From an uncultured Parasphingopyxis sp. (lineage in GTDB: Bacteria > Pseudomonadota > Alphaproteobacteria > Sphingomonadales > Sphingomonadaceae): DNA of 64,000 nt. The DNA is taken from assembly GCF_937129435.1 (NCBI RefSeq), contig NZ_CAKZNF010000089.1, positions 62,001 through 126,000 of the forward strand. Reading direction: 5' to 3'. Under the pieces are notes generated by a model, which ran no database searches, was not told the DNA's origin, and was given only the letters and a program-made list of their open reading frames with translations. The translations under genes were made by a program, and so were the position numbers. Within the stretch, counting starts at the first letter, position 1. Every line of letters begins with the position of its first letter. This document shows positions 1 through 64,000 of this stretch, piece by piece.

Positions 1-2
1 GC

Positions 3-779
3 AAGTCGGAAGTGATTGCCCATCTCGGCGGCGGGCCGAACGGCGCGGCGCTCGGGCCCGATGGCGCGCTCTATGTCTGCAACAATGGCGGCATGGACTG
101 GACGCGTGGGCCGAATGGCGAGATCAATCCGACAGCCAAGCGGACGGATGCGAAGGAAACAGGGCGCATCGAACGCGTCGATCTGGGGACCGGTAGCGTC
201 GATCGGATCTACGATTGTTGCGACGGGCGAAAGCTCGGTTCGCCAAACGATATCGTCTTCGACGCCGAGGGGGCGTTCTGGTTCACCGACTTCGGCAGGA
301 GCGCGCCGGGTACCGAGGGCGAATCGTCGATTCACTATGCCCTCCCCGACGGATCGATCATCGTCGAAGCGGCGCTCGGCTCGAGCTTCAACGGCGTCGG
401 CCTCTCGCCCGGTGGCGGCACGCTCTACGCCGCAGAAACCATGAGCACGATGCTATGGGCTTGGCCGGTCGAGGATGAAGGACGGCTCGGCGAACAACGT
501 CTGGTCGGTACCGGCGCGGACGGCGCAGGGTTCGACAGTCTGGCGCTCACCGACGCCGGCAATATCTGCGTGGCAACACTCTATGGCGGCGCCGGCATGA
601 CAACGTTCACCCCCGATGGCGACAGCACCCATATCGCGCTTCCGGACATGTTCACGACGAATATCTGCTTCGGCGGCACGGACCGCCGCACCGCGTTCAT
701 CACTCTGGCGCATACCGGCAAGATCATTGCTGTGGATTGGCCCGAGCCGGGCCTTGTCCTCCACTTCAACCCATATTGA
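3..779 (+). CDS. SMP-30/gluconolactonase/LRE family protein (5' end outside window)
   Basis: Frame is open to the window edge; beta-propeller motifs LGSPNDIVFDAEGAFWFTDFG and SFNGVGLSPGGGTLYAAET. Confidence 0.8.
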   Translation, partial: KSEVIAHLGGGPNGAALGPDGALYVCNNGGMDWTRGPNGEINPTAKRTDAKETGRIERVDLGTGSVDRIYDCCDGRKLGSPNDIVFDAEGAFWFTDFGRSAPGTEGESSIHYALPDGSIIVEAALGSSFNGVGLSPGGGTLYAAETMSTMLWAWPVEDEGRLGEQRLVGTGADGAGFDSLALTDAGNICVATLYGGAGMTTFTPDGDSTHIALPDMFTTNICFGGTDRRTAFITLAHTGKIIAVDWPEPGLVLHFNPY

Positions 780-792
780 TGCTTCGCTTCCG

Positions 793-1866
793 ATGACATC
801 CGCTTCCGACCGTGACGAGCTTGCCAATCCGGAGAGGCTGGCCATCTGGCTCGATGAGCATATTCCCGAACTCGGCAACGGTCCTCTCCGGATCGAGCAG
901 CTGCATGGCGGCACTTCGAACGTGATCCTTACGCTCGATCGCGGCGAGCGGACGATGGTGCTGCGCCGACCGCCCCCGGTACCGCCCCCGGGGAGCGAAA
1001 GGACCGTGCTTCGCGAGGCGCGTGTGCTGACTGCGCTCAATGGCACCAACGTGCCGCATCCGCATTGTTTCGGCAGCTGCGACGACGCGCACGTCATCGG
1101 CGTCCCCTTCTATGTGATGGAGCGTGTCGAAGGCTGGGCGGCCGAACTGCGTGGCGAGCGGATTTATCACCGCGCGCCGTTCGATACGATGCCGTGCGAA
1201 TATGGTATCGCCTATGCGATGGTCGACGGCCTGATCGCGTTGGCGAATGTCGACTATCGCGCCGTCGGCCTCGAAGGGTTTGGCAGGCCCGACGGCTTTC
1301 TCGAACGCCAGGTCGACCGTTGGGACCGCCAGCTCGATTCCTATGCCGAGTTGTACAACTATCCCGGCCGACACATTCCGGGGCACGATTATGCCCGCGA
1401 CTGGCTGCGCGCCAACATCCCCGACGATTTTCGCGCGGGCATCATCCATGGCGATGTCGGCACGCCCAATGCGTTATTTGCCTTCGACCGGCCGGCGCGC
1501 TTGACCGCGCTGATCGATTGGGAGCTTTCGACGATCGGCGATCCGCTGATCGACCTCGCCTGGTTCACGAACAAGCTGCGCGATTGCGACAACCCGGAGC
1601 GCACCAGCGAGAACGTGCTCTACAACATCGAAAATTTTCCGACCCGGCAGGAGCTGGCGCGCTATTATGCAGCCGGTACGGGGCGCAATCTCTCGCACTT
1701 CGACTATTACTGCATCTTGGCGCTGTTCAAGGGCGGGTGCATCCTCGAATACAAAGTGGCGCAGGCGGCGGCGGGTATCCTGCCCGAAGCGACCGGCCGC
1801 TTCTTCGACAAGCTGGTTCTGGGCAATTTCGCAAAGGCCGAAGAGCTTGCCCGCCGCGCCGGATAG
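793..1866 (+). CDS. Aminoglycoside-phosphotransferase-like kinase (ACAD10/11- or LvaA-like phosphotransferase)
   Basis: LHGGTSNVILTL, GIIHGDVGTPNALF and ALIDWELSTIGDPLIDLAW kinase motifs; internal ATG chosen over the ORF start at 616. Confidence 0.85.
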   Translation: MTSASDRDELANPERLAIWLDEHIPELGNGPLRIEQLHGGTSNVILTLDRGERTMVLRRPPPVPPPGSERTVLREARVLTALNGTNVPHPHCFGSCDDAHVIGVPFYVMERVEGWAAELRGERIYHRAPFDTMPCEYGIAYAMVDGLIALANVDYRAVGLEGFGRPDGFLERQVDRWDRQLDSYAELYNYPGRHIPGHDYARDWLRANIPDDFRAGIIHGDVGTPNALFAFDRPARLTALIDWELSTIGDPLIDLAWFTNKLRDCDNPERTSENVLYNIENFPTRQELARYYAAGTGRNLSHFDYYCILALFKGGCILEYKVAQAAAGILPEATGRFFDKLVLGNFAKAEELARRAG

Positions 1867-1876
1867 GAGAGAGGAT

Positions 1877-3208
1877 ATGTACGATTTTTCGGTCGAACCC
1901 GAATTTCAGGAAAAGCTCGACTGGATGCGAGGCTTCGTCGATGCCGAGTGCGCCGACCTCGATATTCTTTTCCCCGATCATGGCGACCCTTATGATGTCC
2001 GCAACGAGGCTTCGCGCGAAATCCTGAGACCACTACAACAGCGCGTCAAAGAGGAGGGTCTATGGGCCTGTCATCTCGGCCCGGACCTCGGTGGACCGGG
2101 CTATGGCCAGCTCAAGCTCGGCCTGATGAACGAAATCCTCGGCCGCTCCTATTGGGCACCGACCGTTTTCGGCACCGCTGCGCCCGACACCGGCAACGCC
2201 GAAATCCTCGCACTGTTCGGCACCGACGAACAGAAGCAACGCTATCTCGAGCCGCTGATGGACGGTGACATTGTCTCGTGCTTTTCGATGACGGAGCCGC
2301 AGGCCGGGGCCGATCCCAAGGAATTCGAATGCCGCGCCTATCGCGACGGCGACGAATGGGTGATCGACGGCCATAAATGGTTCTCGTCGAACGCGCGTTT
2401 TGCGGAATTCCTGATCGTCATGGCGGTCACGAACCCGGAAAATCCGCCGCACCAACGGATGTCGATGCTGATCGTCCCGACGGACACACCCGGCGTCGAG
2501 ATTATTCGCAACGTGAAGACGCTTGGCGATCATCCTGCGCTCGATACCGGCATCCATGCCTATATCCATTACGACAAAGTGCGGGTTCCGCTCGACGCAA
2601 TGCTGGGCGGGCCGGGTGAGGGTTTCAAGGTCGCACAGGCGCGCCTCGGCGGCGGCCGCATCCACCATGCGATGCGCACCGTCGGCAAGTGCAGCCAGGC
2701 GCTCGACATGATGCTCGAGCGCGCCGTCACGCGGCGCGCGCAGGGCAAGACGATCGGCGAGCATCAGATGGTGCAGGCGATGATCGCGGACAGCGCGATA
2801 GAGTTGGAACAGTTTCGCCTGCTCGTCCTCAAGACGGCATGGACGATCGACGAGGTGGAAGCCGGCCGTCAGCCGCACAGCGCCTCGCGCCAGCTGATCG
2901 GCATGTGCAAGGTGACGATGGCGAAGGTCTATCACGACATCACCCAGCGGGCGATCCAGATCCATGGCAGCCTCGGCGTCACGCTGGAACTGCCGCTTGT
3001 CGATATGTGGGCCGGCGTTCTGAGCCTTTCTCTGGCCGACGGCCCGACGGAGGTTCACAAGGTGCAGGTCGCCAAGACGCTGCTCAAAAATGCCGAACCG
3101 CAAAACGGCCTCTTCCCGAGCAAGCACATCCCGACGCGACTCGATATCGCGCGGGACAAGCACCGGACGATCCTCGCTAAACATGGCTTGCTGGAGAATG
3201 CCGCATGA
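1877..3208 (+). CDS. Acyl-CoA dehydrogenase family protein
   Basis: ACAD motifs CFSMTEPQAGADP, WVIDGHKWFSSNA, AIQIHGSLGVT; RBS-like sequence before ATG at 1877. Confidence 0.92.
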   Translation: MYDFSVEPEFQEKLDWMRGFVDAECADLDILFPDHGDPYDVRNEASREILRPLQQRVKEEGLWACHLGPDLGGPGYGQLKLGLMNEILGRSYWAPTVFGTAAPDTGNAEILALFGTDEQKQRYLEPLMDGDIVSCFSMTEPQAGADPKEFECRAYRDGDEWVIDGHKWFSSNARFAEFLIVMAVTNPENPPHQRMSMLIVPTDTPGVEIIRNVKTLGDHPALDTGIHAYIHYDKVRVPLDAMLGGPGEGFKVAQARLGGGRIHHAMRTVGKCSQALDMMLERAVTRRAQGKTIGEHQMVQAMIADSAIELEQFRLLVLKTAWTIDEVEAGRQPHSASRQLIGMCKVTMAKVYHDITQRAIQIHGSLGVTLELPLVDMWAGVLSLSLADGPTEVHKVQVAKTLLKNAEPQNGLFPSKHIPTRLDIARDKHRTILAKHGLLENAA

Positions 3209-3951
3209 CCCCCGATCCGCTCTTCGATTTCACCGGCAAGGTTGCGCTCGTGACTGGCGGTTCTCGCGGCCTCGGCTACGAAATGGTCAAGGCGCTGGCC
3301 GAACGCGGAGCGGATGTGGTGATTGCCAGCCGCAAGCTCGACAAATGCGAAGAGGTCGCCGCGGAGGTCCGCTCGCTGGGGCGTCGCGCCCTGCCATTTT
3401 CCGCGCATTGCGGCAGGTGGGATGAAATCGACGATTTGATCGAAGCCGCCTATGGCGAGTTCGGGCGGATCGACATCCTCATCAATAACGCCGGTATGTC
3501 GCCGCCCTTCCCCAGCCACGAAATCCCCGAAAACCTGTTCGATTCGGTGATGAACCTGAATTTCAAGGGTCCGTTCCGCCTCGCCTCGCAGATAGGCCAT
3601 CGAATGGCGCAGGGCGATGGCGGCTGCATCATCAACATCAGCTCGACCGGCGCGCTTATGGCGCTGCCAGGCGTCGTTCCCTATGGCGCGGCAAAGGCTG
3701 CGCTCAACGCGATGACCGTCTCGCTAAGCCGTGAATACGCGCCCAAGGTGCGCGTCAACACGATCTCGGCCGGCCCCTTCCTGACCGATATCTCCCAGGC
3801 CTGGGAACCGAAGAAGCGGGAGAAGCAGCCCGTCGCGCTGGGCCGGCCCGGCAATCCCGAAGAAATCGTCACGGCCGCGCTGGCGCTCGCCAGCCCCGCC
3901 TCCTCCTTCACGACAGGAGCGCTGATCCGCGTCGACGGCGGGCAGCGCTAA
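3205..3951 (+). CDS. SDR family oxidoreductase
   Basis: TGGSRGLG, NNAG and YGAAKAA motifs; ATGA overlap with the preceding ACAD. Confidence 0.93.
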   Translation: MTPDPLFDFTGKVALVTGGSRGLGYEMVKALAERGADVVIASRKLDKCEEVAAEVRSLGRRALPFSAHCGRWDEIDDLIEAAYGEFGRIDILINNAGMSPPFPSHEIPENLFDSVMNLNFKGPFRLASQIGHRMAQGDGGCIINISSTGALMALPGVVPYGAAKAALNAMTVSLSREYAPKVRVNTISAGPFLTDISQAWEPKKREKQPVALGRPGNPEEIVTAALALASPASSFTTGALIRVDGGQR

Positions 3952-3997
3952 GGCAACCCTTTATCGCAATTGCTTTGCGGAACGCCGGCTCGCGACC

Positions 3998-5251
3998 CTA
4001 GACGCGTTCGATAATCACCGCGGGTGCCATGCCGCCCGCCGCGCACATGGTGACGAGGCCGACCTGCTTGTCCTGCCGTTCGAGCTCGTCGAGCACGGTG
4101 CCGATCAGGATCGAGCCGGTGGCGCCCATCGGGTGGCCGAGCGCGATCGCGCCGCCATTGACGTTCACGGTGCTGCGATCGAGATCGAGGTCGCGCATGA
4201 ACTTTTCCGCGACCACGGCGAAGGCTTCGTTGATTTCCCACAGATCGATATCGCTCGTTGTCATGCCCGCACGTTCCAGCGCCTTTCTAGCGGCAGGCAC
4301 CGGAGCGTTGAGCATCAGCGTCGGATCGTCGCCGACGTTGATCGCGGTGACGATCCTCGCGCGCGGTTTCCAGCCCTGATTGTCGGCATAACCCTTCGAC
4401 GCCATCAGTATTGCCGCCGACCCGTCGACCACGCCGGAGCTGTTGCCGGCATGGTGCACGCCTTCCCATTCGAGATCGGGATAGCGTTTCTGGATCGACT
4501 GGCGGAAGGTCGGGCCGCCCGGATACATTTCCATATCGGCAACGGCGTCGAACGACGCCTTCAGTTCGGCCAGCCCCTCGGCCGTCGTTTGCGGCCGCGG
4601 GAATTCCTCATGGTCCAGCGCCACGCTGCCGTCGACATTGAGAACGGCGACGACACTCTTGTCGAAGCGCCCTTCCTCGATAGCCCTCGCCGCGCGCTTC
4701 TGGCTTTCGAGCCCGACCGCGTCGACATCCTTGCGCGTAATGCCTTCCTTCGCCGCGATCGCATCGCCGCACACGCCCTGGTGCGACTGGGGATGGAGCT
4801 TGGCCAGTTCGGGATTGCCCGCCCCCATGCCGAGCGGCCCGGAGCCCGCCGCCATCTCATCCTGCATGACCGTCTGGTGCAGCGACATCATGTCGGTGCC
4901 GCCGGCAACGACGCAATCCTCAAGCCCCGCCATGATCTGGCCGGCGGCCAATCCGACCGAGGTGATGCCACCGCCGCAAAAGCGATCGAGCGTCATGCCG
5001 GATGCCTTGACGTCATATCCGGCTGCCAGCGCCGACATGCGTCCGATATCGCCGCCCTGCTTTCCCTTCTGGACGCTCGTCGACCAGATGACGTCGTCGA
5101 CTTCGCCGGTTTTCAGGTCGTTGCGCTCGGCAATTGCCTTGAGCACGGTCGCGCCGAGATGCTGCGGATGCAGATGCGCCAACGACCCCTTGCCGATCTT
5201 GCCGATGCCCCGCGGCGTCCGGCATGAGTCGATGATATAGGCGTCGGCCAT
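3998..5251 (-). CDS. Acetyl-CoA C-acyltransferase (thiolase)
   Basis: DRFCGGGITSV, NEAFAVVAEKF, NVNGGAIALGHPMGATGS and CAAGGMAPAVIIE motifs. Confidence 0.93.
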   Translation of the reverse strand: MADAYIIDSCRTPRGIGKIGKGSLAHLHPQHLGATVLKAIAERNDLKTGEVDDVIWSTSVQKGKQGGDIGRMSALAAGYDVKASGMTLDRFCGGGITSVGLAAGQIMAGLEDCVVAGGTDMMSLHQTVMQDEMAAGSGPLGMGAGNPELAKLHPQSHQGVCGDAIAAKEGITRKDVDAVGLESQKRAARAIEEGRFDKSVVAVLNVDGSVALDHEEFPRPQTTAEGLAELKASFDAVADMEMYPGGPTFRQSIQKRYPDLEWEGVHHAGNSSGVVDGSAAILMASKGYADNQGWKPRARIVTAINVGDDPTLMLNAPVPAARKALERAGMTTSDIDLWEINEAFAVVAEKFMRDLDLDRSTVNVNGGAIALGHPMGATGSILIGTVLDELERQDKQVGLVTMCAAGGMAPAVIIERV

Positions 5252-5292
5252 CCTAAGATTCCTTTTCGGCTGTCATGAAATTCCGTTTGTGA

Positions 5293-5311
5293 TAGATAAC
5301 CAAGTTATATA
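5293..5311. promoter_or_regulatory. 19-bp operator-like palindrome, site 1 (tagATAACcaaGTTATata)
   Basis: Inverted repeat ATAAC-n3-GTTAT between divergent thiolase and DUF2889 genes; recurs at 9 other promoters. Confidence 0.85.
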
Positions 5312-6336
5312 TGTCGATCAATATGAATGCAGTTCTTGCGGCACCCGCCAACCCGTCCGGCCATGTCCCCAACAGGCGTCCCGATTCGATCCGCCGCACA
5401 TCGACGATCAGCACGCATTGGCCTGACGGCTTCGGTGAACCCATGGTCATGCGCGGTCAGGCGCGCGACATCTTCACCGATGAAAAGGGCGCAATCGACC
5501 TCATAGCGGAGGACGAATTCCGAATTCGCGCAACGGCCAGGCGGGAAATCCTGGCCATCGAAGTCTTTCCCGACCGCCCCGAAGCGCAGAAACTCGTCGG
5601 GTGCCGCGCCGGAGGCCAGTCGCGCTCGGTCCTTGCCGAGGCACTACCCGATGAAAAGGCGGCCGGTACGCCGCTCTACCTGCTGCTCGACGATTTTGCG
5701 GGCGCGAGCCTTGTCGCGGGCTGGGCATGGTCGCGCTGGGTCGATGACTGGCGGGCAATGGCGCGCACAAAGGGAACGGCCAGCACCGCCGGGAAAAACG
5801 GCAACATGGCCGGGATCTGCGCGGGCTTCAGGCCGGGCTCTACCGCGCTCGACGATCAGGGTTCGGCGCGTCAGGACGTACAGAGTTTCGCCAAGGTCCC
5901 ATCGCTCGTCGATCCGGAAGACCCGGAAGGATGGCACGCACTTTCCGAACAGGAGGGCGTCGGCAAGCGGCGGGCGCGCTGGATCGACATCTGGCGCGAG
6001 GACGGACTGATTCAGATGGATATCGGCTTCCAGGACAGCGGTACGACACCCGAAGGCGATCACCGGGCCGCCATCCACGAATATCGCGTCCGCGCGACGG
6101 CGGATCCCGATACGCTCGTCCTCTCATCGGTCGATGTCGATCCCCGCGTCCTGCCCTTCCGCGAATGCCCGGCCGCTTCGCCCAATGCAGCTATAATGGT
6201 GGGTACGCCGCTGCGTGAACTGCGCGAAGCGGTCTTGCTCGAGTTGAAGGGAACAGCGGGGTGCACGCATCTCAATGACGTGCTCCGATCGATGGCTGAA
6301 GTGCCGCAACTGGCAGCACATCTTCGGAACGGCTAA
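5311..6336 (+). CDS. DUF2889 domain-containing protein
   Basis: C-terminal LRELREAVLLELKGTAGCTHLNDVLRSMAEVPQL pattern typical of DUF2889; true start may be a later ATG because the operator ends at 5311. Confidence 0.7.
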   Translation: MSINMNAVLAAPANPSGHVPNRRPDSIRRTSTISTHWPDGFGEPMVMRGQARDIFTDEKGAIDLIAEDEFRIRATARREILAIEVFPDRPEAQKLVGCRAGGQSRSVLAEALPDEKAAGTPLYLLLDDFAGASLVAGWAWSRWVDDWRAMARTKGTASTAGKNGNMAGICAGFRPGSTALDDQGSARQDVQSFAKVPSLVDPEDPEGWHALSEQEGVGKRRARWIDIWREDGLIQMDIGFQDSGTTPEGDHRAAIHEYRVRATADPDTLVLSSVDVDPRVLPFRECPAASPNAAIMVGTPLRELREAVLLELKGTAGCTHLNDVLRSMAEVPQLAAHLRNG

Positions 6337-6356
6337 GGCGAAGACCGGAGGCGCCG

Positions 6357-7580
6357 ATGCCGCAACGAACATTCGAAGGTTTTGGCGGGCTGAGCCTTGC
6401 CGCTGACATCTACGGTCAGGAAGACGACCCTTGCGTGCTGCTCATCCCCAGTGCCGGTCAGTCGAGAGAAACATGGCGGGCTGCGGCAGAATCATTGGCG
6501 GCCACGGGCCGCTATGTCGTCAGCGTCGATTTGCGCGGCCATGGCGGTAGCGCCCGCCCCGAAGACGGCCGCTACGATCTCGATGCCTATGTCGGAGACC
6601 TCTCGGCGATCCTCGCCCAATTGTCCTCGCGCCCCGTCATTGTCGGCGCCTCTCTGGGAGGCTGGATCGCCATGACGGTGCTCGGCGAGGGCGGCCCCGA
6701 CCTCGCGAGCGGCCTGGTCCTCGTCGATTCGCCGCCGCACATGGAGCCTGACAAGGCCAGGCAGGTCGGCGCAACTTTGAGGAGATATGCCGAAACGAGC
6801 GACGACATCGGCTTCGATCCCCGTTCGGTTGCGGGGATGAACCTGCCAGCGGTCGAGGAGCGGCTAGCCAAAGCTGCCGTCGCGCTGAAGCTGCCCACGC
6901 TCGTGATCCGCGGCGCGAACAGCGAACTTTCGACGCGCGAATCCGTACAAGAGCTTACCGCAAGCATTGCCGAAGCCGAGGCCGTCGAAATCGAAAATGC
7001 CGGTCACCTCGTCGCCATCGATCAAGCCGACGCGTTCAACGCGGTGCTGCTGGAATTTCTGGAACGGCGGATACCCCGCGATCCGCCCGAATATCAGGCG
7101 GGCTCGGACAGCCGCACGCTTCGCGACGCCCTTGGCTGCTTCGCCACCGGCGTGACGGTAGTAACGGCCGTCGACGATGCAGGCACCCCCGTCGGGCTGA
7201 CTGCCAACAGTTTTACTTCCGTTTCGCTCGACCCTGAACTGCTACTTGTCTGCCTTGCCAAAACCGCATCCAGCCTCTCGGTCTTCGAAGAGACGGAACA
7301 TTTCGCGGTCAATGTCCTTCATATCGGCCAGCAGCCGGTTTCGAACCGGTTTGCCATGAAGGGCGAGGACCGGTTCGCCGAAACCGACTGTGAAACCTGG
7401 TCGACCGGCGTACCGATCATCAAGCGGTCGCTGGCCAGTTTCGAGTGCCGGAAATATGCGATGCACGATGGCGGCGACCATGTGATCCTGATCGGCAGAG
7501 TCGATCGCGTCCGGTTCGAACCAAGACGCGATCCGCTGCTGTATTTCCGCGGCAAATATCGCCGCCTGCACTTCGCCTGA
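6357..7580 (+). CDS. Fusion protein: alpha/beta hydrolase + flavin reductase-like (FMN-binding split barrel) domain
   Basis: N-terminal VDLRGHGGSARP and VGASLGGWIAM (nucleophile elbow); C-terminal FATGVTVVTAVDDAGTPVGLTANSFTSVSLDPELLLVCL, typical of flavin reductases. Confidence 0.88.
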   Translation: MPQRTFEGFGGLSLAADIYGQEDDPCVLLIPSAGQSRETWRAAAESLAATGRYVVSVDLRGHGGSARPEDGRYDLDAYVGDLSAILAQLSSRPVIVGASLGGWIAMTVLGEGGPDLASGLVLVDSPPHMEPDKARQVGATLRRYAETSDDIGFDPRSVAGMNLPAVEERLAKAAVALKLPTLVIRGANSELSTRESVQELTASIAEAEAVEIENAGHLVAIDQADAFNAVLLEFLERRIPRDPPEYQAGSDSRTLRDALGCFATGVTVVTAVDDAGTPVGLTANSFTSVSLDPELLLVCLAKTASSLSVFEETEHFAVNVLHIGQQPVSNRFAMKGEDRFAETDCETWSTGVPIIKRSLASFECRKYAMHDGGDHVILIGRVDRVRFEPRRDPLLYFRGKYRRLHFA

Positions 7581-7593
7581 GCCTTGCGGCACA

Positions 7594-7612
7594 TATCTAA
7601 CTAGGTTAGTGA
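7594..7612. promoter_or_regulatory. Operator-like palindrome, site 2 (tatCTAACtagGTTAGtga), followed by CCTAATTAGG
   Basis: CTAAC-n3-GTTAG, 57 bp before the thiolase-DUF35-CaiB operon; adjacent 10-bp perfect palindrome at 7613-7622. Confidence 0.85.
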
Positions 7613-7668
7613 CCTAATTAGGCACCTGATTGTCTATCAGAGTGAAGCCGGGATATGAGAGGAACGCT

Positions 7669-8880
7669 ATGGGCTGGGCGCATCAGGACAAGACGGCAAT
7701 CGTCGGCATCGGCGCGACCGATTATTATTTGCGCGGCAAGAGCTGGCCGCGCACGATCAACGACATGGCAGGCGAAGCGATCCTTAAAGCCTGCGCAGAC
7801 GCGGGCATCTCGATCAAGGACGTCGACGGTTTCGCCTATTATTCGACCGCCGGCGCCGGCTATCTCGACAAATTCGATACGGCGAGCCTGATGGAAACGC
7901 TCGGCATCCCGCATGTCGGATTTTCCGCGACGCTGACCAGCGGCGGCGGCGGCGCGTCGGGTGCCGCTGGGCTGGCCACGGCCGGCCTGATGAACGAGGA
8001 CTGCAAATATTGCGTCACCGTCATGGCGCTCCAGCAATTGCCGCAGCATCGCCTCGGTGTCGTCGTCGGCGCCGCGGCGCCCAACCCGGAAAACAGCTTT
8101 CTCCAACCATCCGGTCTTGTCGGACCCGGCTACCTGATGTCCGTACTCGCGAGGCGCCACATGCACCTCTATGGAACGCGGCGGGAGGCCTTCAAGGAGA
8201 TCGTCCAGGCGACGCGCGAGCATGCGCTGAACCGGCCCAAGGCCATCCGCAACAAGCCGCTCGAAGACGAGGAATACTGGTCGCAGCCGATGCTCGCCGA
8301 TCCGCTCTGCCGGCTCGATTTCTGTCTCGAAACCGATGGCGCTGTCGCCTTCATCACGACGACGACCGAACGGGCGAAAGATTGCAAACACCCCCCTGCC
8401 CTGATCCATGGCGCAGCGCATGGCGGCACGCGCAACTGGGGCCGCGCCTTCGCCTGGATGGGCATGCAGGACCCCGATTTCGCGTCGTCCGGCCACAAAT
8501 TCGTCGCCGACCGGCTATGGGAGCAGACCGGCCTAACCGCAAAAGACATGAGCTGCGCGCAGATTTACGACCATTTTTCTTGCATGGTCCTGATGCAGCT
8601 CGAGGATTACGGCTTCTGCGAAAAGGGCGAGGGCAATGACTATGTGCTCTCCGGCGCGATCCGATATGCAAATCGCGACACAGTCGAGGGCGCCGTTCCG
8701 GTCAACACCCATGGCGGCAACCTCAACGAGGCGTATATCATCGGCCTGACACATGTCGCCGAGGCGGTCGAACAGATTCGCGGTACGGCGATCAATCAGA
8801 TCGAGGATTGCGAATTCGCATTGAGCACGGGCGGCCCCGCATCGCTCCCGGTTTCGGGCCTGATCCTGAGGAGGGCATAG
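7669..8880 (+). CDS. Thiolase-like / lipid-transfer (SCP2-type) thiolase family protein
   Basis: TAIVGIGATDYYLRGKSWPRT, NTHGGNLNEAYIIGLTHVAEAVEQIRG; RBS before ATG at 7669. Confidence 0.88.
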   Translation: MGWAHQDKTAIVGIGATDYYLRGKSWPRTINDMAGEAILKACADAGISIKDVDGFAYYSTAGAGYLDKFDTASLMETLGIPHVGFSATLTSGGGGASGAAGLATAGLMNEDCKYCVTVMALQQLPQHRLGVVVGAAAPNPENSFLQPSGLVGPGYLMSVLARRHMHLYGTRREAFKEIVQATREHALNRPKAIRNKPLEDEEYWSQPMLADPLCRLDFCLETDGAVAFITTTTERAKDCKHPPALIHGAAHGGTRNWGRAFAWMGMQDPDFASSGHKFVADRLWEQTGLTAKDMSCAQIYDHFSCMVLMQLEDYGFCEKGEGNDYVLSGAIRYANRDTVEGAVPVNTHGGNLNEAYIIGLTHVAEAVEQIRGTAINQIEDCEFALSTGGPASLPVSGLILRRA

Positions 8881-8882
8881 AG

Positions 8883-9329
8883 ATGACGGACAATCGGAAC
8901 ATCAGCTACGGCCCCGCCAACGCCTTGCCGGGAGACCAGATCGCGATCACCACCAATCCGGATACCGAACCCTTTTGGGAAAAGGCGAAGGCGCGCACAT
9001 TGACCGCGTGCCAATGCGCCGATTGCGGCCATTTTCGCATGCCGCCCTCCCCCTATTGCCCGGAATGCCAGTCCTCGAACAAGTCGTGGCCCGAACTGCC
9101 GGGCACGGGCACCGTGTTCAGCTTCGCGATCTGCACCAGGAATCCCAAGAACGGCGAGGACTATGTCTATGTTCCGGTCGTGGTCGAGCTCGACGGCACG
9201 GACGGTGCGCACTTGGTCAGCAATCTCGGCGGATGCGATGCCGACGATGTCGAGATCGGCATGAAGGTCGCCGTCGACTGGAACCCGATCAAGGACGATT
9301 GGGTGCTGCCCGTCTTCAGGCCAGCTTGA
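8883..9329 (+). CDS. Zn-ribbon / OB-fold (DUF35) acyl-CoA-binding protein
   Basis: CQCADCGHFRMPPSPYCPECQS rubredoxin-like Zn ribbon followed by GTGTVFSF OB-fold; directly follows the thiolase gene. Confidence 0.88.
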   Translation: MTDNRNISYGPANALPGDQIAITTNPDTEPFWEKAKARTLTACQCADCGHFRMPPSPYCPECQSSNKSWPELPGTGTVFSFAICTRNPKNGEDYVYVPVVVELDGTDGAHLVSNLGGCDADDVEIGMKVAVDWNPIKDDWVLPVFRPA

Positions 9330-9339
9330 GCGCGGCACG

Positions 9340-11544
9340 ATGCTGAACGGCCTGCGGATCGTCGAGATCGCCAACGGCATGGCCGGCCAGGTCACCGGGC
9401 TGATGCTGAGCGAGTTCGGCGCCGATGTCCTCAAGGTTGAGCCGCCCGGTGGCGATCCAAGCCGGGGGATGGCGAGTTTCGCGAACTGGAACCGCGGCAA
9501 GCGAAGCCTTGCGCTCGATCTGAAGACCGAGGACGGCATCGCCACTCTGAAACAGCGGCTGGCCGATGCCGATGTGCTCGTGCACCAATTCTCGCCTGCC
9601 AAGGCAGAAGCACTCGGTCTCGACGATGCATCGCTCAGCGAAGCCAATCCCCGTCTCGTCGTCTGCGGCATCACCGGCTCGCCGCGAAATCACCCCGATG
9701 TCGAGCGGTCGGACGATGAATTGCTCGTCGCAGCGCGGCTGGGCGTGCTTTACGAGAATGATGGGCACAGGCCTGGACCGATCGTCTGGCGTTACCGGAT
9801 GGGCAGCTGGTCGGCGGCACACCTCGCCTTTGCCGGGATCATGGCGAGGCTGATCATGCGCCTCCAGTCGGGCCGGGGCGGCGGCGCGCATACGTCGATC
9901 TTCCAGGGCTTCATGGCCAAGCTGCCGCTCGTCTGGGCGCGCAACAGCGAAGGGCCGATGCCCAACCCCGAAATCAAGCCGAAGGACCAGCCGACCGCAA
10001 CGGCGCAGCAGCTGTTCGAGTGTCAGGGCGGCGATTGGCTCCAGATCATGGATCCGACACGGCAATTCGAGTTCGCGACCATGCCGACAATGTGGGAGGT
10101 CATGGCCGAAGGCGTCGATATCGATACGCCCGAAGGCCTGATCGAAGCATTCAAGCGCCGACCGATCGAACGGTGGGAAACCGATCTGCGCGCCGCCGAC
10201 ATCGCGGTGGAGCCGGCGCAGCCGATGGGCGAGGTTCTGCGTCATTCCGATGTGCTCGCCAACGGCTATGCGATCGAGATCGACGACCCGGAATTCGGCC
10301 GCACGACGCAGCCCAATCTGCCGATCCATACCGATGCCGAGCTGAAAACGGGCCACTCTGCCCCACGCCTGGGGGAAGGCGGCGATGCGCCTTGGCCGGC
10401 AACAGCCGCGCCGGTCGGCGACAATGGCGCGCCGGCCCATCCGCTTGCCGGCGTCAAGGTGCTCGACATGGGCATGTTCCTCGCCGGCCCGATGGGCCCC
10501 TCGATGATGGGCGACATGGGCGCCGACGTCATCAAGCTGGAGGCGCTGACCGGGGACCGGATCCGGTTCATGCATCGCTATTATCAGGCAGCGGCACGAT
10601 CGAAGCGTTCGATTGCATTGGACCTGACCAAAACTGAATCCCGGCCGATATTGGAGCGCCTCGTCAAATGGGCCGACGTCGTGCATCACAATATGCGGCC
10701 CAAGGCGGCCGAGAAACTCGGCATCACCGAAGAGGCCCTGCGCAAGATCAATCCCGACATCGTCTATTCCTATGTCAGTGCCTATGGGCAGCGCGGGGAG
10801 CGGGCGAACTGGCCGGGATATGATTCGATATTCAACGCCATTGCCGGCTGGGAATTCGAGAATGCGGGCGAAGGAAACCCGCCTGTCTTCAACCGGCCCG
10901 GCACGATGGATGTCACATCGGCACAAAGCTGCCTCGTCGGCATTATGGCATCGCTCTACGCCAAAAGGGCCGGCGGCAAGGCGCATGGCACACAGGCATC
11001 GCTGTTGGGCGTCGCTGCCTTCACCCAGGGTGAAAGGCTTTTGCGTGAAGACGGTTCGCTGACGGAGACGTGCGCGCTGAACAGCTCTCAAACCGGATTT
11101 TCCCCCTATCATCGCATATTCGAGACGCACAGCGATTGGGTAGCGGTGGCCGCGCATAGCGATGCTGCACGCGCGGGTCTGCGTTCGGTCTTGGGAGAAG
11201 ACGAGAGCCGTTTCGAAGACCAAGCCAAGGCGATGACGGCGGACGAGCTTCTGGCCGCGCTCGATGCCGCAAGTGTGCCATGCGACGCCGTGCTGTACGA
11301 CGATGCGCTCAACCGCTTCTTCGACAACCCGGTCCACCGCGAGCTCGGACTCGTCTCCGCCTTGCCGCAACCGCTTTACGGGATCGTAGAGCAGCCGGGC
11401 GCCTTCTGGAATTTCGGCGAGACGCCGATGGCGATCGAGCGTTGCTGCCCCGCCATCGGCCAACATAGCGACGAGATCATGACCCAGATGGGTTTTTCCG
11501 AAACGGAAACGGCCGAGTATCGCAGCAAGGAAATCCTTGGCTAA
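9340..11544 (+). CDS. CaiB/BaiF (family III) CoA-transferase, tandem double-domain
   Basis: Two family III repeats: GLRIVEIANGMAGQVTGLMLSEFGADVLKVEPP...NRGKRSLALDL and GVKVLDMGMFLAGPMGPSMMGDMGADVIKLEAL...RSKRSIALDL. Confidence 0.9.
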   Translation: MLNGLRIVEIANGMAGQVTGLMLSEFGADVLKVEPPGGDPSRGMASFANWNRGKRSLALDLKTEDGIATLKQRLADADVLVHQFSPAKAEALGLDDASLSEANPRLVVCGITGSPRNHPDVERSDDELLVAARLGVLYENDGHRPGPIVWRYRMGSWSAAHLAFAGIMARLIMRLQSGRGGGAHTSIFQGFMAKLPLVWARNSEGPMPNPEIKPKDQPTATAQQLFECQGGDWLQIMDPTRQFEFATMPTMWEVMAEGVDIDTPEGLIEAFKRRPIERWETDLRAADIAVEPAQPMGEVLRHSDVLANGYAIEIDDPEFGRTTQPNLPIHTDAELKTGHSAPRLGEGGDAPWPATAAPVGDNGAPAHPLAGVKVLDMGMFLAGPMGPSMMGDMGADVIKLEALTGDRIRFMHRYYQAAARSKRSIALDLTKTESRPILERLVKWADVVHHNMRPKAAEKLGITEEALRKINPDIVYSYVSAYGQRGERANWPGYDSIFNAIAGWEFENAGEGNPPVFNRPGTMDVTSAQSCLVGIMASLYAKRAGGKAHGTQASLLGVAAFTQGERLLREDGSLTETCALNSSQTGFSPYHRIFETHSDWVAVAAHSDAARAGLRSVLGEDESRFEDQAKAMTADELLAALDAASVPCDAVLYDDALNRFFDNPVHRELGLVSALPQPLYGIVEQPGAFWNFGETPMAIERCCPAIGQHSDEIMTQMGFSETETAEYRSKEILG

Positions 11545-11556
11545 CCGATACCCGCG

Positions 11557-12330
11557 CTACGCCAGATATTTCTCCGAAAGCGCGACCCGCGCTTCGGGAC
11601 CGACGCCCAGTTCGGTCTCCATATAGGTATCGACAGTGCCGTGCCGCTCGACAATCGCGTTGAATGCGGCACTGAGATAGCTGGCATCGGCCGTCATCAG
11701 GACGCGTATCGCCTCTATAGGCACAGATGGCCCGTTGCGCGCCCGTATCACGTCCGCACCCGATTCGATCCGTTGATCGACGGGAGCGACGTCATTGGTC
11801 AGCAAATAGTCGGCAATCGCATCGTCGGGATGGACGCCGAGGATGTGATGAAAGAGCGCGACCGCCATCCCCGTTCGGTCCTTGCCGGCCAGACAATGGA
11901 CGAGGGATCCGCCTTCTTCTTCGACCAGCGATTTGAAGTAGAGCGCGAATGCCCGCTTGAGCAGCGGACGAAACGGCATTTCAGCATAAGACCGCCGCAT
12001 GCGGACCATCGCCGCCTCGGCGCTGTCCAATGCACCGTCGCTTTTCGCCGGGTTGACGGTCTCGCCCGGCACGAAGACGACCCTGCCGGTAAATTCACTG
12101 TGCCTGCGACAGGGATGATCGGTCCGTTCGCCATCGCCACGCAAATCGATAACGGTGCGAATATCGTTGTCGGGAAGCAGGCAAAGATCCCGGTCGGTTG
12201 CATTTTTGTGCTGTGCCGAACGGAATAGGATGCCGCGTTTCAGTCGGCTCCCGCCCATCGCGGGATAACCGCCATAATCGCGAAAGTTGAGGATACCCTG
12301 CGCCGCGACGATGCGCTCGTCCCGGTTCAC
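11557..12330 (-). CDS. Tyrosine/dual-specificity protein phosphatase
   Basis: VHCLAGKDRTGMAVALF P-loop; LNFRDYGGYPA. GTG start at 12330 overlaps the ligase stop by 4 bp. Confidence 0.82.
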   Translation of the reverse strand: MNRDERIVAAQGILNFRDYGGYPAMGGSRLKRGILFRSAQHKNATDRDLCLLPDNDIRTVIDLRGDGERTDHPCRRHSEFTGRVVFVPGETVNPAKSDGALDSAEAAMVRMRRSYAEMPFRPLLKRAFALYFKSLVEEEGGSLVHCLAGKDRTGMAVALFHHILGVHPDDAIADYLLTNDVAPVDQRIESGADVIRARNGPSVPIEAIRVLMTADASYLSAAFNAIVERHGTVDTYMETELGVGPEARVALSEKYLA

Positions 12331-13841
12331 GCCGCTTCGTCGAGAAACATCTCGCGAACGAGCGGAAGGGCCGGTTTCAACGACGGCGTGCGCGGAACAT
12401 CGTCGGCGAACTTGAATTGGACCGGTACTTGATAGGGAAGGGCACGCTCCTTCACAAAGGTCTTGAGCTCGTCGATTTCGGGCTCGTCGGCACCGTCCTT
12501 CAACATCAGCACAGCCACTGGAACTGAACCCAGCCGCTTGTCGGGGATACCGACCACGACCGCCTCGCGTACGGCCGGATGCTTGTGAAGGATCTCGACC
12601 ACATCGTCCGGGTGAACCTTGAACCCCCCGCGAATGATTGCATTGTCCGCGCGGCCCTTGATGAACAGATAGCCGTCCTCGTCGAGGATCGCCCGATCGG
12701 TGGTCCGGACCCAGCTCTTGCCATCTCCGATCTGCCCGGCCTTGAGTTCCAACACGCCTTCGTCGCCCGCCGGTAGCTCTGCCCCCGATTCCGGATCGAC
12801 GACGCGACCTTCGACACCGGGCGTCAACGTCCCGACGCTCCCGCGCTTGCTGTCCCATAATTCGCGGAATTCGCGCAACCGCCACATCGAAACCGCGCCC
12901 GCAAACTCTGTCGCGCCGTAAGTTCCCATCACGGGCAGGTCATAGCGCCGCAGAAATTCATCGACGATTTCCGGGTCGAGCGGCGCCGTGCCTGAACGCA
13001 GGGCGACGAGGCTTTCGAGATCCTCTTTCGGGATGTCCGCTTCAAGGATCATGCGGAGCGCGGCGGGGACGGCGCCTGCAATCTTCGGCCGGTGGCGCAC
13101 AATCGCGTGGTGCCAGCCCTCGACGGTAAAACGATCCTGGATGCACAGCTTCCGGCCCGAAAGAATCCCGGTGAGGATGAAATACATGCCGCCGATATGG
13201 GCCAGCGGATTGCTCAACAGCTCTGTCCCGCTACGCAGGCGCGGCTTATCGTCGGCAGAACGCCCTTTCTCATATGCCAGCGCGCCGGTGATCGCGCTGA
13301 CGAAGGAGTCACGCTTGATCGGAATGCGTTTCGGCGTGCCGGTCGTACCCGAGGTCAGCATTTCGATAATCGTGCCCGGCTCCGTCGTCCGAATACTCTC
13401 TCCCGTGATCGTGTCGAACCCGTCGCGGAAATGCGCGCCTTGTAGAAACGGCTCGGTTTCGATGATCGCCGAGCCCGCTTTTTTGAGAACATCGAGTACG
13501 CCGTCACGGTCAAAATCGTCCGGCTCTCCGATGACTACCGGGACCTCAAGTCGTTCGAGGTCAGGATTAAGCTTTTCCTTCGGCATCATCGGGTTGATCG
13601 TAACGATGCAGCAATCGCGCGCAGCCGCCGCAAGGATCGCCGCGGCGGCATCAGGGCGATTACGGACCATGATGCCGATCCGCGAATCCCGCCCCAGGCC
13701 GAGCTCGTCGAGCAGGCCGGATATGGCCGCGATCGACCCCGCGAGCTGAGCCCAGCTGTACCATGTATCCTGATAGTCGAGGACGTCGGCGTCGGGATCG
13801 ACGGCGAGCACAGTGGAAAGCGTTTCGGAAATATATGACAT
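12327..13841 (-). CDS. AMP-dependent acyl-CoA synthetase/ligase
   Basis: EMLTSGTTGTPKRIP, TYGATEFAG, DRAILDEDGYLFIKGRADNAIIRGGFKVHPDDVVE motifs. Confidence 0.93.
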   Translation of the reverse strand: MSYISETLSTVLAVDPDADVLDYQDTWYSWAQLAGSIAAISGLLDELGLGRDSRIGIMVRNRPDAAAAILAAAARDCCIVTINPMMPKEKLNPDLERLEVPVVIGEPDDFDRDGVLDVLKKAGSAIIETEPFLQGAHFRDGFDTITGESIRTTEPGTIIEMLTSGTTGTPKRIPIKRDSFVSAITGALAYEKGRSADDKPRLRSGTELLSNPLAHIGGMYFILTGILSGRKLCIQDRFTVEGWHHAIVRHRPKIAGAVPAALRMILEADIPKEDLESLVALRSGTAPLDPEIVDEFLRRYDLPVMGTYGATEFAGAVSMWRLREFRELWDSKRGSVGTLTPGVEGRVVDPESGAELPAGDEGVLELKAGQIGDGKSWVRTTDRAILDEDGYLFIKGRADNAIIRGGFKVHPDDVVEILHKHPAVREAVVVGIPDKRLGSVPVAVLMLKDGADEPEIDELKTFVKERALPYQVPVQFKFADDVPRTPSLKPALPLVREMFLDEAA

Positions 13842-13845
13842 GAAA

Positions 13846-16185
13846 CTAACCCTGCTTGATCTGATCGAACGGGACGTCCTTGTCCGCCCGGATTTCTCCC
13901 GGCATGCCGAGGACGCGCTCCGAAATCTGGTTACGCAACACTTCGTCAGCCCCACCGGCGATACGAAGCGCCGTAGACCAGATATAATCGTCCCAGATGC
14001 GCGAGGATTCGGCATCCGCTGGATCGTGCGCAATGCCTCCCGCTCCCCGCATTTCCATGGCGAAACCGGAACTGTTCTGTAGACGCGACGAGGAGGCGAG
14101 CTTGACCACGCTCGCCAGCGCCCCGGGATTGTCCCCGCGCGCGACCATGCCGCGCAGCTTCGCCTGGAACTGAATTTCGGCTTCCTCTTCGGCAAGAAAT
14201 TCGCCGAGCCGCGTGCGGATATAGCGGTCATCAAGCGCCGTGCCGTTGCCGCGCTTCAGGCCACTGGCGAGATCGATCAGCTTACCGATGCCTCCATCGC
14301 CCGAATTCCCTCCCGAACCCAGCCGTTCGCCCATCAGCACGGTCATTGCGCAGGCCCAGCCTTCACCAACCTCGCCGACGCGATATTCGTCCGGAATGCG
14401 TACATCGGTCAGGAAGGTTTCGTTGAAATCATGCTCGCCGGAGATCTGGCGGATCGGTCGTGTTTCGACGCCCGGCGTTTTCATGTCGAGCAGGAAGAAG
14501 GTAAGCCCCTTGTGCTTGGGCACGCTCGAATCGGTCCGCGCGATCAGGATGGCCCAGTCGGTCAGATGGGCCCAGCTCGACCAGACCTTCTGGCCGTTGA
14601 CGACCCATTCGTCGCCGTCCCTGACCGCCTTGGTGCGCAGCCCCGCCAGGTCCGATCCAGCCGCAGGCTCTGAAAAGAGCTGGCACCAGGTCGTCTCGCC
14701 CTTCAGCGTCGGTTCGGTAAACTGTGCCTTCTGCGCGTCGGTGCCGTGTTTGAGAATGACCGGCAACGCCATGTTGAGACCGATCTTGGTGAAGGGCCCG
14801 CGCGGGACGTTGTACTGCGATTCCTCCTCGACGAAGATCAACCCCTCGACGAGGCTGGCACCGCGCCCGCCGACCTCCTTCGGAAGGAGCAGGCCGGCAT
14901 AGCCGCCTTCGTGGAGCCTGCGCTGCCAGCGCCGGGCAACTTCGGCATGCCGTGCATCTTCGATCTTCTCGCCCCGCGCAAATTCGAATTCGGGCGCATT
15001 GGCCGCCAGCCATGCCCGAACTTCCTCGCGCCAGGCGGCATCTTCGGGGTTGTCGTGCGCGCCGGGTTCCACCGACTCGAGTTCGCTCGTGCCGCGCGGG
15101 CGTGTTTCGACGAGTCGATCGGCCCAGAATTCACGGCCTCCGAGCGAAAGCGAAAGCGTCCGTTCACGGCGGTAATAGAAGTGGCAATTGGCTTCGAAGG
15201 TATAGCCAATCCCACCGTGCACCTGCAGGTTTTCACGCGCGGCCGGCTCGAACGCTGCGATGGCGGCAAGCCGCGCACTCGCCGCGGCGTGTGGCAGGGC
15301 CGACGCATCGTGATCCGCTGTCCATCCGGCGAATTCGGCCGACGATCGCGCCAGTTCGATGCGCATGCGGATATCGGCCAGCTTGTGCTTGATCGACTGA
15401 TAGCTCGCCAACGGACGGGCGAAGATGAAACGCTCCATCGCATAGTCGCGTGCCATGTTCAGGCAGGCCTCGGCGCCACCCACCCCTTCATAGGCGGCCT
15501 GGACAGCCGCGCGATCAAAAAGCGATCGCCAATCCAGGCGCGATCCGGCCCTCGAAAGCTTCTCTGCCGGAACGCCATCGAGTTGCAGCGAATAATGCGC
15601 GCGAAGCTCGTCGAAACTTTTGAGCCGTTCCTTTTCGATATCGGCGAGGTCGGCCACGACCAAGACCGGCTTGTCGTCCGCATCCTTGGCGAGAATAACC
15701 GCAAGCGATGCAATTCCCGCATCCGCCACGGGGCTTTTCGAGCCCATAAGCGCACCGTCGGCAAAGCGTGTGGCGATGCGCGACGGATCGAACTCGTCAT
15801 TCCCCTCGGCATAGGCGAAACAGGCGACCGTCTGACCAGTCGCAATGCCCGGCAGCCATTTTGCTTGCTGCTCCGGGGTGCCGAAAAGCCTGATCGCCTC
15901 GGCGGCGAGAACGATCGAGGAGGCGAAGGGCAGCGCAGCGTTCGCCCGCCCCAGTTCCTCGGATATGACGCCGAGATCGGATGCGCCCATAGAAAGACCG
16001 CCATGCGCTTCCGGCAGCGCGGCGCCGAGAATCCCCATTTCGGCCAATTCGCGCCACAGGGGTTCGTCCCATTCGCTACCGGCATCGATCAGTTCGCGAA
16101 GCCGGTCGGGCGACGAACGCTCGGCGAGCAATCGCCCGACCTGTTCGGCCAATAGCTGTTGTTCTTCGGAGCGTTCGAACTGCAT
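13846..16185 (-). CDS. Fused two-domain acyl-CoA dehydrogenase (ACAD-ACAD; FadE34-like architecture)
   Basis: One 779-aa ORF: N-terminal ACAD (QVHGGIGYTFEANCHFYYRR) plus C-terminal ACAD (CQLFSEPAAGSDLAG, WVVNGQKVWSSWAH). Confidence 0.92.
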   Translation of the reverse strand: MQFERSEEQQLLAEQVGRLLAERSSPDRLRELIDAGSEWDEPLWRELAEMGILGAALPEAHGGLSMGASDLGVISEELGRANAALPFASSIVLAAEAIRLFGTPEQQAKWLPGIATGQTVACFAYAEGNDEFDPSRIATRFADGALMGSKSPVADAGIASLAVILAKDADDKPVLVVADLADIEKERLKSFDELRAHYSLQLDGVPAEKLSRAGSRLDWRSLFDRAAVQAAYEGVGGAEACLNMARDYAMERFIFARPLASYQSIKHKLADIRMRIELARSSAEFAGWTADHDASALPHAAASARLAAIAAFEPAARENLQVHGGIGYTFEANCHFYYRRERTLSLSLGGREFWADRLVETRPRGTSELESVEPGAHDNPEDAAWREEVRAWLAANAPEFEFARGEKIEDARHAEVARRWQRRLHEGGYAGLLLPKEVGGRGASLVEGLIFVEEESQYNVPRGPFTKIGLNMALPVILKHGTDAQKAQFTEPTLKGETTWCQLFSEPAAGSDLAGLRTKAVRDGDEWVVNGQKVWSSWAHLTDWAILIARTDSSVPKHKGLTFFLLDMKTPGVETRPIRQISGEHDFNETFLTDVRIPDEYRVGEVGEGWACAMTVLMGERLGSGGNSGDGGIGKLIDLASGLKRGNGTALDDRYIRTRLGEFLAEEEAEIQFQAKLRGMVARGDNPGALASVVKLASSSRLQNSSGFAMEMRGAGGIAHDPADAESSRIWDDYIWSTALRIAGGADEVLRNQISERVLGMPGEIRADKDVPFDQIKQG

Positions 16186-16189
16186 GATG

Positions 16190-16984
16190 CTATTTCGGCG
16201 GCATCCGGATCGCACCGTCGAGCCGCAGCGCCTGACCGTTGAAATAGGTATTGCGGGCGAGCTCCAACACGAGGCTGCCGAATTCCTCGGGATGACCCAG
16301 CCGCTTCGGGAACGGCACCGATGCATTCAGCCCTTCCCATACTTCGGGTGCGCGGTCCTTCACGCCCAGCATGGGCGGCGTCGCGAAAATGCCGGGCATG
16401 ATCGAATTGACGCGGATGCCGAGCGACATCAAATCCCGCGCCATCGGCAGGACGAGCCCGTTCACCCCGGCCTTGCAGCTTCCATATGCGACCTGTCCGA
16501 TCTGGCCGTCCTGCGCGGCGGCCGAACTTGTCAGGATGATGCACCCGCGCTCTCCGTCCTCGTTCAGCGGATCGGCCTCCGCCATGCCGAGCGCCGCGAT
16601 CGAGGCCATGCGGTAGCTGGCGACGAGGATGCCCTGGGTCGAGAACGCATAGTCCTCGCTCGACAACCGCTTATAGCCGCCGATCGCCTTGTCGTAGCCC
16701 ACCGTCTTGCCGTTCTTCGATATCTGGGCGCAATGCACGAGGACGCGCTCCTGCCCGTTCGCGGCACGAGCCGCTTCAAAGCCGGCCACGACAGAATCCT
16801 CGTCGGTGATATCGACAAGGTGAAACGTCCCGCCGATGCCATCAGCGGTTGCCTTGCCACCCTCCTCGTTCACATCGAACACCGCGACCTTGAACCCGGC
16901 ACCGGCCAGCGCCTCGGCACTCGCCTTGCCCAAGCCCGACGCCGCGCCGGTCACCACTGCCGCCAGACCTTGATCGAACTTCAT
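16190..16984 (-). CDS. SDR family oxidoreductase
   Basis: TGAASGLG, VHCAQISKNG and YGSCKAGVNGL motifs. Confidence 0.92.
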   Translation of the reverse strand: MKFDQGLAAVVTGAASGLGKASAEALAGAGFKVAVFDVNEEGGKATADGIGGTFHLVDITDEDSVVAGFEAARAANGQERVLVHCAQISKNGKTVGYDKAIGGYKRLSSEDYAFSTQGILVASYRMASIAALGMAEADPLNEDGERGCIILTSSAAAQDGQIGQVAYGSCKAGVNGLVLPMARDLMSLGIRVNSIMPGIFATPPMLGVKDRAPEVWEGLNASVPFPKRLGHPEEFGSLVLELARNTYFNGQALRLDGAIRMPPK

Positions 16985-17009
16985 TCCCTCTTCCCCTAGT
17001 CTCGATTTT

Positions 17010-17996
17010 TCAATTTGCTCCGGCCATCCTGGCCAGCTTCTCGCGGATGATCGTCTCGGCCTCTTCCATGATCCGGTCCATCAATTCCTGAACGCTCGGG
17101 ATATCGTGGATCAGGCCTTGAACCATGCTCGCCCAGAATACGCCCTGGCTCAGATCGCCGCTGTCGAGCAGTTCCTTTCCCTTCACACCGCTCACCAGCT
17201 CGGCGACATCGCCGAATTCGGCATCGGGATTTTTGAGGATTTCGGCGACCCTGTCCGACACCTCCGACTTGCCGACCCGCGCCGTGTTGCGGAACTGCCG
17301 GAAAATCAGATGCGTCCCGCGCTCGTCATTCTCGACATATCTGGCCTTCACATTGTCGTGGATCGGCGCCTCTTTCGTCGCGCAAAAACGGGTGCCCATA
17401 TTGGCCCCCTCGGCTCCCAGCGACAGCGCCGCCACCAGGCCGCGCCCGTCGCCGATGCCGCCCGAGGCGACCAGCGGAATTTTCACCTGATCGGCCGCCG
17501 CCGGGATCAGCACGAGGCCCGGAATATCGTCCTCGCCGGGATGGCCGGCGCATTCAAAGCCGTCGATCGAAATCGCATCGACGCCCTTTCTTTCGGCCGA
17601 AAGCGAATGCCGGACCGAAGTGCATTTGTGGATGATCCGGCAGCCACCCGCCTTGAAGATCTCCCAGACCTCGGCGACCGCCGACGTTCCCGCCGTCTCG
17701 ACGATACGAACCCCGCTGTCGACAATGGCGCGCGCATAGGCGCCATAGTCGGGCGAACGCATCGTCGGAAAAACGGTCAGATTCACCCCGAACGGCTTGT
17801 CGGTCATTGTGCGGCAGCGTTCGATCTCCGCCTGCAAGGCTTCGGGCGAAGGCTGCGTCAGACCGGTAATGATTCCAAGCCCGCCCGCATTGGAGACAGC
17901 CGCCGCCAGTTCGGCGACACCCACGCTCTGCATTCCGCCCTGTACGATCGGACGCTCGATTTCGAGCATTCTCGTAAGGCGCGTCTCGATAGCCAT
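17010..17996 (-). CDS. Nitronate monooxygenase family (2-nitropropane dioxygenase-like)
   Basis: PIVQGGMQSVGVAELAAAVSNAGGLGIITG; VASGGIGDGRGLVAALSLGAEGANMGTRF. Confidence 0.92.
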   Translation of the reverse strand: MAIETRLTRMLEIERPIVQGGMQSVGVAELAAAVSNAGGLGIITGLTQPSPEALQAEIERCRTMTDKPFGVNLTVFPTMRSPDYGAYARAIVDSGVRIVETAGTSAVAEVWEIFKAGGCRIIHKCTSVRHSLSAERKGVDAISIDGFECAGHPGEDDIPGLVLIPAAADQVKIPLVASGGIGDGRGLVAALSLGAEGANMGTRFCATKEAPIHDNVKARYVENDERGTHLIFRQFRNTARVGKSEVSDRVAEILKNPDAEFGDVAELVSGVKGKELLDSGDLSQGVFWASMVQGLIHDIPSVQELMDRIMEEAETIIREKLARMAGAN

Positions 17997-18016
17997 ATCA
18001 AGCAAGCCCTCTGTCC

Positions 18017-18035
18017 TATATAACCTAGTTATATA
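18017..18035. promoter_or_regulatory. Operator-like palindrome, site 3 (tatATAACctaGTTATata), perfect 8-bp arms
   Basis: Perfect dyad between NMO (-) and MDR oxidoreductase (+). Confidence 0.9.
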
Positions 18036-18115
18036 TCTGCTCATGTGAGGTCAATCCGGTTGACCCGCCTTTGTGCATTTCATTTCGGGGCAGTGCCGAT
18101 AGTAGGGAAATCCTC

Positions 18116-19138
18116 ATGCAGTCGGATCAAAAGAACATGCCCCGCGCCGTGATCGGCGACAAGCTCGGTCCGATCGCCCATTATCGCCTTCTGCCTCGCG
18201 ACCCCGGCATTCCCGGCCCCGGCCAGATCCGGCTCGCCGTCCGCGCGGCGGGGATTTCCTATGTCGATGTGCTGGTCTCGCGAGGCGAATATCAGTTGAA
18301 GCCGCCCACGCCGTTCATTCCCGGAAGCGAATTCGCCGGGATAGTCGATTCGATCGGCGAGGGTGTGACCGATTGCGCACCAGGCGATCCCATTTTTGCC
18401 TCCGCTTTCGGAACGGCATTTGCCGAAGCCGCCGTTATTCCCGCCAAACTCGCTCATCCGATTCCGAAGGGGCTGAGTTTCGCGGAAGCGGCATGTTTTC
18501 GCGTGTCCTATGCCACCGCCTATCACGCCCTTGTCCAGCAGGGACGGCTTGAGCGGGATGAGACCGTGCTGGTTCTCGGGGCGGGCGGCGCCGTCGGAAT
18601 TGCCGCGGTGCAGGTTGCCAAAGCCCTTGGCGCCTTCGTGATCGCCTCGGCCTCGACACCGGAAAAGCGCGACCTCGCCGCCCGATGCGGTGCCGACGCC
18701 GTCGTCGAATCGGGGGCTGGGGATTGGCGCGAGCAGGTCGCGCATGCCTGCGACCGTGGGAAGCCCGATATCGTCGTCGATCCGATCGGCGGGGATGCCA
18801 CCGAACGCGCGTTTCGCACGCTGGCATGGGGCGGCCGCCATCTGGTGATAGGGTTCGTCGGCGGCATCGCGCGATTGCCGACCAACCTGCCGCTGCTCAA
18901 GGGAGCCCATCTGATCGGCGTCGACGTGAGACAATTCGGCGAAAAGTTTCCCGATGTCGTCCAGGCGAATCTCGAGGCGATCTCGGCGCTTTGTGCTGCA
19001 GGGAAACTCAAGCCACACATCGCCCGCACCTATCCGATCGAGCGCTTCGCCGAAGCGATGGACGAAGCCTATGCGGGACAGGCGGCGGGCCGCATCGTCA
19101 TCGAGATGGGCCAGAGGGCGGACAGGAACGGGGGCTAG
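18116..19138 (+). CDS. MDR-family zinc-type alcohol dehydrogenase-like / NADPH:quinone oxidoreductase
   Basis: IPGSEFAGIVDSIGEGV, VLVLGAGGAVGIAAVQVAKALGA. Confidence 0.9.
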   Translation: MQSDQKNMPRAVIGDKLGPIAHYRLLPRDPGIPGPGQIRLAVRAAGISYVDVLVSRGEYQLKPPTPFIPGSEFAGIVDSIGEGVTDCAPGDPIFASAFGTAFAEAAVIPAKLAHPIPKGLSFAEAACFRVSYATAYHALVQQGRLERDETVLVLGAGGAVGIAAVQVAKALGAFVIASASTPEKRDLAARCGADAVVESGAGDWREQVAHACDRGKPDIVVDPIGGDATERAFRTLAWGGRHLVIGFVGGIARLPTNLPLLKGAHLIGVDVRQFGEKFPDVVQANLEAISALCAAGKLKPHIARTYPIERFAEAMDEAYAGQAAGRIVIEMGQRADRNGG

Positions 19139-20052
19139 AGCCGTTCCAGTCTGCCTCGCCAGTCGCCTCGTGCTTCCGCGGCTTCGAATTCGGACGCTAG
19201 CTGTTCGACAAGGTCCGCGACGGGTGTCACGGCATCGATGAGGCCGACGCTTTGCCCTGCGCTCCAGATGTCGCGCCACGGCGTCACGCCGTCGGGCATC
19301 GGCGACCGTTTTTGCGGCAGAACGGCATAGTCTAATCCGACCATTTCGATCGACGGTTTCATCCAGTTGGCGGGAACGCCGTTCATCGCCGCCGACACGA
19401 CGATTTCGTCGATTCCCGCTTCCGGAATCATAGTCCTGTGGCCTTCCACGACCCCCGATTCCGGTGTCGCTATGAAGCGAGTACCCATGCAGGCGATATC
19501 GGCACCGAGCGCCAGCGCGGCCGCGATGCCATGTCCGTCGGCAATGCCCCCGGCGACGATCAACGGCCCGTCGAACATGCGGCGGATCGCGGGGACGAAA
19601 GCGAACGGGGTGACGAACCCGGTATGCCCGCCCGCCCCAGCGCAGGTCAGCATGAGCCCGTCCGCTCCGGCAGCAAGCGCCTTTTCGGCATGGCGCATCG
19701 TCGTCACATCGTGAATGACCTTGCCGCCCCAGCCATGGACCCGGTCGACGAGCAGCGAGGGATCGCCGATGCTCGACAGGATGAGCGGCACGCGGTGCCG
19801 TTCGAGCAGGTCGAGCTTGTCCGCTCCGGTCGCTTCGCTCGCAATTCGAGCCGGGAGATTGACGATCGGCGGTGCGCCGCCCTCGATCTCGGCCAGCGCA
19901 TCCAGATAGCGTTCGAATTCGTCGATCGGCGTAACCGTGCCGCCCTGCCATCCGCCGAGAACGCCCGCACGGCAACAGGCAACGGCGAGCGGCACCGAAC
20001 TCGCGAACGACATCGGGGCGCACATCAACGGCAGGCGTAGATTATCGAACAT
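19135..20052 (-). CDS. Nitronate monooxygenase family protein (second copy)
   Basis: LPLMCAPMSFASSVPLAVACCRAGVLGGWQGG; VAGGIADGHGIAAALALGADIACMGTRFIAT. Confidence 0.9.
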   Translation of the reverse strand: MFDNLRLPLMCAPMSFASSVPLAVACCRAGVLGGWQGGTVTPIDEFERYLDALAEIEGGAPPIVNLPARIASEATGADKLDLLERHRVPLILSSIGDPSLLVDRVHGWGGKVIHDVTTMRHAEKALAAGADGLMLTCAGAGGHTGFVTPFAFVPAIRRMFDGPLIVAGGIADGHGIAAALALGADIACMGTRFIATPESGVVEGHRTMIPEAGIDEIVVSAAMNGVPANWMKPSIEMVGLDYAVLPQKRSPMPDGVTPWRDIWSAGQSVGLIDAVTPVADLVEQLASEFEAAEARGDWRGRLERL

Positions 20053-20099
20053 GGATGACCGGCTCTCTTTCGAATTTCGGTATGTTAGGGGAGTGCGCG

Positions 20100-21473
20100 C
20101 TAGTCCGAAATATGCGCGGCACGGCGATACTCGTCCACGGCATCGCGGAAACATGCGGCTATCGGTTCGACGTCCGCGACTTTCCCGGCATCGGCGATCA
20201 CGCCCATGTCCAAATTGGCGCCGCTACGCCGGGAGGTGATATTGAGAAACCGTCCGCTACCGATGATCGGAACCGGAAAATTGTGGAGCTGCCGATAACC
20301 GGCGAAGCTTCGTTCGGTGGCGGGGCCGGGAACATTGGAGAGCGTCAGGTTACCGGGAAGGACGCGCGTGCCCCCGGCCAGTCGATCAGCAAAAGCGGAT
20401 CGCCGGTCGCGAGCGCCAAAGGGCTTCTCCCAGGCATCGAGCAATGCCTCGTCGAGATCGGTCCGGCCCAGTTCGACGGCCATCGATTCTTGAACGGCGC
20501 GAAGGCGCTCGAGCGGCTCGGCGAGGTGCGTGGCGATATGCGGATGGAGGGCGACGATCCGATTACCGAACGGCCCATGTTCGGGGTGGCGGTAGCTGCG
20601 CGCCGAATTGATCACTAGCGGCGCTTCCGGCAAGTCGCCGATGTCGGCAAGATAGCGGCGAAGCGCGCCACCCGCGCATGCGAGGAACAGGTCGTTCACG
20701 GTCGCGTCGTGGGCTTTCGCAACGGCCTTGAAGGCATCGACCGAAAGGCTGATCGTCGTGTACCGTCGCTGGTCCGAGGTCGGACCGGACAGGCCGAATT
20801 CGGGTGTCGCCGCGCGGTTTGACGGGAGGGCCTTGATCCGCTCGATCACCTCCTTGCGCTTCGACGCCTGCGCGGCGCGCACCTTCTCTTCCTCGGCGAA
20901 GCGACGCTCGGCCATCGCTTTCCATTCATCCCCGCCGGGAAGGATCGCATCGCCGTTCCGTATATCGCACGGCGCAACCTCGTCGCTAAGGCGCCGAAGG
21001 ATTTCCTGAAAACCGATACCGTCTGCCACGCTATGGTGCATCTTGAAATAGACGGCCGCGCGGCTGCCCAGGAGCCGGTCATAGACGTGCGCCTGAAACG
21101 GCGGCCGGGAAAGATCGAGCCGCTCCATGTTGCGCTCCGCAACCGCAGCATGAAGGGCCGTATCGTCGGCGAACGTTGTTTCTTCCCGGACGACATGCGC
21201 TTCCAGATCGGCCGCGGCGATATCGACCCAAACGTCCGAATCGTACCCGTCCGGCGCTTCGACCAGTTTCGCCAGTAGCGGTGTGCCGGGCAGCCGCTCG
21301 CTCAGCTGTCGCCGAAACGCTTCGGCGATGCACGGCTTATCCGATTCCGGCACTTCGAGAATCAGGAGCGCCCCCACATGCATCGGCGAGGCATCGGTCT
21401 CCGAAAGAACCATGAAATGATCGTCGGGCCGCATCCGCCGGACACCGGGAACGAGTAGAAGGCGGTCCGCCAC
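20100..21473 (-). CDS. WS/DGAT-type wax ester synthase / diacylglycerol acyltransferase
   Basis: MHHSVADGIGF active-site HHxxxDG; NLTLSNVPGP; MRPDDHFMVLSETDASPMHVGALLI. Confidence 0.9.
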   Translation of the reverse strand: MADRLLLVPGVRRMRPDDHFMVLSETDASPMHVGALLILEVPESDKPCIAEAFRRQLSERLPGTPLLAKLVEAPDGYDSDVWVDIAAADLEAHVVREETTFADDTALHAAVAERNMERLDLSRPPFQAHVYDRLLGSRAAVYFKMHHSVADGIGFQEILRRLSDEVAPCDIRNGDAILPGGDEWKAMAERRFAEEEKVRAAQASKRKEVIERIKALPSNRAATPEFGLSGPTSDQRRYTTISLSVDAFKAVAKAHDATVNDLFLACAGGALRRYLADIGDLPEAPLVINSARSYRHPEHGPFGNRIVALHPHIATHLAEPLERLRAVQESMAVELGRTDLDEALLDAWEKPFGARDRRSAFADRLAGGTRVLPGNLTLSNVPGPATERSFAGYRQLHNFPVPIIGSGRFLNITSRRSGANLDMGVIADAGKVADVEPIAACFRDAVDEYRRAAHISD

Positions 21474-21481
21474 CCTTGCCG

Positions 21482-22540
21482 CTACCAGCCGGCGAGCTTC
21501 GCCGCACGCTCCCTGTGCACGGACGGGCTACCAAGAAAGGCGCGGCTGAATAGCGAACGGCGGTACCAGATCGACAGGTCGTATTCCCAGGTATAGCCGA
21601 TGCCGCCATGCGCGGCGACAGCAGCCCGGCCGATCGACACGAAACGATCGGCAAGATGAGCCTTCGCGATCGCCGCCGCGCGCCTGGCGTCGTCGCGTGC
21701 CGAATCGAAAGCATAAGCCGCATACCAGACGAGCGCGCGCGCCGGCTCCACCTCGAGCGCCATCTGTGCGAGTTGATGCTTCAGAGCCTGGAACTGGCCG
21801 ATCGGCTGGCCGAACTGTTCGCGCTCCTTCGCATAGGCGACCGTCATGTCCAGCGCCCGCTGCGCCCCGCCAAGCGCGTCGGCCGCCGCCAGCACGAGCG
21901 CGGCATCGAAGATCCGTCCGGTATTCGCGGCCAATAGCGTCGCAGGCGCGTTATCGAGAACGAGTGCCGATTGCCGCCGGGTGCGATCGAGCGAGTCGAG
22001 CGGTTCGACCGAAACGCCCTCCCCGGCCGCGACGAGCGCCAGCCGTTCGCCGTCAAGTCCGACCAGAAAGACATCCGCCGAATTCGCGGCCTGGACGAAA
22101 CGCACGCGCCCGCTGACCCTGCCATTGCTCTCGCTGACGTCCCAGCTTTCCGGCAGCCAGTCGCCGCCAAAGGCCAGGCTGGCCATGGCCTCGCCGCCGG
22201 CAAGCCGCGGCAGCCATTTTGCCTTGGCGTCTTCATCGCCTCCTTGGGCGATGGCAAGGCCGGCGAGCGTCTGCCCGATCAAAGGACCGGTGGCCGCGCC
22301 TTCGCCGCCGACTTCAACCGAAAGCGCCGCCTCGAGCAGTCCCAGGCCGCTTCCGCCCTGATCTTCGGGCACCATCAATCCACCGAGACCGAGCGCCATC
22401 AGCGCGTCCCAGCTTTCCCGATCCACTTCGGCGTCGTCATCGACGAACTTGTGCAGCCTTTCGCTGGGCAGCGTGTCGGCAAGCGTGCCGCGGATCGCGT
22501 CCTGGATGGCGCCCTGTTCCTCGGTCAGATGAAACTGCAT
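21482..22540 (-). CDS. Acyl-CoA dehydrogenase family protein (small subunit type)
   Basis: AYAKEREQFGQPIGQFQALKHQLAQMA; AVAAHGGIGYTWEYDLSIWYRR. Confidence 0.9.
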   Translation of the reverse strand: MQFHLTEEQGAIQDAIRGTLADTLPSERLHKFVDDDAEVDRESWDALMALGLGGLMVPEDQGGSGLGLLEAALSVEVGGEGAATGPLIGQTLAGLAIAQGGDEDAKAKWLPRLAGGEAMASLAFGGDWLPESWDVSESNGRVSGRVRFVQAANSADVFLVGLDGERLALVAAGEGVSVEPLDSLDRTRRQSALVLDNAPATLLAANTGRIFDAALVLAAADALGGAQRALDMTVAYAKEREQFGQPIGQFQALKHQLAQMALEVEPARALVWYAAYAFDSARDDARRAAAIAKAHLADRFVSIGRAAVAAHGGIGYTWEYDLSIWYRRSLFSRAFLGSPSVHRERAAKLAGW

Positions 22541-22543
22541 CGG

Positions 22544-23734
22544 CTACGCTCCCATCGCCTGGTCGCGCGGCAACCCCAGACCCCGCTCGCCGATGATGTT
22601 GCGCTGGATGTTCGTCGTGCCACCGGCGATCGAATTGCCGAGCGAACCCATGATCTGGTCGAGCCACTTTTCAGGGCCCCGCCCTTTCGTACCCGGCGGC
22701 GCGGCTTCGATCATCGCCTCATCGCCGATCAGGTCCTGCGCCGTCTGCGCAATATCATGACCGATTTCGGTCAGCAGCAATTTCATCATCAAGCCGACCA
22801 TCGGCGTTTCCTCGCCAGCCGCGGCGTTGCTGAACAGGCGGTAGCTGGAATAGCGATGCGCCAACGCCCAACCCTCGACGCGCACCAGCGCATCGCGAAC
22901 GAGCGGATCTTCGATCGCCGGTCTGCCGTTTCGTTCGACCGATTTCGCAAGCTTCACCAATTGTGCGAATTGATGGCCGAGCCCGTCGGCGCTGCCGATC
23001 GCGGCCCGCTCGTGCTTCAGAGTCGTCTTGGAGACGTTCCACCCATCGCCGCGATCTCCGACCTGCCACGCGACCGGCGTCGTCACATCTTCGAAGAAGA
23101 ATTCGCAAAAAGTTGCGCCGCCCGTAATCTGCTTGATCGGCCGCCTGGTGACGCCCGGATGATCGAGGCTGAGCAAGAGATAGGTGATGCCGGCATGTTT
23201 CGGCGCGCCGGGTTCGGTGCGCGCCAGCATGAACATGTGAGTCGCGTCCATTCCCTGGCTTGTCCAGATCTTCTGCCCGTTGATGACCCACTGGTCGCCA
23301 TCGAGCACGGCCTTGGTGCGCACGGACGCCAGATCGGAACCCGAACCGGGCTCCGAATAGCCCTGTCCCCAGACATATTCTCCCGACATCGTCTGGCGGA
23401 TGAAGGCGTCCTTCTGTTCCTGCGTCCCGCGTTCCAGAAGCGTGGGAACGACCATGTTCATCCCGTTTCCGCCGACCTCCATCGGCGCACGGGCGCGGGC
23501 GAATTCCTCGCGGATCACCTGCGCCTTGACGACATCGATGGGTTGCTCGGACCCACCGAATTCTTTGGGGATGGCGCGGTAGAGATACCCCTTGCCCGTC
23601 GCCTTTTGCCGAAAGGTGGCGACATAGTCCTTCATCGCGGCACGATCGAGTTCGGCCGGATTCCATTCGCGCTCGAGAAACTCGCGAACCTCCTGACGAA
23701 AGCGCTCGTTCTCGGCGCCGTAGCTCAAGTCCAT
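22544..23734 (-). CDS. Acyl-CoA dehydrogenase family protein (large subunit type)
   Basis: GQGYSEPGSGSDLASVRTKAVLDGDQWVINGQKIWTSQG; TTNIQRNIIGERGLGLPR. Confidence 0.92.
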   Translation of the reverse strand: MDLSYGAENERFRQEVREFLEREWNPAELDRAAMKDYVATFRQKATGKGYLYRAIPKEFGGSEQPIDVVKAQVIREEFARARAPMEVGGNGMNMVVPTLLERGTQEQKDAFIRQTMSGEYVWGQGYSEPGSGSDLASVRTKAVLDGDQWVINGQKIWTSQGMDATHMFMLARTEPGAPKHAGITYLLLSLDHPGVTRRPIKQITGGATFCEFFFEDVTTPVAWQVGDRGDGWNVSKTTLKHERAAIGSADGLGHQFAQLVKLAKSVERNGRPAIEDPLVRDALVRVEGWALAHRYSSYRLFSNAAAGEETPMVGLMMKLLLTEIGHDIAQTAQDLIGDEAMIEAAPPGTKGRGPEKWLDQIMGSLGNSIAGGTTNIQRNIIGERGLGLPRDQAMGA

Positions 23735-23770
23735 GTCTTCTCTCCCGGCCGCAGGCCTCGTCTTTCGACA

Positions 23771-23789
23771 TGTATAACTAAGTGACATA
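23771..23789. promoter_or_regulatory. Operator-like palindrome, site 4 (tgtATAACtaaGTGACata)
   Basis: 37 bp upstream of the ACAD start at 23734 and upstream of the thioesterase gene (+). Confidence 0.72.
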
Positions 23790-23843
23790 TCTGGTCAACG
23801 CACCGCATTGCTGCAAAAGACCATGCGCGGACAATAAGCGGGG

Positions 23844-24626
23844 ATGGGAATGAACGACAGGCCAGCTTTTTTCGAACGCGACGGGGACAGTTACCAGCCG
23901 ACGGGCATGACGCGCAGTCCCTGGTCAGCGAGCGCGATTAACGGCGCCGCGATCGGCGGTCTGCTTGGGCATCTGATCGACGAGGCCGTGGCCGGTTCGG
24001 GCAAGCATGTCGCCCGCTTCACCGTCGACATATTGGGCGAAGTGCCGCACGGGCGGATCGAGTCGCGGACGCGGTGGCTGCGCGAAGGGCGCCGCATTGC
24101 GATGGTCGAAACCGAATTGCTTGCGGGTGACCGGGTCGGAGCGCGGGCCACGGCCCTTTGCGTCGCGACGCGCGACACGATGCCCGTTGTCGAGCCCAAT
24201 CCGTTTCCCCGCTTCGATACACTCGAACCCGGCGAGTTCTTCATGCCGGGCTTTTTCGGCGGCGTGCCCGACGTTCGCCCGGTTCGCGGCAAGGTGATGG
24301 AGACGGGGCCGGGCACCGTCTGGCTGAAATACAATGTGGACCTGATTGCGGGCGAGGACATGCCCCCCTTGGCGCGCGCCGCCATTATCGCGGATTTCGG
24401 AGTCGGCGTGGGGAACGTCCTGCCGCGCAAGGACTGGACATTCCCCAATCTCGACATCGGGATCCACTTTCTGCGCATGCCGGTCGGCGAATGGTTGATG
24501 ATGGATTCGATCACGGAAACGGCGGGCAACGGCCACGCACTGGCGCGCAGCATGTTCGCCGATGAGGAGGGAATCTACGCACGCGGACAGCAGATCCTCT
24601 TCGTCGACAAGGCGCGCCGCGACTAG
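23844..24626 (+). CDS. Thioesterase family (acyl-CoA thioesterase-like double hot-dog) protein
   Basis: TRSPWSASAINGAAIGGLLGHLIDE; WLMMDSITETAGNGHALARSMFADEEGIYARGQQIL. Confidence 0.75.
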   Translation: MGMNDRPAFFERDGDSYQPTGMTRSPWSASAINGAAIGGLLGHLIDEAVAGSGKHVARFTVDILGEVPHGRIESRTRWLREGRRIAMVETELLAGDRVGARATALCVATRDTMPVVEPNPFPRFDTLEPGEFFMPGFFGGVPDVRPVRGKVMETGPGTVWLKYNVDLIAGEDMPPLARAAIIADFGVGVGNVLPRKDWTFPNLDIGIHFLRMPVGEWLMMDSITETAGNGHALARSMFADEEGIYARGQQILFVDKARRD

Positions 24627-25381
24627 GCGAGCCCGCCCGTCGCTTCGATGACGCGGCCGTTGATCCAGCCGGACTCGTTGCGCAGCAACATCATGATCGC
24701 GCCGGCAATATCCTCGACCGTGCCGAGACGGCCCGACCAGCACGCTTTCTTCGCCGCTTCTTCGAAACCCGGCACGGTTCGGATACCGGTCAAGAATTCG
24801 GTGTCGACCGCGCCCGGGGCAATGGCATTGACCGAAACCCCGCGTTTGGCGAGGGCCAGCGCCAGCATGGGCGTGAGGCTGTTTACCGCCGCCTTCGATG
24901 CCGAATAGACGGGAGAGCGCGGCTGCGCCGAACGGCCGGACACCGAGGACAAAAGCACCACCCTGCCCCCCTCGGCGAAATTCTCGGCCAAAGCCTGTGT
25001 GATGAGCAAGGGGGCGAGCACATTGACGTGGAACAGTGCATCGAAATGCTCGGCCGTAACATTGCCGAAACCGTGCTTACCCCATTCGCTGCCGACCCCG
25101 GCGTTGTTGACGAGGAAGTCGACCGGCCGACTGCCGAAACCCTCCCGGATTGCATCGACCATCGGCACGATCGCAGCGGAGTCCGCAAGATCGGCCTGCA
25201 CCGCGAACGCACTGCCGCCCGCGCTCTCGATCGCTGCAACCACATCGCGCGCGGCGTCCGGACTGTTGCCGTAGTGCACGGCGACGCGCGCGCCTTCGGC
25301 GGCAATCCGCTTCGCCGTTTCCGCGCCGATCCCGCGCGATGCCCCGGTGACCACTGCGGTCTTTCCGCTGAATTCGCCCAT
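24623..25381 (-). CDS. SDR family oxidoreductase
   Basis: TGASRGIGAETAKR, NNAG, YSASKAAVNSL. Confidence 0.92.
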   Translation of the reverse strand: MGEFSGKTAVVTGASRGIGAETAKRIAAEGARVAVHYGNSPDAARDVVAAIESAGGSAFAVQADLADSAAIVPMVDAIREGFGSRPVDFLVNNAGVGSEWGKHGFGNVTAEHFDALFHVNVLAPLLITQALAENFAEGGRVVLLSSVSGRSAQPRSPVYSASKAAVNSLTPMLALALAKRGVSVNAIAPGAVDTEFLTGIRTVPGFEEAAKKACWSGRLGTVEDIAGAIMMLLRNESGWINGRVIEATGGLA

Positions 25382-25399
25382 GTCTTCTCTCCTGATATT

Positions 25400-25966
25400 C
25401 TAGGGTGTGTCGACGATTGCCTGAAACTCCGAGACCAGCCATTCGCGCAAAGCCGAATCGACGGGGCCGCCGAACATGTCGAGCGGCAGCTGGTCGCGAT
25501 AGGCGAAGAAGCCGGTCGAGACGATCATGAAGCGCGCGGCCTTCAACATGGCCGCCTCCCCGCCGAACCAGTCGCTCAGCGGCGCGAAGATACGGTCGTG
25601 AAGCAGCGTCCTCGCCACCTCGCGCGCTTCCGTGTCGGAAGCGCCCGACATCATGATCGGAAGCGGCTGCACACGATCGGTGCGATCCTCCACGAACCGC
25701 GCGACGATGGTTTCGCCGAAAGTGGCGCGATCGAGATCAGTGATGAGGCGGGCGTCGAGCGCGGCATCCAACGCGGCGGCATAAAGCTTCAGCTTGCCGC
25801 CGAAATAGCGGCTGACTAGCGCCGGATTTGCCCCCGCCATGGCAGTGATGTCGCGGATTTTCGCATCGGCATAGCCGCGGATCGCAAACACGTGCTGCGC
25901 GGCGGCCAGGATATCCGCCGCCGTTCGCTCCGCATCCCGGCCTTTCTCCGCGATCCGTGTTGCCAT
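25400..25966 (-). CDS. TetR/AcrR family transcriptional regulator
   Basis: N-terminal HTH ADILAAAQHVFAIRGYADAKIRDITAMAGANPALVSRYFGGKLKLY. Confidence 0.92.
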   Translation of the reverse strand: MATRIAEKGRDAERTAADILAAAQHVFAIRGYADAKIRDITAMAGANPALVSRYFGGKLKLYAAALDAALDARLITDLDRATFGETIVARFVEDRTDRVQPLPIMMSGASDTEAREVARTLLHDRIFAPLSDWFGGEAAMLKAARFMIVSTGFFAYRDQLPLDMFGGPVDSALREWLVSEFQAIVDTP

Positions 25967-25971
25967 GCCCT

Positions 25972-26029
25972 CTCTCCTCCGTTGACAGTTAAGTAAACGA
26001 CGGTTTACTTAACTGTCAACGGAGGAGAG
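25972..26029. promoter_or_regulatory. 58-bp perfect dyad: ctctcctccgttgacagttaagtaaac-gacg-gtttacttaactgtcaacggaggagag
   Basis: 27-bp perfectly complementary arms, 4-bp centre, between divergent tetR and P450; TTGACA on each strand and ggaggag RBS in both arms. Confidence 0.95.
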
Positions 26030-26034
26030 GAAGG

Positions 26035-27225
26035 ATGAACGAGTCGCACGACGGCGCGAGAGCGCCCGTTTTCGAATTCGATTATATCGCCGATCCCGGC
26101 CTTCTGGCCGATTGCCACGCGCGTTATTGGGAGCTGAAGCGCGAGGCTCCGCCCCTGTTCTGGACCAATGCCAATGGCGGTCACTGGGTCTGCAATACGG
26201 GGCCGCTGGCCAATCACGTTGTCCGTCACCCAGAGATTTTTTCCAGCCAGATCCTTTCGATCCCGCCCAATCCCGACCAGCCCAAAATGATTCCCGAGAT
26301 GCTCGATCCGCCCGAGCACCGGCCTTATCGGCAGATGCTGCGGCCGTTCTTCGAATCCAAGGCGATCGCCCCGCTCGAACAGCGTGTCGTCGACTGGACC
26401 GACGACCTGCTGGCCAAGGTAATCGACAAGGGCGAATGCGAATTCGTCAGCGCTGTCGCCTCGCGGCTCCCCGTCGCCGTTTTCATGGAACTGTTCGGAT
26501 TTCCGATGGAAAAGTTCGAGGAGTTTCGCCATCTCGTGGTGAGTTTTTTCAACGCGCGTGCGACACCCGAAGAACGGAACCAGCTAGGCCAGACGATCCT
26601 CGGCCATCTGGCGGAACTGATCCAGCAGCGCATGGCCGAGCCGAAGGACGACATGATCTCGCAGATCATAGCGAGCAAGGTCGATGGCCGCGATCTGGCG
26701 TTCGACGAGCTCATGTCGATCGGCTTTCTGATGTTCCTGGCGGGCCTCGATACGGTGACCAACGCCATGAGCTTCGGCATGCGGCACCTGGCGCATGACG
26801 AGCAGCTGCGCCAGCGCGCGATCGACGATCCGGAAGTGATCCCTGACCTCGTGGAAGAATTGCTGCGCCGCTACGCCTTCGTCGCAACGCCGCGCTACAT
26901 CACGCAGGATGTCGAACTCGACGGGGTTCAACTCAAAGCCGGCGATTCCATCCTCGCGCCGCTGCCGCTCGTCGGTTGGGATGAAAAGCTGAACCCGGAA
27001 CCCGAAGAGGTGTCCGTCGACCGCCAATTCTATCGCCATGCCGCTTTCGGATCGGGCATCCACACCTGCCTCGGGCTCCACCTGGCGCGGATGGAGCTGG
27101 CGATCTTCTACCGCGCCTGGTTCTCGAACGTCGGACACTTCCGGCAGATCGAAAAGGGCGACGAGACATGTCGGGGCGGCTCGGTCATGGCGCTCGAGCA
27201 TCTACACCTGGCTTGGGAGGCATAG
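26035..27225 (+). CDS. Cytochrome P450
   Basis: Heme loop HAAFGSGIHTCLGLHLARMEL; I-helix region FLAGLDTVTNAM; EELLRRY (ExxR). Confidence 0.96.
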   Translation: MNESHDGARAPVFEFDYIADPGLLADCHARYWELKREAPPLFWTNANGGHWVCNTGPLANHVVRHPEIFSSQILSIPPNPDQPKMIPEMLDPPEHRPYRQMLRPFFESKAIAPLEQRVVDWTDDLLAKVIDKGECEFVSAVASRLPVAVFMELFGFPMEKFEEFRHLVVSFFNARATPEERNQLGQTILGHLAELIQQRMAEPKDDMISQIIASKVDGRDLAFDELMSIGFLMFLAGLDTVTNAMSFGMRHLAHDEQLRQRAIDDPEVIPDLVEELLRRYAFVATPRYITQDVELDGVQLKAGDSILAPLPLVGWDEKLNPEPEEVSVDRQFYRHAAFGSGIHTCLGLHLARMELAIFYRAWFSNVGHFRQIEKGDETCRGGSVMALEHLHLAWEA

Positions 27226-27227
27226 AG

Positions 27228-27662
27228 ATGGACTGTCGCGTGAATATGATCATGGTGCCGGCGTCCAATCTAGACTCCTTACGCGATTTTTACGAGCAGG
27301 GCCTGGGGTGGAACCCCTGGGGTCCCGAGATGCCCGCCTCGATCATGTACAAGGTCGGCTCGGCTTTGATGGTCTTTCTCGACCGAAACTATCTTGCATC
27401 CGAAAGCGGGATCGATGTCGCCGCCACGCCGCGAGCGATTTATGCGGTATTCGTCAACGACAAGCGTAGCGTCGACGAGCAGATGGCCCGCGTCGAAAAA
27501 GCCGGCGGAACGATCACCAGCGCGGTCCGTGACCGGGACGGCGGCCTGTACTCGGGATATTTTACCGATCCCGAGGGCAATGCGTGGGAAATAGTGTGGA
27601 GTCCCGTGATGCCGGTTGGCGAAGACGACGCGATTACACTGAACATCCCTCAGGAGAGTTGA
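27228..27662 (+). CDS. VOC (glyoxalase/dioxygenase fold) family protein
   Basis: MVPASNLDSLRDFYEQGLGW; YFTDPEGNAWEIVW. Confidence 0.85.
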   Translation: MDCRVNMIMVPASNLDSLRDFYEQGLGWNPWGPEMPASIMYKVGSALMVFLDRNYLASESGIDVAATPRAIYAVFVNDKRSVDEQMARVEKAGGTITSAVRDRDGGLYSGYFTDPEGNAWEIVWSPVMPVGEDDAITLNIPQES

Positions 27663-27664
27663 AG

Positions 27665-29164
27665 ATGGCAACCGTAGAGGCCGAAGCACCGGCAAAGAGC
27701 GACACGCCCACCGTCCACCTGCATTTGGGCCATGACGCCCGCACATCCGGTGCCGGCGGCACGCACGAACACCTGCACCCGGTCAGCCAGACGGTGCAGG
27801 CCGAAATCCCGCTGGCCGGAGCGGCCGAGGTGAACGAGGCGGTGGCCAAGGCCGAGGCCGTGCGCGAGGAGTGGCGCCGCACCTCGCCAGAAGAGCGCCG
27901 TACCATTCTCAATCGGCTCGCCGATCTGCTTGTTGAGAACAAGGCGGAACTCGCACGCATGGCTGCGCTCGACGGGGGCACGACGCTGATGGTTGGCGAG
28001 CGCGGCGTTGACACCGCGGTCGGCTGGACGCGCTATTATGCCGGCTGGTGCGACAAGCTGACCGGCGAGCTGATGAGCACCTTCGATACTCGCGGCGAAT
28101 TTTCGTACAGCGTGCCCGAGCCGATCGGCATTGTCGGCATCATTATCACCTGGAACGGGCCGCTGATCTCGCTCGGCATGAAGGTGGCCGCGGCGCTTGC
28201 CGCCGGCAATTGCGTCATCTGTAAACCGGCGGAAATCACCCCCTTTGCGCCCGAAATGTTCGCACGGTTGTGCAAGGAAGCCGGCGTGCCTGACGGGGTG
28301 CTCTCGATCTTTCCCGGCACTGCGGAGGCAGGCGAGGCGATCGTGCGACACAAGGCGATCCGTAAGATCAGCTTCACCGGCGGACCGATCACCGCCCGCA
28401 AGATCCTCGAGGCTTGCGCCGAGGAGATCAAGCCGACGGTGATGGAGCTCGGCGGCAAATCGGCGAGCCTCGTTTTCCCTGATTGCGATATCCAAGCCGC
28501 CGCCGAACGCGCGGTGTTCTGGACGGTCGGCTGCCTTGCCGGTCAGGGCTGTGCTCTGCCGACACGACAGCTCGTCCACGCCGATGTCTATGACGATTTC
28601 ATCGCAAGGCTCGAGGCGATCATTGCGAAATTCAAGGTCGGCGATCCGCTCGACCCCGAGGTCATGGTCGGTCCGGTCATCAACAGCGCGGCGACCGAGC
28701 GCATCCTCGGCATGTTCGAGCGCGCAAAGGCCGACAATGCAGGCAAGTTCCTGCTCGGTGGGGGCAGGTGCGAAGGCGAACTCGCCAGCGGCAATTTCAT
28801 TGAGCCGACGCTCATCGTGGACGCCGATCCCGATCACGAGATTTCGCAGGTCGAGATTTTCGGTCCCGCCGTGGTCGTCATGAAGTTCGAGACCGAGGAC
28901 GAAGCCGTCGCCATCGCCAACAACAGCGAATACGGCCTCGCCGCCTATATCCAGTCGAACGACATCCAGCGCGTGCACAGGCTGTCCGAGCGGCTGAATG
29001 CCGGCGGCGTCTATGTGAATGGCGGGTTCCAGATCAACCCGCACACGCCGTTCGGCGGCGTGGGAATTTCCGGCTTCGGCAAGGAAGGCGGAAAAGCCGG
29101 TATCGACGAATTCCTCCACTACAAGACCGTCACCGTTGGCGTTGGCGCGCCGATCTTCGGTTGA
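27665..29164 (+). CDS. Aldehyde dehydrogenase
   Basis: ITWNGPLISLGMKVAAALAAGNCVICKPAE; VMELGGKSASLVF; QGCALPTRQLVH (catalytic Cys); EIFGPAVVV. Confidence 0.95.
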   Translation: MATVEAEAPAKSDTPTVHLHLGHDARTSGAGGTHEHLHPVSQTVQAEIPLAGAAEVNEAVAKAEAVREEWRRTSPEERRTILNRLADLLVENKAELARMAALDGGTTLMVGERGVDTAVGWTRYYAGWCDKLTGELMSTFDTRGEFSYSVPEPIGIVGIIITWNGPLISLGMKVAAALAAGNCVICKPAEITPFAPEMFARLCKEAGVPDGVLSIFPGTAEAGEAIVRHKAIRKISFTGGPITARKILEACAEEIKPTVMELGGKSASLVFPDCDIQAAAERAVFWTVGCLAGQGCALPTRQLVHADVYDDFIARLEAIIAKFKVGDPLDPEVMVGPVINSAATERILGMFERAKADNAGKFLLGGGRCEGELASGNFIEPTLIVDADPDHEISQVEIFGPAVVVMKFETEDEAVAIANNSEYGLAAYIQSNDIQRVHRLSERLNAGGVYVNGGFQINPHTPFGGVGISGFGKEGGKAGIDEFLHYKTVTVGVGAPIFG

Positions 29165-29174
29165 GGAGCAAAGC

Positions 29175-29963
29175 ATGACTTTCGATCCGAACCAGCAGTT
29201 CGACCTCACGGGCAAGGTCGCCATCGTCACCGGCGCGGGCGGGCGCGGCAACTCGATCGGCGCCGCCTATGCCAAAGGTCTCGCCAAGGCGGGAGCGAGC
29301 GTGATCGTTGCCGATCTCAACGGCGAGGGAGCCGAAAGCGTCGCCGCTGACATCAACGCCGATGGCGGAACGGCAAAGGCGGTGCAGGTCGACATCACCG
29401 ACGAGGCCAGCGTCGCTGCGATGATGGAAGCCACCAAGGAGGCTTTTGGCGGCCTCGATATCCTCGTCAACAATGCCGCGCTGATGGTCGAAGCGGTCGG
29501 CACGCCGGCGATCCAGACCGAAGTCGCCGATTTCGAGAAGCTGATGAAGGTCAATGTCACGGGCGCGCTGATCTGCGCGAAGGCGGCTGTGCCATTGTTC
29601 AAGGAACGCGGCGGCGGCAAGATCGTCAATCAGCTTTCCGCCGGCGCATGGCCCGCCCAGACCACTTATGGGGTGTCGAAAATCGCGCTCCACGGCTTGA
29701 CGCAAACGCTGGCGACCGAGCTCGGGCCGTTGAACGTGAACGTGAACGCGATCGCGCCCGGGATGACCATGTCGGATGCGGGTGCCGCGCTCACACCACC
29801 CGACAGCCCCTTCGTCAAAGCTGTCGAATCGCGCTGCGTCCTGCGTCCGCGCGGCCAGCCCGACGAGCTGGTCGGGGCGCTGATGCTGCTCTGCTCGCCG
29901 GCCGGCGACTGGATGAGCGGCCAGTCGCTCAATGTCGATGGCGGTTTCATTCTACGCAATTAG
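29175..29963 (+). CDS. SDR family oxidoreductase
   Basis: TGAGGRGNSIGAAYA, NNAA, YGVSKIALHGLTQ. Confidence 0.9.
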   Translation: MTFDPNQQFDLTGKVAIVTGAGGRGNSIGAAYAKGLAKAGASVIVADLNGEGAESVAADINADGGTAKAVQVDITDEASVAAMMEATKEAFGGLDILVNNAALMVEAVGTPAIQTEVADFEKLMKVNVTGALICAKAAVPLFKERGGGKIVNQLSAGAWPAQTTYGVSKIALHGLTQTLATELGPLNVNVNAIAPGMTMSDAGAALTPPDSPFVKAVESRCVLRPRGQPDELVGALMLLCSPAGDWMSGQSLNVDGGFILRN

Positions 29964-29972
29964 GAGGCGGTA

Positions 29973-30779
29973 ATGAGCCTGTTCGATCTCTCCGGCATAA
30001 TCGCGGTCGTAACCGGCTCGACCAAGGGCATCGGGCGCGGCATCGCCGAGCAGTTGGTTGCGCATGGCGCAAAGGTCGTGATCTCGAGCCGCACCCAAGC
30101 CGACTGCAAGCTGACCGTAGAGGAAATCAACGAGGCCGCCGGATCGGAAGTTGCCCGTTATGCCACATGCGATCTCGACGATCGCGCCGATATCGAGCGT
30201 TTCGCCAAAGACGCCATCGCCGCTTTTGGCAAGGTCGACCTGCTCGTCTCCAACGCCGCCGCGCTCGCCTTTATCGGACCGGCTGAAGACACGCCCGAGG
30301 AACAATTCACTCGCGTCCTCAACACGAATGTCCATCACAATTTCCGGCTCTGCAACGCGTTTCGGGACGCACTCGCGACAACGCGGGGGAGCCTGATCCT
30401 GATCGGGTCGATCGCCGGACACTCGCCGGGCTACAACCTCTTCTCCTATGGCGCGGCGAAAGCTGCCGTGGCGCATATGACGCGCAGCCTGGCGGACGAA
30501 TATGTGAAGCAGGGCATCCGCGTGAATTGCGTCTCACCGGGCTTCATCCGCAGTTATACGTCCGGTCCCATTTTCGAGCAGGAGGAAGCGCTCGGCGCGA
30601 TCGTCTCGTCGATACCGCTGAGAAGACCAGGCGAGCCCGAGGACATTGCGGGCGCCGTGATCTTTCTCGCGAGCGCGGCGGGCAGCTATGTCGTCGGCCA
30701 GACGATCATCGTCGATGGCGGCCGTGTGGCGCTTTCCGCGCCACCCGCCAGCACCGAATCGCTGAGCGCGTCTCGCTGA
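29973..30779 (+). CDS. SDR family oxidoreductase
   Basis: TGSTKGIGRGIA, SNAAAL, YGAAKAAVAHMTR. Confidence 0.92.
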   Translation: MSLFDLSGIIAVVTGSTKGIGRGIAEQLVAHGAKVVISSRTQADCKLTVEEINEAAGSEVARYATCDLDDRADIERFAKDAIAAFGKVDLLVSNAAALAFIGPAEDTPEEQFTRVLNTNVHHNFRLCNAFRDALATTRGSLILIGSIAGHSPGYNLFSYGAAKAAVAHMTRSLADEYVKQGIRVNCVSPGFIRSYTSGPIFEQEEALGAIVSSIPLRRPGEPEDIAGAVIFLASAAGSYVVGQTIIVDGGRVALSAPPASTESLSASR

Positions 30780-30791
30780 GCTACGGTTCGC

Positions 30792-31412
30792 TCAGCCTTT
30801 AAGCGCCGGAGCATCGAGGATCGACGCGCTGTCCGTGATTGTGGCGAGCAAAGGCAGATGCATGGTGATCTGAAACTGGTGACTTTCCGCCGTCCCGCCA
30901 GCCGTACAATCTTCCGCCAGCACGACCTGATAGCCAAGTCCGATCGCTTCGGTGCAGCCGCCAGGCAGCGCGATATTGGTCGAAACGCCCGCGAAGACCA
31001 CCGTGTCGATGCCGAAGCTGCGCAGCGTCGCATCGAGCGATGTCCCCGTGAAGGGCGACATGCCGTGGTGGCGCGCGCTGACGATATCCGTTTCGCCGAC
31101 CACAATATCGTCATGGATGGCCGCAGCGGCCGTTCCGTCCTCGTTGATGCGCTCCTTCAGGATGCGGTGGGCCAGCCGGCAATTGTCGTTCCAGCCGGCA
31201 AAGACCCTGCGCGCGCTGATCGTGCAATGGACGACCGGCATGCCCGCTTTGCGGAAACCCTCGGCCAGCGTGTTGATCTTCGGGATAATTCCGCGTGCCC
31301 CGGCCTGCCTGATGAGCGGCGAATCATTATAGGCGGGGTTGGTGATGGTGTTCTGCACCTCGGAGATAACCAGCGCAGGGTTTCGTCCCGCCTCTAAACC
31401 GATAACCGGCAT
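30792..31412 (-). CDS. Isochorismatase-like cysteine hydrolase
   Basis: ALVISEVQNTIT; FGIDTVVFAGVSTNIALPGGCTEAIGLGYQVVLAEDCTAG. Confidence 0.85.
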   Translation of the reverse strand: MPVIGLEAGRNPALVISEVQNTITNPAYNDSPLIRQAGARGIIPKINTLAEGFRKAGMPVVHCTISARRVFAGWNDNCRLAHRILKERINEDGTAAAAIHDDIVVGETDIVSARHHGMSPFTGTSLDATLRSFGIDTVVFAGVSTNIALPGGCTEAIGLGYQVVLAEDCTAGGTAESHQFQITMHLPLLATITDSASILDAPALKG

Positions 31413-31425
31413 ATATCCCTCCACT

Positions 31426-31444
31426 TATCTAACCTAGTTATTTA
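31426..31444. promoter_or_regulatory. Operator-like palindrome, site 5 (tatCTAACctaGTTATtta)
   Basis: Between divergent isochorismatase-like (start 31412) and SDR (start about 31460) genes. Confidence 0.85.
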
Positions 31445-31459
31445 TCTGTTGACTGACCG

Positions 31460-32365
31460 ATGCGGTATTTGCAAGCCAGTGCCATGGCCGTGCCCGCCCA
31501 TCATATCATCGCCGAACCGCCACCGTTCGAACAGCCGCCCTATCCCGGCGATATTTTCGATCGACGAACCGTTCTCGTCACCGGTGGCGGTTCCGGTATG
31601 GGGCTCGCCATGGGAATCGCCTTTGCCCAAGGCGGCGCCTCGGTCGGTGTGATGGGCCGCTCGATCGAAAGGGCCAAGGAGGGGGCGGCCAAGATCGCCG
31701 CACTTGGCGTTCCGGTCCATGCCGCGAGCTGCGACGTGCGTGACCCCGACCAGGTCGCCACCGCATTCGACGCGATCGAAAAGGTACTCGGGCCGGTGTC
31801 GCTGCTGGCCAACAATGCCGGCGCCAACTTCCCGGTACTGACCGAGAATATGTCGATCAACGCCTGGAACGCGGTTACCCGAATCGCCATCGACGGGACC
31901 TTCCTGTGCTCGGCCGAATTCGCGCGGCGGCGCGAAGCCGCGGGCGAGGGCGGCGCGATCGTCAACAACAGTGCCCAATATATCTGGACGGGCTTTCCCG
32001 GCGATGCCCATTCCGCCGCGGCAAAGACGGCGCAGGCGACGATGACGCGCAAGCTCGCGCAGGACTGGGCGCCGCTCGGCATTCGTGTCAACGCCGTCGC
32101 CGCCGGATTCTTCCCACATGAAAGCTCTACCAACGGCAACGATCCGGAAGCCATCGCGCCGCTACAGAACATGATCCCCGCCGGCCGCACGGGGAAGACA
32201 CACGAATTCGGCTGGCTGTCGGCGCTGCTCTGCTCGCCATTGATGGACGGCGTGACCGGACAGGTGATCCTGCAGGACGGCGGCGAGTCGCTGCGTCGGT
32301 CGCTGATGATGCCCGATTTCGTACCGCCGCGCGAACGCGAAGACGGCCCATGGGGGTGGAAATGA
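31460..32365 (+). CDS. SDR family oxidoreductase
   Basis: TGGGSGMGLAMG, NNAG, SAAAKTAQATMTRKLAQDW; start codon uncertain. Confidence 0.88.
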   Translation: MRYLQASAMAVPAHHIIAEPPPFEQPPYPGDIFDRRTVLVTGGGSGMGLAMGIAFAQGGASVGVMGRSIERAKEGAAKIAALGVPVHAASCDVRDPDQVATAFDAIEKVLGPVSLLANNAGANFPVLTENMSINAWNAVTRIAIDGTFLCSAEFARRREAAGEGGAIVNNSAQYIWTGFPGDAHSAAAKTAQATMTRKLAQDWAPLGIRVNAVAAGFFPHESSTNGNDPEAIAPLQNMIPAGRTGKTHEFGWLSALLCSPLMDGVTGQVILQDGGESLRRSLMMPDFVPPREREDGPWGWK

Positions 32366-32865
32366 CGGGCTGGCTCGAAGGCAAAGCGGTGCGCGTAATC
32401 GGAAGCGATCCCGCACTTGCCGATGCGTTAGCCAAGGCGGGTGCGACCATCGTGACGGACGACACGGCGGACTGCCTTGTCCATGTCGCCCGGGCCGAAC
32501 AGACAAGGCTGGCGCATCACCTGTCTTACGACGAATGGCGCGGCGCGATAGCTGCCGGTCTCGACAGCCGCTTCGAAGCGGCCAAGGCGTTCAACGGAGC
32601 CAAGCGCAAAGCGGGCAGCGGCGGGGCGATCCTGTTCATCGGCTCGCCCGAGCAGCAGGCTGGCGCAGAACAGGCGGCAGCTGCGGGCGCACTCGGCAAT
32701 TTGACCAAATCGCTCGCCGTCGAATGGGCGCGCGACGGCGTCAGGGTGAATACCGTGCTGACGAACGATGGCGGACCCGCGCTTGGTGCGATGGCGGCCT
32801 ATTTGCTCAGTGATTATGCGGCCTATGTGACGGGCGCGGTCATGGGCATCGGGGTGGACGATTGA
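32350..32865 (+). CDS. Degenerate SDR-like protein (probable pseudoenzyme)
   Basis: SDR-like C-terminal half LTKSLAVEWARDGVRVNTVL but no TGxxxGxG and no YxxxK; lies between two intact SDR genes and overlaps the first. Confidence 0.7.
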   Translation: MGVEMTGWLEGKAVRVIGSDPALADALAKAGATIVTDDTADCLVHVARAEQTRLAHHLSYDEWRGAIAAGLDSRFEAAKAFNGAKRKAGSGGAILFIGSPEQQAGAEQAAAAGALGNLTKSLAVEWARDGVRVNTVLTNDGGPALGAMAAYLLSDYAAYVTGAVMGIGVDD

Positions 32866-32890
32866 GACGGTTTCCCCTGGGAGAGGCGAT

Positions 32891-33778
32891 ATGACCATGG
32901 AATTGCAGGACCGGATCCGGCTCGACGGCCAGGTTGCGCTTGTCACCGGCGGAGGAGGCGGCATCGGCCGCGCCATCGCATTGCGGCTGGCCGAGGCGGG
33001 CGCAAATGTGGCCATCGCCGACATCGTGCCGGAACGCTGCGACGAAGTTGCCGAACGCGTTCGCGAAATGGGACGCGAAGCGCTTCCCCGGCCAACCGAT
33101 GTCATGGATACCGATCAGGTGCGCGCCTTCGTCGCAGAGGCGGCCGAGACATTCGGCCGCATCGACATCCTGATCAACAATGCGGGCGGCGTCAGCGGGC
33201 GGCCTTTTCTCGATCAGAGCGAGGGCAGCTGGCGGCGCCATATCGATATCAATCTGCTCAGCATGCTCGCGGCGACTTCGGCGGCCATACCCGTCATGAT
33301 TGCGGGCGCGGAAGGCGGATCGATCGTCAACGTCTCCAGCATCGAAGCCGTCCGCGCCGCACCGGGATTTGCCGTTTATGCCGCCTGCAAGGCCGGGGTG
33401 AACAGCTTTACGCGAACCATGGCCGTCGAACTTGCCGAGCACGACATCCGGGTTAATTGCATCGCGCCCGATCATACGGTGACGCCCGGCACACGCGGCA
33501 ACCGCGCTGGCCCGGTCGACAAAGCGGCTTGGACGGAACTTGGCGCCGTTGCGCAGGATGCGATGGACCGTCTGATTCCGTTGGGCCGCGAAGGCATCGA
33601 CGGCGAATGCGGCGATGCGGCGGTGTTCCTCTGCTCGGAACTCGCCAGCTATGTGACCGGCACGATCCTGCCGGTCGACGGCGGCACATGGGCGGCATCG
33701 GGATGGGTGCGCGATCCCGATGGCGATTGGACGCTGAACCAGGGTTTGAAATTCGTCCGCCGGGAGAGACGTGAATGA
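32891..33778 (+). CDS. SDR family oxidoreductase
   Basis: TGGGGGIGRAIA, NNAGG, YAACKAGVNSFTR. Confidence 0.93.
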   Translation: MTMELQDRIRLDGQVALVTGGGGGIGRAIALRLAEAGANVAIADIVPERCDEVAERVREMGREALPRPTDVMDTDQVRAFVAEAAETFGRIDILINNAGGVSGRPFLDQSEGSWRRHIDINLLSMLAATSAAIPVMIAGAEGGSIVNVSSIEAVRAAPGFAVYAACKAGVNSFTRTMAVELAEHDIRVNCIAPDHTVTPGTRGNRAGPVDKAAWTELGAVAQDAMDRLIPLGREGIDGECGDAAVFLCSELASYVTGTILPVDGGTWAASGWVRDPDGDWTLNQGLKFVRRERRE

Positions 33779-34203
33779 ACTTAGGCCCGGAGGATATTGA
33801 AGCGATCCGCGCCCTGATCACGCGCTACAATATTGCCGCCGACCGGGGCCGGATTGCCGAACTTGCGGCCTGCTTTGCTAGGGACGGACAGCTCGACTTT
33901 CCGGGACGAAGCGGCAAGGGTCGCGACGGCATCGTCGAGGCCCTGACGTCGGGCGAACGCAACCCTGCTCTCACCCTCACCCGCCATCATCTGACAACGA
34001 TGGAGCTTCTGCCAGGCGCCGATACCGATCACGCCGTCGGCCGCGTCTATTTCTTCGTGATCACCAATGCCGGGCTCGATCACAGCGGCGTCTATGTCGA
34101 TCAATATATTCGGATCGCAGGTCAGTGGCTGATCGCCCACCGCGAGGCCCGCATCGATTGGCAGGCGGAAGCCAGTCTCAATCGGCCGATGGTGACGCGG
34201 TGA
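33775..34203 (+). CDS. SnoaL-like / NTF2-fold protein
   Basis: IEAIRALITRYNIAADRGRIAELAACFARDGQLDFPGRSGKGRDGI pattern; ATGA overlap with upstream gene. Confidence 0.78.
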   Translation: MNLGPEDIEAIRALITRYNIAADRGRIAELAACFARDGQLDFPGRSGKGRDGIVEALTSGERNPALTLTRHHLTTMELLPGADTDHAVGRVYFFVITNAGLDHSGVYVDQYIRIAGQWLIAHREARIDWQAEASLNRPMVTR

Positions 34204-35366
34204 CCGCGATGCCGCTCGGTGCCGAGGAACTGGTCGCCCGGGCGCAGGAGCACGCAAAGCTAGACGATTGGGGCGAGCCGCCATTCCGCGACGCGCTCGA
34301 CATATTGTGCCGCTCCTTTGTTGCGGAGAGCGGAGCGACACCCGAGCAGACCGCCATCTTCAAAGCGCAATTGCTGGCCCTCCTCGTCAAGCGGCTGCGC
34401 TTCTATGCCGATCGTGCCACTCATCCGGAAATTGCCGCGCAACGAATCGAAACGCCGCTCTTTGTCATCGGCTTCCCGCGTTCGGGAACGACGATCCTCC
34501 ATGCACTGCTTGCGTCGGACCCTCGCGCACGAAGTCCGCTATCCTGGGAGCTCGCCGAACCGTCGCCACCGCCACGGTCCGACACTTTCACGAGCGATCC
34601 TCGCATCGCCCGGCAGCAAGCGGCGATCGAAATGCTGCCCGCAACCTTCCGCGCGATGCACGCAATGGGTGCAACATTGCCAGACGAATGCAACGCGATC
34701 ATGCAGCTTGCCTTCCGGTCGCTGAATTTCGCGGCATCGCGGCCCCTTCCCTCCTACCAGGGCTGGCTGCTCGAAACCGACATGGCACCGGCGTTCAGCG
34801 TCCATCGCCACATGCTGCAGCACCTGCAGGCCTTTGCACCGCGCGACAATTGGGTGCTGAAAGCGCCGCCGCACCTCTTCCACCTCGACGCGCTCTTCGC
34901 GGCCTATCGCGACGCGCGGATCGTCTTCACCCACCGTGATCCCGCGTCGATCATGGCGTCCAATGCGAGCTTGATCAGCTTCCTCCACGAGATGACGGGA
35001 AACGCGGTGGACAAGAAGAAACTGGGTTCCGACGAAACAGCCAAGTGGAAGCTCGGCATGGATCGCACCATGCGCTTTCGCGATGCCCATCCACAACTCG
35101 CCGATCGATTCGTCGATGTCCAATATGCCGATCTGATACGCGATCCCCTCGCTTTGGTCGAAGTGGTCTACGACCATTTCGGGTTCGCCACGGATGCCGA
35201 TGCGATCTCGGCCATGAAAGGCTTCATCGCCGCCAACCGCCAGGGCAAGCACGGTGCACATCACTATACTGCCGAAGAATTCGGCTTGAGCCGCGCCGGA
35301 CTGCACGAGAGCTTTGCCGACTATATCGAACGTTATTCCGTGGCGCTTGCTGGGGAGGCAGGATGA
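34200..35366 (+). CDS. Sulfotransferase family protein
   Basis: PAPS-binding-like GFPRSGTTILHALLASDPRARSPLSWEL; IVFTHRDPASIMAS; GTG start at 34200 (alternative ATG at 34209). Confidence 0.87.
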   Translation: MTAMPLGAEELVARAQEHAKLDDWGEPPFRDALDILCRSFVAESGATPEQTAIFKAQLLALLVKRLRFYADRATHPEIAAQRIETPLFVIGFPRSGTTILHALLASDPRARSPLSWELAEPSPPPRSDTFTSDPRIARQQAAIEMLPATFRAMHAMGATLPDECNAIMQLAFRSLNFAASRPLPSYQGWLLETDMAPAFSVHRHMLQHLQAFAPRDNWVLKAPPHLFHLDALFAAYRDARIVFTHRDPASIMASNASLISFLHEMTGNAVDKKKLGSDETAKWKLGMDRTMRFRDAHPQLADRFVDVQYADLIRDPLALVEVVYDHFGFATDADAISAMKGFIAANRQGKHGAHHYTAEEFGLSRAGLHESFADYIERYSVALAGEAG

Positions 35367-36418
35367 CCGACCACTTTGCGATGGGCCTCGCGCCCGAACA
35401 GGACCATGCGCTCACCGAGGCGTTCCCCGACGATCCAAGCGTTGCCGAGACGATGAACCTCTGGGTCTATGATGCCGAGCGCGACATCGGTCTCAACATC
35501 CACCCCCGGATCGCGAATGGCACCATGGCGGCGGCCGCGACCCTGTTCCTCCCCGACGGCAAGATCCTCCGCAGCCGGCTCGATGAGCCGGCACGGTTCA
35601 ATGACGGCGCGGCACCCCGCAGTTCCCGGGTCGCCTATCGTTGCGAGACACCCTTTCGACGCTGGCGTTATTCAATTGACGATCTCCCCGCCTTCGCCAC
35701 GTCCGATACCGAGCAGGTTCAGGGCGTGGCCCCCGAAGAAACGCCTGGTGCATTGTTTTCCGTCGAGCTCGAGGCGGAGTGCGCGGCGCCGGCATGGCGT
35801 AACGGCACGCTGACGACCGAAGCCGGACAAGGCATGGAAGGGCCTGCGGGCCTGTGGATTGCAGGGCGTACGAGCAAGGGCATGCACCCCGACAGCTTCC
35901 GCTACGACCAACTTGTGCGCGCGTGCGGCGAGATTCGGGTCGACGGCCGGACATTGCCATTCGACGGCGTTGGTTTGCGCTGCCATGTCCGCGGCAGCCG
36001 GGATCTCAAAGGCATGGCGGGCACATGCTGGATGAGCGGCCTCTTCCCCAGCGGCAGGGGGTTCGGCGTCCTCGTCAATATCGGCGAAGACGGGCGCTAC
36101 GCCTTTTCCGAAGCCTGTGTCACCGACGGAACGCGGCTCGAGCCCGCACGCGTCCTGCGATTCCCCCATTCGCACCGGGAAGCCGAGGAGGGGTCATACT
36201 GGCTGCAACTGGCGACCGACGCACATGGGATGGTCGATATCGAAGGCACGGATGTTCGCGCCTTTTACTGGTCGATGCCCGCATGGGACGCGCCAGCGGC
36301 GGGCATCGCGCCCGTCTATGCGCGCCATGCCGAAGCCGGGGTGCTGATGAAGCAGGCCATCGCCCGCTACGCATGGGATGGCGAGATCGGATACGGCCAT
36401 GATGAACGGTCGGGCTGA
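35363..36418 (+). CDS. Uncharacterised protein (possibly DUF7064/DUF7065-type)
   Basis: Intact ORF with ATGA overlap to the sulfotransferase; family guess from overall style only. Confidence 0.55.
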   Translation: MTDHFAMGLAPEQDHALTEAFPDDPSVAETMNLWVYDAERDIGLNIHPRIANGTMAAAATLFLPDGKILRSRLDEPARFNDGAAPRSSRVAYRCETPFRRWRYSIDDLPAFATSDTEQVQGVAPEETPGALFSVELEAECAAPAWRNGTLTTEAGQGMEGPAGLWIAGRTSKGMHPDSFRYDQLVRACGEIRVDGRTLPFDGVGLRCHVRGSRDLKGMAGTCWMSGLFPSGRGFGVLVNIGEDGRYAFSEACVTDGTRLEPARVLRFPHSHREAEEGSYWLQLATDAHGMVDIEGTDVRAFYWSMPAWDAPAAGIAPVYARHAEAGVLMKQAIARYAWDGEIGYGHDERSG

Positions 36419-36427
36419 TTCTTCGCG

Positions 36428-37222
36428 TCAGCGGCCGCTATAGGAGGGCTTGCGCCGGTTTTTAACGGCGTCGAGGCCCTCGGCAAAATCCTCGCTGTCG
36501 ATAAGGATCGCCTGGTTCGCGACATTGGCCGTCCATTCCGCTTCCATCGTCGTTTCAAGCCCGCGATGGAGCGCTTCCTTGATCGCGGCATAGCCGAGCG
36601 GAGCGATTTCGGCGCATTCGGCGGCGAATTCACGCCCGCGCTCGTCGAGCGTCTCGCCCGGCACGACCTCCGACACGAGCCCGATCCTGAGCGCTTCGTC
36701 CGCTTTCACTCGTCGCCCTCGCAGGCACATTTCCTTCGCCCGCGCCAGGCCGACGATGCGCGGCAGCAGGAACATCCCGCCGAGCGGCGGTAGAATCCCG
36801 AGATTGATCCAGCTCTCCTGGAACATCGCGTCTTCGGACGCGATGCGAAAGTCGCAGGCGAGCGCCAGTTCGCAGCCGACCGTGACGGCCGCCCCACTCA
36901 CCAGCGCGATGGTCGGCTTGGGGCAACGATAGAGGCGGCGGGCGGCTCCCTGGAAATGGGTGTAGATGGTCGACTTAATCTGTGCCGGCGGCGTGCGGGT
37001 GAGTTCATCGAGAAAGGTGAAATCGGCACCGGCCGAAAAGTGCTTTCCCTCGCCCCGCAGGATGAGCGCGCGAACGCTATCGTCGGTCTCGAGGCTGTCG
37101 AGCGCACTGCACAATTCACGCAGCGTTTGCGGGCGCGAGGTATTGTTGGCGTCGGCCCGGTCGAAGCTGATCGTGCCGATGCCGTCTTCGATGGCGATCG
37201 CGATGTCTTCGAAATCAGCCAT
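36428..37222 (-). CDS. Enoyl-CoA hydratase/isomerase (crotonase)
   Basis: ALILRGEGKHFSAGADFTFL; PTIALVSGAAVTVGCELALACDFRIAS. Confidence 0.9.
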   Translation of the reverse strand: MADFEDIAIAIEDGIGTISFDRADANNTSRPQTLRELCSALDSLETDDSVRALILRGEGKHFSAGADFTFLDELTRTPPAQIKSTIYTHFQGAARRLYRCPKPTIALVSGAAVTVGCELALACDFRIASEDAMFQESWINLGILPPLGGMFLLPRIVGLARAKEMCLRGRRVKADEALRIGLVSEVVPGETLDERGREFAAECAEIAPLGYAAIKEALHRGLETTMEAEWTANVANQAILIDSEDFAEGLDAVKNRRKPSYSGR

Positions 37223-38018
37223 CGGACGATTCCCTGGCATCGCGCTCGGCTTTCCAGATCGCGGCGCTGGCCTGCGTCGAAAGCGTCATGTTCAGCGCTT
37301 CGTGGTCTAACGCGGCATCGAACGCGGCGCTCTCCGCGAAGTTGAGATTCTTCTTCATGTAGCGATATCCCATGCGCGGGCCGTCGGCGAGTTTGTGCGC
37401 CACTTTCAGCGTTTCCTCTCGCAGGTCCTCGTCGGAAAAGAGCTTGGTGTAGATGCCCTTCGCGAAGGCCTCTTCGGCCGTCAGCTTTTCCGACAACATG
37501 AAGATTTCGCGCGCAACCCCCGTGCCGAGGATTCGGCTCCAAAACCAGGTCGAGCCGAAATCGCCGCCTGCGCCGATGCGGTCGAACGCTGCGAGGAATG
37601 TCGCCGCCTTGCCAGCAAAACGAAGGTCGCAGGCCCCCGCGATACCGATGCCCGCGCCGGCGACGGGACCATTGACCATGGCGATCGTCGGCTTGGGCAT
37701 CTGGTGGAGCAACCGCGGCGATTCCATATGGCGGCGGAGGCGGGTAAACCCCTGTTCCACCCGGCCGCCCTCTTCGCGGTTGGGCCCACCGCCGCGTTCC
37801 TTGCCGCCTTCCTTCAGGTCTCCGCCGGCACAAAATCCGCGACCGGCACCGGTTATCACGACGCAGCCAATACCGTCGTCGATCGCCACCGCTTCCAGCG
37901 TTTCGCGTAGTTCGGTCATGATCGAATTTTTGAGTGCGTTCAGGCTGTCCGGACGGTTGAGCGTGACGATTGCCACGCCGCCGTCGCGTTCCAGCAAGAC
38001 TTCGCCGGTTTCTGCCAT
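37215..38018 (-). CDS. Enoyl-CoA hydratase/isomerase (crotonase)
   Basis: CVVITGAGRGFCAGGDLKEG; PTIAMVNGPVAGAGIGIAGACDLRFA. Confidence 0.92.
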   Translation of the reverse strand: MAETGEVLLERDGGVAIVTLNRPDSLNALKNSIMTELRETLEAVAIDDGIGCVVITGAGRGFCAGGDLKEGGKERGGGPNREEGGRVEQGFTRLRRHMESPRLLHQMPKPTIAMVNGPVAGAGIGIAGACDLRFAGKAATFLAAFDRIGAGGDFGSTWFWSRILGTGVAREIFMLSEKLTAEEAFAKGIYTKLFSDEDLREETLKVAHKLADGPRMGYRYMKKNLNFAESAAFDAALDHEALNMTLSTQASAAIWKAERDARESSDG

Positions 38019-38051
38019 CGTTCGCTTCTCCTGTTGCCGGGCAAGGCTACC

Positions 38052-39356
38052 CTAGCGTTTAGAGAGTTCCCAGTGGCGCGCCATCATTTCAGCCGCTTCC
38101 TCGGCGAGTTCGCGGGGAACTTCGGGGTACATCGCGATCCCCTTCTTCTTCGGCAGGGCGATCGTGGCATTGGCCTTCACCGTCTCGGTGTCGCGCTGGT
38201 TGGTGAAGCGGACCTCGACATCGACGAGGTTCTGGCCACCTTCTTCGCGCTTGCCCGTAACCTCGCCGGTCACGAACTGGACATCGCCCATATAGTTGAA
38301 CTTGCGGATTTCGTCATGGACATAGGTGATGACGCCATCGTCGCCGGCCCAGTCGTTGAGATAGTGCCAGAGATAATTTTCGCGCATGACGCCATAGTCA
38401 TAGGCCATCGGATTGCCGATCGCCTGCGCCCATACCGGGTCCCAGTGTAGCCGCTGCGCCACATCCGGAACGCCATATTCGTTCTTGATGTAGAAGGCCG
38501 GGATACGCATCCGGTTCTTATAGGCAAGCCGCCCGACCGTGGGCGCGTAGGGCACAAATCCGTAACCGCCGGCGTGGAAGCAAATGACGTCGGTCACCGT
38601 CAACGGCCCCTTGGCCATTTTGCCCAGGCTGTCGCCCACCGTCACATCGTCGAAAAACCGGGGCTCGGCGCCGCGAACCTTCTCGTTCGCATACACCTCG
38701 TCGATCTCTGCAATGGCCGCATCGTCATATTCCGCCGGTTTCAGATCGGCATATTTGCCTTTCTTGGCTGCGGTCTTGCGCTCGGTCAGAACGCGCAGGA
38801 TGCGATAGACCGCGACGACCTCGCCGCGCTGGTTGACCTTGACGTCCTTGCGAACGGTGATCACCGAACGCCCCGAGAATTCGGACTGCTTCACCTCGCA
38901 GGTCTCGTCGCCATTGTAACTGTAGATCGTGTCACCCGGGAAAACGGGACGATAGAAATTCCATTTCGAGCCCGAGACGAAGACATGCACGCCCTTGAAC
39001 AGGCTCTTCTTCAGCGCGCGGATTTCATCGGGGGTCGGGTCGCCCTTCATTGGTGAATTGATCACACCGGTCATCATGCCGGGTGCAATGACGGAACCCC
39101 ATCGCGTGCCCCGCGCATATTCCGGGTCGCAGAAGAGCGGATTGTCGTCGCCGCAACCATGGGCGAAATTGCGGATGTTGTCGGTCGTTGCCGTCTGGAT
39201 ATATTCGCGCGTCTTGGCCGGCTGATAATAGCCGAGAAGCTTGTTCTGCCGTTCGATATCTTCGTCGGTGATCGAATATTCGACCGCCTTTTGCCATTCT
39301 TCGCTTTCGCGAACGTCCTTCTTTTCGGCCGTGGCCGTCCCGCTGTCATCTGCCAT
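38052..39356 (-). CDS. MaoC / FAS1-like dehydratase domain protein
   Basis: FAHGCGDDNPLFCDPEYARGTRWGSVIAPGMM; C-terminal MaoC-like segment. Confidence 0.82.
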   Translation of the reverse strand: MADDSGTATAEKKDVRESEEWQKAVEYSITDEDIERQNKLLGYYQPAKTREYIQTATTDNIRNFAHGCGDDNPLFCDPEYARGTRWGSVIAPGMMTGVINSPMKGDPTPDEIRALKKSLFKGVHVFVSGSKWNFYRPVFPGDTIYSYNGDETCEVKQSEFSGRSVITVRKDVKVNQRGEVVAVYRILRVLTERKTAAKKGKYADLKPAEYDDAAIAEIDEVYANEKVRGAEPRFFDDVTVGDSLGKMAKGPLTVTDVICFHAGGYGFVPYAPTVGRLAYKNRMRIPAFYIKNEYGVPDVAQRLHWDPVWAQAIGNPMAYDYGVMRENYLWHYLNDWAGDDGVITYVHDEIRKFNYMGDVQFVTGEVTGKREEGGQNLVDVEVRFTNQRDTETVKANATIALPKKKGIAMYPEVPRELAEEAAEMMARHWELSKR

Positions 39357-39398
39357 CGCGTGCTCTCCTCGATTCGACCGGCTCGCGGCCTGTCTTCA

Positions 39399-39417
39399 TA
39401 TCTAACTAGGTAACCTA
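39399..39417. promoter_or_regulatory. Operator-like palindrome, site 6 (tatCTAACtagGTAACcta)
   Basis: 43 bp upstream of the MaoC/FAS1-like dehydratase start. Confidence 0.78.
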
Positions 39418-39542
39418 TCTCGGAAAGCGATGCAACGCTGGTTGCGACGTGCATCGACCATGTCGCGTCCATCGAAACGAGAAGGAGAAGAGTGCTGTCT
39501 GCCGCCAAAAAGCTGGCGTAAAACCGCGAGTGGTCGCCTAAG

Positions 39543-40358
39543 TCAGTCGCTGACCGAAAGCGCGTCCCGCAGCGGCATATCGATTGCCCAGACCTTGTTG
39601 GCATTGATGAGGTGCAACCGCCAATGCTGCTCCGCAGCGTCCGCTTCGCCGGCTTCGATAAGGTCGATCAGCTTTTCGAACGAACGGTTGCCGGCCCGGG
39701 AACTCTTTTTTTGTTCGACAGGGTCGCGCGGGCGAAGAGAAAGATTACGAACCTGAAATTGCGCGGCCACGTCCTGAAGAACGCGCGTGAAGAGATGCAG
39801 GGTTTCGTTGCCGCCGACTTCCACCAAAACGCGGTGAAACTCGGCGATGCCCACCATGAATTCGGCATATCTTTCCGCCTCCGCCATTTCGGCCAGCCGC
39901 TGTGCCTCTTCGCGCAAGCGTTTGACGGCAGTCTTGCTCGATTTATTGGCAAGATCGCGGACGACATGCGGTTCGATGGCCAGGCGAGCCTCGTACAGGT
40001 CCGCTACCGTAACCCCTGAGCTCTGGAGGACGAAGCTCGCGTATCGCGATACGCTTTCCACGCGTGGCTCGTGCACGCGTGCGCCGGTCCGCGATCCCCT
40101 GACGACGTTGATCAGGCGTTCGGCCTCGAGAATGCGAAACGCTTCGCGCAGTGTCGGCCGCGAAATTGAAAACGTTTCCATCAACTGAGCTTCGGGCGGA
40201 AGGGAGTCGCCTTCCTTCAGCCTCCCCGCGATAATATCGTGACGGATCTTGTCGGCGATGATTTCCGCGGTCTTCGGCACGCGCAACGGCTTTTCATTGG
40301 GGCGCGGCGCCAGCCGACTGCGCTTCGAGGAGGGATTTCCAGCGTTTGCTTCAGCCAT
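39543..40358 (-). CDS. GntR family regulator, FadR/FCD subfamily
   Basis: IADKIRHDIIAGRLKEGDSLPPEAQLMETFSISRPTLREAFRILEAERLINVVRGSRTGARV wHTH, followed by FCD-like helical domain. Confidence 0.93.
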   Translation of the reverse strand: MAEANAGNPSSKRSRLAPRPNEKPLRVPKTAEIIADKIRHDIIAGRLKEGDSLPPEAQLMETFSISRPTLREAFRILEAERLINVVRGSRTGARVHEPRVESVSRYASFVLQSSGVTVADLYEARLAIEPHVVRDLANKSSKTAVKRLREEAQRLAEMAEAERYAEFMVGIAEFHRVLVEVGGNETLHLFTRVLQDVAAQFQVRNLSLRPRDPVEQKKSSRAGNRSFEKLIDLIEAGEADAAEQHWRLHLINANKVWAIDMPLRDALSVSD

Positions 40359-40426
40359 TGTCTTTATGGATTCCGTCCAGTCTGTGTGCACCAGGGTGCG
40401 CGTTGTTGCCTAACCTACACAGCGGA

Positions 40427-40445
40427 TATATCACCTAGTTAGCTA
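40427..40445. promoter_or_regulatory. Operator-like palindrome, site 7 (tatATCACctaGTTAGcta)
   Basis: Between divergent GntR (start 40358) and crotonase (start 40463) genes; RBS gggagag begins just after the site. Confidence 0.78.
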
Positions 40446-40462
40446 TGTTGGGAGAGAAAGAT

Positions 40463-41263
40463 ATGACCGGCTATGAAACCATCCTATTTGAAAAGTCCGA
40501 TCATGTCGCAACAATAACGATCAATCGCCCCGAAGCAATGAACAGCTTCACGCGAAAAATGATGGACGAATTCGTCGATGCCTGGTCGACAATCCGATTC
40601 GACGACGACATCCATTGCGTGGTTCTCAAGGCGGCGCCGGGCCGTGCCTTCTGCACCGGTGTCGACGTGAAGGCTTCGCGCGAACCGGGCGGCGAAGTCG
40701 TAATCGACGATGTCTGGAACGCCGAGGACCCCGGCAACAAACTTGGACCCAAGGCCAATGACTGCTGGAAACCAATCGTGTGCGCGGTCCACGGCATGGC
40801 CGCAGGAGGGGCGTTTTACTGGCTCAACGAATGCGACATCATCATATGTTCGGAAGATGCAACCTTCTTCGACCCGCATGTCACATATGGAATGACAAGC
40901 GCGCTGGAACCGATCGGCGCAACGTATAAGATGCCGCTCGGCGATGTGCTTCGCATGGTGTTGCTGGGCAATGACGAGCGGATTTCGGCGGAAACGGCCA
41001 AACGCATCGGCCTGGTCAGCGAGGTGCTGCCGCTCGATCAGCTCTATGATCGCGCTCAGGAACTGGCCGGGATGATCGCCGCCAAGCCGACAGCGGCGAC
41101 GCAGGGCTCGTTGAAAGCGATCTGGCAATCGCTCGATATGCCGCGAAGCGTGGCGCTTGCGACGGGGCTGAAATATTGCCAGCTCGGGAACCCCGTCGGC
41201 ACTGCGCAGGTAGACCGCGCGGCGTTGATGGCGGACAAGGCGAAGAATTTCGAGACTCGTTGA
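40463..41263 (+). CDS. Enoyl-CoA hydratase/isomerase
   Basis: VATITINRPEAMNSF; LKAAPGRAFCTGVDVKAS; VHGMAAGGAFYWLNECDIIICS. Confidence 0.9.
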   Translation: MTGYETILFEKSDHVATITINRPEAMNSFTRKMMDEFVDAWSTIRFDDDIHCVVLKAAPGRAFCTGVDVKASREPGGEVVIDDVWNAEDPGNKLGPKANDCWKPIVCAVHGMAAGGAFYWLNECDIIICSEDATFFDPHVTYGMTSALEPIGATYKMPLGDVLRMVLLGNDERISAETAKRIGLVSEVLPLDQLYDRAQELAGMIAAKPTAATQGSLKAIWQSLDMPRSVALATGLKYCQLGNPVGTAQVDRAALMADKAKNFETR

Positions 41264-41309
41264 ACGACACCCGGTTTAAATGTCGATCCATTTAGTATGC
41301 CGCGTCCGG

Positions 41310-42116
41310 TCAGGAATTCTCGACAGGAATGCCGAGCTCCGCCAAGGCCTGCATGCCTGCCTGCGTAGCGGCTGCAAAATTCTCGGCGGTGTTCGGAACC
41401 GCCAGAATGTCTCCAAGGGCAACGTTGTACTGGTGGATCGTATCATGATAGGGAAGCTCAGCCATGATTTCGAACCAGCGGTTAATCTTCTCGAAGCCTT
41501 CGAAATCGAAAAGTCCCGCCCAGCGCAACTGAGCGAGTTCGGAATAGCACGCGATGTCCGCGATCGTCGGTCGATTGCCGACAAGGAAAACGTCGCCATC
41601 GCTAAAATAGCTTTTCTCTATGACTCGCGAGATCAACGCCGCTGTCCTGCGGCCGTTGGTCAGCATTTCAGGATCGGCCAGCGCCGCTAGCAGCATGGTG
41701 CGTTGCATGGGGTCCATCACAGAGTCATTGGCTTCGTCGCGGGCCATTTTGGTTTCCAAGCCCTCGCGAAATGCAACGGTGACGTGCGGAGCCATCAATT
41801 TCATCGTCGCGCTCCGGCTCAGCGAATGGTGCATGTGCAGATATTGATGGACCCGGGCTCTGGCCTCGACCGTCTTTGGCAGCATATCGTCGCCACCGTA
41901 CTTCTCGCACAGATAGATCATGATCGCCGCCATCTCGAAAAGAGCGAATTCGCCGTCCTCGAGCACGGGAACTTGTTTGCGTGGATTGAGAGACTCAAGT
42001 GGTGCGGTGTTCAGGTAATCAGGAGGAACGATCCGGAATGGGATAGCTTTGAGCAGGCACGTCCAGAACACTGCGCGCGATGGCTGGCTTGCCGGTCCCC
42101 CGTGTACGATTATCAT
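41310..42116 (-). CDS. Glutathione S-transferase family protein
   Basis: Thioredoxin-fold N-terminus with LNPRKQVPVLEDGEFALFEMAAIMIYLCEKY; C-terminal GNRPTIADIACYSEL. Confidence 0.9.
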   Translation of the reverse strand: MIIVHGGPASQPSRAVFWTCLLKAIPFRIVPPDYLNTAPLESLNPRKQVPVLEDGEFALFEMAAIMIYLCEKYGGDDMLPKTVEARARVHQYLHMHHSLSRSATMKLMAPHVTVAFREGLETKMARDEANDSVMDPMQRTMLLAALADPEMLTNGRRTAALISRVIEKSYFSDGDVFLVGNRPTIADIACYSELAQLRWAGLFDFEGFEKINRWFEIMAELPYHDTIHQYNVALGDILAVPNTAENFAAATQAGMQALAELGIPVENS

Positions 42117-42119
42117 CCT

Positions 42120-42905
42120 TCACCTCTTCCTGGATCTATCGAAAAAAGCCTTGATGGCATTGCGGACTTCCGGCGATCTGAGGCGATCGGCTAAGTCCCC
42201 GGCTTCCCGGCTCAGAGCTTCGTCGAAACTCATTGCGAAAGAGGAATTCAAGCTGCGCTTCATCGCGCCTATCGACGCCGTCGAGCGCTCCGCGAGCCGA
42301 TTCGCCCAGCGGCCCACTGTTTCGTCGAAATTATCAACGGGAACCACAATGTTGACGAGACCTATCGCCTGCGCCTGCTCGGCGTCGACCCAATCGCCGT
42401 AAAAGGCGAGTTCTTTCGCCTTTTGGAGCCCGACAAGGCGCGGAAGCAGCCATGTGCCCCCCGAATCCATAGTCAATCCGTGCTGAATGAAAATTTCGCA
42501 GAAACGCGCTCTTTCACTCGCAATAACCAGATCGCAGCCGAAAGCGATATTGGCGCCAGCTCCAGCAGCGATCCCGTCAACCGCCGCGATGACGGGTTTT
42601 GGGCAATGATGAATAGCCGAGCAGAGCGCAGTAACGGTCTTTTCCGTACGATCGATGAGCGTGTCGCGAGGTGGCGGCTCACCCGCCCCCGCCTGCGCCC
42701 CGGAAATATCGCCGCCAGCACAGAAAACCCCGTCACTGCCTGCCAAGACCAGCACATGATCATCCGGGTTCTCACCAAACTCGGTTAGCAGCCGGGCAAG
42801 CGTTTCCCACATGGGTAGCGTCAGCGCATTCTTCGAATGCAGTCGATCGATCGTCACATGCAAGACGCGATCGCGTCTCTCTACAAGTATCTCGGGGCTG
42901 CCCAT
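42120..42905 (-). CDS. Enoyl-CoA hydratase/isomerase
   Basis: HVLVLAGSDGVFCAGGDISG; PVIAAVDGIAAGAGANIAFGCDLVIAS. Confidence 0.92.
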   Translation of the reverse strand: MGSPEILVERRDRVLHVTIDRLHSKNALTLPMWETLARLLTEFGENPDDHVLVLAGSDGVFCAGGDISGAQAGAGEPPPRDTLIDRTEKTVTALCSAIHHCPKPVIAAVDGIAAGAGANIAFGCDLVIASERARFCEIFIQHGLTMDSGGTWLLPRLVGLQKAKELAFYGDWVDAEQAQAIGLVNIVVPVDNFDETVGRWANRLAERSTASIGAMKRSLNSSFAMSFDEALSREAGDLADRLRSPEVRNAIKAFFDRSRKR

Positions 42906-42954
42906 ACCACAACCTCCTATCTTCCTTATCGCAGACGGAAATCTTGAGGCAACA

Positions 42955-44118
42955 TTACATTCCGCGCGCGATCAGCATCTTCATGATCTCGTTGGAGCCG
43001 CCGAAGATGCGGGTAATGCGGCTGTCGCGGAACATCTTCGCGATCGGATACTCGTTGATATAGCCCCAGCCCCCATGGAACTGCAGGCATTTGTCGACGA
43101 CCTCGCCCTGGAGTTCGGTGCACCAATATTTCGCTGCCGCAGCGGTGTTGGGATCAAGCTCTCCCTTCAGGTGACGCGCGATGCAATCGTTGACGAACAC
43201 CTTGGCCGCCATGCTCTTGGCTTTCAGGTCGGCGAGAACGAACTGGGTGTTCTGGAAATCCCAGACGGTCTTGCCGAACGCCTTGCGCTGTTTGACGTAT
43301 TCGATCGTCGTGGCGAGCGCGCGTTCGATCGTGCCGACGGCCCCCATCGCGATCAACAGGCGCTCCTGCCCGAGCTCGCCCATCAGCTGATAGAAGCCCC
43401 GCCCCTCTTCGCCGCCGAGAACGTTCTCCGCAGGCACGAAGACATCGTCGAAAAAAAGCTCCGACGTGTCCGAACTGTCGAGGCCGATCTTGTCGAGCTT
43501 CTTGCCGCGCTGGAAACCGTCAGCGCCTTCGGTCTCGAGGCAGATGAGCGAGATGCCCTTGGCGCCTTCCTTCGGATCGGTCTTGGCGACGACGATGATG
43601 AAATCGGCGACCTGCCCGTTCGAGATGAATGTTTTCGATCCGTTGAGGCGATAGCCGTTTCCATCCTTGAGCGCCGTCGTCGACACCGACTGGAGATCAC
43701 TGCCTGCCCCCGGCTCGCTCATCGCGATCGCGGTGACCAGTTCGCCCGACACCATCTTGGACAGCCACTTCTTCTTCTGCTCCTCGGTCCCGTGCCGCAC
43801 GATATAGGGAACGCAGATGACGTTATGGAGCGATGCATTGAACCCCGTCGCGCCGTGCGCTCCAGTCTGGTTGACCACCACCATATCGTGCCGGAAGTCG
43901 CCGCCATGCCCGCCATATTCTTCGGGCACCGACACGCCGAGCAGCCCCGCCTGGCCGGCCTCGTTCCAGAATTCGCGCTCGCACTGTCCGTCCTCTTCCC
44001 ATTGCTTGATGCGCTTCTCCGGCGCGTGCTGATCGAAGAATTTGCCCACTGCATCGTTGAAGATCGCAATCTCCTCGTCTTGCATGAATTCGGGATCGGG
44101 TATGCCGAGAGCGTTCAT
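42955..44118 (-). CDS. Acyl-CoA dehydrogenase
   Basis: AIAMSEPGAGSDLQSVSTTAL; YRLNGSKTFISNGQ; QFHGGWGYINEYPIAKMFRDSRITRIFGGSNEIMK. Confidence 0.95.
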   Translation of the reverse strand: MNALGIPDPEFMQDEEIAIFNDAVGKFFDQHAPEKRIKQWEEDGQCEREFWNEAGQAGLLGVSVPEEYGGHGGDFRHDMVVVNQTGAHGATGFNASLHNVICVPYIVRHGTEEQKKKWLSKMVSGELVTAIAMSEPGAGSDLQSVSTTALKDGNGYRLNGSKTFISNGQVADFIIVVAKTDPKEGAKGISLICLETEGADGFQRGKKLDKIGLDSSDTSELFFDDVFVPAENVLGGEEGRGFYQLMGELGQERLLIAMGAVGTIERALATTIEYVKQRKAFGKTVWDFQNTQFVLADLKAKSMAAKVFVNDCIARHLKGELDPNTAAAAKYWCTELQGEVVDKCLQFHGGWGYINEYPIAKMFRDSRITRIFGGSNEIMKMLIARGM

Positions 44119-44179
44119 CGGAAGCTTCCTTTGCGTTGCCTTGTGGTGCCAGACCAACAGGCCGGGGGCTTTGCCTTCA

Positions 44180-44198
44180 TATATTACTCAGTTATCTA
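44180..44198. promoter_or_regulatory. Operator-like palindrome, site 8 (tatATTACtcaGTTATcta)
   Basis: Between divergent ACAD (start 44118) and acyl-CoA ligase (start 44295). Confidence 0.8.
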
Positions 44199-44294
44199 TG
44201 TCGAAATGGCGGCCCAGCGCAACCGTGGTCATCTGGGCTCGGAAGACTCTAAATATGCCACAGAGAAACTGCGATCGGCGAAGAGGATTGGCGC

Positions 44295-45836
44295 ATGCAT
44301 CCGAGAAATCACCTAGACCGCCACCGCGATGATCCTGCGGTCGTCATGGCGGGGAGCAACGAGACGCTGACCTATGGCGAACTCGAAACCCGCGCCAATC
44401 GCGGTGCTCATCTGTTGCGGTCCTGCGGCTTGAAGCGCGGTGACGTTATCGCGCTCATGATCGAGAACCGGCCGGAATTCTTCATCGTATATTGGGCGGC
44501 GCAGCGCTGCGGGCTTTTCATCACGCCGATCTCCACCCGCCTGACGCCCGGCGAGGCCGCCTATATCGTTAACGACAGCGGCGCCCGGGTTGCGATTCTG
44601 TCGGCAGGTGTCGGCACAGCCGCATCCGATCTCGTCGCCCGGCGCGAGGAATTGGTGCCCGGCGTTCACGCAATATTCGGGCTGTCCGGTCTCGCCGGCG
44701 CCGATGATTGGGACGAACGCTGCGCCGCCGAGCCCGACACACCGATCGGCGATGAAAGCCCGGGTTTTCACATGGTCTATTCCTCGGGCACGACGGGCAA
44801 GCCCAAAGGTGTCAGAATCGCGCTGCCCGAAGGGGCGGTTGACGCCGAGCCACCCTTCGCCCCCGTCGTCGCGAAAACCTATGGCGTCGACCAAGACACC
44901 GTCTACCTGTCGCCCGCGCCGCTCTACCACACCGCCCCGCTCATGTATTCGACCACGGTCCAGCGTATGGGCGGAACGGTGATTGTCATGGAGAAATTCG
45001 ATGCCGAGGGTTTCCTGGCGGCCGTCGAGAAATTCGGCGTCACTTTTTCCCAGCTCGTTCCGACGATGTTCATCCGGATGCTGAAGCTGCCGGAAGAGGT
45101 CCGGGCGCGCTACGATTTGTCCTCTTTGCGGCATATCGTCCACGCGGCGGCGCCCTGCCCCGTCCCGGTAAAGCGGCAGATGCTCGAATGGCTGGGTCCG
45201 ATCATCTACGAATATTATGGCGGCAGCGAAGGCGGTGGATCGACTTTCATCACGCCGGAGGAATGGCTGGCGCATCCGGGATCGGTCGGGCGCACACGGA
45301 CCGGACAGATTCATATCTGCGACAATGAAGGCAACGAGCTGCCGACGGGGGAAATCGGAACGATCTATTTCAGCGGCGGCAACCGGTTCGAATATCTGAA
45401 CGATCCCGACAAGACCAAGGGCGCACGTCATGCCGATCATGAAGGCTGGTCGACGATCGGCGATATCGGACGCGTCGACAAGGACGGCTATCTCTACCTC
45501 ACGGACCGCAAGAGCTTCATGATCATTTCGGGCGGGGTGAATATCTATCCGCAGGAGATCGAGGACACGCTGACCCTCCATCCCAAAGTCGCGGACGTCG
45601 CCGTATTCGGTATCCCGAACGAGGATTTCGGGGAAGAGGTGAAGGCCGTCGTGCAGCCGGAGCATTGGCCGGATGCCGGTCATAAGCTGGCCGAGGAGCT
45701 TGATGCTTATTGCCGCGAGCACCTGTCCGCGATCAAATGCCCGCGCAGCATCGATTTCCGGAAATCGCTGCCGCGCCATGATACCGGCAAGCTCTACAAG
45801 CAGAAACTTCGCGACGATTATCTCGCCAAAGCCTGA
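44295..45836 (+). CDS. AMP-dependent acyl-CoA synthetase/ligase
   Basis: HMVYSSGTTGKPKGVRI, YEYYGGSEGGG, DIGRVDKDGYLYLTDRKSFMIISGGVNIYPQEIED. Confidence 0.96.
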   Translation: MHPRNHLDRHRDDPAVVMAGSNETLTYGELETRANRGAHLLRSCGLKRGDVIALMIENRPEFFIVYWAAQRCGLFITPISTRLTPGEAAYIVNDSGARVAILSAGVGTAASDLVARREELVPGVHAIFGLSGLAGADDWDERCAAEPDTPIGDESPGFHMVYSSGTTGKPKGVRIALPEGAVDAEPPFAPVVAKTYGVDQDTVYLSPAPLYHTAPLMYSTTVQRMGGTVIVMEKFDAEGFLAAVEKFGVTFSQLVPTMFIRMLKLPEEVRARYDLSSLRHIVHAAAPCPVPVKRQMLEWLGPIIYEYYGGSEGGGSTFITPEEWLAHPGSVGRTRTGQIHICDNEGNELPTGEIGTIYFSGGNRFEYLNDPDKTKGARHADHEGWSTIGDIGRVDKDGYLYLTDRKSFMIISGGVNIYPQEIEDTLTLHPKVADVAVFGIPNEDFGEEVKAVVQPEHWPDAGHKLAEELDAYCREHLSAIKCPRSIDFRKSLPRHDTGKLYKQKLRDDYLAKA

Positions 45837-45842
45837 TCGGCG

Positions 45843-46709
45843 CTAGAGCAGGTCGGCGGTTTCGACGGGCGCGACGAACTGCAGCAAGTGCGCGCGCTTC
45901 AGCGGCAGATGCGGTTGGGCTTCGTCGGTCATGCCGATGCCGCCATGGACCTGGATATTGGCCCGGCCGTTTTCGAGTGCGGCCTGATCGGCAAGTCGCT
46001 TCGCCGCCGCGACATAGAAGGCCGTGTCTGCGTCGCCCGCGTCGAGCGCACAAGCGGCATAGTAGAGCTGAGAACGGGCAACTTGCGAGCGGACGGCCAT
46101 ATCGGCGCAAATGTGCTTGATCGCCTGGAAGCTGCCGATCGGTTTGCCGAACTGTTCGCGAACCTTGGCATATTCGGTCGCCATATCGCCCGCCGCCTCC
46201 GCACAGCCTACGCCATAGGCAGCGGCGAGCAGCCGGAAATGCAAGGCGGCCAAAGGCTCGTCGATCAGTGAGGGCGACGGCATCTCATCGAGCCGCACTT
46301 GCAGCGTGGAGAGGTCGAGGCCGTGCGTCGCGCTTTCCGCCGCAAATTCTATCAGGCCCGCCTTGCCGTCGAACAGGCCGAGCGCGCTGGTCGTGCCTAC
46401 GGTATCGAGGACATGGCCACGCAGAGCGACCGCCACCTTGTCCAACAAGCCGGTCCAGCGCGCCGCCACCGCCGTCGACAACGCGGCAACCGGCGCGAGG
46501 AAACGGCCGAGTTCGGCGAAGATCAGCGCCTCGGTCGCATGGTCGAGCCCCATCTCGGGCCTCGTCATTTCGAGCCAGCCCATCTCCTTCATGCCGGACC
46601 AGAGCGTCGGTGCGCGGTTGCGCGCTTCGGCGAGCGGCATGTTGCCCTCGAGCCATGCAATCGTGGCGAAGCGCAGCGCCTCCTGTTCGTCGTTGGGAGT
46701 AAGGTCCAT
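45843..46709 (-). CDS. Acyl-CoA dehydrogenase family protein (short, small-subunit type)
   Basis: EYAKVREQFGKPIGSFQAIKHICADMAVRSQVARSQLYYAA; NIQVHGGIGMTDEAQPHLPLKRA. Confidence 0.87.
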   Translation of the reverse strand: MDLTPNDEQEALRFATIAWLEGNMPLAEARNRAPTLWSGMKEMGWLEMTRPEMGLDHATEALIFAELGRFLAPVAALSTAVAARWTGLLDKVAVALRGHVLDTVGTTSALGLFDGKAGLIEFAAESATHGLDLSTLQVRLDEMPSPSLIDEPLAALHFRLLAAAYGVGCAEAAGDMATEYAKVREQFGKPIGSFQAIKHICADMAVRSQVARSQLYYAACALDAGDADTAFYVAAAKRLADQAALENGRANIQVHGGIGMTDEAQPHLPLKRAHLLQFVAPVETADLL

Positions 46710-46713
46710 CGGC

Positions 46714-47865
46714 CTATCTCGACCGCGGCAGGCCGAGCATGCGCTCGCCGATGATGTTGCGCTGGATCTGCGACGATCCGCCGGCGATCGTCGAAGCGAA
46801 GCCGCGCAGATAATCCTGCACCTGGTCGTCATCACCATAACGGAAATCGAGCATTTCTTCGCCCATCAGGCGCACCCCCATCGTCTCGATCCGCCGGCCG
46901 AGCTCGGACGTGAACACGCGGATGACCGAAGCTTCGGGGCCGGGCTGGCCACGTTTTTCGACCTCGGAGATATTGCGATAGGTCATCGCCCTCGCCGCCG
47001 CGACCTCGGCGCGCAGCTGCGCCAGTTCCTCGGCGATACGGTTGTCCCCGATCATCCCATTGCCGGTCGCCGTCTCGATCAAATCCTCGACCTCTTGCGC
47101 CTGCTTCACCTGGTCGGCGATAAAGCCGGTGCCGCGCTCAAAGCTCAGCGTCGACATCGCCACCGTCCAGCCATTGCCGAGCCCGCCGACGACATTTTCG
47201 ATCGGAATGCGGACATCGTCGTAGAAGACCTCGCAGAATTCGGTCATCCCGCTCATCTTGCGGATCGGCCGGACGGTGATACCCGGGGCGTGCATGTCGC
47301 AAATGACCCAGCTCAGCCCACTGTGCCGTTCCGACCCTTCCTCCGTCCGCAGAACGAGTTCCTGATAGTCGGCGACATGGGCGAAGCTCGTCCAGATCTT
47401 CGATCCGTTGACGACCAACTCGTTGCCCTCGACACGGCCGCGCGTTTTGATGCCAGCGAGGTCCGATCCCGCGCCCGGTTCGGAAAAGCCTTGGCACCAG
47501 ATCGCTTCGGCCTTCAGGATCCGGGGCAGGTGAAAGGCCTTCTGTTCGTCCGTCGCATTGGCGATCAGCGTCGGCCCGCCATGATTGACGCCGACGAAGT
47601 TGGCGCCGATCCACGGCGCCTTCGCCTTCGCATATTCTTCGAGCCATATGACCTGCTGGACGATCGAAAATCCCCGTCCGCCATATTCAGCCGGCCAGTT
47701 GATCCCGGCCCAACCCGCATCGAACAGGCGGCGCTGCCACGCCTTGTCGAATTCCAGCGCGTCGGCGGCGTCGAGCGGCCGGCGCTCGTCCGGCACATTG
47801 CTGTGCAGCCAGTCGCGGCATTCCTCGCGAAAGCGCTGCTCCTCGGCCGAAAACCCGATATCCAT
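46714..47865 (-). CDS. Acyl-CoA dehydrogenase family protein (large subunit type)
   Basis: CQGFSEPGAGSDLAGIKTRGRVEGNELVVNGSKIWTSFAH; SSQIQRNIIGERMLGLPRS. Confidence 0.93.
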   Translation of the reverse strand: MDIGFSAEEQRFREECRDWLHSNVPDERRPLDAADALEFDKAWQRRLFDAGWAGINWPAEYGGRGFSIVQQVIWLEEYAKAKAPWIGANFVGVNHGGPTLIANATDEQKAFHLPRILKAEAIWCQGFSEPGAGSDLAGIKTRGRVEGNELVVNGSKIWTSFAHVADYQELVLRTEEGSERHSGLSWVICDMHAPGITVRPIRKMSGMTEFCEVFYDDVRIPIENVVGGLGNGWTVAMSTLSFERGTGFIADQVKQAQEVEDLIETATGNGMIGDNRIAEELAQLRAEVAAARAMTYRNISEVEKRGQPGPEASVIRVFTSELGRRIETMGVRLMGEEMLDFRYGDDDQVQDYLRGFASTIAGGSSQIQRNIIGERMLGLPRSR

Positions 47866-48620
47866 CAGGCGCCCTTCCCGCGACCACCGATCGGCTCGCC
47901 CTTTTTCCGCATCGCCGGATCGAAGCCCGCATTGCGCATCAACTCGTGATTGAGCCCGTCGGGAAGCGGCAGACCGTCAGTCTCATAGACCAGCCGTTTG
48001 TTCTCAGCGTTGCTGTGCCAGGAATTGGCGAGAATCGTTCGGCACAGATCGTCCACCTTCGCGTCGAGCTCGTCATCGGACACGCAATAATTGGCCAAAC
48101 ACATCGCCGCGGCTTCGTCGCCGGTATAGGGACGGCAGGTCAGCATCATTTCGAGCGCCTTCGCCTGCCCAACCCTTCGCGGCAGCCGCTGGCTCAGACC
48201 CCAGCCGGGGACCAGCCCCCATTTGCCATGCGTGTCCGCAAAACGGGCGCTTTGCGCGGCGACGATGAAATCGGCGGACAGCGCGAATTCGAGCCCGCCG
48301 GTGTAGCAACTGCCCTGGACCGCCGCGATCACTGGCTGGCGCAATTTGGTCAGCCGTTCGAGGATCAGCATCTCCTGCCGCAGCCAGCCGAAGGAATCCG
48401 CGTGCGGCTTGCTCTTCAGGTCGTGCCCGGCACAAAAATGGTCGCCCGCCCCCTTCAGGACGACGATACCTATGTCATCGCCCTGTTGTTCGATATCTTC
48501 GACATGGGCGCGGAAGGCGCGGAACAGGTCGCGGTTGACGGCATTACGGCTTTCCGGTCGGTTCAACGTCAACGTACAGACGCCGTTGTCGTCAACACGC
48601 AGAACCAGCGTCTCAGTCAT
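47865..48620 (-). CDS. Enoyl-CoA hydratase/isomerase
   Basis: VCTLTLNRPESRNAVN; VLKGAGDHFCAGHDLKSK; AVQGSCYTGGLEFALSADFIVA. Confidence 0.92.
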   Translation of the reverse strand: MTETLVLRVDDNGVCTLTLNRPESRNAVNRDLFRAFRAHVEDIEQQGDDIGIVVLKGAGDHFCAGHDLKSKPHADSFGWLRQEMLILERLTKLRQPVIAAVQGSCYTGGLEFALSADFIVAAQSARFADTHGKWGLVPGWGLSQRLPRRVGQAKALEMMLTCRPYTGDEAAAMCLANYCVSDDELDAKVDDLCRTILANSWHSNAENKRLVYETDGLPLPDGLNHELMRNAGFDPAMRKKGEPIGGRGKGA

Positions 48621-49513
48621 TTTCGGTCACCCCGTGCTTTCTTGACCGCCGCCTTGCTTGCATCGGTGCCAAACTGTTCCCGAATCGGCACAAACTCCGG
48701 CATGACGAGCGAACGCCGCAGCCAGTTAGCGGCGTCGACGACAAGCGTGTGGCCGGTAATATACGCAGCATAGGGCGAACACAGATAGGTCGCGGCCCAG
48801 CCCAGTTCGCGCACCAGCCCAACACGGCCGCCCGGAATTGTATCGTCGGCGCTCTCGTCCTCGCGATGCTTGGTCATGTGCGCCGGCAGATCGTGATGCG
48901 GAAAGCGGCCCGGCGCGATGCAATTGACGCGAATGTCGTCTCCCGCCCATTCGACCGCGAGCGACTGGGTAAGGTTCGTGACGCCCGCCTTGGCCGCGGC
49001 CGAATGCGATGTCCCGGGTCCGCCGGTCCAGGCATAGGTCGCGCCGATATTGAGGATCGCGCCCCCTTCGCCGGCCGCCAGACGTCTCGCGCCGAATTCG
49101 TGGCTGCAATTGAATGTTCCGTTGAGGACGATATCGACAACCGTCCGCCACGCATTGGGCGACATCTGTTCGGCCGGCACCGGAAAGTTTCCGGCCGCAT
49201 TGTTGATCAGTACCGAAACCGGGCCGAGCGCCTGTTCGATCTCGTCGAACACGGCGGTAACCCTGTCAGCGTCGCGGATATCGCAGGCGAATGCTTCGGC
49301 TTCGCCACCGATTCCACGGATTGCTGAGACGCCTGCCTCCAGATGTTCGGGCTTGCGGCTCACGATCGCGAGCTTCGCGCCTAGCCGGGCGAATTCTTTC
49401 GCCATGCCCTTGCCGAGCCCCGTTCCACCCCCGGTAACCATCACCGTCTGCCCGGCAAAGGTGCCTGCTGGCAACATGGCCGTGCCGTCAGGCGGGGGCA
49501 ACCGCAACGCCAT
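48617..49513 (-). CDS. SDR family oxidoreductase (2,4-dienoyl-CoA reductase-like)
   Basis: TGGGTGLGKGMAKEFARLGAKLAIVSR; NNAAGNFPVPAE; HSAAAKAGVTNLTQSLAVEWA. Confidence 0.88.
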   Translation of the reverse strand: MALRLPPPDGTAMLPAGTFAGQTVMVTGGGTGLGKGMAKEFARLGAKLAIVSRKPEHLEAGVSAIRGIGGEAEAFACDIRDADRVTAVFDEIEQALGPVSVLINNAAGNFPVPAEQMSPNAWRTVVDIVLNGTFNCSHEFGARRLAAGEGGAILNIGATYAWTGGPGTSHSAAAKAGVTNLTQSLAVEWAGDDIRVNCIAPGRFPHHDLPAHMTKHREDESADDTIPGGRVGLVRELGWAATYLCSPYAAYITGHTLVVDAANWLRRSLVMPEFVPIREQFGTDASKAAVKKARGDRK

Positions 49514-49515
49514 CG

Positions 49516-50295
49516 CTATCTCCCCTTGTAGTTGGGTGTGCGCCCTTCACGATGGGCGGCGCGCGCTTCCTTGTAATCTTCGGTGAGGAACAGCGCCGTC
49601 TGCGCCATCAGTTCCTGGCGCGTGCCGTTCCGGATCGCGCCGCCATGCATCTGGTCGATCATCTGCTTGCCCATGGCGAGCGCGATCGGCGGCTTCGATG
49701 CAAGCTTCTTCGCCATATCGAGTGCGAAGGTATCGAGTTCGTCCGGTGCTACGAGAAAATCGACCGCCCCCCAGGACAGCGCCGTTTCCGCATCGATCGG
49801 GTCGCCCGACAAAATCATGTACTTGGCCCTGCTCGAGCCGATCGCCGTGGCCAGCAGCTGCGTCCCTCCCGTATCGGGCAGCAGACCGAAATTGATCTCC
49901 GGAAGCGCCATTTTCAGCGTGCTGTCGGCAACCCGAATGTCGGCGCAAAGCGCGCCTTCGCATCCGCCGCCGATGACGCCGCCCTTCAACGCGGCAACAA
50001 TCGGCTTCGGGCAATCCTGGATCGCCAACCGGCCGTCCTGAGCACGGCGGACGAAATCGAAATCGCTCTCGTCGCGCGCCCGGTGGCCGAGGACCGAGAC
50101 GTCCCGGCCCGAACAGAAGGACTTTCCCTCGCCCCGCAACAGGATGGCACGAACCGACTGGTCCTCGACGGCACTGGCAAAAGCATCGCGAAATGCATCG
50201 CCCATCTCATCGTCGATCGCGTTGTGCCGCTCTGGCCGGTTGTAGGAAATGACGCGCACGCCGTCTTCCGTGCGGGTCAGGATCGTGCTGGTCAT
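49516..50295 (-). CDS. Enoyl-CoA hydratase/isomerase
   Basis: AILLRGEGKSFCSGRDVSVL; PIVAALKGGVIGGGCEGALCADIRVA. Confidence 0.92.
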   Translation of the reverse strand: MTSTILTRTEDGVRVISYNRPERHNAIDDEMGDAFRDAFASAVEDQSVRAILLRGEGKSFCSGRDVSVLGHRARDESDFDFVRRAQDGRLAIQDCPKPIVAALKGGVIGGGCEGALCADIRVADSTLKMALPEINFGLLPDTGGTQLLATAIGSSRAKYMILSGDPIDAETALSWGAVDFLVAPDELDTFALDMAKKLASKPPIALAMGKQMIDQMHGGAIRNGTRQELMAQTALFLTEDYKEARAAHREGRTPNYKGR

Positions 50296-50305
50296 GGTCC
50301 GTTCC

Positions 50306-51133
50306 TCAGTGCCCGCGCCGGTGGTCGCGCTTGACCATTTGGACGGAAGGAGAGAGGTCGTCGGCGATCCATTGCTCGATCAGCGCACTTCGGGCGCGAG
50401 ATATCTTCCGAGCCCTTTCTGTGTCACCGGCAGCCACGGCGTCGCAAAGGTTCTGCTGCAGGCCGAGCCATTCCTTCCGCCGATCGGGCTTGCCGTCGTA
50501 AAAGCGCAAATTGCGCTCGAGCAATCCGAACTCGTATAGAATATCCATGAAAAGGCCGAGGAACGGGTTGGATGCCATGCGCGACAGCAAATGGGACAGG
50601 CGCCGCTCGACCTCGATGATGTAGCGCGTTGCCACTTCATCGCCTACGCTGATGTTCAATGACGCTCGGATTTCCGCGAGTTCGGCCAATCGGTCGCTAT
50701 CCTCGCACAGCGCCGCGCTGGCGATGGTCTCGGCAACGATCACCGTGCTTGCCTCGCGCATCTGGCGGAGCGAGGCGCCCTGCATGCGCAAATAGAATGC
50801 CGGCAACTGAATGACATGGCCGACATCGGGGCGCGCGGCGTAAAACCCGCCTGCCGCCCCCCGCCGTATCTCCAGCAGGTGATCGTTTTGCAGGATCTTC
50901 GCCGCCTGCCGCAATGTGGGACGACTGACATCGAGCCGATCGAGCAAATCGGCTTCGGACCCGAGATAGCTCCCCGGATCCGCATCCATGCTCAGTCCGA
51001 AAAGTTTGCGGACGGTGCGTCCAACGCGCGTGTCGCGCTTGGCGGATTCCTCCGCAAAAGGGTCGCCCGGCTCTTTGATGCCGTAAACGGAATTTCCCGA
51101 GTCCATAGCTGCAAATTGCGGGCTTTCCGCCAT
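50306..51133 (-). CDS. GntR/FCD-type transcriptional regulator (second GntR)
   Basis: LGSEADLLDRLDVSRPTLRQAAKILQNDHLLEIRRGAAGGFYAARP wHTH; start codon uncertain (51133, 51106 or up to 51226). Confidence 0.82.
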   Translation of the reverse strand: MAESPQFAAMDSGNSVYGIKEPGDPFAEESAKRDTRVGRTVRKLFGLSMDADPGSYLGSEADLLDRLDVSRPTLRQAAKILQNDHLLEIRRGAAGGFYAARPDVGHVIQLPAFYLRMQGASLRQMREASTVIVAETIASAALCEDSDRLAELAEIRASLNISVGDEVATRYIIEVERRLSHLLSRMASNPFLGLFMDILYEFGLLERNLRFYDGKPDRRKEWLGLQQNLCDAVAAGDTERARKISRARSALIEQWIADDLSPSVQMVKRDHRRGH

Positions 51134-51222
51134 TTGGTCAAACGCTCGATTTCCGGCCGACAAAGGGACCGACGCCCGGCCGATGCCGGGCGCCGGTTTC
51201 CAGAAGGGAGAGGGTTCTGAAA

Positions 51223-53616
51223 TCAAAAGCGTGCAGTTAGCGTCACGCCATATGTGGCCGGATCATTGAACGACGACCCGACATACACATTGCCGAGAAG
51301 CAGCGTGTACAGCGGCTCGCGATCGCCGAGAATATTCCGGCCCCAGACGGCGATCTCGTAATTATCGTCATAGCCGAAGCTCAGCGCAGCGCGAGCGTTG
51401 AGCAGACCGAGCGAACCCGTTACAAGCGCATCCTCGAGCTGATCCGCTTGTGCCTGGGTCAGCCCGAGGCCGCCCGGCGTCGTCACGGGATTGGCCGTGA
51501 ACAAGTCCGTTCGCGTGTCGGCATTGTTATATTCTCCCTGCCATGCATAAGTCGCATTCAGATGCAGGCGGCCGAAGCCCAGATCGGTTTCGTAACTTGC
51601 GCCGACCGTGAACTGTTCCTCGACAATGCCGACAAACGGAAAATCACTTTTGTCGACCGAGACGAGTTGCTGCATGCCCGCAGCGCCCACGACCCCGAAA
51701 CCGTCATAGTTGGTATAACTCGGATCGATCAGCGATCCCGAGGCGAACAGGAAGAAGCCATCGGCGACTTCGACCGAGAAATCAGCTTCGACGCCCCAAG
51801 TTTCGGTGCCCGCATTCTCGATGATCGTCTGGCTCTGGCCGTTGACGTTGAACACCGGGCTGCGCTGTGCATTGCTGACTCGATTGTGGAAGCCGGCAAT
51901 ATTGAAGATCGCTCGACCGCCCCAGAATTCGGTCTTCAGGCCGATTTCCTGTTCGTTGTTGATTTCCGGTTGGGCGGGCGTGGTGTCGGTCAGCGTCAGC
52001 GAACGCAGCTGTTGCACGCCAGACCGGTATCCGCGGCTATGCTTGGCATAGAAGAGGATATCGTCCGTCAGCTGGTAGTCGAAACCGATCGTATAGGACA
52101 GGTTATCGAACGTGTCGTAGCGCGTGCGTGCGCAGTCCTCGAAAGTCGCAGGCGGGAAGTTGAAACTGGTCGGGAGACAAACCGCCACGACATCGCCGTT
52201 GTTCGGCGCCACCGACGACTGAACCGTCACGCCCTTGTCGTCGATCGAATAGCGGGCGCCGCCCGTGATCGTCAGCCTGTCGGTCACATGCGCGCTGACC
52301 TGCGCGTAAATGCCGATGCTGTCATTGTCGATGAAGCCGTTGAAGTTGCTCCAGTTCGGACTCGAGAACAGGCTCGATCGCGACTGATCATTCCCACTTT
52401 CGGCGAAATAGGTTGCGCCTACCGCGAAATCGATAAGATCGTCGAACGCCGACCCCGTTGCCCGAAGCTCCGCCGAAAACTGGTCGAGGTCCTGGAAACC
52501 CTGCGTGAAATGCGCCGGAAAGGCCGAACCATCGAGATCGATCAGATTGGCACCTTCGACGTTGCGATAACCGGTAATGAAATTGACTTCGCCAAAGCTC
52601 GTTTCGAGATCGGCCCGCAACATATAGGTTTCGGTCTCCATCTCGTTGAAGAGGCCGCGCGCCGGTGCACCGGGGAATGTCGCAACATTCGAAACACCAA
52701 CAAAATCGCGATCTCGTTGCATTACGGCACGCTCAGCCGCAGCAGGATCGGCGCCGCCGACATTCAAGAAGAGGTTTGAGCGTCCCGGTCCGTTGATCTC
52801 GCTATCGAACCATTCCCCCGAGGCGGTTATCGTCAGATTTTCCAGAGGACGCGCCGACACGCGCACACGACCGTTCAGGACTTCCCGCTCACCATAGCCG
52901 TCGCCTGTCGTGACATCGGTTTGATAATTGTCACGAGCGCCGTAGAAAAAACTACCGCGAATTGCGAAATGTTCGAAGCCCAGATTGATTACCGCTTCGG
53001 CTTCGCGCTGGTCGTAGCGGCCATAGGTGCCGCGGACGACGCCCGAGACCTCGTCGAATTGCGGCTGGACAGTTTGGATTACGACGGCGCCAGCCGAGGT
53101 GTTGCGCCCAAACAGCGTACCCTGAGGACCCTTGAGTACCTGCACCGATTCGATATCGAGAAGATTGGTGTTCAGGCCGTAGGCACGACCGATATAGATG
53201 TCGTCGATATAGGTGCCGACTGACGGCTCCAGCGTCGCGATATTGTCGACCTGGATCTGACCGCGCATCGACAGGTTGAAAGCCGTTGGATTGTTGCCGG
53301 CGGCGCGAACGTTGAACCCCGGCGTAAACGTAGCGATGTCAGCCGTTTGGACTATTCCCTGCTCGACGATGTCCTCACCGCTGAAAGCGGTAATCGTCGT
53401 CGGCACTTCCTGGATGTTCTCTTCCTGCCGCGTCACGCCAAGAACGATGATCGGGTTGCGCTCGAAATTAGCCTGCGCCTGCTCCTGCTCGCTCGTTGTA
53501 GTGTCACCTTCCTGAGCGTGAGCGGGCGCGGCCAACGACATGAGCGCGATCACGCCTAAAGATACCGACGAAGCTATGAAGCGCGAATTGATGGCGGATT
53601 TATTCTGATTTTTCAT
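51223..53616 (-). CDS. TonB-dependent outer-membrane receptor
   Basis: Signal-like N-terminus; ITAFSGEDIVEQGIVQTADIATFTPGFNV plug; VLKGPQGTLFGRNTSAGAV; C-terminal LTARF. Confidence 0.96.
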   Translation of the reverse strand: MKNQNKSAINSRFIASSVSLGVIALMSLAAPAHAQEGDTTTSEQEQAQANFERNPIIVLGVTRQEENIQEVPTTITAFSGEDIVEQGIVQTADIATFTPGFNVRAAGNNPTAFNLSMRGQIQVDNIATLEPSVGTYIDDIYIGRAYGLNTNLLDIESVQVLKGPQGTLFGRNTSAGAVVIQTVQPQFDEVSGVVRGTYGRYDQREAEAVINLGFEHFAIRGSFFYGARDNYQTDVTTGDGYGEREVLNGRVRVSARPLENLTITASGEWFDSEINGPGRSNLFLNVGGADPAAAERAVMQRDRDFVGVSNVATFPGAPARGLFNEMETETYMLRADLETSFGEVNFITGYRNVEGANLIDLDGSAFPAHFTQGFQDLDQFSAELRATGSAFDDLIDFAVGATYFAESGNDQSRSSLFSSPNWSNFNGFIDNDSIGIYAQVSAHVTDRLTITGGARYSIDDKGVTVQSSVAPNNGDVVAVCLPTSFNFPPATFEDCARTRYDTFDNLSYTIGFDYQLTDDILFYAKHSRGYRSGVQQLRSLTLTDTTPAQPEINNEQEIGLKTEFWGGRAIFNIAGFHNRVSNAQRSPVFNVNGQSQTIIENAGTETWGVEADFSVEVADGFFLFASGSLIDPSYTNYDGFGVVGAAGMQQLVSVDKSDFPFVGIVEEQFTVGASYETDLGFGRLHLNATYAWQGEYNNADTRTDLFTANPVTTPGGLGLTQAQADQLEDALVTGSLGLLNARAALSFGYDDNYEIAVWGRNILGDREPLYTLLLGNVYVGSSFNDPATYGVTLTARF

Positions 53617-53664
53617 ACAGGCCTCCCAGATTCCTATCCCAGCACGTAACCGGTCGATCCCAGT

Positions 53665-53683
53665 TATCTAACTTAGTTGACCT
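53665..53683. promoter_or_regulatory. Operator-like palindrome, site 9 (tatCTAACttaGTTGAcct)
   Basis: 49 bp upstream of the TonB-dependent receptor start. Confidence 0.75.
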
Positions 53684-53898
53684 CCTTATAGCGGAAAATT
53701 TGATCTGAAAAGAGGAACCTTTTCGTAATCGTGCTGCGTGTTGCACTTTTGCATCGCAATTGACGCTAGGGCTTTTGCGGTTTTCCGGGGCATCCCAAAA
53801 TCGTGTGAAAATGCGGGAGCCAGTCCGCTAAAAAGATACCTATTTACGAATCGAGCTATTGCGCGTAGATTTCAACAAATTTCCGAGGGAGCGACACG

Positions 53899-55014
53899 AT
53901 GAAACCTTTCATTTTCAGCGCCGATAGCCACATCATGGAACCGGCAACGCTGTTCCAGGACAATCTTCCCGATTCGATGAAGAAGCATGCCATCCATGTC
54001 CGCAAGGAAGGCGAATATCTGATCACCGGGACTGAGGAAAAAACCATCTACCGGTTACGCGTCGGACAACACCGGGAGAAAGCGTTAGGTGACGCCCAGC
54101 GCAAGGGCATTCGAGAAATACCCGGTCGCCTCGAAGACATGGAACTCGAGGGTATCGATTCGGAAATTTGCTTTCCGAGCCTGGGTCTCTGGATGTACGC
54201 AATCGGGGACGCCGATGCCGAAGCCGAATCCTGCAAAATCTATAACGATTGGAACAACGAATTTCTCGGAGATCATCCCAATCGCTTCGTGCGCTGCGGC
54301 ATGTTGCCGGTACTCGACTTCGATAATACCAAAGCCGAGCTGAAACGACTGAACGAAATGGGATATACAGCAGCAATGCTGCCAGCCGTGTCGCCTGAAG
54401 GCATTCCCAATTACAACAGTGAGGAATGGGATTCGGTTTTCGCGCTCGCTGGGAAGCTGGGTATCGTTTTTGTGCTCCATACCGGGACAGGCCTTGCCTC
54501 GGTCGTCCATGAGCGGGGCCCGGGTGCGGCGATTATCAACTACAGCAATCAGGCGTGCGATGCGATCAACACGTGCCAATATTTGGTTGCCGGCGGCGTC
54601 CTGGATCGCAATCCCGAAGCCAAGGTTGCCTTTATCGAATCCGGGGCGAGTTGGCTGGTCGCCATTGCCGAACGCATGGACGAGGTTTCCGTCGCGCATG
54701 CCAACTTCGTACGCCCGGATCTTTCGCGACCACCGAGTCAGATTATCGACGATCAGATCTGGGCGAGCTTTCAGCACGATCGTGCGTGCATTGTCGCGGC
54801 AGCGGCGGGGCTACCGGGAGCACGCAACGTCATGTGGGGTTCGGATTATCCGCATGCCGAAGGGACCTTCCCGATCAGCAGGCAAATTCAGCGCGAGCTT
54901 TTCGATGGGCTGGATGTTGGCGAACAGGTGAAGGCCGACATTTTGGGCCTCAATGCTGCACGCCTATTCAAAGTAGAACCGGAAGTGCACACAGCCGAGG
55001 CCATCGCCGCATAG
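53899..55014 (+). CDS. Amidohydrolase family protein (amidohydrolase_2 / ACMSD-like fold)
   Basis: FSADSHIMEPATLF; VFVLHTGTGLA; VMWGSDYPHAEGTFP. Confidence 0.9.
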   Translation: MKPFIFSADSHIMEPATLFQDNLPDSMKKHAIHVRKEGEYLITGTEEKTIYRLRVGQHREKALGDAQRKGIREIPGRLEDMELEGIDSEICFPSLGLWMYAIGDADAEAESCKIYNDWNNEFLGDHPNRFVRCGMLPVLDFDNTKAELKRLNEMGYTAAMLPAVSPEGIPNYNSEEWDSVFALAGKLGIVFVLHTGTGLASVVHERGPGAAIINYSNQACDAINTCQYLVAGGVLDRNPEAKVAFIESGASWLVAIAERMDEVSVAHANFVRPDLSRPPSQIIDDQIWASFQHDRACIVAAAAGLPGARNVMWGSDYPHAEGTFPISRQIQRELFDGLDVGEQVKADILGLNAARLFKVEPEVHTAEAIAA

Positions 55015-55154
55015 GATGTGAGACTTTAATCCGCCTGAACCAGACGGCCAGGGTCATGACGCGACGATCGTTTCAGGAACGGTCGTTCACCGCATCGACG
55101 CGGCAACCGACGCCTATTCCGGCCGTCTTGTACGCGCCGAACAGCCGCTGGCAG

Positions 55155-56459
55155 CTATTTGAGACTTTCAGGCAGAATCTTGGCCGTCCTGCCAGCCATG
55201 ATCGCGGCAATGCCGCCCAGCAACAATGTGGTCGAAGTGATCGCCAGCGAATAGCGCAGGGATTCCAACCCGTAACTCGGTTCCAGCCACGCGCTGAGAA
55301 ATCCGGCTAGCGTTCCGCCGATCCCGGTTCCCGCAATCCCGATCAACATGTTGATCGTGGCCGACATGATTGCCCGCATCGAGACTGGCACCTGCGCATA
55401 CGAAAGTGCGATCGTGGGTCCGAGATAAAGCGTCATCAGGAATTTGACGATCAGGAAACAGCCAAGCGCGACATAGGCGTTTTCGGAAAAGCAGAAAATC
55501 ATGGCAAAAGGAAAAGCCAGGAACAGGCCCCCCGCTGCCAGCCAGCTGTTGAAGCGCGGATTCGCGGCACCGAAACGATCGCCGATGTAGCCCGCGAGCA
55601 GATTGCCGAGCACCAGCCCCCCGGCCATCATGCCGCCCATCCAGAAGCCGACCTCGGCCACCGGCATATCGTGGACGCGGCGGAAAAATGAAGCGCCCCA
55701 AAGGATGAACGCGAAGCCGGACAGCGGTACCGTCAGCATCATCACACCTACCCAGCGCAGCGAAGCCGAGCTGGCCATGAGTTTGATGACCTCCAACGGC
55801 CGCAAATTATTGACTGGCGTGAGGGCGGCCTCGCCCTTTGCCCGTCGTGGTTCTGCGGCGAGCAGCCAGACGATCAGGCCGAGTGCGATACCCGGCACGC
55901 CGACAATGTAGAAAACGGTGCGCCAATGATAGAATGTCGAAAGCCAGCCGGCCAGCGCAAGCCCGCCCGACAAGCCGACCGCGCTCGCCGCGAGCATGGT
56001 CGAGATGACGAGCACGCGCCGGTGCGGTGGAAAAATCTCCACCAACAGCGAATTGGATGCTGGCCCGGCTCCTGCCTCGCCCGCAGCCAGTCCTATTCGG
56101 GCCAACAGCATCTGGAAGAAGTTTCCCGCCATGCCGCACGCCACCGTCGCCATGCTCCAGATCGTCACGCATAACGAGATAACAAGGCGCCTGTCGCCGC
56201 GGTCCGCGTAGCGCGCGATCGGGAAGGCGGCGAGTGCGTAGAACAGCCCGAAGGAGAAACCTGTCAGGATGCCTAGCTGGCCGTCATTCAGGCCGAGTTC
56301 CGCTTTGATGTCGTCCTGGAACAAGGTGAAGACTTGTCGGTCGATATAACTGACGGCTGCAACGGTCAGCAGCAGTGCCAGTGTCACATTGCGGCGCCAC
56401 GGCACTACCAACGGCGTCGAAGCCTGTGGCTGCATCGCACCTCCGACAGCTTCGCTCAT
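55155..56459 (-). CDS. MFS transporter (spinster-like)
   Basis: Many hydrophobic helices; AAVSYIDRQVFTLFQDDIKAELGLNDGQLGILTGFSFGLFYALAAFPIARYADRGDRR. Confidence 0.93.
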   Translation of the reverse strand: MSEAVGGAMQPQASTPLVVPWRRNVTLALLLTVAAVSYIDRQVFTLFQDDIKAELGLNDGQLGILTGFSFGLFYALAAFPIARYADRGDRRLVISLCVTIWSMATVACGMAGNFFQMLLARIGLAAGEAGAGPASNSLLVEIFPPHRRVLVISTMLAASAVGLSGGLALAGWLSTFYHWRTVFYIVGVPGIALGLIVWLLAAEPRRAKGEAALTPVNNLRPLEVIKLMASSASLRWVGVMMLTVPLSGFAFILWGASFFRRVHDMPVAEVGFWMGGMMAGGLVLGNLLAGYIGDRFGAANPRFNSWLAAGGLFLAFPFAMIFCFSENAYVALGCFLIVKFLMTLYLGPTIALSYAQVPVSMRAIMSATINMLIGIAGTGIGGTLAGFLSAWLEPSYGLESLRYSLAITSTTLLLGGIAAIMAGRTAKILPESLK

Positions 56460-56547
56460 CTCTCTCTCCTGACCCGGGCGTTCGTGGATTTGCCGTATCG
56501 CCTCTTTCCGGCGCCAAACACGTTGACGGCCTGATCGCCGCTCTAGA

Positions 56548-56566
56548 TAGATAACTTGGTTATATA
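56548..56566. promoter_or_regulatory. Operator-like palindrome, site 10 (tagATAACttgGTTATata)
   Basis: Between divergent MFS (start 56459) and SDR (start 56628) genes. Confidence 0.88.
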
Positions 56567-56627
56567 ACACAATCGACATGGTGCAGGCCGGAACATGCTT
56601 GGCTGCGCGCCTAGCAGGAGAGCGGAT

Positions 56628-57422
56628 ATGGACCTCAACATCGCCGGAAAGGTTGCGCTTGTGACAGGCGGCACGCAGGGCATCGGCTTCGCTTGCGCCC
56701 GAACCCTGCTGAACGAAGGGTGCAAGGTCGCCATTGCGTCGCGCACGCCCGCCAATGTCGAATCGGCGCTTGAAACCCTGAGATCCGGAGGCAGCGACGT
56801 GATCGGTGTCGCGGCCGACTGCACGACCAAGGTAGGCATAGCGCGCGTCGTTGCGGAAACGACCGGCAGCCTCGGACCGGTCGAAATCGCCATTTTCAAT
56901 GTCGATTCGGGAACCAAGGGTGACTTCATGGACATCGACGATGAAGTCATGGATCTCGCCAACAAGAACAACCTGATGGCGTTCGGCTGGTTCGTCCGGG
57001 CGGTAGTGCCGTCGATGAAGCAGCAGCAATGGGGCCGCATTCTCACCATCGGCACCAATTCGGTAAAGGAACCGCATCGCGAACTCGCCCGCGCCGCGCA
57101 GAACGCCTATCGCGTCGGCGCGCTGGCGCTCTCCAAGACGCTATCGGCCGAGCTCGGCCCCGACGGAATTACCGTGAATACGCTCGGCACCGGCGCCATC
57201 GAGACCGATCAGTTCAAGCGCGTCTTCACGAAAATCGCCGAGGAACGCGGATCGACCTATGAAGAGCATATCGCCAATCGCGTGTCGCAATGGCCGGTCC
57301 GGAGAATGGGCCAGCCCGAGGACATGGCGAACGCGGCCGCGTTCCTCTGCTCCGATCTTGCCGGATTCATCACAGGACAGGTGCTTGTGGTCGACGGCGG
57401 CAACATCAAGTCGCTGCAGTAG
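56628..57422 (+). CDS. SDR family oxidoreductase
   Basis: TGGTQGIGFACARTLL; LSAELGPDGITVNTLGTGAI; canonical Tyr position less clear (QNAYRVGALALSK). Confidence 0.88.
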   Translation: MDLNIAGKVALVTGGTQGIGFACARTLLNEGCKVAIASRTPANVESALETLRSGGSDVIGVAADCTTKVGIARVVAETTGSLGPVEIAIFNVDSGTKGDFMDIDDEVMDLANKNNLMAFGWFVRAVVPSMKQQQWGRILTIGTNSVKEPHRELARAAQNAYRVGALALSKTLSAELGPDGITVNTLGTGAIETDQFKRVFTKIAEERGSTYEEHIANRVSQWPVRRMGQPEDMANAAAFLCSDLAGFITGQVLVVDGGNIKSLQ

Positions 57423-57434
57423 AACACAGACCAA

Positions 57435-58217
57435 ATGACCGCAAAGGACCACCCCATGACCGATGCCGTACTCACCGAAATCGAAGACGGCGTGATAGTC
57501 ATCACGCTGAATCGCCCCGAAGCGAAAAACGCCGCCAACAAGGCCTTGGCCGAAGGCGTCGCCGCGGCGCTAGACCAGCTCGACGGAGACGATAGCCTGC
57601 GCGTCGGCATCATCACCGGCGCGGGCGGCACCTTCTGCTCGGGCATGGATCTCAAGGGTTTCCTCAAGGGCGAAACGCCTGTCGTCGAAGGCCGGGGCTT
57701 CGCCGGATTGACGATGGCGCCTCCGCGAAAACCACTGATCGCTGCAGTCGAGGGCTATGCCCTGGCCGGCGGCATGGAAGTAGCTCTGAGTTGCGACCTT
57801 ATCGTCGCCCATGTGGACGCCAAGTTCGGCATTCCCGAGGTCAAGCGCGGTCTTGTGGCGGGCGCGGGCGGGCTGATCCGCCTGCCACGGCAAATTCCGC
57901 AACGGCTCGCCATGGAATATGCGCTCACCGGCGATTTCATTGATGCGCCGCGTGCGCACCAAATCGGGCTAATCAATCAGGTCACAGATGGAGCCGCGCT
58001 GGACGCGGCAAGGGATTTGGCCCGGCGCATCAACGAAAATGGCCCTCTAGCAGTACGCGTGTCAAAACGGATAGTCCAGCAGCAGGCAGCATGGTCGAAC
58101 GAGGAAATGTGGGACGAACAGGCTGAATTGATGAAACCCGTATTCACTTCGAAAGACGCGCGAGAGGGTGCAGCCGCTTTTGCCGAGAAGCGCAAGCCCG
58201 AATGGACGGGTACCTGA
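57435..58217 (+). CDS. Enoyl-CoA hydratase/isomerase
   Basis: VIVITLNRPEAKNAAN; ITGAGGTFCSGMDLKGF; AVEGYALAGGMEVALSCDLIVA. Confidence 0.93.
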   Translation: MTAKDHPMTDAVLTEIEDGVIVITLNRPEAKNAANKALAEGVAAALDQLDGDDSLRVGIITGAGGTFCSGMDLKGFLKGETPVVEGRGFAGLTMAPPRKPLIAAVEGYALAGGMEVALSCDLIVAHVDAKFGIPEVKRGLVAGAGGLIRLPRQIPQRLAMEYALTGDFIDAPRAHQIGLINQVTDGAALDAARDLARRINENGPLAVRVSKRIVQQQAAWSNEEMWDEQAELMKPVFTSKDAREGAAAFAEKRKPEWTGT

Positions 58218-58266
58218 CCCCAGTTCGCTGTTGCCATGCGCGAAGGGCTCTGCCTAAGCGGGCGGC

Positions 58267-61101
58267 ATGGCCGAACGTCCGGTGGAAACCATCGCCCGCG
58301 CAATCGAAGCGGAAGATCGCGTCGAGGCGTCCCGCTTGCTTGCGGCGGCAGGCCTGGCGCAAGGCTTGCCGGATTTTGCACGGTCCGCCGCCGGAAATCT
58401 CGCCGGCAAGCACGAAATCGGTGCCGTTATGGCCCGCGCGGCATGGCTGGAAGGCGATGCCGGCGCGGCCGCCAAGGCGTGGGGCTCGCTCGATGCAGGA
58501 AAGCTGGACCATGCGATGCATTTCGAGGCTGCGCAGGCGCATTGGCTCGCCGGGGCGCTCGATACCGCATTGTCCCATGCCGAAGCCGCGATTGCGCAAT
58601 CGGACGATCTGCCGTTGCGCGATGCACGCCGTCTGAAATGGTTCGCAAGTTATCTCAAATCACTGCTTCAACGCGCCGAGGATGAAGATACTTTCGGCCA
58701 CGCCGCCTTGCATGGCCGATGGCACTCGTTGCCGCCGGACAACCGCCCGGTCATTGCGCTGCTAGACTACAAGGCGCCGGATCTGCTCGCCGTCAGCGAC
58801 AATATCGGCGATTTCATTCAGAGCGCCGCCGCGCTGCGCCATCTCGCCCGGCTCGACGGTGTCGAATGGAGCTTTGACTGCGAGGGCCTTGCCAAGCCAT
58901 TGCAGCGGATGCAGCGAAGCTGGACCGTCGAACAGCGTATGTCGATCGGCAAGCCGGTGCACCTCGCCGTCGCCGACCGCGACGACCCGTTCAGCCTCGC
59001 GCTCCGCTTTCCCGGCCGCCCGGTGTGGACGATCCACAATGGCTGGTTCTTCCATAAATGTTTCGGCGCGCTGCGCGCAATGCCGGGGCCGGACAATCTC
59101 TATCCCCTGCTCGTCTCCTTTCACCTGTGGCGGCCGGGCGACCTGACCGACGAACTGCTCGACTGGTTGCGCCGGCACCAGCCGGTGGGTTGCCGCGACA
59201 AGGTCACGATGCGCTGGCTCTTGAACCAAGGAGTCGACGCCTTCTTCTCCGGCTGCCTCACCCTGACGCTGGCGACCGGTGGCAAGGCCGGCAAGCGCGA
59301 AGGCGATTATGATGTCGATCTGGACGAGGACACGCCGGACGGACGAACCACCATCGCGCACAAGATGCCGGAAACGCGCACACTGCCCTATGCCGAAAGC
59401 TTGGCGATCGCACTCGACCTGATCGACCAATATGCAGCGGCGAGAACGATCCGGACGAGCAGGCTCCATTGCGCCCTGCCGGCATGGGCGGTGGGAACGG
59501 CGGTCGACTTCCGCCTGCCCAATCCGGCCGACCGGCGGTTCGACGGCCTGGTCGATGCCGGCGATGCGGCACGCAAAGAACTCCGTAAGGCGATGGTCAG
59601 CCATGTCGGCTGGACGGTCAGGCAGATCGCATTGGGCAAGAAGCCGCGCTATGTGCGCGACGTCTGGGCCAAACGCTGGGCGGGTGCGGTCGAAGCGGCG
59701 CGCGAGGAAGTGTTCGGCGGGAACGCTCCGCCCACCATCGGCCTGGTGAGCGCCGCCATGCAAGACCTTCGGCCGGAGGAGCCCGTTACCATCGTCATGG
59801 CCTTCGATGAAAAATATCTCGACAAGGCCAAGGTCGCACTCCGCTCGGTGCGCGAAAATAGCATGGCGCCGATCCGGCTCGTGCTGCTCGTTCGCCGACT
59901 CGGCAAAGAGGAAGTCGCGTCGCTGGTCAATGCGATAGAGCCCGTCGAGACGCGCATATTGCCAATGGACGGCCGGATGAAAGGGGTCGAGGTCGAGCTG
60001 CTTCAACAGATCACGATTTCGACGATGGACCGGCTGTTCCTGGACGAAATTCTCCCCGACCTCGACCGGGTCGTCTATCTCGATTGCGACATCATCGTGA
60101 ACGGCGATATCGCCGAGCTCGCCGGCTATGGACCTGGCGCTGCGGGAATCGCGGCCCGCCCTACCCCCAATCCCAATGTCCGCACCTTGGTCGAGATGTC
60201 CGAGCGGCGCGCGATGAAACTCGATGAAGGCGAAGCCCGCGCGTTGCGCGAATATGCGGCGCGGGCGCTCGACCTGCGGCAGAAAGGATTCAACGCAGGC
60301 GTGCTCGTCCTTTCTCTCGACCGGCTTCGCGAAAACGGAATGCTCGAACGGGCACGCGGTCTTGCCGAACGCTTCGGCCTGCACGACCAGGACGCGCTCA
60401 ATCTCGCCGCGACCGGCGGCTATGCCGCGCTTCCCGATCGCTGGAACGCGATGCCGCATCTGGATTTCGACCCCGAACCGGCGATCGTTCACTGGGTCGG
60501 CGCGCGCAAGCCATGGATGAAACCAGCCGTCCGCCATCAGCATTTCTGGCACCGCTATGCCGACCTGCCGGACATCGGCAAGGCGCATTGGCGCAAGGCG
60601 GACTCCTACCGGCCCGATTGGGACGACCGCGCGAAGCTGGCCGCCAAATGGATTGCCCCCGGCACCAGCGTGCTCGATCTCGGATCGGGGGGCAGGCTGG
60701 CGCTGGGCCGGTATCTCGCCAGCGATTGCCGCTACCAGCCTGCCGACCTGCGCGCATGGACGCTGGAGGTCATCCCGATCGATCTCGACCGAGGCGATTT
60801 TCCCGACGGCCCCTACGATGCCGTCGCGATGCTGGGCCTGCTCGAATATCTGCAGGATCCCGCGGTCGTGTTGCGCCGCGCGTGCGAGGGCGGAAGCGCG
60901 GCGCTCATCACCAGCTTCTGCCATCCGCAGCCGGATGCCGATTGGGCATTCCGTCACAAGCGAGGCTGGATCAATGCGTTCGACGAATCCGAATTCGAAG
61001 CCATGCTGAACGAAGCGGGTTGGTCGATCGAGGAGAGGACGCTGCTCAAGGATAACGAAAATATCTGCGAGATGCTGTACCGTTGCGCGCCCGCCGAATG
61101 A
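58267..61101 (+). CDS. Multidomain protein: helical N-terminus + polysaccharide-pyruvyltransferase-like + GT8-like glycosyltransferase + SAM methyltransferase-like
   Basis: PPT-like DNIGDFIQSAAALRHLARLD...TIRTSRLHCALPAWAVG; GT8-like DRVVYLDCDIIVNGDIAEL...FNAGVLVLSLDRLRE...HDQDALN; MTase-like GTSVLDLGSGGRLALGRYLA...DAVAMLGLLEYLQDPAVVLRR. Confidence 0.85.
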   Translation: MAERPVETIARAIEAEDRVEASRLLAAAGLAQGLPDFARSAAGNLAGKHEIGAVMARAAWLEGDAGAAAKAWGSLDAGKLDHAMHFEAAQAHWLAGALDTALSHAEAAIAQSDDLPLRDARRLKWFASYLKSLLQRAEDEDTFGHAALHGRWHSLPPDNRPVIALLDYKAPDLLAVSDNIGDFIQSAAALRHLARLDGVEWSFDCEGLAKPLQRMQRSWTVEQRMSIGKPVHLAVADRDDPFSLALRFPGRPVWTIHNGWFFHKCFGALRAMPGPDNLYPLLVSFHLWRPGDLTDELLDWLRRHQPVGCRDKVTMRWLLNQGVDAFFSGCLTLTLATGGKAGKREGDYDVDLDEDTPDGRTTIAHKMPETRTLPYAESLAIALDLIDQYAAARTIRTSRLHCALPAWAVGTAVDFRLPNPADRRFDGLVDAGDAARKELRKAMVSHVGWTVRQIALGKKPRYVRDVWAKRWAGAVEAAREEVFGGNAPPTIGLVSAAMQDLRPEEPVTIVMAFDEKYLDKAKVALRSVRENSMAPIRLVLLVRRLGKEEVASLVNAIEPVETRILPMDGRMKGVEVELLQQITISTMDRLFLDEILPDLDRVVYLDCDIIVNGDIAELAGYGPGAAGIAARPTPNPNVRTLVEMSERRAMKLDEGEARALREYAARALDLRQKGFNAGVLVLSLDRLRENGMLERARGLAERFGLHDQDALNLAATGGYAALPDRWNAMPHLDFDPEPAIVHWVGARKPWMKPAVRHQHFWHRYADLPDIGKAHWRKADSYRPDWDDRAKLAAKWIAPGTSVLDLGSGGRLALGRYLASDCRYQPADLRAWTLEVIPIDLDRGDFPDGPYDAVAMLGLLEYLQDPAVVLRRACEGGSAALITSFCHPQPDADWAFRHKRGWINAFDESEFEAMLNEAGWSIEERTLLKDNENICEMLYRCAPAE

Positions 61102-61832
61102 TCCGCTTCGCCATCCTTTCCATGCCGCGCACAGGATCGATGATGCTCGCGCGCCAGCTCGGCACCCACCCCGATGTCACCTGCTATCTGGCATTGTTCA
61201 GCCGCAACGAATTTCTCGTCGACGATCATGACGACACCGCCGCTCTGCGCGCCCGGCTCGGCGATCGGTGGCAGGACTGGGACAGCCGTCACACGGACCC
61301 CCACGCCTTTCTGTCGGCAATGACGGGCGCGACGCCGCAGACGAAAGCGGTCGGGCTCAAGCAGCATCTGAGCGGCCCGGAATCGGCGACCGAGGCGATG
61401 ATCGGCGGTTGGGCCGACCGGCTGATCTTCCTGACGCGCCCGAATCATCTGGCGACCTATTCCTCGGCGAAGCTCGCCAATGAAGCGGGCTGGAAACAGC
61501 GCGAACCCGGTCAGCCGCAAGCCGTCGACACAATTCGGTTCGACGCGGATGATTTCGCGAAGCATGTCCGTAATCGCGAACGCCTGGACGCGAAATGGCG
61601 TGGGCGGATCATGGACGCCGGTGCGCTGGAGATCAGCTACACGCAGGCGCGCCGCCGCGAACCGATCGAGGAAATCTGGCGCTTCCTCGGCGTCGACCCC
61701 GCGCTCGGTGGCGAACCCGACATCCTTAAGAAAAATCCCGACGATCTCCTCGCCCGCTTCGACAATCCCGGCGAGGTCATGGCGTGGCTACGCGCCAATG
61801 ACCGGATCGAATGGGCCGAACCCGAGCTGTGA
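61098..61832 (+). CDS. Stf0-type sulfotransferase
   Basis: FAILSMPRTGSMMLARQLGTHPDVTCYLALF; IFLTRPNHLATYSSAKLANEAGWK; ATGA overlap with the GT gene. Confidence 0.8.
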   Translation: MIRFAILSMPRTGSMMLARQLGTHPDVTCYLALFSRNEFLVDDHDDTAALRARLGDRWQDWDSRHTDPHAFLSAMTGATPQTKAVGLKQHLSGPESATEAMIGGWADRLIFLTRPNHLATYSSAKLANEAGWKQREPGQPQAVDTIRFDADDFAKHVRNRERLDAKWRGRIMDAGALEISYTQARRREPIEEIWRFLGVDPALGGEPDILKKNPDDLLARFDNPGEVMAWLRANDRIEWAEPEL

Positions 61833-61900
61833 GAACGGTTCGCAGGTGCAACCAAGCCCCATCCTTCGTGTTCATATCGTGACAGAAGGAGAAATTACCG

Positions 61901-62380
61901 ATGGCCGACGAGAAGATTTTTGCCCGCCTCAAGGAAGATCACGAAAAACATCGCACGCTGCTCGATCAGATCGAGAAAACGCATGGCGACAGCGACGGGC
62001 GGGAGGAGCTATTCGAGCGGTTCCGTACCGAGGTGATGGCGCATGCCGCCGCCGAGGAAGAGACGCTTTACGCGACCATGCTCGAAAAACCGGACCTGCG
62101 CGAGGACGCGCAGCATTCGGTGTCCGAGCACAAGGAAATCGACGATTTTCTCGAGGAACTGACCGAGAAGGAGTTCTCCTCACCCGGCTGGCTACCGCGA
62201 TTCAAGGAGATGAAGCACCGCTACCTCCATCATATCGACGAGGAGGAAGAGGACATGTTTCCCGCCGCCGCGAAGGATCTGAGCCAGACACAGGAAGAAA
62301 AGCTCGCCAGCAAGTTCGAACAGCGCAAGCCGAAGGAGCTGGAACGCGCCGCCGAGGCGGAATTCGACAGCCGCGAATAG
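61901..62380 (+). CDS. Hemerythrin-domain protein
   Basis: LKEDHEKHRTLLDQI, HAAAEEETLYATM, HKEIDDFLEEL, HHIDEEEEDMFPAA. Confidence 0.9.
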   Translation: MADEKIFARLKEDHEKHRTLLDQIEKTHGDSDGREELFERFRTEVMAHAAAEEETLYATMLEKPDLREDAQHSVSEHKEIDDFLEELTEKEFSSPGWLPRFKEMKHRYLHHIDEEEEDMFPAAAKDLSQTQEEKLASKFEQRKPKELERAAEAEFDSRE

Positions 62381-62393
62381 CGCTTGCCGCCTG

Positions 62394-62424
62394 TCTCCCG
62401 ATCGCTCACGATGCGATCGGGAGA
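62394..62424. terminator. Stem-loop TCTCCCGATCG-9 nt-CGATCGGGAGA between hemerythrin and GDPD genes
   Basis: 11-bp perfect stem directly after the hemerythrin stop; no U-tract, so terminator role is tentative. Confidence 0.5.
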
Positions 62425-62432
62425 AATCGGCG

Positions 62433-63605
62433 ATGGACATGGCGATAGCGCATTTTCGGCAAGGCAGGCGCACGAGATTCGGGTTTCGGCTGGCCGGCCT
62501 TTCGATTTTCGGCGCGCTTGTCGCAGCGTGTACACCCGTGCCGCCCGTGACAGCCGGTTCTCAACCCGATCCGTTGATCATCGCCCATCGCGGCGCTTCC
62601 GCCGAGCGGCCCGAGCACACGCTTGCCGCCTACAGCCTCGCGATCGAGCAGGGCGCCGACTATATCGAGCCGGACCTGGTGATGACCCGCGACGGCGTGT
62701 TCGTCGCCCGGCATGAGAACGAGATTTCGGGCACGACGGATATCGCCGATCATCCCGAATTCGCCGACCGCCGCACGACCAAAGCGATCGATGGCGAAGA
62801 GGTCACCGGCTGGTTCACCGAGGATTTCACCCTCGCCGAATTGCGGACCCTGAGAGCACGCGAGCGGCTGCCCCAACTCCGCCCCGGCAATACCGAATAT
62901 GATGGTCAGTTCCCCATCCCGACGCTCGACGAAATCATTGCGCTGGCCCAGGGCGCAAACCGCCCGGTCGGCATCATCCCGGAGATCAAGCACCCGTCCT
63001 ATTTCCGCTCGATCGGCCTGCCGATGGAGGAGGCGCTGGTCGCGCAGCTGGAGGCGGCGGGATATGACGGGCCGGACGACCCCGTCTTCATTCAGAGCTT
63101 CGAAATCGGGCCGCTCGCCCGGCTCGACATATTGACCGACATTCGCCTCGTGCAGCTTATCGCGCCAAGCGGTTCACCGGCCGACGTTCCCGACACGAGC
63201 TACGCGCAGATGATCACGCCCGCCGGTCTCGAAGCCGTCGCCACCTATGCCGATGCGATCGGGCCCGAAAAGGGACTCGTCATCCCGCTCGACGATATGG
63301 GTGCGCTCGGCGACCCGACGATGCTTCTTTCCGACGCGCATCGGGCGGGGCTGCTGGTGATCCCATGGACCTTCCGCCCGGAAAATTATTTCCTGCCCGC
63401 CAACCTGCGCGGCCAGGCGGGGGAAGGGCCGCGTGTTCGTCGGCGCGGCGATGTTGCGAGCGAAATGCTGGTGTTTCTTCAGGCCGGTGTCGACGGGCTA
63501 TTCACCGACGCGCCTGAAGAGGGCGTTTATGCCACCTATCTGTTCGAGCGGCCGCGGCTGATGCGCGAGCTGGAGGAAGAGGCCCGCCGCAACGGTGAGA
63601 ATTAG
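62433..63605 (+). CDS. Glycerophosphodiester phosphodiesterase (lipoprotein-type signal)
   Basis: IIAHRGASAERPEHTLAAYSLAIEQGADYIEPDLVMTRDGVFVARHE; lipobox-like LVAAC. Confidence 0.94.
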   Translation: MDMAIAHFRQGRRTRFGFRLAGLSIFGALVAACTPVPPVTAGSQPDPLIIAHRGASAERPEHTLAAYSLAIEQGADYIEPDLVMTRDGVFVARHENEISGTTDIADHPEFADRRTTKAIDGEEVTGWFTEDFTLAELRTLRARERLPQLRPGNTEYDGQFPIPTLDEIIALAQGANRPVGIIPEIKHPSYFRSIGLPMEEALVAQLEAAGYDGPDDPVFIQSFEIGPLARLDILTDIRLVQLIAPSGSPADVPDTSYAQMITPAGLEAVATYADAIGPEKGLVIPLDDMGALGDPTMLLSDAHRAGLLVIPWTFRPENYFLPANLRGQAGEGPRVRRRGDVASEMLVFLQAGVDGLFTDAPEEGVYATYLFERPRLMRELEEEARRNGEN

Positions 63606-63613
63606 CATGACCG

Positions 63614-63690
63614 TGCTCCTGCGAAGGCAGGAGCCCAGGGCAACAAGTGTTTCGGTTTATCGCTCTGGATTCCTGCCTGCGCAGGAATAC
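63614..63690. repeat. Imperfect palindromic intergenic element (REP/MITE-like) between convergent GDPD and smc
   Basis: cctgcgaaggcaggagcccagggc vs reverse complement of gctctggattcctgcctgcgcagg; each half also holds its own small hairpin. Confidence 0.75.
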
Positions 63691-64000
63691 TATTCGGCTG
63701 CGATCAACGTTTCGGCGCTGCCGAGATCGACCGAGACGAGGCGGCTTACGCCGCGTTCGATCATCGTCACCCCATAGAGGCGGTCCATCCGCGCCATCGT
63801 CACCGCGTTGTGCGTGACGATCAGGTAGCGGGTGTCGGTCTCCTGCGTCATCCGGTCGAGCAGTTCGCAGAAGCGTTCGATATTCGCATCGTCGAGCGGC
63901 GCGTCAACTTCGTCGAGCACGCAGATCGGCGCGGGGTTCGTCAGGAACAGCCCGAAGATCAGCGCGATCGCCGTCAGCGCCTGCTCGCCGCCCGACAGCA
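63690..64000 (-). CDS. smc: Chromosome segregation protein SMC, C-terminal part (5' end outside window)
   Basis: Reverse-strand [46 protein letters not shown] signature plus Walker B. Confidence 0.94.

Follow-up and report, generated by a model that had tools for sequence, protein, structure and literature searches.

The locus lies in a 64,000-nucleotide stretch of DNA from an uncultured Parasphingopyxis sp. (the window), where a tetR gene and a cytochrome P450 gene diverge from one short intergenic region and where the P450 gene is followed by genes for a VOC protein, an aldehyde dehydrogenase (ALDH) and two short-chain dehydrogenases (SDR1 and SDR2). The features are the following, with promoter elements given as predicted.

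25400-25966, minus strand: tetR, encoding a TetR-family regulator of 188 aa (TetR_N and TetR_C_16 by Pfam).
25972-26029, no strand: perfect inverted repeat of 27 + 4 + 27 bp (inverted-repeat search and chance controls).
25972-25980, minus strand: left-arm ribosome-binding site of tetR, GGAGGAGAG (GGGGAGA, GGGAGAG or GGAGG in many orthologues).
25982-25987, plus strand: P450 promoter -35, TTGACA (every orthologous locus aligned has TTGAC, with TTTAC 15-17 bp further on).
25990-25997, minus strand: tetR -10 candidates, TTTACT (25997-25992) or TACTTA (25995-25990), the exact mirror of the P450 -10.
25993-26008, no strand: operator core GTAAAC-gacg-GTTTAC, a probable TetR site by conservation across orthologous loci.
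26004-26011, plus strand: P450 -10 candidates from a hexamer scan, TTTACT (26004-26009, spacing 16) or TACTTA (26006-26011, spacing 18).
26014-26019, minus strand: tetR promoter -35, TTGACA (TTGACG, TTGTGC, TTGCGC and similar in orthologues).
26021-26029, plus strand: right-arm ribosome-binding site of the P450 gene, GGAGGAGAG (close orthologues have AGGAG or GGGAG here).
26035-27225, plus strand: cytochrome P450, 396 aa, CYP101-like (Pfam p450, 1.1e-21).
27228-27662, plus strand: VOC/glyoxalase-like protein, next in the putative operon (Pfam Glyoxalase, 1.9e-9).
27665-29164, plus strand: aldehyde dehydrogenase (Pfam Aldedh, 4.2e-147); relatives also have it beside their P450, 75-90% identical.
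29175-29963, plus strand: short-chain dehydrogenase 1 (domain search and comparison with relatives).
29973-30779, plus strand: short-chain dehydrogenase 2 (domain search and comparison with relatives).

The tetR product carries the TetR DNA-binding domain (TetR_N, 7.8e-9, 35.6 bits against a cutoff of 24) together with TetR_C_16 (9.3e-11, 42.3 bits, cutoff 26.2), and the stretch N(P/Q)(A/S)LVSRYFG of its recognition helix is nearly invariant among P450-linked homologues. The best solved relatives of the P450 are CYP101J2 (1.9e-73) and P450cam (2e-66), on which the label CYP101-like is based, and neither the TetR nor the P450 reached an NCBIfam equivalog cut-off. The tetR-P450 pair and the downstream ALDH-SDR genes are conserved in relatives. 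Plasmid or viral mobility was considered for the region and rejected, plasmid homologues being weak only and viral matches absent. The sister locus (L005, 8949-10576) seemingly carries one more short-chain dehydrogenase gene, placed between SDR1 and SDR2 and with 36% identity to the latter. Within the window, direct repeats of 71-81% identity (21777-22632 and 46114-46790, 24.2-24.3 kb apart) overlap acyl-CoA dehydrogenase genes near 22 kb, which suggests a paralogous module of these genes.

The inverted repeat reads CTCTCCTCCGTTGACAGTTAAGTAAAC-GACG-GTTTACTTAACTGTCAACGGAGGAGAG, and its 27-nt arms (25972-25998 and 26003-26029) are 100% complementary across the 4-nt spacer, as the preliminary description of this DNA had proposed. 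It takes up nearly all of the 68 bp that separate the divergent start codons; from its centre (26000.5), the ATG of tetR (25966, minus strand) and that of the P450 (26035, plus strand) are each 34.5 bp away. The longest perfect arm found by chance in forty 64-kb first-order Markov sequences (loop 0-10) was 14 bp, and the next longest perfect arm in 200.8 kb of real DNA (the window and 15 related loci) also measured 14 bp and lay within coding sequence. The repeat is thus genuine and well outside what chance would produce. Equally borne out was the claim that each strand carries TTGACA followed after 16 bp by TTTACT, with a ribosome-binding site in the outer arm; on either strand this site, GGAGGAGAG, stops 5 nt ahead of its own ATG.

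In the P450 direction, the pairing of TTGACA/T with TTTACT or TTTACA is conserved across the orthologous loci, and this conservation makes the P450 -35 well supported. TTGACA in the tetR direction is unique to the window among the loci compared. The match to the promoter consensus is 10/12 in each direction here and 6.5/12 for the tetR promoter of the sister locus. The register of the P450 -10 is uncertain: TTTACT is weak (4/6 match, with T and not A at -11), TACTTA, two bases further on, has the correct start without the -7T, and most Novosphingobium -10 elements lack this base, which is absent from >80% of N. aromaticivorans promoters (PMC8407463). A standard sigma-70 promoter scan did not call the P450 promoter. 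The predicted start sites, near 26016-26019 on the plus strand and 25982-25985 on the minus strand, would give leaders of ~16-19 nt, in line with the very short leaders foreseen earlier, and these are predicted to be unstructured around the ribosome-binding site. The two promoters had been described as fully overlapping and antiparallel; the overlap is real, but the 28-bp core promoters share 18 bp and do not coincide. With this geometry, mutual exclusion of RNA polymerase is a sterically reasonable prediction.

We compared the region with 14 close orthologues from a protein search (Sphingopyxis, Sphingorhabdus, Parasphingopyxis and related MAGs) and with more distant tetR-P450 pairs (TetR identity 43-48%) from family and order searches. 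A divergent tetR, 54-79% identical, faces the same P450 in all 14 close loci, and the single shared intergenic region between the two genes recurs in L021, L031, L032, L034 and L035. When these intergenic regions were aligned, a palindrome, GTAAACnnnnGTTTAC, stood out as conserved above its surroundings while the flanks diverged: this 16-bp core is intact in 14/14 close loci and also in L021, L031 and L032, whereas L033, L034 and L035 have near-matches. In the orthologous loci the core is flanked towards tetR by TTGAC, which belongs to the P450 -35, and towards the P450 by CAA, the TTG of the tetR -35 read on the other strand; in the close set this CAA lies immediately 5' of a ribosome-binding site of the AGGAG or GGGAG type. 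The core accompanies even a TetR of 39% identity encoded on a Massilia plasmid, where the adjoining sequence reads GTAAACaatcGTTTAC. On the Novosphingobium resinovorum plasmid pSA3 (L037, 1624-3543), a P450 is divergent from a 45%-identical TetR and the core is degenerate, GTAAGCgacgGATTAT.

The genome to which the window belongs has exactly one core site within at most 1 mismatch (a 93-contig draft, 93% complete, so that a second operator could be missed), and the next-best matches in the window have 3 mismatches. The preservation of the core amid diverging flanks, together with its single occurrence, points to the core rather than the whole dyad as the operator and to a local switch. A dedicated, autoregulated TetR operator within overlapping divergent promoters is thus a reading of the 16-bp core that conservation supports well as far as the operator role is concerned. 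The suggestion that the unit has its own TetR-controlled switch stands in this narrower form: the probable operator sits here, overlaps the P450 promoter and has one site in its own genome, but it is not the whole dyad. Indeed, the whole dyad was ruled out as operator on the grounds that only ~16 bp are conserved and that the outer arms are ribosome-binding sites and -35 regions; a multi-site regulon was likewise ruled out for this genome by the one site found within 1 mismatch. The full 28-bp form was found in no genome other than its own in a family search of 251 genomes, and a fixed-spacing pattern gave no match across the class, a result of little weight since the pattern excludes the spacing of the window itself.

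A separate 19-bp operator had also been invoked. A palindrome search of the window brought up no clearly recurring palindrome beyond one doubtful pair, so this part of the description was not supported. The pair consists of similar 19-bp near-palindromes at 3422-3440 (ATGAAATCGACGATTTGAT) and 62133-62151 (AGGAAATCGACGATTTTCT) with 3 differences, possibly a product of chance. Elsewhere in the window, a perfect inverted repeat with 12-bp arms (TCTCCCGATCGC..GCGATCGGGAGA, 62394-62424) lies at the junction of overlapping plus-strand ORFs, with an ATG at 62433 shortly 3' of it.

Judged from sequence comparison, the region is very likely a divergent, autoregulated control region for tetR and the P450 operon, with TetR on the central palindrome and an outer symmetry that is probably mutational. 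A TetR dimer would bind GTAAACnnnnGTTTAC, which would span the spacer and the -10 of both promoters, so that one bound dimer would silence the P450-VOC-ALDH-SDR-SDR operon and tetR together. The repressor would be freed, and both directions turned on, by a ligand that probably belongs to the P450 pathway as substrate or product. The outer arms would supply each promoter with its -35 region and each gene with its ribosome-binding site.

This arrangement looks like the layout of CamR/P450cam or AcrR/acrAB: its kind is known, and the symmetric allele is what is unusual. In the camDCAB system (the P450cam operon of the Pseudomonas putida CAM plasmid), a TetR-family autoregulator is likewise combined with a P450 operon, and the P450 here is CYP101-like. 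According to excerpts of PMC4592980 (citing Fujita 1993 and Aramaki 1993), CamR is autoregulated, controls the P450 operon and is released by the pathway substrate. The operator camO, given there as CAGGCTCTATATCTGCGATATACTGAGCAT, differs in its letters from GTAAACnnnnGTTTAC, the comparison being one of operator sequences, and the same excerpts describe no perfect dyad including both ribosome-binding sites for cam. In E. coli, the site of the TetR-family autorepressor AcrR lies at a bidirectional promoter for itself and its target (PMC12825309), as proposed here. However, acrA and acrR share a -10 and have start sites 10-23 bp apart, whereas the tetR-P450 promoters would have separate -10s, each in the other's spacer, and starts ~31-37 bp apart. 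This predicted distance also places them outside the definition of Warman-type bidirectional promoters (starts 7-25 bp apart and shared -10 positions, PMC10268837).

We next considered how the symmetry beyond the core may have arisen. The arms match at 21/21 positions here versus 5-11/21 in other loci, and an independent draw of the arms from the orthologue columns gives log10 P = -12, a guide only, as positions were taken as independent across 14 related loci. L005 and L018 do not differ in their intergenic stretch and are apparently one locus, the sister locus referred to above. The inner right arm of the window, TTAACTGTCAACG, matches the left arm of this sister locus, TTATCTGTCAACG, at 12/13 positions (alignment score 11), and its best score against any right arm is 5.5; right arms from the other loci reach best scores of 6.2-13 against one another and at most 5.5 against left arms. 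The resemblance of the right arm to the left arm of the sister, and not to right arms, is most simply read as a copy of left onto right.

Imperfect inverted repeats are documented to become perfect through template switching (PMC8794818; PMC7202029), and we somewhat favour an arm-to-arm copy of this type (quasipalindrome correction), a view that draws mainly on one sister locus. Here the event would be deduced from comparison and not observed, which distinguishes it from quasipalindrome-associated template-switch mutation as such. A template switch would have used the inner left arm as template for the right one and converted a right arm of the GCACAAG type to CTGTCAAC in one step; a weak tetR -35 (TTGTGC in the sister locus) would thereby have become the consensus TTGACA, and the two promoters would have been made equal. 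A stepwise route through a small insertion and point changes is also possible, because CGTCAA is already present in seven Sphingopyxis-type right arms. For the outer GGAGGAGAG, either arm may have been the source, or the two may have converged on good ribosome-binding sites. The perfect match of the outer arms is probably an accident of mutation, and the perfect symmetry as a whole a curiosity of this genome for which a mutational origin is plausible.

The symmetry might instead have been selected, equal overlapping promoters forcing an either/or choice on RNA polymerase that couples repressor and enzyme synthesis. The 10/12 consensus match both ways, the equidistant start codons and the 18-bp overlap of the core promoters would suit such coupling, and activated bidirectional promoters can compete (PMC12825309). 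However, no orthologue keeps the symmetry, so the switch can do without it, and the tetR promoter of the sister locus is a far poorer match (6.5/12). In the same study, basal activity was too low for competition at five E. coli bidirectional promoters including acrR/acrA, which tempers the either/or claim for RNA polymerase. We regard selection for symmetry as unlikely, and place just as little trust in the most complete version of the story, a natural fully symmetric promoter pair in which one perfect dyad would hold one repressor site, two equal overlapping antiparallel promoters and both ribosome-binding sites, with a single template-switch origin and equal competition of repressor gene and enzyme operon for one RNA polymerase.

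Still more doubtful is a role of the dyad as an RNA or DNA cruciform, by which a read-through transcript would hide both ribosome-binding sites in a 27-bp hairpin and insulate each gene. Folding predictions agree with it in that read-through RNA folds fully (-59 kcal/mol for 101 nt) and the ribosome-binding site stays open in leaders that begin within the dyad, but the usual transcripts would begin within the dyad and carry one arm each, the hairpin is conserved in no orthologue, and no Rfam family reached the gathering score in 25700-26300, where sub-threshold microRNA matches were generic hairpins. Finally, an assembly or amplification artefact is highly improbable: the assembly is a draft of 93 contigs and sequence searches gave no second independent copy of the dyad, but tetR and P450 flank it in the expected orientation and spacing, its arms hold the expected ribosome-binding sites, -35 and operator, and the window lies inside one contig of at least 126 kb.

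Altogether, the preferred reading, a TetR operator at the centre of a divergent control region whose outer symmetry is probably mutational, gives an uncharacterised TetR subfamily over a CYP101-like P450 operon in sphingomonads a specific operator that can be tested, GTAAACnnnnGTTTAC, and makes the GTAAACnnnnGTTTAC-TetR pair a candidate biosensor. Together, the symmetric allele and its asymmetric sister offer a natural comparison for asking whether equal overlapping promoters compete, and, if the right arm was indeed copied from the left, the symmetric allele would also illustrate the rewriting of a promoter by a single template switch.
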